A DNA stretch of 64,000 nt from Nicotiana tabacum (taxonomy: Eukaryota > Streptophyta > Magnoliopsida > Solanales > Solanaceae), in the NCBI RefSeq assembly GCF_000715075.1, contig NC_134100.1, positions 29,432,042 to 29,496,041 on the forward strand, written 5' to 3'. Below, piece after piece: positions 1-64,000 of the stretch; the stretch's first letter is position 1, and each line of letters starts with the position of its first letter. The notes under the pieces were generated by a model. It worked only from the letters and a program-made list of their open reading frames with translations, did no database searches and was not told the DNA's origin. Made by a program: the position numbers and the translations under genes.

Positions 1-115
1 GGAAGTTTTATAGGGAACCATGGTCGGAATTACCAAGGACTTAGTACTTGCAAAAGGGACCAATGTGAAGGTCCCTAAGCGAAAGTAGTGTAGTGGTGCA
101 CGTGACGCACTCGAG

Positions 116-906
116 GTGGCAAACTTAGTTTGGAGGATGAACAAGTACTTTGAGGTAGTTAAGGAGGATGACGAAGTTGTTAAGGTATGCAACACCTCAA
201 TGTGCTTGACCGAGGTTGACGCGTTATGGTGGCGTCGAAAGTGTGCTTACATGGAGAAGGGGCTATGCAAGATTGAGACATGGGAGCAGATCAAGAAGGG
301 GTTGAATAAGCAATTCACCCAATGAATGTGGTGTACAAGGCTAGGCGGAAGCTAAGGGAGCTCCGACAGTCGGCCACAATTTGCGAGTATGTGCGCGAGT
401 TCACTACTTTAATGTTGCAAATCTTGTCATTGTCCAAAGAAGATTCACTCTTCTACTTCATGGATGGGTTGCAAAATTAGGCAAAGCAGGAGTTAAGAAA
501 ACATCAAGTAACCAACGTGGACGAGGCCATAGAGGTAGTCGAGTCGCTCGTTGACTTCAAGATGGAGCCTACCAAGTCCAAAGAATGGTAACTAAATATA
601 GAGAGAAGAAAATCCTTAGGTTGACCAAGGATAGGAAATCTACTCTATCTACTGATGCGGGAAAGGTTGTTGAGAAGGGGACATGTGATCAATTTGTTCT
701 CCTTTCTAACCGATCCATTGCGTGTCACGTCGCCCTATCCATAGAGGAAGAAGGCGTATGCTCAAGTCTAAAATCAAGGGGCCATCCCATAACGGATAGG
801 GGTCCAAGAGAACGGGCAAGGGGGCGGAAAATGGTAACGAGTACGTGCCTAAAAGAGGGTGCTACTTTTGAAAAGGATCACATCGGGCAGGTGAATGCCC
901 AAAGTT
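116..906 (+). pseudogene. Degenerate gypsy gag
   Basis: The first 69 residues (116-325) read as a retrotransposon gag capsid segment, with a TEVDALWW-like stretch and a WEQIKKGLNKQF motif typical of the region just before the gag core. The match continues in another frame (about 326-590), with phrases such as RQSATICEYVREF and a DLLFYFMDGLQ-like segment, broken by stops. Near 860-905 a frame reads GCYFxKGSHRAGECPK, a remnant of the zinc knuckle that binds genomic RNA. At least two frameshifts and several stops make it non-functional. Confidence 0.7.
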
Positions 907-1217
907 AGGAAAGCTTGCAGCAATGATCAGGAACTTGGCTCAAGCACACAAGGGTTACACATGAGGGACCGCATGCATTGGGGGGATGCGCCTGGAATCA
1001 AAGCCAAGAGTAGGGAATTCCAAAGCCTATCTTGGCGCCATGCAAATAGAGCATGGTGGCAACAAGAAAAGTTAGGCGGACATAGTTGAAAAGGATGGCG
1101 AGTTACAAAGTGATGACACTCTATCGGACTTAGATGATGCACTAACAAATGGGTCAAGTTTGCTAGCATAGCTGGGACCACGGATGGCAGCCAAATAAGG
1201 AGTGGAAGCATGACCCG

Positions 1218-1433
1218 ATGCTTAAGAAGCTGCTAGACTTGGTTGAGTCATGGGGAGATTCAGCCCAAAAGCAAGGAGAGACATCCGATGGGTGGAGGAT
1301 CGAAACCATCATTGCTAGTCGTCCAAAGTACAAATGGGGCAAGAAGAAAGGTGACCAATACCTTGTGACATGGGAAGGCGAACGGCTCCATAGGGCATCA
1401 TGGCTAATGGACAAAGATCTTCGGCGACGCTAG
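1218..1433 (+). pseudogene. Chromodomain-like integrase C-terminus
   Basis: A 71-residue open frame includes QYLVTWEG and RASWL, matching the YLVKWKG...SWE signature of chromodomains fused to chromovirus integrase, which steer insertion to particular chromatin. It sits 56 bp before the 3' LTR, where this domain normally lies. The aromatic positions (Y and W of YLVTWEG, W of ASWL) are kept. The integrase core that should precede it is absent. Confidence 0.65.
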
Positions 1434-1488
1434 GGCGAGCACGTGTCGATGCTTTGTGCCGAGGGACGCACAAAATTGGGTGGAGGAG

Positions 1489-1987
1489 TGTCATGGCCTG
1501 CCATATCCTCATGCCACGTAGGTGCCATTTGGAATATATTTTTGACATATGAAAAACTTACATATGAAATAGACTGACACATGTGGGAAGGTTCTAGAGA
1601 AATATGAAGATATCTCATGGAAGACCTTAGAACCCTATGAAATTGCTTGGAAAGTCCTTAAAAGATCTTAGCTATGTAGAATATTCTAGAGAAGGGACTT
1701 ACTTGCAAATAATAAGGGCCTTGTGTAATAATTATTATTGACTCACTAGCCCCTAGAAAACTAGTATATAAAGGAGGCTATTCATTTGTATCTCATCAAG
1801 AAAAACATTCAAGTTCTCTACAATAAAAAGCTTCATTTGGCAAATTTCCCTTGTCTTTTAGTCTTTCTTATCTAACATTCTCTTAGCAATCTTGAGTGTA
1901 GTAATCTAGGCTAACTTGGCATACCAAGTTCGTAAACAAATTGTCAAGTGCCGCACATGCGCCTAGTTTAAAACTAAGGACGTGACA
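1489..1987 (+). repeat. 3' LTR of chromovirus (499 bp)
   Basis: The LTR starts TGTCATGGCC right after the purine tract and ends GGACGTGACA, giving 5-bp terminal inverted repeats TGTCA/TGACA. A TATA box lies at 1765-1772. No matching 5' LTR is in the window. Confidence 0.75.
1765..1772 (+). promoter_or_regulatory. TATA box of chromovirus LTR
   Basis: TATATAAA followed by AGGAGGC, about 276 bp into the LTR, the usual place for the U3/R promoter. Confidence 0.6.
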
Positions 1988-3689
1988 CAAGTCTGTAAAG
2001 TAGAATATTCCTCAGTCTACTCTTTCGCATTTTAGAAACGACCAACAAAACTTGCTCTACACGAGTTAGCTACACTTACATATGGATACTGCTTTTGCAT
2101 TTGTCAGGCCGTATGTGACAAATTTCTACAACTGAACAGTAAACTATATCTATACAAAACTGACTTAGCATAAGAAGTTGGTCAGATTTAAAACTCATGT
2201 TATTCAATTCCTGCATTAAGACAGTGCCCTTAGCATAAGAAGTTGGTCAGATTTAAAACTCATGTTATTCAATTCCTGCATTAAGACAGTGCCTAAAGAA
2301 AGGTTTCGGATTGCTCAACGGCACTATGCTAATGAAATTTATCGAATTGTTTGAGCTTGCAACATAATTTTTCTGCTCGTTAAGACAAGACAACTTGGTC
2401 TAGATATCATTGCTGAGGATATATTATTTTATTTATACAATAGATGGGACTAGCCCGTGCTTGTAGTTTGCATTATACCCTTTTTTTTCCCCGATAAATA
2501 CAGTCTCTCATCACACGGAGTACAATATTCAGCTGAAGAACATGTATTTTTACCATGTTAACAAAATAAAACATAATGTATTTGCCGTTCCTGAATCCAG
2601 ATTATTGCTAATACTTTCACAAGTCAACAATGGTTTCGCTGTCAAGGGAATTCTAGCTTACGGGTACACGGAATCCACAATATCAACAAAACTCTAGGCA
2701 AGTCTTTCTACTTCATCAATAAGTTGCCCCAGTGCACACGAAAAACACAATAAGTCTAAATTTTATTACAAGGGAAAACACACTATTGGAATACTCCTCA
2801 CTTTCAGCAGAGAAATTAAAAGAATTCTGAAAAAAGAATTGACATCTAAAAGTAATATTCAACACAATAGTAATCAGCACTCAAAACCAAGTTATCATTA
2901 TGCCTGATCACTTTTGAAAAATGCAAGTCAAAACAAATGGTGAGAACACATGGAACACTAATTTATTGATTTACATGGCTGCAATTCTATCCACCTGTAT
3001 TTCAACATCTATGAGAACAATAGCCCCCTTCAATGTCCTAACAAGCTGCTAACAACTATCCTTGCATTTAACATCTTAATACCCTATTAGAATAAGTAGC
3101 TATGTTTTTATTTATTTATGCAGGACGCCAAAAATATAGTCATAGAGCAGACTTGAATTTTGCAAAAAGGTAGGTCTAAAAGGATCGCTGAACATGCTCA
3201 GTTCACATCAATGTATATATAGACTAACTAACTGGTAACTTGAAACAAGGCGTTGCCCACTTTATATAAAAAGATAGACATCAAAAGCACCTATATGCGG
3301 CTAACACGGTGAGAAACAAAATCAAAAGAAGGCTTTAACCCCCTGCAATTTAGAACTGTAAAGCACAGATATTCAAATTCCTCCAGCTGGTTTACTAATA
3401 AAAGCAGAGTCCTTGAAAGTGTGAGATATAGCTTCAATATTTTCCGCTTTAATGGAACCAGAAAGCAGCTAGTTAACTGCAATTCACAATAGAAGCGATT
3501 AGGGAAGCTTGCAGTAAAGCTATTACTACTAAATACGAAAAACCGGCTGTGTTAAAGTATAACTCAAACACAGGCGGCGTTAAATTTTTTTTTCTTCAGT
3601 TAAGGAACGGCGTGACATGCCGTATGAGAATAGTATATATGTGGAGCATGTGGAATACGGGGTTAGGCAAGAATCAAGTTGACAATTAA
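1988..3689. other. Intergenic, no gene seen
   Basis: AT-rich sequence. The only clear structure is the 65-bp tandem duplication at 2164-2293. Short open frames here have no recognisable domain, and no tRNA-like structure was seen. Confidence 0.6.
2164..2293. repeat. Perfect 65-bp tandem duplication
   Basis: Copy one is 2164-2228 and copy two 2229-2293. Both begin CTTAGCATAAGAAG and end AAGACAGTGCC, with no differences by eye, so the duplication is recent or homogenised. Confidence 0.95.
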
Positions 3690-3736
3690 GTCACCATGAA
3701 TTAAGTAATTGTTGGGACATTGAGATCGACGAAGTC

Positions 3737-5185
3737 ATGGAGGCAATGCGTAAGATGAGAAGGGACAGAGCTAGCGGGCCAGACGAAATTCCGGTTGAAC
3801 TGTGGAGGTGTGTGGGTAGAGCAGGCTTGGAATGGCTTACTGCATTGTTTAGTGTTATATTCAAGACTAATAGGATGCCTGAAGAGTGGAGGTGGAGTAC
3901 AATGGTCCCGTTGTATAAGAACAAAGGTGATGTCCAGAGCTGTAACAACTATAGGGGCATCAAATTACTAAGTCATACCATGAAAGTTTGGGAGAGAGTG
4001 GTAGAAATGAGAGTGCGAAGGACGGTGTCTATTTCAGACAACCAGTTCGGGTTCATGCCGGGGCGATCTACCACAGAAGCTATCCACCTTATTAGGAGGA
4101 TGGTGGAACAGTACAGAGATAGGAAGAAGAATCTCCACATGGTGTTTATTGATCTGGAGAAAGCGTACGATAGGGTTCCTAGGGAGGTCTTATGGAGCTG
4201 CTTAGAGGATAAAGGGGTCCCGGTTGACTATATTAGGGTGATTAAAGACATGTATGCTGGAGCTAAGACTCGGGTTAGGACAGTAGGAGGCGACTCTGAA
4301 CACTTTCCAATTATTACGGGGTTGCATCAAGGGTCTGCGCTCAGCCCATTCCTATTTGCCCTGGTGATGGATGCACTGACTCATCATATTCAAGGGGAGG
4401 TGCCATGGTGCATGCTATTTGCTGATGACATTATTTTATTTGACGAAACACGAGGCGGCGTCAACGAGAGGCTAGAGATTTGGAGACATGCTCTTGAGTC
4501 TAAAGGTTTCAAGTTGAGCAGGACGAAGACGGAATACCTAGAGTGCAAATTTGGAGTTGAGCCGACGGAAGCGGGAGTTGAAGTGAGGCTTGACTCTCAA
4601 GTCATTCCCAAGAGGGTTAGTTTCAAGTAACTTGGATCGGTTATCCAGGGGACCGGGGAGATTGACGAGGATGTCACACACCGTATAGGGGTGGGGTGGA
4701 TGAAGTGGAGGTTAGCGTCGGGAGTCTTGTGTGACAAGAAAGTGTCATCGTTACTAAAAGGTAAGTTTTATAGAGCAGTAGTTAGGCCTGCCATGTTATA
4801 TGGAACTGAATGTTGGCCGGTAAAGAACTCACACATCCAGAAGATGAAAGTAGCAGAGATGAGGATGTTGAGGTGGATGTGCGGACATACAAGGATGGAT
4901 AAGATTAGGAATGAAGATATTCGAGAGAAGGTGGGCGTGGCCCCCATGGAGGACAAGATGCGGGAAGTAAGACTCAGATGGTTCGGGCACATTCAGAGGA
5001 GGAGCACTGATGCACCGGTGAGGAGGCGTGAGCGACTGGCTGTGGTGGGCACACGGAGAGGTAGAGGGCGACCTAAGAAGTATTGGGGAGAGGTGATCAG
5101 ACAGGACATGGCGCGACTTAGGATTACTGAGGACATGGCCCTTGACAGAGAATTATGGAGGTCGAGCATTAAGGTTGTAGGTTAG
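3737..5185 (+). pseudogene. RTE LINE reverse transcriptase ORF with one stop
   Basis: The frame runs from the RT fingers ([12 protein letters not shown]) through [17 protein letters not shown] and FGFMPGRST to the palm motif FADD at 4418-4429. All these motifs are intact. At 4628-4630 a TAA replaces the tyrosine codon of the usual KYLGS motif. The same frame then continues without break to 5185 with the C-terminal region ([23 protein letters not shown], [10 protein letters not shown]). One nonsense change in about 1.45 kb suggests a fairly young copy. With no endonuclease domain it cannot mobilise itself. Confidence 0.85.
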
Positions 5186-5404
5186 GGGAAAGTTGTGAAT
5201 ATTTCTACAGCACAATAGAGTGAGACTAGCCAGTTAGGAGTTAGACTAAGAATGTCATTGGTCGTCTATTGATGCAGGGCTTTACCTGCTAGTTTTACTA
5301 TACCAGCCATCTATTTCGTATTTCGTATTCTATATTTCATATCTCTTATATTGCTGTTATTTTATTATGCATTTTTATGGTACTAATATATCGGCTCATG
5401 TTGC

Positions 5405-5535
5405 TTTTTTGAGCCGAGGGTCTCCTGGAAACAGCCTCTCTACCCTTCGGGGTAGGGGTAAGGTCTGCGTACATATTACCCTCCCCAGACCCCACTTGTG
5501 GGATTATACTGGGTCGTTGCTGTTGTTGTTGTTGA
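5405..5535 (+). repeat. RTE/SINE-shared 3' end with (TTG)n tail
   Basis: The block from the GGGTCTCCTGG region through GGTAAGGTCTGCGTACA and the ATACTGGGT motif to the TTG repeats is the 3' end I recognise from Solanaceae RTE LINEs and the TS family of tRNA-derived SINEs. The same ATACTGGGT-(TTG)n end recurs at 13053-13096 and, reversed, at 7377-7492. Confidence 0.7.
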
Positions 5536-6379
5536 AGACTCTGACTCGAGTAATGGAGTCTAAATCGTGATTCCAAGACCTCAAAATGAAAAACACTTGT
5601 TTTTACCTATCCAACTTCTCAAAATTTGTCATCAGCTAGGAAGAGAAAACAGCCATAACATGAATATTTTTCAACTTTTCTCTGACGTCCAGCAAAATCA
5701 AGCAATATACCACATTTTTTCACTTATCTAGTATCCTTCACTACAAGAGGGGTTGGAATTATCCCTCCAACAACCTCGTAATACCCGCCCTCACTTCCTT
5801 CAACCTCATCAGGCACCGACAATCCGAGGAAATATAGTTATTAGTATAGATTAGATTCTTTTTTTATTTTATTTTGGGAAAACTACACAGTATAGTCGCT
5901 TCCAAAAATAATAGCAGGTAAAATGCATATTTTTTGTATATTAATGTATAATATACATATTTTATACTTATTTTTTTATATATTTGGCTAGCGGATGTAA
6001 TTATTTTTGGCCGACCGGCCAAATGTGTGTGTTCCTCGAAAATATTTTTAGCAACCATACTCATCTTGCGTGTCTTCTTATTAATAGAAGAATTGAGATC
6101 AACATGCACTGTGGACTTCTGCTCCTGTATTCTCCGCGAACTTCGTTAGAAATTATCATTAGTCTCTTTACTACTTCAATCTTTAAATTTTGTCAATTTA
6201 CCAGGTCTAGCAGTTACTATGACAGGAAGAAAAGTTAGGAGCAGCATCGGACAGTGTGAGAATGGGATAACTAACCAGTTCCATTCTATTCTATGTAACC
6301 ACATCGTGCAGTTATAACCACTCAGCAGTTAACTGTGTAGGAGTAATAAGAGCAAAAGTTGGATGGGAGCGGCACATAC
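5536..6379. other. Intergenic, AT-rich
   Basis: No gene. An AT palindrome at 5936-5956 (8-bp stem, 5-nt loop) sits in low-complexity TATA-type sequence. Confidence 0.5.
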
Positions 6380-6478
6380 CCCAGCTCCACAGACAATATT
6401 GTAGAAACCTGTTGATATCTCATTTTGAACAACAATGTCCACTTTTGGTGTAAAGTGTTCTGCTTTTATCTCGGAAAC
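6380..6478 (-). pseudogene. Isolated exon like the cNMP-binding region of a Shaker K+ channel (AKT1-like)
   Basis: On the minus strand a 99-bp, phase-0, stop-free segment is bounded by a good acceptor (ATCTTACAG before 6478) and donor (GTATGTG after 6380). It encodes 33 residues including VSEIKAEHF, PKVDIVVQNE and FYNIVCGAG. This closely follows the stretch at the start of the cyclic-nucleotide-binding domain of plant inward-rectifying K+ channels (pattern VSEMKAEYFPPKxDxxxQNE...DFYxxVxGA). I found no neighbouring exons on either side. It is therefore either a captured or relic exon or the last survivor of a decayed gene. Changes at usually conserved positions (FTPK for FPPK, STGFY for PTDFY) fit loss of constraint. 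Confidence 0.55.
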
Positions 6479-6801
6479 CTGTAAGATCAAAAGCCAAAGG
6501 TCATAGCTTAGTTGTGTGGAGCTGTACAAGTTAAAAATTCCTGCTTTCAGTAAGCAGGTAAGAATACATCACCAGCAGGGCAAATCTCCTATTACTTCCT
6601 CTTGCTGTAGTTCTGCCAAAATATCAACTCACCATAGAAGAAAGGCCCACATACTAATAGCGACAATAAAGCACGTCACATTCATATCCTCTTACGCATA
6701 CTTGTTTTCAAGTACACGATCTCATTTTAGTCTAAGCAACTCAAACTTTGAAAACAACAAAATACACGTACCCAATGAGTCCCAGTCATTCAGCAATGAA
6801 C

Positions 6802-6820
6802 AGTAGTAGTAGTAGTAGTA
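6802..6820. repeat. (AGT)n microsatellite
   Basis: Six uninterrupted AGT units. Confidence 0.9.
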
Positions 6821-7376
6821 CAGCAAAAGGATACCCCTAATGTTTTCATATTCACATTGGATAGGACTTGTAGTTATCATGTAATTGACTACATACGGTG
6901 CCGAAGAAACCAACTCCCTAAAACATAAAAGGAGTCACATATAAGCATCTCAAACACATTATTCTTCTACGCAAATGAAGCAAAATCTAACAAACTGTCA
7001 GAACTTAATGCATAAGAGTATCAGATAACAGAAATAAGGCAAGAGTTTACAATCTTACAGTTAGTAGCTCATGTAAAATCATAGTATCAGGCTATCAGCG
7101 ATTGAAATATTTTGTTATTTTAACTTTTAATTTTCTTTCATTAGGCAATAATTTTAGTACAAACTGAATGCCAACTCAAACAAAAAAAAGCAAGTATCAA
7201 AATGAGAATATATGAGCTATAACACATTTTCTCACTTTCCATTGGGGAGCATTATTTCAATCCATAATCAGTAACCAATGAGGTACTGAAGTATTTCCAT
7301 AAAAGGACAATATGGTACCTCAGAGAAACATTTTGCTACTGTCTTTGATGCAAAAAAAAAAAAAACATCTCGATTG
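6821..7376. other. Intergenic, nothing recognised
   Basis: AT-rich sequence with a poly(A) run near 7351-7365. No coding or RNA gene is visible. Confidence 0.5.
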
Positions 7377-7492
7377 TCAAATAACATTCAAGCAAGAAAA
7401 AGGAACAACAACAACAACAACACCATACCCAGTATTATCAAATAACATTCAAGCAAGAAAAAGGAACAACAACAACAACATACCCAGTATTA
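7377..7492 (-). repeat. Duplicated SINE/RTE tail, (CAA)n, reverse orientation
   Basis: Two copies, 7377-7437 (61 bp) and 7438-7492 (55 bp). Each consists of TCAAATAACATTCAAGC plus AAGAAAAAGG, a CAA repeat and CATACCCAGTATTA. Read on the minus strand this is the ATACTGGGTATG-(TTG)n end of an RTE/SINE insertion, tandemly duplicated together with flank. The copies differ only in CAA number and a two-base change next to it. Confidence 0.75.
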
Positions 7493-9705
7493 TCCCAAAG
7501 CAAGATAAATTTGAAACAGCAAAAACAACCGTCTCCTGCTTGCCAAGCCTCTTCTATATATTAGTACAATGTGAAATTCCATTTTCCATTTAGAAAATTA
7601 TTTACTTAAATTAATTTTTAGTTTCTATATGGCCAAGAATTTCTTGTTTAGGATTCTTTCTTCCTATTCTCTCATGAACCTGACTATCAAATCGAAAAAC
7701 AAGGTGGCGTGATGATAGAACTCAACAAGATATCACTTTGCCAATGATTTGACAGATAGTTGATGTTTTGATATTCATATGAAGGAAAAGGTCATCCAGG
7801 AAAGACATTTGCATATTCCCAGAGTTTTAAGTAGCCTGAAGTTTTTCCAAGACTTCAATAATTCCAAGTGAAATTCATGATTGAACCACTAAAAACCTCA
7901 AATTTGACTTGGTTGGACAGCTTCTTGAAGTGTTCTATAAATACCACTATCAAAGTATTTCAGTTTCCAAATACAGCAAACATCTTCCCTTGTCCTTATA
8001 ACAAGGTCCAACAAGGTTTATGTTGCAGCCACAACATTTAGGATTAAGAACAAGCGGGAAAAAAAACAATGAAGAGAAGTGAGAATTTCTTTCGTCATAT
8101 AACAATTTAACATAATGACCAAAGTGTAAATAAAGGGGTAAGCACACGAAAGAAAATTCAAATGTAACAGCATAAACTTCTCCAAAACAATATACAAGCA
8201 GTATGTTTTTCCATGTTTAAATAGGCACCTCATATATTTCACAGTTAGAACTGACAAAGAAAAAGGGGGCAAAACAAAGGCAAATAGATAAGAATTAAAG
8301 CAATATAAACAGGAATTGCTATATTGCTTTCAAGAAAACTCTCATAGAATCGAGAATGAAGTTTCCTCCAGTAAATGCATGATTATAAGTTCATGCCATA
8401 CGGGAATAGGCCGGAATAGTCATATGCAATCTCATTATGAGAAGGGGTCAATCGGTCCTATCTAAACAGATACCATGCTTACATAATGGTTCCTGGATCA
8501 AGTTTGATCTTTATAAGGTCCTGGTCTTTCACTTTGCTTTTCCCTCCCTAACCTCAGTGCCCTCATTCCCCCACTCCCCACCCCTAAAAAAGAAAAGAAA
8601 AAACAAACAACCTAAAGAAAAAAAAATATTACAGAAGGAACAGCAAAATGCATACTCAGATAGTGTAATGAAATGGAATATAACACACAACAGTTCCCCA
8701 CAACCAACACAAGCACACCCTATGACAATGATGCACAAAGTGAAGAGGAGTTGGAAAATTGATACGAAGAATGCTCAGAAAAATCAGTTGATCTATATGT
8801 AAGACATAAGAAAAACCAATTATGGTATACAAGAAACAAGTGAAACAGCTAAGAGGCAATGAAAAAGTCCATCAGAAACGACAATCAGCCAGTTAAATTG
8901 AAAAATTCATCTGCTTTGTGCCATGGTATCAGCAACAAAATTGCAGAGATCTCAAGCTCTGCACTGATCTTAATCTCTGCACCTTCAGCACTGACTATTA
9001 AACTGTGTCGCTTCTGTCCAATCTTTGCACTTCAACCTCTATGTGATAAAGAACGGCACCAGCCTCTCAGCTTTGCCCCTATAATAATATTTGTCTGTCA
9101 AACAATGTCATGACTTCAGAATTTTCCAAAAATTTGTACATTTGATAAAAACATGAACTTATTTTCCGCACACATACTTTAAAAAGAAGCATGTCTAATG
9201 AAGATACATTTGGAATAAGTGCTACTGTATAAGATTAATTATGCAAAAATTTATTAATAATAACCTAAAGTGATATAGTAATAGCTTGATCTACAACCAA
9301 AGAATTCACTATTGACACAACTCTTCTGGATTGAAAATGTGAGTCGCAACTCAAATATATTAAGAAGAGAAATCCCAGCTTAATACAGCACCCTATAGAG
9401 ACCGTGAAGCTGGTTGTTACAGCAACAATTGCAGTAGAGAAAAGAAAAGGAAAGCACTCAGAAAGAACGAATGAAAGCTTAACTTTTTTTGATAAAGAAG
9501 AATGAAAGCTTAACCATTCCAACTTCTAAAACTTTTTAAATTTTAACCCAAAATTAAATGTCACTACATAATTCTGTTATTCTTTTCAGTTCTTTTAACT
9601 TATGCAAGAGATTTCCCACAAGAAAAAATTTATGCAGTAGACATAAGTTTCTTTACCCATACTAAAAGTAACTAGATGGTAGCTTCATTATCATGTTGTG
9701 ATGCA
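7493..9705. other. Intergenic, nothing recognised
   Basis: AT-rich sequence on the 3' side of PUR4. Open frames are short and show no domain. If PUR4 has a 3' UTR intron (see 10328) part of this could be transcribed, but no acceptor can be chosen with confidence. Confidence 0.4.
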
Positions 9706-10322
9706 GACTCGATGAACAGTGCTAGCGGCATACAATCTGTGAGAATGCACAGGAGAAAAATCTATTTATTAACAATGATACAATGAGCCTTATATATAAT
9801 ACACATTCTACTCCTACTACATAAGGGACTAGGACATATTCTACAACTACCTCAGCAAGTATAACTGCAATGAAACACATAAATCGAACAGGCCTTTGAA
9901 AGAATTGATTGAAATACGACAGTGGATAAGTCAAAACATAATGCACTCAAAACCAGTCTTTATGCTACATGTTTCTTCATAGTTCCAACAGGGATAGAAA
10001 CATGGCAAAAGAGTTGATAATGAAGTAAAAGACTCGATGAACAGTGCTAGCGGCATAAAAAGTGTGAGAATGCACGGGAGAAAAATCTATTTATTAACAA
10101 TGATACAATGAGCCCTATATATAATGCACATTCTACAACTACCTCAGCAAGTATAACTGCAATGAAACACATAAATAGAACAGGCCTTTGAAAGAATTGA
10201 TTGAAATACGACAGTGGATAAGTCAAAACATAATGCACACAAACCCAGTCTTTATGCTACATGTTTCTTCATAGTTCCAACAGGGATAGAAACATGACAA
10301 AATAGTTGATAATGAAGTAAAA
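9706..10322. repeat. Tandem duplication next to the PUR4 stop codon
   Basis: Copy one is 9706-10030 (325 bp) and copy two 10031-10322 (292 bp). Both begin GACTCGATGAACAGTGCTAG and end TTGATAATGAAGTAAAA. The second lacks a block of about 33 bp present in the first near 9810-9842, and a few point differences exist. The duplication ends 8 bp from the PUR4 stop codon, so it lies in the gene's 3' UTR or a 3' UTR intron. Confidence 0.95.
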
Positions 10323-10327
10323 GAATT

Positions 10328-10331
10328 ACCT
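10328..10331 (-). promoter_or_regulatory. Possible 5' splice site overlapping the PUR4 stop
   Basis: On the minus strand the stop reads TCATGAGGTAATTC, so TGAG|GTAATT offers a donor immediately after the TGA. It could start a 3' UTR intron. No acceptor was identified, so this is only suggestive. Confidence 0.3.
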
Positions 10332-13300
10332 CATGAGCACCATTCTCTGGCATTTTGGAACATGCGCAACCAGGGACTTGGACCTTTCTTTTCAACATCC
10401 CAATTTTTAGGATACCATGGGAACTGCCACATCAAGAAACAGCGTTCTGGATGAGGCATTATCGCAAGATGTCGCCCATCTGGCGAACAAATTGCCGCCA
10501 CACCCAAGGGAGAACCATTAAGATTGAAAGGATATATATCTGTTGGTCTGCCATCATCATCGCAATATTTCACTGGTGCCAAGTTGGAGCCAACAATATG
10601 ATTGAAAACATTATCATCAGGGAAATAAGCTCTTCCTTCACCATGAGCAGCCCAAACGCCCAGTGTACTACCTTCCATACCTTTGAACATTATGGCCGGT
10701 GATTCTTCTATTGTCACACTCGTGAAGCGGCATTCAAACCTTCCAGACTCATTATGTACAAACCTAGGCTGTGATGGGTCCCCGCCGGCACCGAAAACAC
10801 CTCCCACTTGGGGCCCCGGAACCCAACCCAACAGAGCCATAAGTTGGCACCCGTTGCAAACTCCGAGGCTGAAAGTGTCTGGACGGTTATAAAATGCCTG
10901 AAATTGGTTTAAAAGAGGTTGATTAAAGCGAATGGACGCTGCCCAGCCTTTTGCAGAATCAAGCACGTCAGCATAACTAAAACCTCCAACAAACACAATT
11001 CCTCTAAATTCATCAAGCGTGATGACTCCATTGAGAAGGTCTGACATTGCAACATCCCATGGCTCAAATCCAGCAGCATAAAAAGCTGCAGCCATTTCTC
11101 TATCACCATTGCTGCCTTCCTCGCGAATAATTGCGACCTTTGGCTTGGAAACGACAGTCATATATTTATCATCAGTAAATGTTGGTGTGAAGGATAGTTT
11201 CCAGGATGGTTCATGCCGATTCTTCAATCCTTCTTTTTCTAATTCTACACACGAAGCCAGTCTTTGGAGCTTTTCCAATTGAAAGCTGGTTTCTTCCCAC
11301 ATATCCCTCAGCACAGAAGTTTTCTCATTCAAATGAGTAACCCCGTCAACTGTCAACTCAACTATTGGAGATGAAGTAACTTGAGCAATAATATTAGCTG
11401 AAACAGCACCACTGCGGAGCTTTTCCAGAACTAAGTCCAAGTTCTTCCTGCTAACTTCAATGAGAAGGCCAAGCTCCTCTGCAAAAAGTGTTTGGGGTAC
11501 ACTACTCCCTAAAGAAGTTAAATCCAAGCGAATGCCACAGTTCCCTGCGAATGCCATTTCCAGGGCATTCACTAAAAGTCCCCCATCACTGATATCATGA
11601 CCAGCAGATATCAGCTCATCAGAGATTAGATTCTGAACCTCATTAAAAACAGTCTTAAGATAAGATGTGTCATCCAGATCAGGACTTTCATCCCCAATTT
11701 GATCAAAAACCTGTGCAAGAGCAGATCCACCAAGTCGTCGTTTTCCTTTAGCCAAGTCAATATGAAGCAGTACACCATCATCTCCAAGCTTCAAGTCTGG
11801 AGTAACTGTCTTGGTTATATCAGGACACGTCACATAGGTACTGATGACTAGATTCCCTGGGGCTTTAACAAGTTCCCCAGACGAGTGGGCTGCCATGGAA
11901 AGGCTGTCTTTCCCCCCGTCAATTGCAATTCCAAGTTCAATCATAGCTTCAGAAAGAGCAACAGCAGCGTCATACATTGCAGCTCCTTCACCATCTAGCT
12001 TTGCAGCATACATCCAATTCCCACTTGCTTTAACATCAGAAAGAGATGTAACTTTCGCCCAAACAAGATTTGTGAGTGCTTCTCCGACAGCCAGCCGTGC
12101 CATTGCTTTTGGATCCAAAAGACCTTTTATTGGCTGCTCCCCAATTGAGCATGCACCTCCAGTTAAGTCTGTATAAGTTTGAGCTATAACAGCAACATCA
12201 GCAAGAGGAATCTGCAGGGGACCCACAGTTTGTTGCTGTGCCACAAGGCCTGTGACACACCTGTCAACTTTAGTGGTCAAGAACCTTTTCGAACAAACAG
12301 AAGGGAGCCTCAGGACCCTCTTCAATGAATCTAAAACTGTTGTTGCAGGAGCAATATCAAGTGGTTCACGCAGATTGTTCATGCGACGGAATTCAAATGT
12401 CTTTTTAGGCATATCGCCAAGCACCTTCTCAAGCTCAAGATCCACTGCAGGTGGAGGAGGAGGCAATCCACTAGACCTGCATTTTTCAATTGCTTTTTAG
12501 CATAAAAGATGGAGCTAGAATCGCTTACACACAAGTTTTGCATGCTAAAAATCAAAGCCTGAAATGAAATTTAATCTTTATCCTCAAATTTTCAGCATAA
12601 GAAAAAAGATTAAATTCTGGTTCTTTCTCGATAAACAAACAGCCAGATGCTTTTTAGCACAAAAATTGGACCAAGAATGCCATACGCACCAGCATTGCAC
12701 AGCAAAAATCAACGCTCAGAAATAAACATTAATCTTTCTCCAAAATTTTCAGCATACAAAAAAAAACAATTTTGACAACCAGAAAATAGCTTTGAGTTAT
12801 TGCTTTAGCAAAATCAACAAATATCATTGCCAAAAATCAAAATTTGAAATAAATACTTAATTGTTCTTCCACGAATTTTCAGCATCCATAAAAAGATTCA
12901 GTTTTGAGCAAGGCCAGTGAGTGTGTTGGAACTTTTGGACAAAAGCTCAGCAGTGAGACATTCCTTTTTTTAAAAACTTAAATTACTCTTCTAAGAACAA
13001 ATGCCTGATTAAAAATTTAATATAATTTATTATCATTAGTTTTAGGGCGGAATTGCCCTACCTGTTGGGAAATATACTGGGTATGTTGTTGTTGTTGTTT
13101 TAGGGCGGAACTGACAGAGGTTTGTAATTGAGTGATGGATATCTAGTCAACTTAGGTAATAAAATTCATGATTGTTAATCTTTCAGACATTAATTTTAAT
13201 TTTACTTTAAGGATGAGGGCAGTTCACCAGACCTGGATTTTTCAATTGCCACGCTATCCTCCAGGACAATACGCCCTTCACCATTAATTGTTCCAATAAC

Positions 13301-15392
13301 AGCCATGGAAACTCTTTCCCTCGCACATATTGCTTGCAAAAGATCACGACTTTCAGGCTTCACTAGTATAGCATCTTGCTCCTGATATTCTGCACCCCAA
13401 ATTTCCAGAACAGACATCGTGTGATCGCCAACTACAATTGCCCTTATATCAATTTTGGCGCCCTGTGGATGTATTATTTCCTTCACAACATTACAGTTTC
13501 CACCAGCACCCTGATCATGAATACTTATGATCGGGTTGTTGTCCCCTATCTCAATGCAAGCACGAACAACCCGATACAACTTCTGTGCCATCTCAGCATC
13601 TCCACGCTGCACGGCGTTGAAGTCAAGCTCAGCATCATTCTGTCCACTGACCATGCTGGATGCAGCGCCACCTCCCATTCCAATACGATATGCTGGTCCT
13701 CCAATCTTAACTACCAACATACCAATCTCGGGTTCTCCCTTTGATAAGTGAAGGTGATCTATTTGCCCAATGCCAGCACTAAACATGATCGGCTTCAACC
13801 ATTCCCTCCTCTCACCACTTGGCAGTCTCATTCCAAACGTTCGACAATAACCCTGAATCAAAGGCTCCCCGAATTTGTTCCCATAGTCCGATGCTCCATT
13901 ACTAGCATCAATAAGGATCTGCAGCGGTGAAGCCAAATTTGCTGGGTATGTGAAAGAAGGATCTTCCCAAGGAGCATATGAACCTTCAATATGAAGATTT
14001 CCAACACAATATCCAGCTGTAGATGCAACAACAAAAGAACCCCTTCCCGTAGCATGGGTATCCCGGATACGGCCGCCTGCACCTGTCTCAGCACCAGGAT
14101 AAGGTGCCACAGCACAAGGGAAATTGTGGGTTTCTGCAGTAAACAAGATAGCTAGGTCACTGGTAATCATGACCAAGAAGCATGCCGAACCAGGCTTGAT
14201 AGGTCGCAATTGCTTCACTCGGAACCCCTTGATAGCGCTGGAATTATCTTTGAAACCAATAACCGAATTGTTTGGATTTGCAAGCAAAGTGCTCTTGACG
14301 ATCTGCATAAGAGTCTTATCCACAGGTTGACCATCTATAACAAGTTTCCCTGTAAAGAACCAGTGCCTACTATGTTCGCTATTAGATTGAGCAATATCAA
14401 ATAATTCCACATTCGTTGGGTTTCGCTTCATGTCATCCCTGAAAAGTTTGATGTAGTACTGTAAGTCTTGCTCATCAAAAGCCAACCCCATTTTCTCATT
14501 AATTTCCTCCAATGCCTTTCGACCCCTTTCTATGACGGGTATATATCGAACCTCCTCTGGAACTATGCTTGTCTTGAAAGAAGTAAGCTTCTCAACATAA
14601 ACACACTCAGTCATCCGATCATGAACCATAGAAGCAAACTCATTAATTTGACTATCCAGAAGTGACCCGTCAACATATAATAAATACCTCCTAGAACGCT
14701 CCATTCTATTTATCTCTGTTAATCCGCATGCTTGGCAAATGGACACTGCATTAGCGGACCACGCCGTAGTGAAAGATAACCGTGGACCAACTTCAATGAT
14801 ATATGCATCTGGAATTTTCCTCTTCTCCTCATCGAGGAAACTCTCGCTTCCCAAGTTCTCAGGTTCATAAGTTTCTCCTAAAACCCATTTAAGCACAAAA
14901 AGTTTCTCACTTGAAATATCTGAATTGAGCCCGATATTGAAACACTGTTCTGTTTTCAAGCCAATTATCTGATTAGAGACCTTTGTTTGAACCAACTTGA
15001 GAAGCTCAGCAGTGGCACTGTCCTGTAGAAACGGAACACGATATAAATGCATCACCTTCTCAGCAACCTGAACATCTTCATCAACGACGCTCTTGATATC
15101 CCTCGAGACCACAGCTCTAATCTTCGCCGGAATATGAGACCTTAAACTCAAATTCTTATGTGAATACTTAAGAGGGCTTTGTCTTGGAAGTGTACCCCAA
15201 AGCAAACGATTCGTCTGCTTACTGGAATGTCGGGGTAATGCTAGCTTTTGTCTATCAAAACCCTGCAATTAAATAAGTACCAGAGTTAAAACAATTTCCT
15301 CAACATCATTATACAGAACATATTAAAAGAAACAGTAATAATCATACCTGTAAGAATTCTGTTGCAGTGATGTCCCAAGCAGATGTTGCCAT
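10331..15392 (-). CDS. PUR4: Phosphoribosylformylglycinamidine synthase, plastid-targeted
   Basis: FGAM synthase catalyses step 4 of de novo purine synthesis: FGAR + ATP + glutamine to FGAM, in plastids of plants. Exons read 15392-15348 (15 codons, MATSAWD...), 15262-13233 and 12476-10331, with splice phases 0 and 2, giving 1406 residues, the usual plant length. An N-terminal region rich in basic and hydroxylated residues looks like a transit peptide. Then come the N-terminal/linker region with AQSNSEHSRHWF, two AIRS-like halves (GAETGAGGRIRDTHATGRG, KIGGPAYRIGMGGG in exon 2; AIDGGKDSLSM in exon 3), and a class I glutamine amidotransferase domain. The amidotransferase has its Cys in GVCNGCQLM and His/Glu in HPERC. 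No internal stop or frameshift was seen. I chose the ATG at 15392 because it joins in phase to exon 2 through canonical GT/AG sites; the open frame reaching 15268 starts only with TTG inside the intron. Confidence 0.95.
12462..12493. repeat. Direct repeat at PUR4 intron 3' end (right copy)
   Basis: 32 bp, 28 identical to 13218-13249. It spans the acceptor, includes the first exon-3 codons, and contains AGGT on the coding strand. Confidence 0.9.
12492..12905 (-). repeat. About 155-bp tandem units inside the PUR4 intron
   Basis: Units start at 12492, 12649 and 12802 (partial), each opening on the plus strand with GCTTT(TT)AGCA and containing an ATTTTCAGCAT block. The 5' flank of the gene has one full unit (from 15667) plus a partial one (from about 15803). 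The copy inside the intron has therefore gained a unit. Confidence 0.75.
13039..13110 (+). mobile_element. Micro-insertion of a SINE/RTE tail with 14-bp target duplication
   Basis: A 44-bp insert (13053-13096), containing GGGAAATATACTGGGTATG and TTG repeats, is flanked by perfect 14-bp direct repeats GTTTTAGGGCGGAA at 13039-13052 and 13097-13110. This is a severely 5'-truncated non-LTR or SINE insertion within the PUR4 intron. Confidence 0.85.
13218..13249. repeat. Direct repeat at PUR4 intron 5' end (left copy)
   Basis: It spans the exon-2 donor. Mismatches with the right copy are at repeat positions 5, 7, 11 and 19. Homology stops sharply at GC on the exon-2 side, marking one breakpoint. 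Confidence 0.9.
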
Positions 15393-15407
15393 TGCAAAAG
15401 TCTGCTG

Positions 15408-15630
15408 CTGCAATAAATAAGAATGAAACAAATTATCGTTGAACCAAAAAAAAACATAGACAAGAAACAAGTCAGCACGATAAATTTATGGGATAAGAAA
15501 AACCTTAACTTCTAGAAAACTAACAGAATATACGCTAGCTAAAGAAAACTCAAAATCAAATAACCCCAGGAAAAAATCAATTAAATACCCCACTCAAGAA
15601 CAATATTTGTTACAAAGGAGTAGCCTTTAC
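15408..15630 (-). other. Probable PUR4 5' UTR intron
   Basis: A strong acceptor, TTTATTGCAG|CAGCAG, lies 15 bp before the start codon. A candidate donor TTGG|GTAAAG at 15630 follows the leader ending AACGCCAAAATTGG. Introns in the leader are common in plant housekeeping genes. The acceptor is convincing, the donor less so. Confidence 0.55.
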
Positions 15631-15981
15631 CCAATTTTGGCGTTTCCTTCACCACGCGCGCAAAAAGCTTTTTAGCATAAAAACTGAGCTAGAATACAAA
15701 TTTGTGTGTGATAACAATCAAAACTTGAAATAAAAATATAATCTTTCTCCACACATTTTCAGCATAGGAGAAAACAAGAATCAATGTACCTTTAAGTTGT
15801 GGTTTTAGCAAAATCAGCTAAAATTATGGCCAACGTGAGTGGGGAAAAGCCAGCGTGAGAGAGTGTTGGCTGAGGCTTTTGGACAAAAACCCTAGTACTC
15901 AGATATTCCTTTTTCTTTTTTCATTCTACTTTATTCGAAATTAAAGATTGATATAGAGTCAACTTAAAATTTGATTATTCG
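15631..15981 (-). promoter_or_regulatory. PUR4 promoter and leader region
   Basis: This segment lies between the inferred leader donor and the copia insertion. It is the source-like counterpart of the intron body at 12492-13175. No clear TATA box was identified. The copia element begins at 15987, so only about 350 bp of original sequence remain upstream of the leader. Confidence 0.5.
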
Positions 15982-15986
15982 AAAAT

Positions 15987-16520
15987 TGTTATAAATATAT
16001 TATATTATGAATGTTCATTTAGTACTCCGTTGTAAATAATCTTCATCCATATGAGATTCCACCGTAAATTTGTTTATCCATTTAGTACTCTATTGGAAAT
16101 AAGCTTCCTGAAGAAGCTTATCACTTCGGTACCCGGTTATGGATAAACATTACCCTAGGTAGAAGATTATCCATACCGGGTATAATAAGCTTATCCATTC
16201 AGTACTCCGTTATGGATAAACATTGCTCTCAGTAGAAGATTATCCATATCTAGTATAGTAGCAGCTTACACAGCAGCTTGCAGTAGCAGCTTACACAGCA
16301 GCTTGCTGTAGCAGCTTACACAGCAGAGCTTGCGTAGCAGCTTACACAACAGCTTGTAGTAGCAGCTTACATAGCAGCTTGCGTAGCAGCTTACACAACA
16401 GCTTCCTTTCTTTTATAAATAGAAGAGATTTCAGTTCATTATGTACATCAGTTTGAATTCGAATAATATATCAGTTTCTCTCTATACTTGTCTTTACTTT
16501 ATAGTCTTTATTTTATAACA
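15987..16520 (+). repeat. Copia 5' LTR (534 bp)
   Basis: TGTTATAA...TATAACA. TATAAATA at 16414-16421. Upstream of the TATA box, 16257-16404 is a tandem array of roughly 24-bp units built from GTAGCAGCTTACACAGCAGC. Confidence 0.95.
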
Positions 16521-16540
16521 CGTTATCAGCACGAGACTCT
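16521..16540 (+). other. Primer-binding-like site of copia element
   Basis: CGTTATCAGCACGAGA directly follows the LTR and resembles a variant of the methionyl-tRNA site TGGTATCAGAGC. Nearly the same sequence follows the LTR-like repeats at 28771 and 31973. Confidence 0.5.
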
Positions 16541-16598
16541 GCCATCTCGAGCAAATATTTTGAAAGTATCTGAGGTAAGAACTTTCTTTTCCTAAATA

Positions 16599-17609
16599 AT
16601 GTCAAATCTTTCTAAACTTGAATTTGTAGCCCTGGATATATCAGGCAAAAGCTACATGTCTTGGGTGTTTGATACTGAAATTTATCTTAATGCGATGGGT
16701 CTGGCAGACACCATCAAAGACAAAAATCAAGCATCAAACCAAGACCGTGCCAAAGCAATGATATTCCTACGCCATCACCTTGATGAGGGCCTAAAAATGA
16801 AATATCTTACTGTTAAAGATCCAGTCATACAGTGGAATAATTTGAAAGATAGATATGACCACCTGAAGATGGTTGTTTTTCCACAGACACGAAATGATTG
16901 GACTCATCTAAGGCTACAAGATTTTAAATCTATCAGTGAGTATAATTCTGCTATGATTAGAATTATTTCCCAATTGAAGTTATGTGGTGATAATATTACT
17001 AATCATGATATGTTGGAGAAAACTTTCACCACTTTTCATGCCTCGAATATGCTCCTGCAGCAGCAATATCGAGAGATGGGATTTAAAAAGTATTCTGAAC
17101 TTATCTCACATCTTCTTATAGCCGAGCAATATAATGGGCTATTAATGAAAAATCATGAAAGCCGACATGCTGGTTCTTGTCCATTCCCTGAAGTGAATGA
17201 GACGAATTTCCACCAGGCTAAACGTGGAAAAGGTCGTGGCCCCGGTCGTGGTCATGGTCGTGGTCGGGAAAGAAACTCTAATCATGGTAATAATAATGCA
17301 CCAAAGAACACTCCTCAACACCAGCAGTGGAAAAGGAAGGAACAAAAGCATGAAGCGGTGCAAGCACCAAATGCAGAAAATGCATGCTATAAATGTGGAG
17401 AAAAAGGGCACTGGTCACGTACCTGTCGTACGCCAAAGCACCTGGTTGAGCTTTATCAAGTCTCCCTAAAGAAGGCAGAGAAAAATGCTGAAGCAAATTT
17501 TATTTCTGAAGATAATTTAGACTTCATGCATTTGGATGTAACTGATTACCTTGCACTCCCAGAAGGAGAAACAAGTCATGTAATCGGTGGTAAATCTATA
17601 GAAATGTAA
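16599..17609 (+). CDS. Copia gag protein
   Basis: A 336-residue intact ORF begins 78 bp after the 5' LTR. The N-terminal two thirds read as a copia-type gag (SGKSYMSWVFDTEIYL, LRHHLDEGLKMKY, WNNLKDRYDH, RLQDFKSISEYNSAM). An RG-rich basic stretch follows (GRGPGRGHGRGRERN, about residues 210-226). Then comes a CCHC zinc knuckle CYKCGEKGHWSRTC (residues 263-276), which binds genomic RNA during particle assembly. The stop at 17607-17609 separates it from pol, which is ruined. An intact gag beside a dead pol may mean pol was lost first or that gag has simply escaped mutation by chance. Confidence 0.9.
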   Translation: MSNLSKLEFVALDISGKSYMSWVFDTEIYLNAMGLADTIKDKNQASNQDRAKAMIFLRHHLDEGLKMKYLTVKDPVIQWNNLKDRYDHLKMVVFPQTRNDWTHLRLQDFKSISEYNSAMIRIISQLKLCGDNITNHDMLEKTFTTFHASNMLLQQQYREMGFKKYSELISHLLIAEQYNGLLMKNHESRHAGSCPFPEVNETNFHQAKRGKGRGPGRGHGRGRERNSNHGNNNAPKNTPQHQQWKRKEQKHEAVQAPNAENACYKCGEKGHWSRTCRTPKHLVELYQVSLKKAEKNAEANFISEDNLDFMHLDVTDYLALPEGETSHVIGGKSIEM

Positions 17610-17619
17610 ATATTTTAAT

Positions 17620-19520
17620 TTTTGTTGTTTGTAATAGATAGTATGGTTATCTAATTGTTGTACATAAAGAATAAATTATGATTTGATAATGATGTTTACT
17701 ATAATATATCTTATTTATGTCATTTTGAAGAATATGGATAATATTATTAGATCAACTTAAACTCTAGCAGAGTTTGCAAGAAATATACAACCACCAGAAG
17801 TAGTTATATTTCATATATCTCATTGTAATTAACCACCAGAAGTGGTATATGTCTATGATCACCAGAAGTGATAATTTAGGCTTTCTATGGTTACAATTGA
17901 AGATAAGCTACATAAATATTCTCTATATTAAATGCACGCCTCGATTTGCTCCTGAAATAGTAAATATTTTAAAAGAGATTGAGGCATCACAATTTGATGA
18001 TTAATGCGCATTCAGATAATTATGTTCGATTTCCTGAAGGATGAGAACTTTGGATAATATTAATCCATTCCCTGAAGTGAATGTGACAATATTAATAAAT
18101 CGGGTAAATATGAACGCACTCTTGATGTGAATATATCACAGTTCACCTTAAGAAGAGGTAATATAATTGAGAGAATATATACTCAATATTTCGTATTTTA
18201 AATTTGCTCCTGAATAAGTAACACAATTGAAATTGCCTCCTAAAGTAGGAAAATATTATGAAGAAGAGTTTTCTTGTGCTTAAATAATTGTTTTACATTA
18301 TTTATTTGATTGTGATTTTCTCTCATGATACCAGAAGTGTATGAGAAATATTTGATAGTACAAAATGTATCAACAACTCCTGAAGAGCTAAATATTTGCC
18401 TAAAGAATACATGACACCAGTAGTGCCAGATAAATATTAGATTGTGGATAATAAATGAAGGCTCTCAAAGAGCTTATATACAAATATGTCATTCATATTA
18501 TATGATTATGGTCAAAACATATGTTGTAGTAAACCTGAAGTTTACTAATACAAATGGCTATCATATTGAGACTACAAATGATTGGAAGATTGATAATCTT
18601 CATGTTTTCACAATCATAGGGGGTAAAATAATATGTATGTGAGAAGTTACCTGTCTTATTCTTTAATTTGTACTATATCATGTATCACAGTAAACCAGAA
18701 GTTTACTAAAACAAAAGTTTATGCCATAGTAAACCAGAAGTTTACTAAGAGATAGCACATGACATGATAAACTTGAAGTTTTCATTTGCCATTTTTAAAT
18801 GAGCTATTTGAGAATTCAGATAAGCATATACTAAAGAACTAGAAGATTCTTCAGGAATTCTCATGGGTTACTTGCTCTCATAATGAATTGATTATACCAG
18901 CTAAAGTTGGGACTAAGACCCCTGATTCTGAAATATATAAAAGGTGAATATGAGCTCGTTCACCTATCATGTGAACCACTTATAGGTGCATATATGAGAT
19001 GGTTACATGTGTAATTATTGTCAACCTGCAGTTTGGCATTTGGAATTGCTTTTCTCGATTAAGAGCATAATTTTCAGATTATGAAATCAAGACAGTTCAT
19101 CTTGATAATGCTGGTTTATATCCAAGCTGGTTTAGCATTGAATACCTCCTATTAATGGCTAAACCATTGCTTATGAGAACAAAGTTTCATGTATTGGTCT
19201 AAGATTTTCTAAATTGCATATAGCAGCACTTGTATGCATCAAATCAATAATATATGATAAGTCCTCCCTTCACAATTGGTTTAGGATCGGAAACCAAATA
19301 TTTTTACTATCTTTTGTTGTGTGATATATGATTAATTTCTCTACCATAATACACAAAGGTATGTTTCCCAAAGATGATTGGGGATATATGTTAGTTTTTC
19401 TAACATTTGGGGGATGGAATAAACAGTTGAAAAATATGCTATATGAATCGAATTATCATTAATATGATCCTCACTTAGAAGATAATTCAAGTCAAATGCC
19501 AGAAGCATTTGCTGATCCAA
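17620..19520 (+). repeat. AT-rich copia interior with a series of short hairpins
   Basis: Where protease and most of integrase should be, the sequence is mostly non-coding. It carries repeated inverted repeats with a 5-nt loop C[A/T]GAA but different stems. Examples are loops at 17837-17841 (stem ACCAC), 17863-17867 (ATCAC), 18332-18336 (10 bp with one bulge), 18535-18539 (TAGTAAAC, 8 bp), 18696-18700 (7 bp), 18735-18739 (8 bp) and 19500-19504 (CAAATGC, 7 bp). The last lies in recognisable pol codons. Confidence 0.7.
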
Positions 19521-21072
19521 AATTAAATATCATATTTCAGCTACAAATGCTCCTATTAAAATTAAAGTCCCTGAAGGATAGAGTTTACTGTACGCATGAA
19601 GCGTGGTAGACCAATCGGTTCCAACGGTAACAATTCTTGTAAAATAGTAGGAGCTAATGATCAAAATGATCATAATGAGGAGGAAATAAGCTCTAGAAGA
19701 GCCCACGACATAACATTTCATGAAACTCCCGAAAAAGTTCAGGTACCCGAAAATAAAGAAAGTGATAAGATCTCCACAAGTTATGTCGCTTCGGAACTGA
19801 CACAAAATGATCGTCGACGATATATTTGATACAATATAGTGCACAATATTATAAAAGATTGTGAGGATCGGACTAGCAGTCCAGACACTTGAAGATGTCA
19901 TACCATTTAGAGACAAGTCTTAACCTATATGACTTATTTGGCTAAATCTATAGGAAGATCGTTGAAGGATTGAAAATGCTCGAAGCATATAATTCAAAGT
20001 CTTGAGAAATGTACTCGATCAAATTATAAAGATCTTTGTACGGTTTAAAGCATTCTGTGCGCGTGTGGTATAATCGCCTCAGTAAATATTTGTTGAAAGA
20101 AAGTTACATAAATTATGTTATTTGTCCATGTATTTTTATAAAGAAAATGTCATCAAAATTTATTACACTTGTTGTTTATGTTGGTGACATAAATCTTATT
20201 GGAACTCCGGAAGAGCTCCAAGAGGGTCTTAAAAATACTTTTACATGTACAAAGTGTACCCATTAAGTACACCAATGAATATTCAGTCACTTGAAGTGAA
20301 TAAGGATCCGTTCCAACCTCTAGAAGAGGACGAGGAACTCCTTGGTCCCGAAGTACCCTATCTCAGTGCAATTGGTGCACTAATGTATCTTGCTAATGCT
20401 ATAAGGTCTGACATAGCATTTTCTGTTAATTTACTAGCAAGATATAGTTCTTCTCCTACACGGAGACATTGGAACGTGATTAAGCATATATTGCGATATT
20501 TAAAGGGAACTCTTGATATGAGTTTGTTTTATGCTAACAAAGATAGTGCAGACCTTGTTGGTTATGCAGATGCAGGTTATTTATCTAATCCCCATAAAGC
20601 TCGATCTCAAACCGGCTACGTATTTACATATGGAGGTACTATCATATCATGGCGCTCCACAAAGCCATCTATTGTTGCTACTTCTTCAAATCACGCTGAG
20701 ATAATAGCTATTCACGAAGCAAGTAGGAAATGCGTATGGTTGAGATCAATAATTCATTTTATTTGAGAAAAATGTGGTTTGGAATGTGAGAAAAGAACCA
20801 CAATTTTATACGAAGACAATGTTGCATGCATAGCCCAATTGAAGGGAGGATTTATAAAAGGAGATAGAACGAAGCACATTTCACCAAAATTATTCTACAC
20901 ACACGATCTTCAGAAAAGTGGTGACATTGATGTGCAACAAATCCGTTCAAGTGATAATCCAGCAGATTTATTCACTAAATCTTTGCCAACTTCAACTTTT
21001 GAGAAGATGGTATACAAGATTGGAATGCGGAGACTCAAATATTTGAAACAAGGTTTTCATCAGGGGGAGTAA
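19085..21072 (+). pseudogene. Decayed copia pol (integrase tail, RT, RNase H)
   Basis: Fragments in order are: an integrase-like HLDNAG stretch near 19100; the linker KRGRPIGSNG (19596 on); a reverse transcriptase fragment from 20036 (MYGLKHSVRVWYNRL); the RT end and RNase H (20245-20766, 20779-21072) with LYEDNVACIAQLKGG and DLFTKSLPTSTFEKM. The RT active site reads YVGD at 20177-20188 instead of YVDD. Stops and frameshifts separate the pieces, and most of the RT palm/fingers and all of the protease are missing. Confidence 0.85.
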
Positions 21073-21272
21073 AATACGCGATGCACTCTTTTTCCCTTAC
21101 TAAGGTTTTTTCCCATGGGGTTTTCCTTATAAGATTTTTAATAAGGCACCTAGCAATGCGTATTACTAAATATGTGTACTCTTTTTCCTTCACTAGGATT
21201 TTTTTCCACGTGATTTTTCCTAGTAAGGTTTTAATGAGACACATTATCTTTTAATGAACATCCAAGGGGGAG

Positions 21273-21831
21273 TGTTATAAATATATTATATTATGGATGT
21301 TCATTTAGTACTTCGTTGTAAATAATCTTCCTGAAGAAGCTTATCCATATGAGACTCCACCGTAAATATGTTTATCCATTTAGTACTCTATTGGAAATAA
21401 GCTTCCTGAAGAAGCTTATCACTTCGGTACCCGGTTATGGATAAATATTACCCTAGGTAGAAGATTATCCATACCGGGTATAATAAGCTTATCCATTCAG
21501 TACTCCGTTATGGATAAACATTGCTCTCAGTAGAAGATTATCCATATCTAGTATAGTAGCAGCTTACACAGCAGCTTGCAGTAGCAGCTTACACAACAAC
21601 TTGCAGTAGCAGCTTACACAGCAGAGCTTGCGTAGCAGCTTACAGAGCAGCTTGTAATAACAGCTTGTAGTAGCAGCTTACATAGCAGTTTGCGTAGCAG
21701 CTTACACAACAGCTTCCTTTCTTCTATAAATAGAAGAGATTTCAGTTCATTATGTACATCAGTTTGAATTCGAATAATATATCAGTTTCTCTCTATACTT
21801 GTCTTTACTTTATAGTCTTTATTTTATAACA
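21273..21831 (+). repeat. Copia 3' LTR (559 bp)
   Basis: Preceded by CCAAGGGGGAG. TATAAATA at 21725-21732. The AGCAGCTTACA array (about 21555-21715) differs in unit number and content from the 5' LTR, accounting for the 25-bp length difference. Confidence 0.95.
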
Positions 21832-21836
21832 AAAAT

Positions 21837-22564
21837 ACCTTTTTCCTTTTATTTTAGACGATGGGGCAAACCGCAAAACAAAGAGATTGTAGACTTAAAG
21901 CTTGTTCTTTCAAAATTAAAAGACTGCTTATTTTATTTCTTCCAATTACTTCTATTAGACCTATATTTTTATTTCTCTTTTTTAATTTTTTGTCCCTTGT
22001 TCCTCGTTAATGAAGTATTATATGATAAACAACACGGCGCAATACTTCTAAATTCAAATTATCTTTGTCCGTGGTTTATGCCTTTGTTGCCACTTGCCAC
22101 AAATAATGAATAGAATTTTATTTGAACAATGATAACAAAAGATAAACTGAAACGTGTTTTTATATTATCATCTTGTTTCTACAATTTTTGCTACTTAACA
22201 TCTGATGATCAATAAAAAAATCAGGACCTTCTCTGAATTTAATTTGTGAGCAAGCCCAGTCTTTGTGATTAATAGAAGACCAATCACATTCTGATTGATA
22301 TTCATGGCAAAAATCTAAATTGATTTAGCAACAAATTTTAAATTTTATTTATAGCCAAATTGATAGAATGTGGCCTCAAAGTTTCCCCCTCCTACAGAAT
22401 TCCAATTTCATTTGCATGACTTAGTGATAATCACCTTGCAAGCAAGCGAAGACTAACTATAGTTAAGTAATATACTTACATAGATATAATTTAAATTATC
22501 TATACTAAGCAGATAAGATTGGATTTAAGTTATTAATGTAAAGATATTTTTTTAATTAATTTAG
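21837..22564. other. Flank between copia and the next element
   Basis: AT-rich continuation of the original PUR4 upstream DNA. No gene was recognised. Confidence 0.5.
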
Positions 22565-25217
22565 GCTCTTCCAAACATGGATAAGCTTCCGGAAAGTCCC
22601 TCAACACCGGAACTGAATCAATGGTAGAAACCTCTGCACTGACATCCATCACGAAGGCCCAATTAAGAAAAGCAATCCTTCCCAGTCATCCACTGGGTCT
22701 ATGAAATATAAACCACTCCACTAGAACATAACCTGACGCACATCGCCACTCAACCTTTGGCATTTCCAACCTAGCCCATAACGCAATAGTCCAGAATAAC
22801 CCAACATTGAGACGATCAGTCTAAATCCCCAACATCACATCCAAAATCTAACATACCAAGCAAAGAAAGATCCGCTCGGGCCTCCAAATCTCGGTAGTCA
22901 CTAAACAGTGCTGATACACACGATCTACAATCACAACATAGCCTGAATATGAGAACTTCCGTCTCCACGTCCATACGGCACATGAATTACCATATCCTAT
23001 CCCAATTTCGCCGTCCGAATATATGCCACACCTCTAATACCCAATCATTCCACTATAGATACTCTAAAATTTCTCTATGCTACCAAGCAAACCCGAATAT
23101 CACCAGTCGATCTAACAAAAGGTGTCGCAATACTACCGAATTGCTATAAACTTAATAATATTGCCCTTTTACTAAAACATAGACTCTCGTCAAATCATTT
23201 CCAATTAGCAGTACCATTTCCTTAATCATCTAAGGCTACCCGCTGTCTAAGAGTTTTATGAACTTCCTTTCAGAACTGAACTGTAACTCATCTAGCCAAG
23301 ATCTTCCATTGATCCCATCTAGAAGAAAAATCATTACATATCTTATTCTTCTCACACTCGGAGAAATTGCACCTCTCCAACCACGGTAGAAATCAATAAG
23401 AACTCTCCCAATTCCATTTGCACAAATTCAACTGCCATGACTGAATCCTTCTAACTAGACCAAGCTAAGCAAGCCATCAAAACCCAAGAGCATTGTTGCA
23501 AAATAGTTGTAGGAACTCATTACCTCGAACACACACAAAGAATTAATCATATCCTTACCATACCGATTTGGTCTACTATCAAGATACCCCATCTATCTAA
23601 ATTCCTTCTAATTCATCTTCAACTTGATATTCCTTCTTGCTGTAGCACCACAATTTCCTCAACCTAGGCTTATCACACGAAAACCAAGCATAAAGCTACA
23701 TCGTCGAAGGCTCCTAAGCCGCTGAATGCTCTTTAAGTGTTCCCCAAAGCCATTACCTTCACCTTCCCGATACTGATATATAGAATCCCATAATTAATAT
23801 AGAAAATACCACAAGTCTTGCCATCTTCCACTGAAAACTCAGTTTCCATCCATAAGTACAACTTAGAAGCCTCCAATTATTGCATGTAGAGTTTTGAACA
23901 CAATAGGACCATTCTCTAGAGTCATCCACACTACTCAAACCATAGTTAGATTGATTAAATGAACCGAACAATCTGTGCTTCATTAGCACTCCGACACTGC
24001 AGAATGTGACCTCATTCCAATATAACCAAGCAACTTCTTGCCCTATGCACCGAGCATTCCTTACCAACCACAACTCAAGTCATTCCCCGATTCTCGTACA
24101 CCCATAAAGCATAATATAGCCTTTATTGAAATTTCCTTTACTTGAGCCATAACTGATTCACAAATGCACCTCGAACTGGGACCATTAGAGCACATACCGT
24201 GCAATCAACTATTCAATAGCGGACTCCCCCACTTGACTCAAAGCCATAGGTCAAACACGCACCATAACTCATAACACATACGCTTTATTGCTGCCATAAT
24301 ACCATAGTGAGATTAACTCAATCCTTTATAAGCTTGTGGAACACAGACCATCTGGTACTTCATATCTTCTACAAATCTCGAATTTACTCTCATAACAATT
24401 AAACCCACTCTCTTAAGCGACCCAAATTAAATTCACATATATATTTCACTTGTAAATGGGATCTTCTAATAGACAACATAAAGATCACACAACTCCAGAA
24501 CACTTTACAGGAGATAACCCCACCTGCTTCGCCTTAACTAACATTTATGTATACCTTCCACCATCATAAACTGTACGCAGTCACTTAGTCTTCCTGAGTT
24601 TGAACTCATACCGCAACATGATTTTTTTTTACTTCACTCACAACTGGGAAACATGAAAAGATTCTTCACACGCCTATAACTCGGGGCTATACCTCGAATC
24701 AAGATGGAATTCAAGCACCTAATAGTTCTTCTATCCTCCAGTAGACCCTTCTTGTCGTTTCCAAATCATATGGATACATCTCGCAGTACTAACATACTCA
24801 TCACATAGTTACTCAACCGTCACTTCCACTAATAGGGACAATACCGAACATATAAGTTTAAAACACTTGCTCACACAATCAGTACCTCGGTGCTCAAGCC
24901 ATAGGCAAATATCCGGCCTCAAGTCCTTCAGACTGGCCCAACATCAACTTACAGAGATCACACATCGCCCCTCGATCGGGAAATCACAAACCATCAAGGC
25001 ACATCTGATACTGAGCGCTCATACGCGTATACGAACGCGTGGAAGGAATTCAAAAAGTTACATTTCAAGATGAATCAAACGATGCATGATAAGAACTCAA
25101 GAATGTGAAGTTTTCCTAAAGGTTCTGCAGCCTCTAGAGGATAAATACAGACGTCTCCGTACCTATCCGCGAGACTCTACTAAACCTGCTCATGACTCGT
25201 GAGACCTATGTAACCTA

Positions 25218-25230
25218 GGCTCTGATACCA
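25218..25230 (-). other. Methionyl-tRNA primer binding site
   Basis: On the minus strand TGGTATCAGAGCC, complementary to the 3' end of plant initiator tRNA-Met, 3 bp from the LTR end. Confidence 0.85.
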
Positions 25231-25233
25231 ACT

Positions 25234-28200
25234 TGTCACGACCCAAACCCCGCTCCGGTCGTGATGGCGCCTCTTGTGAAGACAAGGCCAGCCAAAAACC
25301 CATATCGCCTTTTCAAAAAATAGTTAAACATTATTAAACAGTTTAAATATGATTTAATGATATAATTACCGGAAGCACAACCCGACACAGCCCTAATCGG
25401 GGTGTCACAAGTCACGAGCATCTACTAGGGTATAAATACAACTGAAATCCTGAAGTATACAAATACAGACTAATGAAATGAGGAGAGAGAAAAACAGTGC
25501 TGTGAACGCCGGCAGCTACCTTGCTAAACCCTGATGACTCTGTCTCCGATCAGCCAAAACATACCTGAATCTGCACACAAGGTGCAGGGAGTAATGTGAG
25601 TACTCCGACTCAGTGAGTAATAATAATAAATAAAGACTGAAGGCAAGAAATTACGCAAAAACACAAGGTATTCCATACTAAACCAGTAAATCACTTTAAA
25701 TAGTAAAGTAGTGAGAAATCAAGTGAAAATCCCTTTTTTCCCAACAAGTAAAGCAAATAGTTTACAAGTGAGTAACAAAAATGATAGAAATATAAACAGC
25801 CCATCGGGCAAAACATGTACAACAAACCGCCCCTCGGGTATAATATCAACAGTGCCAGCCCCTCGGGCTCAATATCAAAATAGTAACAGCCCCTCGGGCT
25901 CAATATCAGAACAGTAACAGCCCCTCGGGCTCAATATCAGATCAGTAATAGCCCTTCGGGCTCACTCTCAGAATGGTATCGGCCTTTCGGGCTACCTCAC
26001 AATCACTCATATCAGCCCCTCGGGCATAGTATCAATCACTCAGAACAATGGGTACCCGCGCTCACTGTGGGTGTGCAGACTCTGGAGGGGCCCCTTACGA
26101 CCCAAGCACTATATCAAGCCACCTCGTGGCATCATCACTCAGTATATCCTCACATCACTCAAGCCACCAAGTGGCATATAAAGCATCTCAGGCCCTCGGC
26201 CTCATATCACTTAGCCTCACATCACTTAAGCCACTACGTGACATATAAAGTATCTCAGGCCCTCGGCCTCATATCACTCGGCATATCCTCACATATGGCC
26301 CTCGGCCTCACTCAGTCCGGAAATCATCATAAGCCCCTCGGGCATTTGTAAAACAGTAGTTCTCAGCCCAAAATACCATTTAGAAATATCATTTGAGTTT
26401 TCAAATCTGCATAAAAGCGTCTGAGTTTGTCAAAACAATAATTATAAACAGGACTGAGTTTAAATATAAGTCAAAACAGTGATAAAAATTCCCGAAGGAT
26501 TTCAATAATTGGCACGAAGCCCAAGTATGGCAATCAGCCCAAATCATGATGATAACAAATAAGTTTCAATCAAATATGCGTAAAATCATCAATCGGGATG
26601 GACCAAGTCACAATCCCCGGTAGTAAAAGACCCCGTGCTCATCATCCAACGCGTGTCTCACCTCAATATAGCACTACAATGTGCAAATCTGGGGTTTCAA
26701 ACCCTCAGGACATCATTAACAATCATTACTCAACTCGAACCGACTAATCCTCTAGCTCGCGATGCCTTTGTCTCTCAAATCGACCTCCGAATGTCTCGAA
26801 TCTAGCCACAATACTTCGATTTAGTTAATAAAAATTATAGGAATTAATTCCATATGAAATTCTACATTTTCCATTAAAAATCCAAAATTGCACACAAAAT
26901 TCGCCCGTGGGGCCCACATCTCATAATATGACAAAAGTCACGGAATATGAACCCCCATCCAACCACGAGTCCAACCAAATAAATTTTACCAAAATCCGAC
27001 ATCGGATTGGCTTTCAAATCTTAAAAATTCATCTTTATGGAATTTTAGAAAATTCCTCCATTTCTCTTCAAATATCAATAATCTAACGCCAAAAATGAAG
27101 ATTTATTCATAAAATATAATCACAAAGGATTCAAGAACACTTACCCCAAGAATTCCCGTGATTTCTTGCTCAAAATTGCCCAAAACCCGAGCTTGGCAGT
27201 CAAAAAATAATGACCAAAAACCGGACTGCTGGACTTAAAACTATCCAGAATTTCGGGGTACTATTCGTACGTTTTTACTGTTCACGTGTACTTTACATGG
27301 GTACTGCTCACGCAGGTGTGGTCACTATTCACACGTGCGAAAAATGCAGAAACTGCCTAGAAAATTGCAGTAGCTTTTATTTTCACTAAAAATGCTCTAA
27401 CTCCGTCATACGAACTCGGAATTCGATGATTCTTATTCCTATGAGTCACAAATAATAATACAAACATAGCTCTTCAGTCGAAACTCAATTCGGAGCTCAT
27501 TTGCTCAGTTCAATACCCATTTCGCTCGTTAAACAATTAACTCATATTTCGTGTCAAAAACCCAATCGCGACTTGATGAAATTAGACCAAACTTTCCAGA
27601 TCAATCCTATAATTCATTATCAAAATTCTGGAAGTCTCAAAATCAAATTTCGATCTCTAGAACTAAAAATGGACCTTTGGATCATTACATGCTTATGCTC
27701 AAAACGGCAAAATCTTCCAAAAACTCTTCCAAAACATATCCGAGCCTCATGGGACCCCGACCAAACATGCCAACACACTCCCATAACATAATTCAAACTT
27801 GTTGCAACCTTCGGAATGCTCAAAACATCAAATCACCCTCGGATTGAAGCCTAAGAATTCCAAAACTTTCGAAATCCGAATTTGATCAAAAAGTCAACCA
27901 AACGACGTCCAAATGACCTGAAATTTTGCACAAACATCACAAATGACATAATGAAGCTACAACAACTTTCAGAATTCCATTCCGACTCTCGGATCAAAAT
28001 CTCACCTATCAACCGGAATTCGCCAAAATATTAACTTTGCCAATTCAAGCCAAATCCTTCCACAGACTTCCAAAATGCATTCCGATCGCGCTCCTAAGTC
28101 ATAAATCACCTAACGAGGCTATCCAAATCATAAAATTTCCAATCCGAGCTCATATAAAAATGAGTCAACTCTTAGTCAAACCTTTCAAATTCAAAGCTTT

Positions 28201-28353
28201 CAAATGAGACGGTTCCTTCAAATTCATTCTGATTTTTCCTGAAAACCAAAACCAACGATCTGCATCAGTCATAATGCGTTACACGGGGCAAGTCATACCT
28301 GGGAACTGGCGATCAAAGTGCAAAAGTTCAAAACGACCGGTCGGGTCGTTACA
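25234..28353 (-). repeat. 3.1-kb LTR (TGTAACGACCC family)
   Basis: Plus-strand ends are TGTCACGACCC and GGGTCGTTACA, forming near-perfect inverted repeats. It contains the hairpin array at 25799-26343. Two related LTRs are at 32773 (plus strand) and 44347-46982 (minus strand). Confidence 0.8.
25799..26343 (-). repeat. Array of short hairpins in LTR
   Basis: GCCC[C/A/T]TCGGGC repeats start at about 25799, 25829, 25858, 25889, 25920, 25951, 25981 and 26015 (spacing 29-34 bp). Further right the stems change while pairing is kept: GCCAC/GTGGC (26118, 26163), AGGCC/GGCCT (26190, 26257), GGCC/GGCC (26297) and GCCC/GGGC again (26333). The central bases are mostly CTC. Confidence 0.85.
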
Positions 28354-28800
28354 ATAAGAAGCAAAAGAGGGAGAAAAAATTTCAGAGAGAAACTAGATGG
28401 AGAAAAGTGGAAGATAAGTAAAAAAATAAAGAAGAATCTAAAACATAATAAAGGCAACAATGAGAAAATAAAAAACTTTAAAAAAGATCATTTTGTTATG
28501 ATAAATATCACATTATGGTGGATGTCTACTCTTCTTCCATGATCTTCATCTCAAATGCTTAATGACATATTCAATGACATATTTTGTATGTTTAATGACA
28601 TATTTTATTCACTTTTTATGCCTATATAAAGGCCTTGTAATAGATAGAAAAATACACACAATTGAAGAAAAAAATCTCTTCCTTCTCTCTATCTCTATTT
28701 CTTGTTCATGGTTTACTAAATTGCTTTTATTTCTTGTTCATGTTTTACTAAATTGCTTTTATTTTATAACACGTTATTAGCACGAGTCTCTAACTAATTG
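28354..28800 (+). repeat. Copia-like LTR copy A with flanks
   Basis: An LTR-like core (28494-28771, 278 bp) begins TGTTATGATAAATATC and ends TTTTATAACA, followed by CGTTATTAGCACGAG, which resembles the primer site of the copia element at 16521. The 140 bp before it (rich in AAGAAGCAAAAGAGGGAG) match the sequence before copy B. A TATATAAAGG promoter motif is near 28624. Confidence 0.65.
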
Positions 28801-29159
28801 TATATATATCTACAAAAAATTTCCTATATCCAGAAAAATTGCAATTAAAAGCCATACATATCATCTCATGGTTAGATGTAAAGACAAACTACATATGGTA
28901 AGTAATGAAACGTAAGAATGTATGATTATCTTATACTTGTCATTCCTTTAATATCTGATATGCACACAACTTCGTACTACACATGTATAGCATAAGCACA
29001 TATTAATATTACATCTTTTATATCACATGAATGGAATGAAATTTTCGAAGTTCTATATGTGAAATCATAGTAGCAGTTAATTGTTGATATGATGCACGTC
29101 ATGGTAATCAAGGATATGTTATATAAGTTGTCTTATGCATATTTGTGTGTTAACTATCT
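28801..29159. other. AT-rich, nothing recognised
   Basis: Probably leader or interior of the fragment before it. No ORF or RNA gene was seen. Confidence 0.4.
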
Positions 29160-29800
29160 TCATTCTGTCCTGCCGCTTTAGAGACATGATTATATAGAGA
29201 CACTGTCTCGGGAAGGAGTGTAATGATGAAGCACGTGGGAGTGACGTCACATCCTGATAATTATATCAGTTAAGGTTCCATAGGATGTGTCTACCTCTCA
29301 ACCTCGGCCGAACCAGTATGACGACAGCCAAATTTGGCGACGGGAACGAGTGATATCCGCTCATCGAGGACGTTTAAGGCTACGACCTCAACAAGCGGAG
29401 GGACTAACTATAATTGTCCAAATTTGGTTACCATGACGACGACGGATAAATGAGACTAGGGAGCAGAGTTATTACAATATGACGACTGACAGCCGTCGTG
29501 GCAGAGGACGACGACCAGAGGCGAGCAGCCGAAGTGAGGTAGGGTCGGTAGTGTCAACTCCGAAAGAGACAAAACGAATATACCTTTGGAATATTCTTTG
29601 TGCTGTACTTCTTAGGGTCTTTTGGGGAATGTCCCTTATAAATAGGAGAATATAGTAAACAAGGGGGAACTGCCCTTATCTAGAATTGAGAGATATTATA
29701 AGATTGAGAAAAGAATATACCATAAAGTTGTCTTATTCATAGCATCCATATACTTGTTGTTCATCATTTTTATCCATAGATCACAAGATCCCACTTAGAC
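29160..29800 (+). repeat. LTR-like promoter segment
   Basis: A compositionally distinct block (many CGACGAC/CCGTCG motifs) with a TATA box TATAAATA at 29637-29644 and, about 400 bp upstream, CACGTG (29232-29237) and GTGACGTCAC (29241-29250). It looks like the promoter part of an LTR, but its ends are not clear and no coding region is attached. Confidence 0.45.
29232..29250 (+). promoter_or_regulatory. G-box and CRE palindromes
   Basis: CACGTG followed 4 bp later by the 10-bp palindrome GTGACGTCAC. Both are core binding sites for plant bZIP factors. Position upstream of a TATA box supports a regulatory reading; function is inferred only. Confidence 0.45.
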
Positions 29801-30297
29801 ATTGAATGCTTTCCGTTCCACATCGCCAAAAAAAGGAAACATCCAATCATATGATCATTGGGTGACTATTCCTTTATACCACAATCACTACTAGTTTTTG
29901 TATTTATTACATGTTTATGATATCATACATCTTGTCACTCATAACATAAAGATTTCTCTATCTAATGCTATAAACGCGACTCATCGTACAGAAGTTTAGT
30001 TCTCATTTAATCTAGAGATTATTAAATTCAACTGAGATTCATCCTATCAATTTACATTAATTAGTTTAGCATTTATTTGCACAAACAATATGACATGAGG
30101 GATAAAATATAATTAATTCCGAGATTAAATTTGAAATGAGTTTATCTCATGTTTGGTTTTGATAAAATTATGGTATAACTAATTCCGTGATACTTAATAT
30201 TTTTTTATCCCTATGGGAGGGTGGAATAACTAATCCCGAGATAGCTAATCTCAGAATAATTAATCATGAGATAACTTGTTTTCTAGCCAAACGACCC
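29801..30297. other. Repeat-derived AT-rich stretch
   Basis: Contains repeated phrases of the kind AACTAATCCCGAGATA and ends CCAAACGACCCC at 30286-30298, a terminus I associate with small plant DNA transposons. No opposite end was found, so it is left unclassified. Confidence 0.35.
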
Positions 30298-30479
30298 CTA
30301 AACTATTGCACCTTTGTTAGTTTCCTATCTAAACTATTCAGTATCCCAAGTTCCCCGGAACTATATTAAGTGAATATATTAAAAAAACTAAACTGTTATA
30401 CTTTTTTCAAATTTCCTATCTAAACAATTCAGTATCCCCAAGACCCCCTGAATTATATTGAGTGAATACACTAAAAAAC
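30298..30479. repeat. Imperfect 90-bp tandem duplication
   Basis: Copies are 30298-30387 and about 30388-30479, each with CTAAAC at the start, TTTCCTATCTAAAC and CAGTATCCC in the middle and AGTGAATA near the end. They are diverged by many substitutions. Confidence 0.8.
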
Positions 30480-30589
30480 CTAATTATTTGAAGAAATACT
30501 TATTTACATTTACTTTGTAGCAAAAAATCAAATGAAAGCATATAGAGTTGCATTTTTTGAAAATCATCTTATGTTACATAATATAATTC

Positions 30590-31410
30590 AGGGGGTGGAT
30601 GAAGTGGAGGCTTGCATATAGTGTTTTATGTGATGTGCCTCCAAGACTTAAGGACAAGTTAAGTGGTAGTGAGGCCGACTATGTTGGATGGAGCCGAGTG
30701 CTGGCTAGTCAAGAAATCTCATGTCCAGAAGATGAAAGTAGCAGAAATGAGGATGTTAAGAAGGATGTATGGGCATACCAGGAAAGACCAGGTTAGGAAT
30801 GAGGTTATTAGGGACAAGGTGGGTGTGGCCCCGGTGGAAGACAAATTGCGAGAATCGAGGCTGAGATGGTTCAGGCATGTAAAAAGGAGAGACATTAATG
30901 TCCCGGTGAGGAGATGCGAGAGGTGGACCATAGCAAGGCAGATGAGAGGTAGAGGAAGGCTAAAAAGTACTGCGAAGAGGTGATTAGGCAGGATATGACA
31001 CTACTTCAGCTTACCGAGGACATGGCCCTCGATAGGGAGGTGTGAAGATCGAGGATTAGGGTTGTGGGTTGACAGGTAGTCGAGAGACTCTTCTAGTTTT
31101 ACTAGTAGTACTAGTACTGTAGTGAGAGTGGGGTGTGTCTGTGTGAATGAGTATCGGCAGAGGAGTCGAGAGTTCCTTGTTGTTAGACGATGTGGCATTA
31201 TTGGTGGTAGTTTTTGCATTCATCTTATAGCTTCGTATTCCTAGTTCCTTTGCTATTACAGGCTGTGTTATTTGTTTCTGTTATCTTATTTTCTTGCCAT
31301 TATTATTGTTTTGTTTATTGTGTCATTTTCACTGTTCTTGAGCCAATAGTCTATTGGTGTGTGGGGTTGCATTGGGGTTTTTGTTATTATTGTTGTTGTT
31401 GTTGTCGTTG
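30590..31410 (+). mobile_element. RTE LINE 3' fragment
   Basis: The C-terminal region of the same family as 3690-5535 (shared [28 protein letters not shown] stretch, [20 protein letters not shown]) begins abruptly at about 30590. It shifts frame near 30660, has further disruptions after 30980, and ends in TTG repeats at about 31388-31410. It is a short, dead 5'-truncated copy. Confidence 0.85.
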
Positions 31411-31564
31411 TCATCCTATGTTATACAAAACAAGATTCAACAAATAAGAAAACAAAATGGACAGCAACTCCATTGTCTACAATGTGTTGGGTTTAATAAG
31501 AAAATTTAAATGAGTGTTCGTTCAATATATGGGTAAGAAATAAAAGAATATTAAAACAAGAAAT
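31411..31564. other. Short AT-rich spacer
   Basis: Nothing recognised between the LINE tail and LTR copy B. Confidence 0.4.
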
Positions 31565-31990
31565 ATAATAAATAATTTCATAAGAAACAAAAGAGGGAGA
31601 ATTTTTTTTAGAGAGAAACTAGATGGAGAAAAGTGGAAGATAAGTAAAAAAATAAAGAAGAATCTAAAACATAATAAAGGCAACAAAGAGAAAATTATTA
31701 TGATAAATATCACATTATGGTGGATGTTTACTCTTCTTCCATGATCTTCATCTCAAATTCTTAATGACATATTTTGTATGTTCATTGACATATTCCATGA
31801 CGTATTTTCTTCAATTTTTATGCCTATATAAAGGCCTTGTAATAGATAAAAAAATACACACAATTGAAGAAGAAAACCTCTTCCTTCTCTCTATCTCCAT
31901 TTCTTGTTCATGTTTTACTAAATTGCTTTATTTCCTTGTTCAATATTGTTACTTTGAGTTATATTTCATAACACGTTATCAGTACGAATT
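31565..31990 (+). repeat. Copia-like LTR copy B with flanks
   Basis: Same order as copy A: flank with AAGAAACAAAAGAGGGAG, LTR-like core 31696-31973 (start mutated to TATTATGATAAA), TATATAAAGG near 31826, and CGTTATCAGTACGA after the core. Both copies are 278 bp and in the same orientation. Because both are followed by a primer-like site, they are not simply the two LTRs of one element. Confidence 0.65.
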
Positions 31991-32772
31991 AGTCTCTATT
32001 TTTCACCCTAAAATTGAATTTGATTTTCTCATCGAAGTTAAAAAAGTTTGCGTTGCTGCCAATTGCAATAACTAGGTAATATGTTTCAATCTGGGTTGTT
32101 AACTCTTTGGTTATATACAAGATTTTGTGTGAAAACTATTACTGATGATATCATGCTTAGCCAAATTTTTGTAATTCATCCTAACGTTGAAATATTAACT
32201 TTGCCCGCATCACAATAATTATACTTTTCATTTATAAGCCTAGTGGTATGAAATATTTGGATTGTTAGATTTCTGTCTTGATCAAAATAAAATTATCTAT
32301 GCCTAATAACAACAAGACTGTGAACGTATAAAGAGTATGCAATGCATATTTACTACTCCTTTGTTTCTTTGAGTTGTTGATTATTGTTGAGAATTTGGCT
32401 AGACTTTGATGTCACCTTGAATGGTGAATTTCCCCTTTATTTATGATAATTGTTATTAATTAGAAGCAGTACTCAACTGATATATAAAAGAAAATCATCT
32501 TAATGATCAGGACATAAATGAGAATTATTAACTTCTGACAATAAAAGGCATTCATATCATTTTTTTTTGGAAATATCATAAATGAGGGTGATGACTATAT
32601 CTTTTTGTTTTTCTAGAGAGCATAATATTTAATTTCCACAAAAGTGCATGGTAACTAATAATACTATTATTATATTTGATATATCATTTTCCTTAATGTT
32701 CTAGTCATATCACTTTCATCTTGAAGTAGACTTATTGCACCAAATACCACATGTAAATTTTCAAGTATTTTT
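31991..32772. other. AT-rich, no gene
   Basis: Low-complexity sequence. Nothing recognised. Confidence 0.4.
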
Positions 32773-33985
32773 GTGACGACCCGACCTGTCGTCTCGTGAG
32801 TTGCCTACCTGTTTTCCCCACTACCTATTTTGTTATGCTTAATTATCAATGTCTTGTGTGGACGAGTTGAATTGGAGTGGTTTTGATAAGAAATGAGACA
32901 CTTAGTCTCTTTAAGGAAGGTTTGTGTTGGAAAAGTCAACCGGACGTTGACTTATGTGTTAGAGGGCTCGGATTTGAATTTCGATGATTCGGTTAGCTTC
33001 GGGGGATGAATTCTGACTTAGGAGTGTGATCGGAAGTAATTTTGGAGGTCCGGTGTAGAATTAGGCTTGAATTGGCGAAGTTGGTATTTTGGCGATTTCC
33101 GGTTGATAGGTAAGATTTTGATCCGAGAGTCAGAATGGAATTCCGAGAGTTGCACTAGCTTCGTTAGGCGATTTTAGATGTGTGTGCAAAATTTCAGATC
33201 ATTCAGAGGTGTTTTGGTCGAGTTTTTTATCAAATGCGTATTTCGGAAGCTTTTAAGAAATTTAGGCTTGAATCCTATGTAATTTGATGGTTTTGGCGTT
33301 GTTAGAGGTGTTTTGATGATTGGAGAAAGTTTGAATAATGTTTTAAGATGTGTTGGTGCTTTTAGTTGAGGTCCCGGAGGCCTCGGGGTGATTTCGGATG
33401 GCTAACGAATGTTTTTTGGGACTTAGGATGTTGCAGAAATCTGCAGATCAGTGCTGCAGGGTTTTGCTCTATGCGATCGCAGGAGTGGCATTGCGATCAC
33501 AAAGAATTATTTTTGAGGGGTTGTTTGGTTGTTCAATGCGATCGCATAGGGAGGCATGCGATCTCACAGTATAAAGTTAATCCGGGATTTTCGTGGAAAT
33601 TTGTTCAATGCGATCGCAGGAGCAGGTGTGCGATCGCATAGGCTAAGGTCATTGTGCTATGCGGTCGCAGAGGATAGGATGCGATTGCATAGGATTAATT
33701 CTGGAGCTGCAGATTTTTATGCTATGCGATCGCAGAGTATTGGGCCGTGATCGCATAGGGTTGGCTACAGTGGTCCGGGCAGAATGTTAAAAACATTTCA
33801 TCCGCGAACCCAAACCCATTTTCCTCCATTTGTGAGCAACCTTGAGAGCTTTTGGACGGGAATTGAAGGGGGTTTCGATGGGAAGTGATTGGAGGTAAGT
33901 CCTATGAACTAAAAACATGTTTTTATTATGAAATTGATCTTGAAATCCATGGAAATTTAGCAAAAATAGGAAGAACTAGGGCTTG
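32773..33985 (+). repeat. LTR fragment, TGTGACGACCC family, plus strand
   Basis: It begins TGTGACGACCCGACC and shows the same order of blocks as the reverse of 28353-27100 (TTGGAAAAGTCAACC, GGAAGTAATTTTGG and similar). About the first 1.2 kb of the LTR is present. It then runs into the Tat-like element at roughly 33985. It contains the GCGATCGC array. Confidence 0.65.
33472..33755 (+). repeat. Paired GCGATCGC palindrome array
   Basis: Ten copies of TGCGATCGCA or variants are arranged as five pairs. Starts are 33472/33492, 33537/33557, 33609/33629, 33660/33680 and 33725/33746, so the in-pair spacing is 20, 20, 20, 20 and 21 bp. Confidence 0.9.
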
Positions 33986-34279
33986 AGTTTTAATATTTCA
34001 AATTTGGATTTGAGGGGTCATTTGGACTCCGATTTTGGAAAAATTGATGACAGCCACGTGGTGGCACTTCTCCATTTCAAATTATGTGATGGTAACTTCC
34101 GTCGTGCCGCGACGTTAAATCACGCACTTCTTGGGAGGCAACCCATGTGTTTTTCTTCTTGTTTTTCTTTGATTTTCATTGTAGGATAGGATTTATTTTT
34201 GGGCTAACTGGTTGTGAGATGTTACAGGATTGTGTTGGTGCAGTGCAGGACATAGTGGAAAGGTCTCTGAAGTTGTTAG

Positions 34280-34471
34280 TGCGGACCGCACTAGTGAAGG
34301 GTGAAATGATGACCTCTCTGAATTTTGCCACTGCGATCGCACTACATTTTGTGCGGTCCGCAGTGGACCATTGCAGCCGCTATCCATTTTGTGCGGACCG
34401 TAGTGGGTTACTTGGTCAAACTTGGCAAAAGTTGTGTAGTGCGGACCGCGGTAGATTTTTTGCGGTCCACA
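34280..34471 (+). repeat. Paired TGCGGTCCGCA palindrome array upstream of TATA
   Basis: One single site (34280) and three pairs: 34332/34352, 34372/34392 and 34440/34461 (20, 20 and 21 bp apart). A TATA box follows at 34503. Confidence 0.85.
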
Positions 34472-34502
34472 CTAGTTGGTAAGACTGGGCCCCAGGTCCT
34501 TT

Positions 34503-34510
34503 TATATAAA
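34503..34510 (+). promoter_or_regulatory. Internal TATA box upstream of the extra ORF
   Basis: TATATAAA followed by TAGGGCC, 32 bp after the last palindrome and about 0.8 kb before the extra ORF. It suggests an internal promoter in the retroelement. Confidence 0.5.
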
Positions 34511-34892
34511 TAGGGCCTGAGGCCCTCCTTTTACCCTATTCGAACCCTGACTCTTAAAACTCATACAAACACTGTTCATCACCGTCTTTGTTCGTAATTA
34601 ACTGCTTGGACTTGTTACTCTTCATTAACTTTCACATCTGGTACAAATTACTTGCCTTTTAATTGTTCAATTTTGTTAATTTCTTTTGATTTTAGTTTTT
34701 CTTGTTTCCCTCTCTATGTTTCCCGTAGTTTTTCTTCAATTGATTAGGTTAGGGTTGTTAATTTCTTGATTAGAGTAGGCTCCTGTAGTTAAAAATAATG
34801 ACAAATCACTTAGGGGCACTGTTTAGGTATTAATTATGCTTTAAATCAAAAATCCGTTAAACCCGAATGTAGTGCCACAATTGGGCACTCAG

Positions 34893-35188
34893 TGCAGACC
34901 ACAATCATTTCTGTGCGGTCTGCAGTGCCCCGGTGTGGTATGCAGTACCATTTTATGCGGACCGCATTGATGAAACTTCTGAAAGCTGAACTTTGGGCAG
35001 TGCGGCCGCACTACATTTTGTGCGGACTGCACTGGCCCCAGCGTGGCCGCACTACATTTTGTGCGGTCCGCACTACTTGGATACAGAGGGTGGGTAGTCT
35101 GGATACAGAGGGTGTGCGGACCGCATGGCCATTTTGTGCGGTCCACATTGGCCCCTGTGCGGCCACACACCACTTTGTGCGGTCCGCA
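34893..35188 (+). repeat. Second palindrome array before the extra ORF
   Basis: Pairs start at 34893/34914, 34934/34956, 35001/35021, 35042/35062, 35115/35137 and 35158/35178 (20-22 bp). Several share the spacer CTACATTTTG. Confidence 0.85.
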
Positions 35189-35368
35189 CTGGGTACCTTC
35201 TGCAACATGTCTGCAACTCTTTTCTTCTATCTGCAATTCTGTTTCTTGCCTGCTGCTATTGATACTAACAAAGTCATTTGAATTGTGTTTGCAGACAATG
35301 GTACAACAACGAGGCAAAGGATCTAAACAACCTGGCAGAGGTAATCTTCCCCGGGAGGGAAGCAGAAA

Positions 35369-37011
35369 ATGATAAGACTCACTCCCCAAGCTAGGCAAAA
35401 CATCAAGAACATGAGGAAAGCGATAAAAGCTGCTGACAGAGCCATTGACATGTCGGGGAGTGAGTACGAGCCTTCCCAGGAGATTTTTTCGGACTCTATG
35501 CCAGAATACATCCCTGACTGGCTAGAGAGGCATATACTGAGAGATACACCTCCAGCATCCCCCATTGCCCAAGCATTAGTGAACATCTCTTTTGGGTCAT
35601 CTGAGGGCTCAGGTGATGGTAGTGGGGAATACTTCACCTCTCCTATAGCTTCATTATCTGGAGAGGGTGCAGTAGGTGATGAGGAGGGAGCAGGGAGAGA
35701 TGAAGAAGTAGGAGAAGGAGGTGAACCACAAATGGGGGGTATTGCCCGAACTAGGAAGCCGGAGGTATGGCAGGACTGGTTTGTTAGTGAGGTAGCGTAC
35801 CACAAGTTCCGGGAATGGTGGCCGGTAAGGAAGTTAATCCCGGAGAGGAGTTTTATTGATAGAGACTTGCTACCACACAACCCCAACGTGAGGAGGCAGT
35901 TTAGGACAAGAGTGGGCTGGGAACATTTTCTAGACGAGTGTGTGGATGCAAACGAACACTTGTTCAAGGAATTTTACAGCAACGTAGCCCACATAAAAAA
36001 GGGCTCCAAAGTGACCAAGGTTCGAAATCTGAAGGTGTTGTTTGACGGGAAGACAATCAATGACTATCTTGGGTTTAATGATGAGGATGAGACCCTGTAC
36101 ATGGCAAAGATGGAAATGGGCGAGGAGGTTCGTCCCTGGCTAGCACAGTACCTAGCAATCCCAGGTACCACCCCAGACTGGTTGACTGCTGGAGTCAAGA
36201 TCTTGAGATGGAGTTTGAACTTTGAGGCACGAGGGTGGGAGACCTTTGTATGTAGCAGGTTAGACCCCACAACACATGACAACTCCCCTCTCTCCACCGG
36301 GCTGTGTTAGCGGCTTCGATCATGGCGGGGGTACCCAATCAATGTGGGGAATGTGATGTCTCGGATTATTAATATTGTGGGTGTCGAGCATGACAGTAAC
36401 TACCCGTTCCCCAGTTTCCTCACTATGTACTTCCGGGACCTATAAGTGGAGAAGAGGCCCTTCGACATCAAAGTCAAAGCGAAGGCCCTTTTCATCTGGT
36501 ACAGCATGCAGGGGGATGACAACCCCAAGAGCAAGAACTTCAAGAGTACAGTTACTGCTCCAACTGGCCAATCTGAAGAGCCAGTTATGGTAGTGACTCC
36601 AGCTGAGCCTGCATCTACTTCCACTGTTGCCCCTCCTGGTCCATCCACCTCAGCGGACCCGGAGATTCCATCTTCCCGGGCCCATCCTATTACTGCCCAC
36701 CAACTAAGCCAGGCACTTCTGAGTATCAACAACTGGATGCATACTGCCTCATCCAAGTTGTCCATCCTGACTACCACGGTAGAGGCTCAGTCGGCACCCC
36801 TAGTCCTACAGGTTTCCCAGTCTATTTAGGATGCTTTGAAAGAGATTTTAGACAACCAAAAGAAAATCCTCGACACTTAGAAGGTACTGACTGAGGCAGT
36901 TGATTCACATAGCAAGGATCTCAAAGAGATTGCTCGGGAACATAGGAAACTGAGGAAGACACGGGCATCCAAGAAGTCCGTGAAGGTGGCGAGAGCTGAT
37001 GTTGACGATTG
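35369..37011 (+). pseudogene. Extra ORF of gypsy element (putative plant transposon protein family)
   Basis: A continuous frame of 313 residues (35369-36310) goes on in the same frame after stops at 36308, about 36442 and 36827, so one long protein has been interrupted by nonsense changes. It has an acidic, Ser/Gly-rich N-terminal third, then a conserved-looking block (FKEFYSNVAHIKKGSK, VRNLKVLFDGKTINDYLG). This matches the domain annotated in many Solanaceae and legume genomes as putative plant transposon protein. After residue 400 there is a Pro/Ser/Thr-rich linker and a coiled-coil-like tail (LSILTTTVEAQ, DLKEIAREHRKLRK). Function is unknown. Such additional ORFs sit between integrase and the 3' LTR in Tat-type elements. 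Confidence 0.7.
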
Positions 37012-39175
37012 AAGGCAGATCAGCTGCCTTTAGACTTACTGCTCCAGGACCCAGTACCCGCAGCTCATTCCCAGTCAGAGCAGTCACAAAGGCCTCCCAA
37101 GAGGAAGAGGATGATTCCTAGAGCGGATGATGTAGTCATCTAGTTGGCCGACCCACCGGAGGCTTCCTCCAGTCAGCCTCAGGATGCACTTTAGGAGCCA
37201 GTCCAGGTCCAGGCCCAGGTCCTAGCAGTAGCAGAGTAGCAGGACACCGGGAACCAGTCTAAGGTTCCCGAGCACAATGAGGACCCTGGGACCACTCAGA
37301 GCCTATGCAAACAGACAGGCCATAGGGAGTCCCTATATCCTTTTTCCTATCTCTTTTTGATGCTTTATTTGGTTTAGTTGGCATTAGGGACAATGCCAGC
37401 TTTCATTTGAGGGGGTAGGCCCATTCATTCTGATGATTGTATATATATTTGATACTTTGTTATGCTTTCTTGATTTTTCATCTTTGGGTTGTATATAATT
37501 TTAACATTTCGTACATTTATCGCACTTTTATTTTACTTTGGGTCTGTATATAAAGTTATGTTACATTGTACATATCCATCCTATCTATTGTATATTCAAA
37601 TCCCCTCTTGTATATATTCATTCTACTTTTCACAATTTTTTCGTTCTTAGCTTCTTATTTGTGATTCATAGCTTCTTGTTTCTCAAGTTTGCAATAAGAC
37701 TTTTGGTTTTCTTAATGTCACGGTTCTTTCCAAAGGTGGAGTGTTGTGTGAACTGGGTAGCTCTTCTCAATGATGGATGGCGTGACAACCTTCTTAAGGG
37801 TTTGAGTTCGTTTTTCTTTTCGTTTTTATTAGTTAGTAGTTAAGGGTGCCTCAAGCAAAGCTTCACTTGGGCCTAGCACATTTGCCTTTGATCTTATGGT
37901 CAAAAACAAATTGTTGTGTTTAGTATGGTGAAAGTAGTGACCTTGATACTCTTGTGTTGACTGACAGTCATCAAGTGGTTTTCGGGACCATTGTGTGCTC
38001 AAATCTTATCTAAGGTCGTTATGGGTCCCCGACTCTACGTTTTTAGCAATCCCATAGCTTGTGTGGTGAGTAATCGCATTGCAACTCCAAGTCCCGAGCC
38101 ATTGGTCTAGAACTTGCCCTGAATGTTTGTTGAGGCAAAATACTAAGTGAATTCTCACTTGAGACATGATTATAGGCTCTCCTTGGTCCAAATGATAGTT
38201 GAACACACCCATAACCTACCAATGATAAGATCCCTAGTCAACCCTTTTGAGCCTTAAACCTTTTTCCTTCAAGAACCATAATACAAGCCTATACCCGTTC
38301 TAAAAGATACCCCCTCTTGGCACTCGATCTTTCCTTTAGCACATGGCAAAAGTATAAGTTTGGGGGGAGAGACGATGAGTGCAATAAAGTGGTAAAAAGG
38401 CACAAAAATGAAGAAAAGAAAAGGCAATGAAAAAGAAAGAAAAGCAAAACGACAAATAGAATGTTTAATATGAAAAAGAACAAAATGGGATTCAAAAGAA
38501 AGAAAGGTGTGGAAAGTTGAAAAAGGATAAAAGGTTTGAAATACATAATAAAGAGTGACAGTGTGTCTCTCTAACCCCTTAGAAAGAAGTGAAATGACTC
38601 AAAGAGTCAAGTGAATGGATGCCAAATGAATCAAAAGAAGTGCTTAAGGGAAGATGGAACCTACTTAGACCAAAACATTTCCTACCCTGAACCAAAAGCC
38701 TTTACAATGTCCCCACAAAAGCCCTATATGATCTTGAGTTGAATGAAGCTTACATTAGTGGATACTCACATAAGGGGCAAACATATGGTACCTAGAGCAG
38801 GACTTGTGACTTTTTTCTTGAGAGAGATGAGTGAACTTCCATTAACCTCGTTTTGAGTACCACTATTCTAAAGGTGAGGTTTTCTTAGGGAGAGTTGAGT
38901 ATATGTAAGTTTGGGTCCCACAATGACCGAAGTAATAGAAAAGAGTTCTTTGATGTGTTGAGTCAATTCTTGATGCTCTTGTGTCGCACTTAATCCACGG
39001 TGTTTCAAGAAGTAAAAGTTGTTAACGATTCATTTGTATTGAGGGCAATTGTTAGTCCCAACTGATGCTAGATGAGGTTACTTTAGGTCAGCTAAAAATT
39101 TCTTAGATTTTCCCTTAAGGGGTGGATCTTATTTTATTTGCTTGAGGACAAGCAAAAACTTAAGTTTGGGGGAGT
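37012..39175 (+). other. Untranslated 3' interior of gypsy copy 1
   Basis: No ORF of note. The last 600 bp (38560-39175) are similar to 42300-42899, including AGTTTGGGTCCCACAATGACC-like and TTGCTTGAGGACAAGCAAAA blocks, and end in the purine tract. Confidence 0.65.
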
Positions 39176-40640
39176 TGATAACTAGGGATTTTAACACATT
39201 TTATACTCTTGCTTGCTTATGCTTTGATTAGAAATTCATACTAAATAGTCCCAAAAGGATCATAAGTTGTGCCCGATTGCAGGTTTGATCAACAAAGTGA
39301 CAAAATATCAAAGATCAGCTCAAAAACGAGTGAAACTTACACAAGTCCCAAGACAAGACAAAGCTCAGGCAAAACAGGCCACTGCGGGCGCACACCATTC
39401 TATGCGGTCCACACTAGGGGATTCATAGAGGTTGACATTCAGGCACAAAGTCAATGCGGCTGCACTACGTTTTGTGCGGTCCGCACTGAAGTTAATGCGG
39501 CCGCACTTGACTTAGTGCGGTCCGCAGACCCAAGAATCAGAGAGATTCTAGTTTTGAAGTTTCAAGCCAATACGGTCCGCAGTCCATTTTGTGCGGACCG
39601 CACTAGAAGCCTCCTCGGCCACAGTCCGTTCTGTGCGGTCTGCATTGCTTGAGTTCAGAGAGTTGAATTTTGAATTCAAGAGCCCTAGTGCGGCCGCACT
39701 CCATTTTGTGTGGTCCGCGCTAACCCCGCAGGGGCATTTTTGTCCAGAATTTTTAGCTTAGCATAAATAGCTTCTTTTCCCATTTTTAGGGTATCAGATA
39801 TTGTAATTAAGCAGTTGCACTCGTGGGTTCGAGATTCTTAGCTTTTTTGGGCACTTTTATCTACTTTTCATCATTGAATCTTGTTATTTAGCTTAGCAAT
39901 TAATTAATATGAGTTGTTATTCATCTATTTCTTGCTTTTCTTCTTTATTTATGAGTAGCTAGACCCATAAGCTAGGGTTGTGGCTCAACCCTAGTGTGGG
40001 TAATTGATGGGTCTTGTATTTTAGGGCTAAATTGACTATGGGTGTTTGATAATTGGGCATATTTCATGGTTAATTTCTGAATTAGTGGTTGCAAACACTA
40101 GTTTGTGTTTAGTTGACTTGGGTTCTTCTTGAGAAAGAGAGCCCAAGACTTCGAAATTGGTCCAACAAGGAATTGGGGCGTACTCAAGAGATTGATAGCC
40201 CCAATTAAAGGGTTAAACCTCGAGAGAGTAATACCCGACTTGAAACCTAGTTGCTTGTGCAAATTTGCATACCCAATTGGTTTTGAGAAAGTCAATTTGG
40301 GCAAAATTACTCGAACCGCCGAGAGGTGTATAGTGGGTAAAATAGTGCAACGGTTATATCATACTACCTAATTATGTCAATCGTGTCTTAGATTCAATTA
40401 CCAGTCAATTAACCACCTAGGTGAAAGTCATTACCATAGTGCCTTTTAAACCATTTGAACAACCCTTTTTAGTTTAACTCTTAGCTTAGTCTAGCTGCAT
40501 TTACCATTTGTAGTTGATAATGGTAGAAGTAAAACGAAAACCCCAAAAATAATTAGAAGTGTAATTTGGAACACATACGCAATCCTAAACTAGATAGATA
40601 CTCGATTCCAAATTCTAGCTCTCTGTGAAAATCGATCCCG
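39176..40640 (+). repeat. Gypsy 3' LTR, copy 1 (truncated)
   Basis: It starts TGATAACTAGGGATTTT after AAGTTTGGGGGAGT. It matches the LTR at 42900-44346 until the CTCTCTGTG region near 40630, then gives way to another LTR. TATA-like CATAAATA is at 39762-39769. Confidence 0.8.
39383..39719 (+). repeat. Paired palindrome array in gypsy LTR, copy 1
   Basis: Pairs start at 39383/39403, 39455/39475, 39496/39516, 39571/39592, 39614/39634 and 39689/39709; five are 20 bp apart and one 21. The array ends about 45 bp before the TATA-like box. Confidence 0.9.
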
Positions 40641-42285
40641 ACCCAAAATCAGGTAAAAGCTGCTCCGACTCTCTCTCGCTACTCAATAGTAATGCAGAGT
40701 AGGATGCGATCACTAGTGAAACGGGAGGGTATCTGTATGGTACTGTGGGGTAATGCTGGGTAGAAATCATGATTTTAGGCTTTCCATTATGCAAATCTGC
40801 ACTAGAAATCATGTTCTAGGACTTGTGTGTCTATTTACATTCTAACCATGTTAAACCTGCACACTAGATATCCTGTTCTTAGGGTATTCTCGTTTATTGC
40901 TTCAGCATACTACATGTCATATATCTCTATTCTAGCTTTGATTTTGCATAAGTAGTTTCACTTAGAGATCCTGCTATTAGGTTAATAATACTGCCTTAAT
41001 AAAAGTAGTCATCTCCTATATGCATTAGATACCATGTTCTCTAGGAACTCTATTTGCATATGTTTGAACCATTTCTATTTCTATCAAATCAATAGCTGTC
41101 TACAAAAGGGTTTAAAAACGGTCCAAACACATAGATATCATGTTCTATTGTCAGCATGCCTAAAATCAGTCTTTGTCACTTAGATCTGCATGCCTATAGG
41201 ATTAACTCATTTCAAGTTGTTTAATTAATTCCCAGATGATGACTGCATATAGACACACACCTAGGCAAGCCTTAGACCATTAAATAACTGTGAAATCCAG
41301 TTCTATTTATGAGTGAAATTATTCAGGCTTAACAGACTATAAAACCAGTAGGCAAACTTGTTAGGATTCTGTCACTTCCCTTAAAACAAACATTGCATAT
41401 CCTGTATCTGTAACATTCATGTAGATATCATATTCCTAGGCTTTCTGAACTTCTTCAAAATCAGTTCTTTGAGACGTGCTGTCTATTTGCCTATATACAT
41501 GAGGAGGTAAACATGAGCTTTTAACTACTTTTTCCCTATTTGCTTGTCCTACATGTTATTTGTTTGTCGCCTAGATTTTTGCCTTTTAAATGCCTTAGGT
41601 TTGTCTAGAACTACCCAGATTTATAGGTCCTAAGCTCCTCCAGGACCACAAGGAAGGGATGGGTAGCAGCACGCTTAGAGGTCGTTAATCAAACTCGCTT
41701 ATATAACATTAAGGGGAAGGTAATGGGTAGTAGAAGGATATAATGACTTGCGCACTAATGTCACGTGTAGCCCCTCTAGTTGAGGAGAATTACCGGGCAT
41801 TGCACAGATTGATCCTGTAGGCTAATCAACTTAGGAATCCACTTTCCCTATTTCTATATGTGTTTAAATTATCTAAACTTCCCTTTTATTTACATATACG
41901 TGTGTAAGCTGTCCAAACCTCTTTTACTCTCATTATCTGAACTTCCTTGATCATATATGCATTTAGATGGGGAAAACTACTTTATTTGCAAATACGGGCT
42001 TACTTGTTAATTGACTAATTCACATAGTTTAAGTTCGGTCGGCACCCACCATTGTGGACTGCGAGGAGTGCCTAACACCTTCTCCTCAAGGTTATTTCGA
42101 GCCCCTACCCTAATCTCTGGTAATGCAAACTAGTTACATGAGTTAATCGCTCTAGGTGCACTAACACACCTTAATCTGTTAGGTGGCAACTCTTCAAAAT
42201 CAAATACTCAATTCCCAAAAGGAAACGAGTTATTCCCCTATAAATGTCGAAACCCAAACCCCGCGAGGGAAAAGGGGGTGCGACA
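40641..42285 (+). repeat. LTR of another gypsy family between the two copies
   Basis: The right end GGGGGTGCGACA (to 42285), preceded by GGTGGCAACTCTTCAAA and CGAAACCCAAACCCCGCG, is an LTR 3' end I recognise from Solanaceae gypsy elements. The left boundary is set where copy-1 LTR similarity stops. No interior follows, so it is a solo LTR or remnant. Confidence 0.55.
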
Positions 42286-42899
42286 ACGTTACGTCTCTCT
42301 AGTTCCCCTGAGGAAAAAGAAATTAACTTAAAGAGTCGACAAAGCATGAGCCAAAAAGAGAAAATAGAGTGCTTTAGGAAAGATGAACCCATTTTATTCC
42401 ATCAATTCCTACATTGATCCAAAATGCCTTCAGTACATCCTGAAAAAGCCCTATATTATTTCAAGCTGTGTGAGCTTGCATTAGTGGTGATTTACATGAG
42501 GGGCAAGCATATGGTACTTAAAGCCATACTTGTGACATTCTTTTGAGAGAGATGAGCAAACGTTTCACAAATCCTTGAATTAAGTGTTATATTCTAAAGT
42601 GAGATATGCTAAAGGAGAGTAGAAGCGGAGGAGTTTGGGATCCACAATGACCTTCGTGAAAGAGCGAACTTCCTTGATGAATAAAGTCAACTCTTGATTC
42701 TCTAGTGTCACATTAGAACTATTGTATTCAAAAAGTCAACTCATTGCATTGTTGGTAATTCATACGTGTTGTGGGTAATTGTTGGTCCCAACTGATGTGT
42801 GGTTGATTCACTTTAGCCAGCTGAAATAGTTCTTGTCTTGAGGAGGTGGGAATTACCTTATTTGCTTGAGGACAAGCAAAAGCTTAAGTTTGGGGGAGT

Positions 42900-44346
42900 T
42901 GATAAGTAGGGATTTTGACTACTTATTTGCACTCTTTTACTAGTGACTAATGAAATTTGCTTTCTTGCAAGAGTGTTGCAATATGAGCCAAAGAAATGAA
43001 AATTAACTCAAGAAGGAGTAAATTTGGACAAGACCAAAACAAGGCTAAAAGGGGCACAATGCGGACCACACAAAAGTGAGTGCGTCTGCAGAACCTAAGG
43101 GTGACCTCTGACAGAATTTCAGGCAAAATGCGGACCGCACAATTCTAGTGCGGCCGCGATAGATGAAGTTCAAACAATTGTATTTTGGGCTATGAAGAAG
43201 TGCGGACCGCACCATTATTGTGCGGCCGCATGATGTCAAGTGCGGGCGCACTCATAATTGTGTGGGCCGCACAATCATATGAAGTGCGACCACATCCCAC
43301 TTTTATGAGATCGCAGAAGGCCCAGTAGACCAGTCAAGCTCAGAGTGGACCGCACACAGAATTGTGCAGCCGCACAACCTCCGCGGGGACAATTTTGTGA
43401 GATATTTTCAGCTTAGTATAAATAGATTTTTTTTGTCATTTTTAGGTTAAGTTTTGTTTTGGGAGAGCACCTGAGACGTTTTTACTTACTGTATTGGGTA
43501 ATATTGTACTAGTTTAGCATTTTAACATTAGATTTTCTTCCCTTAATCATCTATTATGGATTTTATCTTAGTTTCTTCTTTAATTTATGCATTTTCCAAG
43601 AGTAGCTAAATTTCTAGCTAGGGTTGTGACCCAAACCTAGTGTGGGTACTTAATGGGTGTTTGATTTAGAGTTTTTTTGTGATTGGGTTAGTGATATTTA
43701 GCCTAGTTCTTGCTTGAATTCAAGAATTAATGGTTGCAAATATTGATTCATACCTATTTAACTTAGTCTCTACTTGAGAAAGAGAGATGAAGTCTAGGAA
43801 AACTTGGCTAACAAGAAATTAGGGTGCACTCAAGAAATTGATAGCCCCAAATAAAGGCTTGAATCTAGAGATAGTAAGACCCGACTTGAGTATTTATCAC
43901 TTGTTTGGTGCAATACACATTTGGACTAGAGAAAGCCAAATTGGGCAAAATCACTCTAACTACCGGGAGGCATTGAGTGGGTAATTGTGTGTGATTGTTA
44001 TATTACAACCCCGACCAATCAAACTTGCCCAAGAGTTTATAACCGGTTAGGTAAGCACCTAGGTGGAAGTCACGACCCTAGACCTTTTATAAACTTGAAA
44101 AGCAACCAAAACCAAAAATATTATCTCTTAGTTTTACAATTCCAATCATTATCATAATCAATAGAAGTAGAAACAACAACCAATTATGTGGAAGTTTAAT
44201 TTGAGGCACATCATACATTCACACTAGGTGTATACCTAATCCAAATTCTAACTCCCTGTGGAATTGACCCCGGCTTGCATTAGATTTTTATTATTGATTC
44301 AACCGCCTCACGGCCTATATTTATAGTGTGAGTTTGGGCGACATCA
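42900..44346 (+). repeat. Gypsy LTR, copy 2 (1447 bp)
   Basis: Starts TGATAAGTAGGG and ends GGGCGACATCA, giving TGAT/ATCA inverted ends. TATAAATA is at 43417-43424. Confidence 0.8.
43060..43374 (+). repeat. Phased palindrome array in gypsy LTR, copy 2
   Basis: Sites start at 43060/43081, 43129/43149, then four in a row at 43201, 43221, 43241 and 43261 (exactly 20 bp each), then 43285/43306 and 43344/43365. The TATA box follows 43 bp later. Confidence 0.9.
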
Positions 44347-46982
44347 TGTACTAGTGCAGACCAAGTCAACAAGTAATAACAAAGACATCGAATAGCTCAT
44401 CGAAACAACAAAGCAAGTCATGCAATGTGTATGACAAAAACAAGGAAAAGCACACCATCACACGAAAATCACCAACACAATGTCTCCAACCATCACACAT
44501 CATCCCTGACATTGCTACCCTTATCTCTCCGGTAGCCACCCGTATAATTTCGCCCTGACATTTATCATTTACCCCCCTTGTCTCTCCTATAGCCATCCGC
44601 ATCACTCCGTATAATAGCCACTCTTATCACTCCGCTAGGATAATAATGCAATAGCCACCCGTATCACTCCGTACAGTCAACAACAATGAGATTCCACCCT
44701 TATGCCCCGCATAATAACAATGTTGAAATGTCACTCTTATACTCACCATAACAACAACCAAATTACACAACAAACCACATGTGCTATAATCACAACAACA
44801 CAACATATCAACTCGTATCACAAGTGCCTGTAGGCCACAAACTTTTCATGGATTCAACCATATCAATATTTTCACAACAAATAGCCCACATCTCAACACA
44901 ACATATATAGAATCATAATAACAATAAAATGACGGAAAAGTAACTCAACAAGGAACAACACCCCTTTTTAAAAACAACTTTGATTAGAATAGATTAATGA
45001 CTCTCGATTACTTCAATTCCAGTGAATTTTAAAGGATAACCTCGATAGTGATAGTACTTTAATGGAAAGGTATTTCCATGAAATGGTAACTCTGAATTCT
45101 AGTGCTAACAATGAAGGAAATGACATGAACTAGCAGCTACGTCTAAATGCATGAGAGTAACCCGGCAACAAAAAGATATCATGTTACAACAATTCCAATT
45201 AAGAATAACTCAACAATAAAGGAAGTCACATAATAATAAAAGAGGTAACAACTCCCAATAAAGCATATAAGATCAAACTCGACAAGTAAAGAATGTGACA
45301 TGTAACGACAACTTCAAATAAAGCATGTGATAGTAGACATGATGAATAAAAGATATAATATGTGCTAACAATTGCAAATAAGTACATGAAAGAAGCCTAA
45401 GAGTCTAAGCCGGTCAATTCTTCACATATAAGCCTGGGTACGTACTCGTCACCTCGCGTACACGGCTTTCACATGACATAATAGCACAAACGACTCAAAT
45501 GCTAAGGAGTAGTTTCCTCACACAAAGTTAGGCGAGACACTTACTTCAAAAAAGCTAGACCAATACTCTAAAATGACCTTCTCGAATGAAACAACCTACG
45601 GACGGCTCAAATCTAACCAATATAATTTAATATCATAAATAAAAATCATTGGAAATGATTCCGGATAATAAAGCTTCAATCTTTAATGAAAACTAAAAAG
45701 CCAACCCAAAAATTCTACCCCAGGCCTCACCTCGAAACCCGAGAAAATTCATAAATTCCGAACACCCATTTTGATATGAGTCCACCATACCAAATTTATC
45801 AAATTCCGACATCAACTAGTCCTTCAATCATCATTTTACATTTTTGAAAGTTTTCACAAAATTCCCATTTTCCCCCAACTCAAACCACTAATTTAATGAT
45901 AAAAATTAAGATGAAATCATGAAATAAAATCAAATCCGAGTAGAGAACACTTACCCCAAACCAACATGTGAAGAACCCTAAAAAATTGCTCAAATCCGAG
46001 GTCTCTAGCTCAAAAGATGATAAATGGAACAAAACCCTCGATTTGGGAATTAATATTTGTTGCCCATGCATTTGCACGTCGCGATCGCAGAAATAGACAT
46101 GCGATCGCGAAGAAGAAACAATGGCTGCCCCAGAAATGCACTACACGATCGCGAAATAATGCATGCGATCGTGAAGAAGAAATGACACTGCCCCACAAGC
46201 AGCACTATGCAAACACGGAAGAAATAAAACAAACGCGGTAGACAGAGACCTCCGCTTACGCGATTGCGAACCATATGACGCGAAGAACAATAAAATTTTC
46301 CTCACCAGCATGGTCTCACACTACGTGATCGCAAAACAACAAATGCGAACGTGATGAAGAAAAACTCACACTTATGCGATCTTAAGCCACTCATTGCGAA
46401 TGCGAAGAAGGAAAATGGTCAGCCATAAAAACATGCTACGCGAACGTCCCAGGACCCCGCCGAAATATACCAACAAGTTCCATAACATAACGTGGACCTG
46501 CTCGAGGACTCAAATCACCTCAAACAACATCAAAACTATGAATCGCACCTCCAATCGAAATTAATGAACTTATGAGCTTTCAACTTCTACAACTCGCGTG
46601 GAATCATATCAAATCAATCAGGAATGACGTCAAATTTTGCATGTAAGTTTCAAATGACACAAAGGAGCTATACCAACTCACGGAATCAAAATCCAAACTC
46701 GATATCAACAAAGTCAACTCCCGGTCAAACCTCTTAACCTTCCAAACCTTCAACTTTTAAATTTTCGCCGAAATGCATCAAATTAATCTACGGACCTCCA
46801 AAAAAGTCAAACTCCGGTCAACTCTTACCACTTAAGCTTTTAAAGCAAGAATCCTTCTTCCAAAAATACAAAATCCGAACTCATCCACACACGCACGTCA
46901 TAATACATAATACAAAGCTGCTCGAGATCTTAAGTCATTGAACAGGACACTAACTCTCAAAACGACCGACCGGGTCGTTATA
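44347..46982 (-). repeat. LTR of TGTAACGACCC family, minus strand, truncated
   Basis: The plus-strand right end is CCGACCGGGTCGTTATA, the mutated counterpart of the end at 28353. The interior shows the same blocks as that LTR (AAAGTCAACTCC, CAAATTTTGCATG-like). The left part (44480-44720) has repeated CCACCCGTATCACTCCG phrases, and the left end abuts the gypsy LTR. Confidence 0.6.
46080..46404 (-). repeat. Paired GCGATCGC array in minus-strand LTR
   Basis: Pairs start at 46080/46100, 46144/46164, 46324/46344 and 46374/46395 (20, 20, 20 and 21 bp). A decayed pair lies near 46259. It occupies the corresponding LTR region to the array at 33472. Confidence 0.8.
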
Positions 46983-47517
46983 GTTCATTATCACCCTAGT
47001 GCTTCAGGATGCCCTTGTCCGCTTGGTTGGTCTTATGGAGAGTGTGGCCCAGACCAGTGTGTTTTCTATGGCACCAGTAGTCTCTCAGGCTGGGAAATGA
47101 GCCTAGACTCATTCTACTCAGACTATAGATCAGATGGCTCACGGGAATCAGAACTCAGCAGTTCTACCGGTTAGGGCAGCTCAGTCTGTTGTTGCTACAC
47201 AATCCGGGGAGAGACTCGCGATATCAGTTGAGGGGCTAAAGAGGTTGAACAAGTTCACTAAGTTGTTTCCCTCTCGAGTTGGTGGTACACTTTCTGAGGA
47301 CCCCCAGGATTTTTTAGACCTTTGCCATGAGATATTGCGCAACATGAGTATAGTGGAGTCCAACGGGTTTGATTTCACACTGTTTAAATTGCTAATCCTT
47401 ACTCTCGAGTGTTCCTCGCGTGTATTGTGCTCTCAAAGTGGCGTCTCCCCTCCCAAATTAGGTTTAGAATTCCTTTTATACGAGTTGTGGTCGTGTAAGA
47501 CCGTCAAAACCAAGTCC
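46983..47517 (+). pseudogene. Gypsy gag fragment
   Basis: The frame around 47134-47400 reads RLNKFTKLFPSRVGGTLSED, then PQDFLDLCHEILRNM, the classic start of the Del-type gypsy gag capsid (pattern RFRKLxPPxFxGxxxEDPQDFLD). It is preceded by a Ser/Gln-rich stretch and loses similarity after about 47400. It has no start in frame with a preceding LTR and is a fragment. Confidence 0.65.
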
Positions 47518-48895
47518 TGAACAAAGTAGGAAAATCATGACTCAGTGTCCAGGGCAACGCGTCTCACTGGCCCTGCCCAAAGCGGAAAGTCACAAAACAT
47601 CCGCGCCTGTTATCTGCGCCCCAGGCAGCGAGTCGCGCTGGCTTGGGCGCTAGCCTGGGCAATTTTCTCCTTTCTTCTTTTTTTGCTCCAACTCTTGCCC
47701 TTTTGTTCCACTTCGCTTCCAGGTGACTCCTACACAAAACGACACCACAATTTAGCTCAAACCATCACAGTACACATGCAAATATAAAAAATTTGAGTAA
47801 AATATGAGGCGACATACATATAAATACATATACTTTAAGTAGGATAACAGTAATCTAATCCTTTTCCCTGAACCAAAGCATATATAATGTTGAGCTTGTA
47901 AAATTACTATAGCTGACACAACTAGTACTGTAGAGGGGTCATGCTAAGCCAAGGGAAGAAATTAAAGTATTTTCCACATCTATCGAGAATTGAATTCGAA
48001 TTGTGAACCATTAATAATTGAGAAAGGTGATCCAAAAAGGAACACAAACTGGATATAGAAAATCAGGATCTCTAGAGCCCAATTTATAACCAGAGTACAG
48101 ACTTGTGAATATTCCTTAACAAGTTGGAACATAGACTAGTCAAGAATTAGCCTATCTATCCTGTGCTTTCATATTATTATTACTCAGATAGCATCTACAA
48201 TTGTTAATTGTATTAGTTTTAACTTTAAGGAAATATTGTTCCTGCTGAAAACAATTGAATGACAACTTCATCTAAAAAATATAAAATGTTAGGAAAAACA
48301 TATTTATTTGAACATGATACCCTTTCCAATCATCTGAAATATGTTTGATTATAAGTGGTCGTGTGACTTGAATGAAGGAACTTTGCATCTTTTTTACTAA
48401 GTCCCATTAAATAACCATTTATCAAAAAGTTTAAGTTGTTAAAGTAGAAACATATTTATCTATTGGATTTAAATTATATATACAGATAATGTAAATATTA
48501 TTTTATACGATCAACGATAACTTGTGGCAGTAGGCAAGTTATCTTTTTTACTAGTTTACTAATTATGGAGTAACATTTATCAAGAGATGTACATGCAATT
48601 ATCTAATAAGTAATCTGATTCTGTTAATTTTTTAATACCATTAATATGTAGAACTTAAACCCTTACTTACTCGGTAAAGTTTCAACCAAAAAATGGAATC
48701 ATGTTTCAACGCTAAAACATCAGTCAATATTTTTGTCATTTCATTGTACGCTTGCCCTAACAGAGACGTCTTAACAAAACTAACAAGATATCTTGAAATG
48801 AAAAGGAAAGTCCTATCTACTTAGGTTAAATTTTGGAACTTTGATGCAACTTATATTTGTTTCAATATTGTATCTCATAAAAGGGAAATTTATCT
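47518..48895. other. GC-rich scrap then AT-rich spacer
   Basis: 47540-47670 holds GC-rich inverted motifs (GCGCTAGCC, TGCGCCCCAGGCAGCG), probably from another LTR. 47800-48895 is AT-rich with no recognisable feature. Confidence 0.4.
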
Positions 48896-49561
48896 TGTAT
48901 ACGGGTAAAACCGGGCAACTGAACACCTCGATTTCTCGGTAAATCAAATGGAGAAAGAACGTGACCGTAATGAATTGAAGTCAGAGCGAGGTGCCCCTCA
49001 TATCGGGGCTTGGGAAAAACACCTACCCACGGGGATATCGGGGCCATGTCCTCCGGGTTCCAGTTCGAGGATCAAGACTTCACAGAGCATTACCAAACAA
49101 CTGCACACGGCTAACAAAGGGATGTGATGTTCGTTCCCTACCGGATATCACAGCATGAATCTCGGCCCATATCGGCAGAAAATCAGTGATTAGCAAAACA
49201 AAAGATTTGTACCTTTCTTAGAATTGTACTTAGGGTAAAACTTTACTACTATATAAAGGGAAAATCTTATTATTCAGGGGACACATTGCAACACGCATAT
49301 CAAGGCAATTTATTTCAAATCTTTGTGTTGCTCAAAGTTCTTATTTTTGCTCTTAAATTCTCCATAAGTGCAAGCTTGGAATCGAGGGAAGGTTCCTCAT
49401 CGAGCCATCAACCAAGCTCAGAATCACCCTTATCATTAGTTGGCCATTTATTACGTCTTTCATTTGCTTAATCTAACTTCATTAATTATTTGTATTAAAT
49501 TAATTCATATATCCTTAAAAACATATATAAATTCAATTGTTATCCGTTTTTAGGGTAAACA
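48896..49561 (+). repeat. 5' LTR of Tat-like element (666 bp)
   Basis: Starts TGTATACGGGTAAA and ends TTTAGGGTAAACA. TATATAAA at 49250-49257. Confidence 0.85.
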
Positions 49562-49562
49562 A

Positions 49563-49582
49563 TTTGGCTCCCACTGTGGGGC
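49563..49582 (+). other. Primer-binding region of Tat-like element
   Basis: TTTGGCTCCCACTGTGGGG lies one base after the LTR. The tRNA was not identified. Confidence 0.5.
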
Positions 49583-49674
49583 TAGGGATAATAGTGATAA
49601 TTTGATACAAATTTTCATAAAGCGCTCTGTTGTACACTTGTTCTTTGAGATTTTAATTTCAGGTCAAGTTAAAA

Positions 49675-51282
49675 ATGTCTAACTCTCAATCTGTTCATTT
49701 GAACGTTGATGCTAAGTCTAGCCACCATGGCGAGAACAACAATGTGGTGCCCAGCAACGGGGTGCCTCATGTTGACCCCAACGGAGTTCCAGTCGCGGAC
49801 CCGATCGATGCTAACTCACATGTGGTTATCGATGCAAACTTGTCTACGACCCCAAAAACAACATTCACGGGGGAGCCCCATTGATAGACCGGAGTACACA
49901 CGAAGGCGAAGGTGATGAGATCAATTTGCGGGTGATCTTCAAAATTTTATAGGCTCAACAGGCAGTGATAGCTCAGTTGAAGAACTAATGCCACGCCCCC
50001 AGCATAATTGAGCCCGAACCATATCGAAAAAATACCCGCAGAAACTAACCGGACATGGAAAGGCCGGGTGAAGTTGAACCTGGAACCAACCCCGAGATAA
50101 TAAAGATGCTTGAGAAACTGATAAAGCAGGTGGAATCAGGAGAAAACAAAATCGAAGTCAACGACAAAAAGGTGGAGACCTATAACTCTAGGGTTGATCA
50201 AATCCCAGGAGCGGCCCCGATATTTAAAGGCCTGGATTCCAAGAAAATTGTTCAAAAACCTTTCCCTCCGAGCGCATCTCATACCCGAAATTCCAAAGTA
50301 CAATGGGATGACATATCCGAATAAGCATGTGACTTCCAACACATGTGCCATCAAGGGAAATAACTTAGAGGACGACGAAATTGAGTCGGTTCTACTGAAA
50401 AAGTTCAGAGAAACCTTGTCTAAAGGAGCAATGATATAGTATCACAACCTACCCCCTAATTCCATTGATTCGTTTACTATGCTTGCGGATGCCTTCGTAA
50501 AAGCTCATGCCGGAGCCATCAAGGTCGAGACTAGAAAATCAAACCTTTTCAAAGTGAAACAAAGGGATAACAAAATGCTCAGGAAATTCGTGTCGAGGTT
50601 TCAGATGGAACGAATGGACCTACCCCCGGTTGCGGACGATTGGGCGTTTCAGGCTTTCACTCAACAGTTCAACCCCCAAAGCTCCTTGTCTTTGCAGCAG
50701 CTGAAATAGAATTTGATAGAGTGCCTGGCGATAACATGGGCTGACGTCCATAACAGGTTCCAATCGAAAATTAGATTCGAGGACAATCAACTTGGGGACC
50801 TCTCGGGGTCCATATATCAGATCAGAACTAATTACAGGTCTAAAAGAGTCGTCGATCATAAACCAAGACTAAGTAGAGATTGGTGTCAACCGTCTAGCAG
50901 GGATCGAAGTGGCAGCAAATCCGGACGTAACCCTGTGAGGAATGAAAAAATAAGCGATCGAGGTCATAATAGCCTGGGACTCATGGGCAAAAATGGTTTC
51001 GACAGGCCACTCGGGGCCAGGGAGGCACCGAGGTTATCGGAATACAACTTCACTGTCGATGCTACCAGCATCATATCTTCCATCGAACACATTAAAGATA
51101 CCAAGTGGCCTCGGCCATTACAGTCTGATCCTGCCCAAAGAGACCTCAATCTGATGTGCAAGTATCATGGAACTCATGGCTATAAGACCGAAGACTGCCG
51201 ACAACTAAAAGAAGAAGTATCCCGATTATTCAATAGCGGACACCTCCGGGAATTTCTAACTGATCTAGCCAAAACTAAATAG
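49675..51282 (+). pseudogene. Gypsy gag with frameshifts
   Basis: The ATG at 49675 is the likely gag start, 113 bp after the LTR. Successive frames carry the gag N-terminus (49675-49884), a stretch with EPGTNPEIIKMLEKLIKQVE (50055 on), the capsid (50479-50709: MLADAFVKAHAGAIKVE, KMLRKFVSRFQMERMDLP) and a C-terminal part (50713-51282) with CKYHGTHGYKTEDC (51157-51198), the histidine-rich knuckle of Tat gag proteins. At least three frame changes and several stops are present. Confidence 0.8.
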
Positions 51283-51470
51283 CAATCACCGACACCGGCC
51301 CCAACCAAATTGGAGGAGCAAATAGCAGGCGAGGATGATGATTACGGAGTTCCTAGGTCGTTCATCACCCTGATGATTCCGATGCCACCAAGTCAATGGT
51401 CGGGGAGGTAGAGCAAGTCATATAATCTAACACTTTCCCGATCAGAAGGTATACCTAGGAACGGAGTTAA
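51283..51470 (+). pseudogene. Protease region, mostly deleted
   Basis: The sequence passes from the gag end to RT (YLGTELTPELKKKL) in under 200 bp. There is no aspartic protease motif (D-S/T-G), so the protease core is deleted. Confidence 0.55.
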
Positions 51471-52405
51471 CTCCCGAGCTCAAGAAAAAACTCATTGAAT
51501 TCCTTATAGCTAACATGGATTGTTTTGCTTGGTCCCATCTTGATATGATAGGGATCTCGCCAGAAATAACCACTCATATGCTGAGCTTGGATCCAAAGTT
51601 CCACTCGGTTAAACAGAAGATGAGGCCTTAGTCCGAAGTCAAGCATGCATTCATCAAAGACGAGGTACCCAAACTCCTTAAAATAGGTTCCATTCGGGAA
51701 GTTAGGTACCCGGATTGGTTAGCTAACGTAGTGGTAGTACCTAAAAAGGGAAATAAATTAAGAATGTGTGTTGATTACAAAAACTTGAACAAGGCGTGCC
51801 CTAAGGAATCTTTTCCTTTGCCTAACATTGATCGAATGATTGATGGGATAGCCGGGCACGAGATACTCAGCTATCTCGGCGCCTATTCTGGGTGCAACAA
51901 AATCTGGATAGACCAAGGCGATTAAGAAAAAACTTCTTTTATCACTAAATTCGGCATCTACTGTTATAACATAATGCCGCTCGGATTAAAAAATTTTGGT
52001 ACCACCTATCAACACCTAGTAAACCGGATGTTCGGAGAACAAATAGGAAAATCAATGGAAGTTTACATTGGCGACATGTTAGTTAAGTCCCTGCGAGCAG
52101 AGGACCATTTGAAACATTTGCAGGAAACCTTTAACATATTGAAGAGATACAATATGAAGCTAAACCCGAAGATATGCGCATTCGGGGTTGGATCCGGAAA
52201 GTTCCTTGGATTCATGGTATCCAACCGAGGGATCGAGATCAATCCCGATAAAATTAAAGCTATAGAAGATATCACCGTGGTAGATAGTGTCAAGGTCGTT
52301 CAGAGGCTAATCGAACGCATAGCCGCCTTGGGCCGATTTATATCAAGGTCCTACGATAAGAGCCATCAATTCTTTTCATTACTTAAGAAGAAGAATAACT
52401 TTTAA
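51471..52405 (+). pseudogene. Gypsy reverse transcriptase, inactive
   Basis: Motifs in order are RMCVDYKNLNKACPKESFPLP (51750 region), MPLGLKNFGTTYQ, the active site at 52064-52075, then LNPKICAFGVGSGKFLG and GIEINPDKIKAI. The catalytic box reads YIGD instead of YVDD, replacing the first metal-binding Asp by Gly. Stops occur at about 51630 and 51925. Confidence 0.9.
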
Positions 52406-53400
52406 TGGACTCCGGAGTGTCAACAAGCTTTGGAAGAACTTAAATGGTACCTCTCGAGTCCACCCCTACTCCATACTCCGAAGGTGAACGAGCAGATGTA
52501 CATGTACTTGGCGGTATCTGAGATAGCGGTAAGTGGAGTCTTAGTTCGGGAAGAGGAAGGTATTTAATTTCCTGACTAATATGTTAGTAGAACTCTGAGC
52601 GAGGCCAAAACAAGGTACCCTCACTAAGAAAAATTGGCGCTCGCTTTGCTAAGATCCTCCAGGAAGTTAAAACTGTATTTTTAATGCCACCCCATATACG
52701 TCGTAACTTCTAACCCACTAAGGAACATAATGTACAAACCCGAGCTTTTGAGCCAGTTGGCCAAATAGGCCGTAGAGATTAGCGGGTAAGATATCGAATA
52801 TCGACCCCGAACCACTATCAAATCTCAAATTTTGGCAGACTTCATGGATGACTTCACACTAGCCTTAATACCCGAAGTCGAACGGGAATTATTGTTAACC
52901 TCGGGGACTTCCTCGGGAATCTGGACCCTCTTTTTAGACTGTGTCTCAAACACAAAGGGGACCAAACAAGGCATCATGTTAAAGCCTCCAACAAGTAACG
53001 TAGTTAGTCAATCTATAAGAACTGTGAAATTGACTAACAATGAGGCCGAATATGAGGTCATGATTGCAGGTCTTCAATTGGCCAAAAGCCGGGGGCCGAA
53101 GTGGTCGAAGCTAAGTGCGACTCCATTCTTGTGGTAAATCAAGTCAATGGGACATTCGAAGTAAAAGAGGAATGAATGAGAAGGTGCTTAGACAAATTAC
53201 AAGTAATGCTGCATCAATTCAAAGAATGGACCTTACAACACGTACCTCGGGATCAAAATAGCAAACCTGATGCTCTACCTAACCTGGGGTCATCGGTTGA
53301 TGATGACGAATTCAGCTCAGGAACGGTCGTACAGCTCATGAAATCAGTAGTGGAAGAAGGCCACACCGAAATAAACTCAACAAGTTTGAATTGGGACTGA
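52406..53400 (+). pseudogene. RNase H plus second RNase H-like domain
   Basis: After RT, WTPECQQALEELK leads into the RNase H connection and a first RNase H region with several stops (52560-52800). A second RNase H-like domain follows at about 52910-53300 (WTLFLDCVSNTKGTKQG, NNEAEYEVMIAGLQLAK, LQHVPRDQNSKPDAL). A duplicated RNase H is typical of the Tat lineage. Confidence 0.8.
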
Positions 53401-53419
53401 ATAAATAAGTATATAGACT

Positions 53420-54606
53420 ACTTGAAGACTAGGAATTTACCCTCATATCCTAAAGAGTCGAGAGCTTTGCACACAATGGAGGCTAGGTTTAGCTTGTCCG
53501 AGGGTACTTTGTACAGAAGAAGATGGCCCACTTGCTGTCTACTTGCAGGAGACACCGAATACATCTTGAGAGAAGTTCACAAGGCACCTGCGGAAACCAT
53601 TCAGGAGCAGAATCGTTGGTTTGGAAGATAATGAACTATTACTAGATCAATATGGACAAAGACACAAGGAACTTTAAACGAAAATGCGACGGTTGTTAGA
53701 GACATGCTCTGATGATCCATCAACCTGGAGAACTACTACACTCGGTCTCATTACCTTAGTCGTTCATGAAATGGGGAATGGACATTGTCGGTCCCCTACC
53801 ATGGGCACCTGGTAAGGCTCAATTCATATTTTTTATGACTGACTATTTTTCTAAATGGGTCAAAGCTCAAGCGTTCGAGAAAGTCTGAGAAAGAAGTCAT
53901 CGATTTTATTTGGGACCATATAATATGTCGGTTCAGGATACCGATCGAGATCATGTGTGATAACGGGAAGCAGTTCATCAGCGGTAAGGTAAGCAAGTTT
54001 TTCAAAGACCACAAGATCCAACAGATTCTATCCACACCCTACCACCCTAGTGGAAACGGACAAGCGAAATCTACAAACAAGACCATACTTCAAACCATGA
54101 AGAAAAGGTTGATCGATGCCAAAGGGAAATTGAAGGAAATTCTGCCCGAAGTCATGTAGGCATACCATACAACCTCAAAATCTAGTATCGGGGCCACCCC
54201 GTGATCGTTGGTCTATGGTGACGAAGCACTAATACTGGTCGAAGTGGGGGAACCGAGCCTCAAGTTCCGATATGCGACCGAAGAATCAAACGGTGAAGCC
54301 ATAAACACGAGCCTAGAACTATTAAACGAGAGGCACGAGGTCTCCCTAGTCCGGTTGGCCGCCCAGAAGCAGCGGATAGAAAGGAACTATAACCGAAGAG
54401 CCAACCTCCAATACTTCAATATTAGAGACCTCGTATTAAGAAAAGTAACACTGCACACCCGGAACCCAAACGAAGGAAAGATGGATCCAAATTGGGAAGG
54501 ACCATATCGAGTCGTCGGGATTACCGACAAAGGTTCATACAAACTAGAAGCAGGAAACGGTGCACAACTACCGAATAATTGGAATGTGACACACTTAAAG
54601 CGTTAA
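53420..54606 (+). pseudogene. Gypsy integrase, inactive
   Basis: The zinc-binding N-terminus is damaged (53470-53631). The core follows: GDIVGPLPWAPGKAQF near 53770 (frame-broken at 53880), MCDNGKQFISGK (53953 on), and YHPSGNGQAKSTNK. The third catalytic residue of the D,D-35-E triad, normally Glu in NGQAES, is Lys (54067-54069). The C-terminal region to 54606 keeps DLVLRKV and KMDPNWEGPYRVV. Confidence 0.9.
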
Positions 54607-55709
54607 TGCTGCTAAGGTACGACCTCATTCACCTTTTTATAACAATACGAACCGAACTAACACTTGCAGGCAACAACCAAAGAGGAGCATGACTATTAGG
54701 TCTAAAAGCACGTGTTGTATTCTTTTTCTCCTGAACCGATTTTGTCCCAAATGAGTTTTCCAGCAAGGTTTTAACAAGGCAACAGTAAATCCTGCTAACT
54801 TAGAATTGAAGACTGGTTTATAATCGGAGTCAATGGTCGCATCAACAGTATCCGAGCCCTCACAAGATCGACCTCGAATACTGGGGGTCGTCACCCTCGG
54901 TTTGGACTTCTTATCAAGATAAGAAGGGAACTTTATAATTAAACAGCTTAGGACCGGTGGTTAAGATTTATTAAAAGGGCCAAACGGTCAAAAGAATCGT
55001 GCCCACATAGCCCACCGTAGTCGTAATCCAAGCTTTATACTCTTTCAATCATGTACTTTACACACAGAAGTGAAAAAAATTTCCCACCTTGCTATTATAT
55101 ATTTCTGACTTTTAAAGCATCGAGCCTAAGGGTTATCCCTGTTCGGGGACTATCAAGCCCAAATGCTACCCCCATCCGAGCCTAAGGGCTACTTCTATTC
55201 GGGGACTATCGAGCCCAAGGGCTGCTCCTGCTTGGGGACTGTTGTCCGAAATAAACTTGGACATCTCGGGCTATCAAATCCTCGGGGCACAAAGCATATT
55301 AGGTAGCGCCTAAACCCAAGTGGCTACAGCCACGATAAAAAATGGTTCGGAGACGTCTGAAGCCCGTTTCCAAAACATAAGGCCTTCAATAAAAATTCAA
55401 AACTTACCAAAAGGTTACCCTCGGCAAAAACATCGTCTAAGAATACTTAAGCATTTTTGAAAACTCCCGATCACTCCGAGTTTTCAAAGATTCGAGCAGA
55501 TAAGAAATTGCATCGAGGTCGGGTCCTGTTTGAACCTCCGAAAAACAAATGACTGGTTATTACATTAGATCTTATGCTAAGGTATTAGAATTATTTTCGA
55601 AAATAAAAATTATGAAAATATGCTGAAACAATTGAAATTGCCAAAGGGGGAAAATATATATTCCGGAATATCTTTACATAGGCCCAACAAAAACGACATC
55701 AACAAAATT
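54607..55709 (+). other. Untranslated region after integrase
   Basis: No ORF. It contains repeats of the type CTATCGAGCCCAAGGGCT with GGGGACT (about 55120-55250), commonly seen after integrase in this family. It ends at the Helitron insertion point. Confidence 0.7.
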
Positions 55710-57411
55710 TCTATAATATAGAAAAACACAAGTTTCGACGTGTGTGTTTTTGGTCAATAAATTTCATATCAAGGGTATTTTAGTTATTGCACGTGTTAGT
55801 TGATAGCGCTTTCTTACATGGCCTTTATTTCCGCAGCCATCGCATCTTCCTTCCTTTATTTTCGTAGCAACTGCACCTTATTTCTCTATTTCTTTCTTTC
55901 ATCCTTTTCCCATCTTCAAGCTCCAACCATACTCCCAAATATTGACCAAATCTTGTTTTTTTTCTCTTGATCTCTATGAATGTTGCTTTTTAATCTGACT
56001 TTGAAGTGTTTATTCTTTCTCTTCTTTTGAAATATGATCTGAATCTCTGGGGCAGTGCATGTGGCAACCAAGAGGAAAATGAATCAGCAAAATAATTCCA
56101 CTCGAGATCTTCCTCAAACATCCACTCCATTGCAACTGGCAATCTATTATGGGGATTAAGACTCTTTGTTCTAGCTTCCGGTGACTTCAACCCGTCTATA
56201 TTATTTTTGTTTATCATGTTTGGTTTGTTTGGTGAGTGTTTCTGATTGTAGCTTGCTTGTGGAAGTTCTCTAAAGTAATCTTTGCTGGTTAAAATCTACT
56301 AACATTAATGTTGATGGATTTGTTAATAGCTTTGTGGAAAAAGAATAATGAAATTGGTGATAAGAGTTTAACAGTGATTTGCAGTAGATTTGACAATCAA
56401 GAGATAATTTTCAAATATCCACATATCAACTTGATTACACTATCTACCATTTGGACTACCACTATTCTAATGTCATGTAAATAAGAAAGAAAAGCCATCT
56501 ATTCTTGTAGAACTGAAATAGACTTACCCTGTTTGCAATAAATTGTGATTATTCATTTGTTTGTTAATATTTATTGTGCCGTTACATATGTGCTTATTTT
56601 TTTATAGTGTAAACCAACAGATGACTCAGTTAGAAAACCATCCAAGGGTTGTGCTAAGTTAAGTCTAGAGTTCTTCACACAAAGCACATTGAGGCTGCTG
56701 GATAGTAATTCTTTTCCTATATGGATACTTAGAGGCAATACAAAACTTGTTCTATCACATTGTCTTACTCTTATATTTTCTGGCGTTAAATTATTGGTCC
56801 TACGTAAGCTCATAGGTACGTCGAAGGATGTAATAACCAATTATATTTGTCATAATCATTTTAATTTGCTTCACAGACATAATCGGTTCTACCTTGTGAT
56901 GTTCTTATCGGCTATAATTTGGGCATGAAAAATTATAAGGGTAGTCCTCTGCAAGGAAAACACATTATACATAATTGGAATTCTGAAAGTAAAACATCAC
57001 TGACAACTATTTTTACTGAACTTTTAGGAAAATTAACTGATATTGGAGTGATGTCTATACTCCTAGCATTACTCTTAAAAGGAGTGATAGATATCTAAAG
57101 TGTTGTGCATTAGTTCCATGAAAGATGTTTTATATATATATATGTTGTGCATTAGTTCCATGAAAGACATTCATATATATAGATAGCATAAGCGTGATAA
57201 CAGTAAGGTTATTTTCTTTGTGATGTCTATGTATCAAGCTAAGAGGTCATAAATATCTAAGGTGGTGTGCATTAATTCCATGGAAGATTTATATAAACCA
57301 GTAGCATCTCTTCTTCTCCTCTGGAATAAAAATGGTTTTCTGGTTTAATTAATTCCTTGCTTTTTTGTCAGTCTCCTCATTTATCTCTTTTTTTGTTTCA
57401 TTCTTTTCGAG

Positions 57412-57681
57412 ATAAGGAAACTTGATGACTCTCTCTTTCGCAATCAGCTCTCTCAAGCGTATATTAGGGTCTATTCTCTGTCAGTAGTAGAAATCTTAGA
57501 TCCAGTGCTTTGTTTATGCATTAATTTAACTCAGTTATCTACTCTTTAGGTGGAGGAGTATAATAAGTGACGTAGTTATTCCAGGAGCCCAAGTCCAAAT
57601 TATTCAAGAGGCAGAAGTTACTCAAGAAGCAAGAGCCCTCGACGGAGCTATAGCAGCCAGAGCAGAAAGTTTAGTTTCTGA
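57412..57681 (+). pseudogene. SR splicing factor exons captured in Helitron
   Basis: Exon 57412-57468 (57 bp) lies between an AG and a GT and encodes IRKLDDSLFRNQLSQAYIR, the end of the second RRM of SF2/ASF-like SR proteins (pattern IRKLDDTEFRNAFSxxYVR). After an 81-bp intron the next exon from 57550 continues in phase with VEEYNK, a TGA in place of an Arg codon, then RSYSRSPSPNYSRGRSYSRS and SPRRSYSSQSR, an RS domain. More RS-like codons (SPRGKYSHRF, SLSRSR) follow at 57735-57815. It is a gene fragment with introns, so it was captured as DNA, not via mRNA. Confidence 0.8.
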
Positions 57682-58860
57682 CTCTCTTATCTATCACCTT
57701 CAAAAGATTTAGCATGTTTACTAACTGTCATTCGGCAGTGTCTCCTCGGGGTAAATACTCTCATCGCTTTGCGTCTCTCTCGCGCTCCAGGTTTTTTTTG
57801 CCCTGCTCGCTCTGTTTCTAGGTACTTTCTTTGTTTCACATCAAGGTTTTTATATTTCTCTTACGCTCTGCTAAATTAATCATGTTTCAAGATAGTTAAA
57901 GAAATATCTAAAAAGTAGTTTTCATAGTCCTAATTCATGCTTCACAGCATAAGAGCATGCCCTATTTGAATTCTTTTTGCAAGTCTATTTCTACGTGCGG
58001 TGTGCTTGGTAATGTTCTTCTTAGGATCATCCTTTTCATTCGTTTGAACAGTATCGTTTTTTGTGGTGTTCTTATGCTTTGTTTAATGGAAATTCTATAT
58101 GAGGATCAGCAGTTTGACTGTATAGTGGAAAATCTATGTTTAGTTGGGAGTCTCTTTGTAGTTTAGATATTCAGCTCTTGTTATATTCGTGGTTTTGATT
58201 GGTTAAAGTAATGACACCATTGTTGGAGAAAGGACTACTCACAATTTTCTATGCAGGTGTGTGTTTTTTTATACTTATCTGGAGAATGAATGTCATCATC
58301 AAAGTTTCTTGGAACTTTTGGTTGCTTTTTCTTCTTTCTGCCCCATGCAAGGCTTTAGGGCACAGTTTTGTTTTGTTATGTTTCGATGGCTCTGTCTGAT
58401 TAGGATCAAGAACTTCTCATTGTTTGAAGTTCCATTTTCTGGAGATATGTAGAGTCAAAAAGACTCACTGTGTAGCATCACCAAAATGTATAGATTTAGA
58501 CATCTAAAATGTCTCAGAAAGATAACATAATTACTGGAATTAGTAGGAATAGCAATGACCATATAATCATATAAAAAATTGGGGAGGGATATGAATTGGA
58601 TACTTTATGGAATAGATGGATGAGGGATTGAGAATTTGGTGCTATTAAAATTACCAAGGAGAGAAGAATATAAGTTTTAGATTGGTCCGGTATGTTGGCA
58701 GTTTTGCAGCAGCAAGAAATCAGAGTCATATGATGATTAAGTCCTAAAGTTAAAAGGTGTTCCTAGTCTTAAACTTGAAAGTTGTTCTCAAACATCAGTT
58801 AGATCATAGATTAGCCAAGCTAGAAAGCTTACTAATACTACTTAGATGGTTAATTAGTTA

Positions 58861-59108
58861 CTCCCTCTGTTCCAGTTTAGGTGAACCTATTTCCTTTTTG
58901 GTTCGTTCCAAAAAGAATGACTCCTTTCTAAATTTGGTAACAATTTAGCCTAAACTTAAATTCTACCCTTAATGAGAAGCTTTTATAACCACACAAATAC
59001 TCTGGGTCCCTTTTTGCTTTGTTTAGGACCACAAATTTCAAAAGTCTTCATTTTTTCTTAAACTCCGTGCCCAGTCAAACAGGTTCACATAAATTGAAAC
59101 GGAGGGAG
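58861..59108. mobile_element. Stowaway-type MITE
   Basis: Terminal repeats CTCCCTCTGTTCCAGTTT and its near-complement ending AAACGGAGGGAG, flanked by TA on both sides (58859-58860, 59109-59110). 248 bp, no coding capacity. It matches the Tc1/mariner-derived Stowaway consensus. Confidence 0.9.
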
Positions 59109-59174
59109 TATTATTTTCTAATATTGTCAAAATATTTCGACGATAACGTGACTGGTTAATCTTATTTTTCACAG

Positions 59175-59330
59175 ACAATGTATGAGGAGGCAAGTTAAGT
59201 TTTGAATAATTCTCTTGGAAGTATAAGAACTGTTGCGTCATTTTGTGCAAAAGAGAAGGTCATAGAAATGTGCCACATGAAAGAGTGAAGCCCCATTGAA
59301 TGCAAGAATAAAGAAATTTTTATTAGCAGG
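59175..59330 (+). pseudogene. ABCB (P-glycoprotein) transporter exon captured in Helitron
   Basis: Between an acceptor (TTTTTCACAG) and a donor (AGCAG|GTAAGC), one frame reads MYEEAS, stop, [29 protein letters not shown], stop, SPIECKN. This is the transmembrane-domain segment of plant ABCB transporters (pattern [31 protein letters not shown]). Two in-frame stops and further changes show it is non-functional. It is in the same orientation as the SR fragment but from an unrelated gene. Confidence 0.8.
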
Positions 59331-59570
59331 TAAGCTTTGGTCTGTCATTTGCTTCTAACCAGTTTTTACGCGGGAGCCTATCTTATTTAGAGTGGCAAAG
59401 TAAATTTTTGGGACATTTTCGTGCATCTTTGTTACCTCTTGTTACATATTTCCCTTTTTTCGGGGCAGGATTTAGTTAAAGCTTCATAAGAGGCTAATTT
59501 GTAGTATTTGCAGCCTGGCAATTTTTTCACTTCTGAGGATGGCATCTATATCCATGACCAGTCAAGCTCA

Positions 59571-59664
59571 TTGGTGTCAAGTACGACCAGGAGGGGCCCT
59601 GTGTCAATATTTGCTCATTGGAGTCAAGTACGACCAAGAGGAGCTCTATATCAATATTTGCTAT
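59571..59664. repeat. Two 47-bp tandem copies
   Basis: 59571-59617 and 59618-59664, both with GTCAAGTACGACCA and TCAATATTTGCT. Confidence 0.9.
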
Positions 59665-61243
59665 TCCAGACTAGAAATCAAGAAAAAAAATTCAGGTGAT
59701 GATTTTGGTAGGACACAGAATACTCTGAAGGGTAGTATCCAAGAAGGCCAGATGTTTGAACTTTTAGAGACCTTTGCTTGACCATTTGCTGTGGCGGGGT
59801 GAATTGACAGTGAATTGCCAATTTGGTTCCATTTCCTCGCTATCTTTTTTCTTCTGAAAAAAATAATTACAGAGAATTTGCACCATTTGAAAAATTATTG
59901 GTTGATATGAATGGCTGCAATTCATGAATTTTGGAGCATCTAGAGTTTAAGAGATGTGCTGATGAGCTTCTTAATTGAGACATAAGTTCAGCTTCCCTAT
60001 GTTGTGAAATGTAAAATTGCACGCCACGGCATTTGGAGTAACTCATCTTTCTTTATTCCCCTAACATTTATCGTTAGGAAGCGACAAGGCAGCTCCTATT
60101 TTTTTGTGGAGCTTACGAAAGGGAGAGAGGTCTACGAATGCCCGAAGCATAATTGATATTAGAGTGTTATAATCTTTTCGGACAATTTCTATATTGTTAT
60201 CTTAAAATTTTACTCAATATCTAATTTGATATTAATTTAGATGCATACATTTTTATAATCTGCAGATTCATATTAAAATAAAGTTGATCAAAAATTATAG
60301 TTTCAACTATCATGATATTGGCCCATGCTGGCGCGGGCAATACCCTTCTAGCACATGTACAAGATACAAAAATAAAACAAAAAAAATCCTAAGGCATCTC
60401 TGCTTGGTCTTCACCAGGACCCGACTCGTCACCAGAACCGTCGGGGCCTTCGGATTCTTCAGAGCCCTCTTCACCTCGGGATTCAGCTAGCCTTTTCGCC
60501 TCGACTTCGAGTCTTTTTGCCTCTTCGATCTCGGCAGATAGGCCGAAGCCTCGGGCATGTATTTCTTCAAGGGTCTCCCCTCGGGATAGCCGCCTTACAT
60601 ACTCAGCAGTAGTCTTCAAGCGGGCCTCAGCTGCTTCAACATCGGCCTTATATTGGGCCACCATCTCGTCAACATCAATCGAGGTTGCTTCTAACCTAGA
60701 CCTCATTGTTTCAAGTTCCTTGCCAAGGGCATCCCGTTTAGCGATGGTCGATCCCAGTCGTGCTTGGAGGTCCTCATTTTGCTAAGCCTGTGTATCGTCT
60801 TTCTCCTTCGCCACCCAAAGCCGAACTTCCACCGAAGACAGCTTGGTCTGGGCGGTCTCCTTCTCCGAGGCCAGCAAGTCCATATTGCTTTTCCACTAGT
60901 CAGGCATAACTTAGATCTCATCCATCTCCTTGCAGAGCTGGTCGATCTGGTCGATCTTCTGCTGGACCTGAGAAGTATTGTTGTTAGCCTTTGCAACCGG
61001 ACCTTCGTTTCTATCTTCGAAAACCTTTACCTTTTCCACCAAGTCGGCGTGCTCCTGCCTTAAGGTCGATGCCTCTTTCTGAGCTGCATCCAGCTCGGCC
61101 TGGAGGCTTTTGGCGACCCCCTCTTGCTGCTCGCTAAGAAGATTGTACATGTCCCTTTTTTGGGCAAGCTCCTTAATCTCAAGCTCAAGTTGATTGACCC
61201 CAACCCAGTGCCGAAGGAAGCTCTCATAGAGAAGTACCGAGGC

Positions 61244-61325
61244 CTGCAAAAAGGCAAAGTAAGCGTGAGAAACATCAAACACTGATAACTAAAGGTAGAT
61301 GGAAGGAAACAATGTCTTACCTTAC
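61244..61325 (-). other. Intron in the antisense ORF (82 bp)
   Basis: Minus strand AACAGG|GTAAGG ... TTTTTGCAG|GCCTCG. Splicing joins QQALNR to ASVLLYESFLR in frame; without it the frame meets a stop after two codons. Confidence 0.7.
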
Positions 61326-62343
61326 CCTGTTCAGTGCCTGTTGCGCCTCATTGAAAAGGCATGGCACGTTTACCGCATGCATTTTTGCCTGGTCCTCCTC
61401 GTTCACCAGGCATTGGAGATAGCTAGATACCCCCACACGAGTTGACAAAACCTGAGCATCCTCCGGGACGGTCAGTATGATCGACCTCTTGCGATCGGGA
61501 TCCACGCTCGGAACGGGGAACTGATTAACCAAATTCGAGCTCGAGCTCGGCCCGCCAGCTTCCGATAAAGTGTCTTTCTTCGGAACTTACAAGTAGCCCG
61601 ACCCGGAGAAGTCTTCCAAAACGGACGAATCCACTCCGTCGTAAAAGGAGTGAAGGGGATCTTCCGCACCTTGGCCCCCTTGTTAGATTTCTCCTTTCTT
61701 GCTTGGGCCTCCTCGAGCATAGACTCAGTATAGGGGCATCCTAGATATCTCAATTACCTCGGGTGCTTCCTTTGGAGTAGAACCGGCATCCTGGGAAGTT
61801 TCACCCCAGGTATCCATGTCAATCTTTTGAGTTTGAAAGGGGTCGATCTCACGAGTCTCCTCCTCAGATGCATCCCAGTCCCAATGAGTTACAAAAATAG
61901 ATTCATCCTCCGGCTCGTCCCTAAGTCAGAGGAAGGAGTCAGAGTCCAGCACCTGGGAACTAGAGCCCCTCTTGGGCGTGCGGAGCACCCGCTTATTCAC
62001 CTTAGAGCCTGGGGAGCCCGAGGGTTTACCCTTCCTTTTCTTTTTTTTGCTCCGCAACAACAACGAATGGATAAACGGATGGGGGCACATCTTCATCCCC
62101 TTCTGAAGGCCTAAGTTCGGTGGTCTTAGGCAAACATGCAATAACGAAGAGGGAAAAAGAGTTAGTATAATGAAAGGTGGAGGCATAGTGTTGGCTACTC
62201 GGAAAGAGGCCTTACCATGAGAACGGGCCTCCCATCGGCCTTTCGAGAGTCTGCACCATATGCGCTCGAAGTATGACATCTGAGTACAGATTCCCTCGAT
62301 CCACTCCTTTAGTAGAGGGACAACATTTGGAACCGGGCGACAG

Positions 62344-62424
62344 CTGCATAGCCACAAGCATGAATGAGAAGATAAAAATGAAAGAAGAAGAATTTTTGAT
62401 GTTTTACGAGGGAATTGTACTTAC
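62344..62424 (-). other. Intron in the antisense ORF (81 bp)
   Basis: Minus strand GTCTC|GTAAGTAC ... GGCTATGCAG|CTGTCG. Both sites are strong. A third likely donor, CATG|GTAAGG, is at 62215 with an unclear acceptor. Confidence 0.6.
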
Positions 62425-63397
62425 GAGACGCATTCGATTTCTTGGAGAATGGAATGTATTCTAGGGGGATCAAATCCTCGGTTTTCACTCGGACAAAGAG
62501 TTCCTGCCAGCCCCGATTTTGTTCTTCGTCGATATTGGAGAAGCAGGGCCTTGCTGGCCCGGCGAGTAATTTTGATTAGTCCCCCTTGGAATATCTGGGG
62601 ACTGTATAATCAAAGCAGATGGTTGATCGTGAACCGATGAGATGCGGTATTATTCATGAAATAGCGGAGGAGGGTCATAACCCTCCACAACAATGGGTGG
62701 ATTTGCCCGAGGCACACGTCATGCCTCTTGTAAAAGTCTAGAATGATCAGGTCTATCGGGCCCAGTGTGAAGGGGTTTGTGTAAACACTTAAGTACCCCT
62801 CCACGTGGGTAGTTATGGCATCCTCGGCCCGGGCACCAATGCATTTTTGCCTTCCCAATTGCAGTCCTTACGAACTATGGGAAGAACATCTTTAGTCACA
62901 GAACATATGCACCTCGAAACTTCTTCATCCCAGTCCTATTTACGCAAGGGCTTCTCGACTTTGAAATCATCTACAATGGAGCAGCCCCAGGAATGAATGC
63001 CGACGAGGGAGGCTCGACGGCCGATTCATTAGCAGCCACAACAGGGGAAGTCGTTTTGAGGGCAACCACCTCAGGGGCAACCACCTCAGTACCAGTGGCC
63101 GGTTGAGAAGATGAAGAGGCAACTTGTTGAGGAATGGTTTTGATGTTTTAGCCATTGTCATCTAGGGGGAGTGTTTGAAAATCTAAGAAATGAACGCAAA
63201 GTTTTAGAAAAATTGGTTTTGAAGATGAAGAACAAAGTATGAAGATTTGAAGAAAATTGGGCAGAAATCTGGAGATTGTTATGGCAAATTGAAGAACAAG
63301 GATGAAGATATAAAGGTTTGCAGAAGGTTTGATGACGGCTGGAAAGCTCGAAGGTAGTGATTTGGTTTAAAAGTAGAAAAAGGACAAAAGGAGGAAG

Positions 63398-63405
63398 ATT
63401 TTATA
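63398..63405 (-). promoter_or_regulatory. TATA box for the antisense ORF
   Basis: On the minus strand CCCTATAAAATCTTCC, about 240 bp upstream of the antisense ATG and inside the element, 190 bp from the 3' LTR. Confidence 0.5.
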
Positions 63406-63592
63406 GGGAAATAGCCGACGCTTCGCATTCGGAGATAACCTGGCGGTTAGCGACATGTGTCCGAAGTTAGAATGATGCAGTTGATGGGACGTTTTGGCTC
63501 CCTCGTCGTAATGTACAAAGGAAGGAGCTGGAGTCATCTGTCATTTCCCATTATTTCGGCAAGCCTACTCCCTGAGAAACGAGGGGACTATT

Positions 63593-63717
63593 TGTATATG
63601 GGTAAAATCGGACCCACCGAACACCTCGATTTCCCAGTAAGTCAAACGGAGCAGGAACGTGACCATAATGAATATTAGTTAAAGCGAGGAACCCTCGTAT
63701 TGGGGTTCGGGAAAAAC
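63593..63717 (+). repeat. 3' LTR start of Tat-like element, interrupted
   Basis: It follows the purine tract GAGAAACGAGGGGA and matches the first 125 bp of the 5' LTR (TGTATATGGGTAAAATCGG) before ending at 63717 where a different LTR begins. Confidence 0.8.
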
Positions 63718-64000
63718 TGTAAAACAAAATTTCTGTGTTCTGAGGCCTTGAAAACCTCATTTAAATCCACCTCGATTTGCATGTACAGTCCGGGTACGTA
63801 GCCGGAAAGCTTAAATATGATAATCTGTGAAAAACGATAAGTTTTGTTTATAAAATGAGCTAATTTGACTCCGGTGAATGTTTTGGGTAAATGGACCCGG
63901 ACCCATGATTTGATGGTCCCGGAGGGCCCGTAGGAAAATATGAGACTCGGGCGTATGCCCGGAATCGAATTCCGAGGTCCCAAGCCCGAGAAATGAATTT
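63718..64000 (+). repeat. Start of another LTR inserted in the 3' LTR
   Basis: TGTAAAACAAAATTTCTGTG and the later GGTCCCGGAGGGCCCGTAG and CGAATTCCGAGGTCCC phrases are an LTR start I recognise from Solanaceae gypsy elements. It runs off the window. Confidence 0.6.

Follow-up and report, generated by a model that had tools for sequence, protein, structure and literature searches.

A coding-region intron of tobacco PUR4 that very probably derives from the gene's own promoter and leader

The phosphoribosylformylglycinamidine synthase gene (PUR4, FGAM synthase) of Nicotiana tabacum lies at 15392-10331 on the minus strand of the window, the whole stretch of 64,000 nucleotides that we analyzed, and its coding region is interrupted by an intron bounded by a short exon duplication. 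This raises the question of where the intron came from, and whether it was gained by insertion of the gene's own 5′ flank, as an initial annotation had proposed. The gene model is composed of the following parts.

15348..15392, minus strand: PUR4 exon 1, with the ATG at 15392
15263..15347, minus strand: PUR4 intron 1, 85 bp; rosid frames begin within the equivalent intron
13233..15262, minus strand: PUR4 exon 2
12477..13232, minus strand: intron 2, the putatively gained intron, 756 bp; junction after base 2 of codon 692
10331..12476, minus strand: PUR4 exon 3, including the stop codon at 10331

Splicing at AG|GT gives a predicted product of 1406 residues, the length claimed previously for the restored junction, and the unspliced frame runs into a stop after residue 701, about nine codons inside intron 2. 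GT-AG ends and a restored frame are present in the gene models of both homeologs. The consensus for a splice donor is CAGGTAAGT; the donor of intron 2 matches it at 6 of 9 positions and is the best GT in the scanned stretches. Intron 2 is 68–70% A+T, as compared with 55–56% for the exons. A Solanum cluster matches the window's PUR4 at 96% over residues 450-950, and dN/dS between the homeologs (0.088 for the N-terminal half and 0.206 for the C-terminal half) shows purifying selection on both halves. Because of this conservation, we infer that intron 2 would be spliced out of the PUR4 RNA. A scan of 9500-16600 for RNA families at gathering thresholds gave no matches. The 3′ flank of the gene contains a tandem duplication of about 0.3 kb at 9705-10324 (copies at 10324-10030 and 10032-9705), and this stretch is single in the homeolog. 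Farther away, the frames at 3737-5185 and 50713-51282 resemble, by eye, a LINE-type reverse transcriptase and a retroelement gag-like protein.

The ends of the intron carry two copies of a 32-bp exon segment.

13218..13249, minus strand: donor-side copy D, which holds AG|GT
12462..12493, minus strand: acceptor-side copy D′, which reads AIEKCRSSGLP

Copy D (13249-13218) is GCAATTGAAAAATCCAG|GTCTGGTGAACTGCC and copy D′ (12493-12462) is GCAATTGAAAAATGCAG|GTCTAGTGGATTGCC; they are identical at 28 of 32 positions, and the corresponding pair in the homeolog also differs at 4/32. The direct repeat with AGGT at the splice points is thus as initially described, and the outer ends of its two copies coincide with the proposed bounds of the feature, 12462..13249. 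Both homeologs carry such a repeat, a short piece of exon sequence at either end of the intron, as expected from repair of a staggered break. Since AIEKCRSSGLP agrees with the residues of Capsicum P0003 and P0121, D′ probably keeps the ancestral exon, with D changed on either side of the splice point. At the junction, tomato P0128 has RSGELPPPPP, resembling the window's copy D. We discarded old intron loss as an explanation of this likeness; since the homeolog reads RSGGLP, the window's E arose once the two homeologs had separated, and the resemblance to tomato is probably independent. In P0073 (Solanum commersonii), 11 residues are missing precisely at the junction, in a model with other oddities. 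P0128 and P0073 are models from one Solanum PUR4 lineage, and both are odd at this place.

We then compared the body of the intron with the 5′ flank of the same gene.

15667..15986, minus strand: the source, PUR4 promoter and leader up to an AAAAAGC point in the probable 5′UTR intron; it continues past the copia element
13134..13154, minus strand: insert block similar to flank 15946-15966 (86% over 21 bp; not significant alone, supported by the homeolog)
12932..12969, minus strand: insert block similar to flank 15876-15914 (82%)
12832..12885, minus strand: leader unit A, similar to 15713-15765 (81%)
12649..12833, minus strand: leader unit B with the upstream part of the unit; 12704-12833 is similar to 15713-15833 (72%)
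12492..12607, minus strand: leader unit C, similar to 15667-15774 (77%, E 3e-17); it ends at AAAAAGC, like the source
13039..13110, minus strand: SINE tail (13096-13053) flanked by 14-bp duplications, TTCCGCCCTAAAAC; a dispersed sequence of the genome that the homeolog also has
15987..21831, no strand assigned: copia-type LTR element in the source flank, with an ATTTT duplication and an LTR K of 0.019 (10 differences in 534)

The blocks are collinear with the flank and in the same orientation, at 72–86% identity, as an alignment of the two was expected to reveal. The local score of the whole insert against its own flank was 97 in the window and 103 in the homeolog, where the shuffle maxima were 39 and 42; the 5′ part alone scored 43 in the window (maximum 31) and 51 in the homeolog (maximum 36). 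The 5′ part of the homeolog's insert also matched a truncated copy of the PUR4 5′ end, copy U (see below), with a score of 55 (maximum 38). None of 500 dinucleotide shuffles reached the real score in any of the five tests. Real sequence served as a further control: 320 scores on other pieces of the window reached at best 33, a value obtained against the homeolog's insert, and 20 upstream pieces of the homeolog gave its 5′ part at best 27. An initial local alignment with cheap gaps was dropped as too permissive; its score of 931.5 was still above the maxima of 836 for 300 shuffles and 769 for 346 real pieces. The body of intron 2 very probably derives from the gene's own 5′ flank. The proposal of a diverged, same-orientation copy of the promoter and leader is upheld as to the origin, with the refinement that the body is more than one simple copy: the leader unit occurs about three times within the intron, which also holds a SINE tail. 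The copia element now splits the source flank in the window.

The homeologous PUR4 gene (H) at C14:89058000-89075000 carries the same intron, of 749 bp, and its flank lacks the copia element and is unsplit. The following segments of the H intron are collinear with the H flank.

H10310-10378, similar to 7470-7532: begins 16 bp past D
10529-10578, similar to 7573-7626
10619-10669, similar to 7728-7777
10668-10855, similar to 7658-7833
10891-11013, similar to 7707-7833: reaches D′ with 2 bp shared

Was the intron gained by tobacco or lost elsewhere? We inspected the junction in relatives in partly overlapping sets of 23, 29 and 8, drawn from 239–267 that were fetched; most of the fetched relatives are gene models or possible transcripts and are uninformative on introns. 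In seven (P0024, P0046, P0065, P0069, P0124, P0126 and P0243, on contigs of 2.6 to 51 kb), the frame is unbroken across the intron-2 site. These frames are best read as genomic because residues that precede the intron-1 acceptor replace exon 1, and single cases among them could be intron-retaining transcripts. Their nearest relatives among 37 named proteins are from Castanea, Fagus, Fagus, Ziziphus, Castanea, Vigna and Manihot, respectively, all of which we take to be rosids. The intron is thus absent at the same place in these outgroups, where a same-site intron in distant plants, with no similarity to the 5′ flank, had been named as evidence against the proposal. Since the seven rosid frames are uninterrupted and both homeologs have the intron, it would have arisen within the ancestry of tobacco, prior to the divergence of the subgenomes; the comparison supports gain rather than loss elsewhere. 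Exchange between the subgenomes could also have placed it in both homeologs. We also considered a chimera of paralogues, using 62 residues that separate the Solanum PUR4 lineages A (P0002) and B (P0003, P0121, P0128 and P0073), and rejected it. On either side of the junction, A-like sites are mixed with B-like ones, and no breakpoint is seen there: the window's N half has 12 A, 11 B and 4 neither, with sites starting only at residue 211, and the C half, which leans to B, has 10 A, 23 B and 2 neither.

Other fragments of PUR4 are found in the assembly. Copy U (L012:5053-6115, on C14 about 2 kb upstream of H) is a truncated tandem copy of the PUR4 5′ end. It contains flank, leader, exon 1 (with an in-frame TGA) and intron 1, and ends with 18 nt of exon 2, which are joined to a repeat of sequence lying farther upstream. 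The duplication is marked by a second repeat (L012:3435-3869 and 6112-6591). No counterpart of copy U was found in the window, or elsewhere by the leader search. When columns in which two of the three sequences agree were summed over two blocks, copy U and the main leader agreed against the intron in 28, the intron and the main leader against copy U in 19, and the intron and copy U against the main leader in 9; copy U and the intron do share a few indels. Copy U appears by these counts to be younger than intron 2. We rejected it as a direct intermediate or source of the intron: the repeated unit is absent from it, and of the three sequences the intron has diverged furthest. A further fragment (L014:5609-5982, at C24:6.506 Mb), located on another chromosome, consists of a leader piece, part of intron 1 and the start of exon 2; it is 85–90% identical and has two TAG stops in the matched frame.

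The divergence of the pieces gives a relative chronology. Between the homeologs, K is 0.05 in the intron and 0.08 in the flank, and dS is 0.04–0.06. An intron unit and the flank differ by K 0.25–0.52 in the multiple alignment, and the best pairwise match of unit and flank, with 17 mismatches in about 107 aligned bases, gives K of about 0.18. The copying would accordingly be about 2 to 10 times older than the homeolog divergence, depending on the pair and the alignment. Averaged over 12 pairs each, K is 0.32 among the intron units and 0.36 between units and flank; because the two are so close, the leader array would be at least roughly as old as the insertion. The copia element is judged from its LTR divergence to be younger than the copying.

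It had also been suggested that the insert might act as an internal promoter for the C-terminal half. The motif TAGGGTTT, presumably telo-box-like, and the leader splice donor AAAGGTA are present in both flanks and in neither intron; both introns read AAAGCT at the place of the donor. As both introns have lost the motif and the leader donor, this idea is weakened. Copy U has kept TAGGGTTT and has CCAGGTA at the donor place.

How did the flank sequence enter the exon? We favor one-step templated repair with the gene's own 5′ flank, to which we assign a probability of about 0.55. A break would have occurred in the PUR4 coding exon in the ancestor of both tobacco subgenomes, and the gene's own 5′ flank, about 2.4–2.8 kb upstream, would have served as the repair template. 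Synthesis would have left the exon at ..GATTGCC, which shares GCC with the flank GCCC, copied about 360–430 bp of promoter, leader and the start of the probable 5′UTR intron, and re-copied part of the leader about two more times. It would then have re-entered the exon by way of the GC in AAAAAGC, 32 bp upstream of the exit, and this re-entry point would account for the duplication of the 32-bp segment with AGGT. The left copy would supply GT and the right copy AG, so that the A+T-rich insert could become an intron and leave the protein unchanged. Read by eye, the right joint runs from AAAAAGC to GCAATTG with GC shared, and the left joint, from exon GCC to flank GCCC, has no sharp edge, since exon GCCTCCTCC resembles flank GCCCATCATC. 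We infer the switch points, and that the event was single. The flank is an identifiable source for the copied insert, as expected of staggered-break repair, and the K values of 0.32 and 0.36 are those expected if the array arose with the insertion, which supports the one-step repair. More tentatively, we read the whole as one template-switching event that copied the gene's own promoter, leader and 5′UTR-intron start into a coding exon; about three A+T-rich leader-intron units may have made the insert spliceable at once, and later loss of the promoter motif and the leader donor would have completed the change from promoter to intron.

Of the two routes that were initially proposed, the other also fits the marks, although we favor templated repair. 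A tandem duplication of flank, leader and N-terminal half, in which the downstream copy stays a complete gene, could have been followed by a deletion inside the resulting long intron that removed the rest of the second leader and the N-terminal half. Such an origin is possible, if doubtful: it predicts the same anatomy, its intermediate is fully functional, and copy U is a local precedent for 5′ tandem duplication at the homeolog. However, two events are needed, with the deletion ending 17 bp before the acceptor; BLAST of the intron gave no other trace of a second N-terminal half, and copy U is not the intermediate, for the reasons given above. One templated repair with two switches accounts for all marks at once. 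Counting against the one-step repair, the triplicated unit could already have been in the flank beforehand, and the two-step route leaves identical marks.

The remaining explanations are far less probable. That leader and intron are both copies of a dispersed repeat or transposon might be suggested by the SINE tail and the repeated units, but is very improbable in view of the genome search (3,996,098,646 bases, 4.0 Gb, in 700 contigs), which skips very common words and scores the best candidates only, so that remote copies may be missed. For intron 2, 40 of 49 candidates were scored; 36 of the 40 matched the SINE tail alone (query 578-629), and the other 4 were the two PUR4 introns and the two leaders. 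All 10 scored matches of the leader lay in one of the two PUR4 genes or their introns, in copy U or in the C24 fragment. The SINE tail is thus the only dispersed part of intron 2 among the scored matches, which, that tail aside, contain no transposon- or introner-like element present at many places. With the leader limited to PUR4-derived places, the homeolog alike and seven rosid frames uninterrupted, the proposed gain from the gene's own 5′ flank stands. Similarity alone has no direction, and the leader might instead have been replaced by a copy of an old intron. This is equally improbable: the exon duplication flanks the intron, which marks the intron as the recipient; in copy U and the C24 fragment, too, the leader stands upstream of exon 1 or of other sequence from the gene's 5′ end; and the rosid frames examined lack the intron. 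Scarcely more credible is that the halves are never spliced together, belonging to a broken gene or to two transcripts from two promoters. The early end of the unspliced frame and the donor's imperfect match would fit, but each half has an open, conserved frame in the two homeologs, GT and AG are kept, a search of the assembly with exon 2 gave only two PUR4 genes and the C24 fragment with stops, and both introns have lost the promoter motif and the leader donor.

Templated insertions at plant breaks copy nearby sequence, with short microhomologies at the joints. The PUR4 intron resembles them in its copied nearby sequence and the short shared bases at its joints; unlike these experimental repair scars, it became a conserved intron. 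It also resembles the neointrons of Daphnia pulex, judging from excerpts of PMC4202315 and PMC3443670, in the direct repeat at its ends, as from a staggered break, the internal repeats and the A+T-rich insert. In the same excerpts (PMC4202315), repeats lie inside the new intron in 55 of 90 neointrons, and the mean insert is 78 bp; by contrast, the PUR4 insert is about ten times longer, its repeat is 32 bp, and its source is the same gene's promoter and leader. In vertebrate ATP2A1, as excerpted from PMC4974935, a duplicated AGGT exon segment likewise gives GT and AG with the protein unchanged. The PUR4 intron differs in that its body is distant 5′ flank and not duplicated exon segment, unless a deletion followed; the sequence that separates flank from exon segment is absent from intron 2 and may have been present before a deletion. 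The excerpted report also describes a potato RdRp intron gained by tandem duplication spanning the gene's first intron-exon boundary (PMC4974935). There, too, part of an existing intron of a nightshade gene supplies the body of a new intron, whereas the body of the PUR4 intron traces to promoter and leader sequence lying over 2 kb from it.

Introns gained through duplication of AGGT are known; what is unusual here is the identified source, the gene's own promoter and leader. We found no intron derived from its own gene's promoter in the excerpted intron-gain literature (PMC3443670, PMC4202315, PMC4974935 and PMC3296678), although such a case could still be in print. According to the excerpts of PMC4974935, only a small number of gained introns have a known source sequence. 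At PUR4, the source, the recipient, the duplicated target, the homeolog and a local 5′ tandem duplication are all visible together. The locus offers a test of whether leader-intron sequence, once copied, makes a new intron splice efficiently, and its steps could be dated by comparisons within Nicotiana and among other nightshades.
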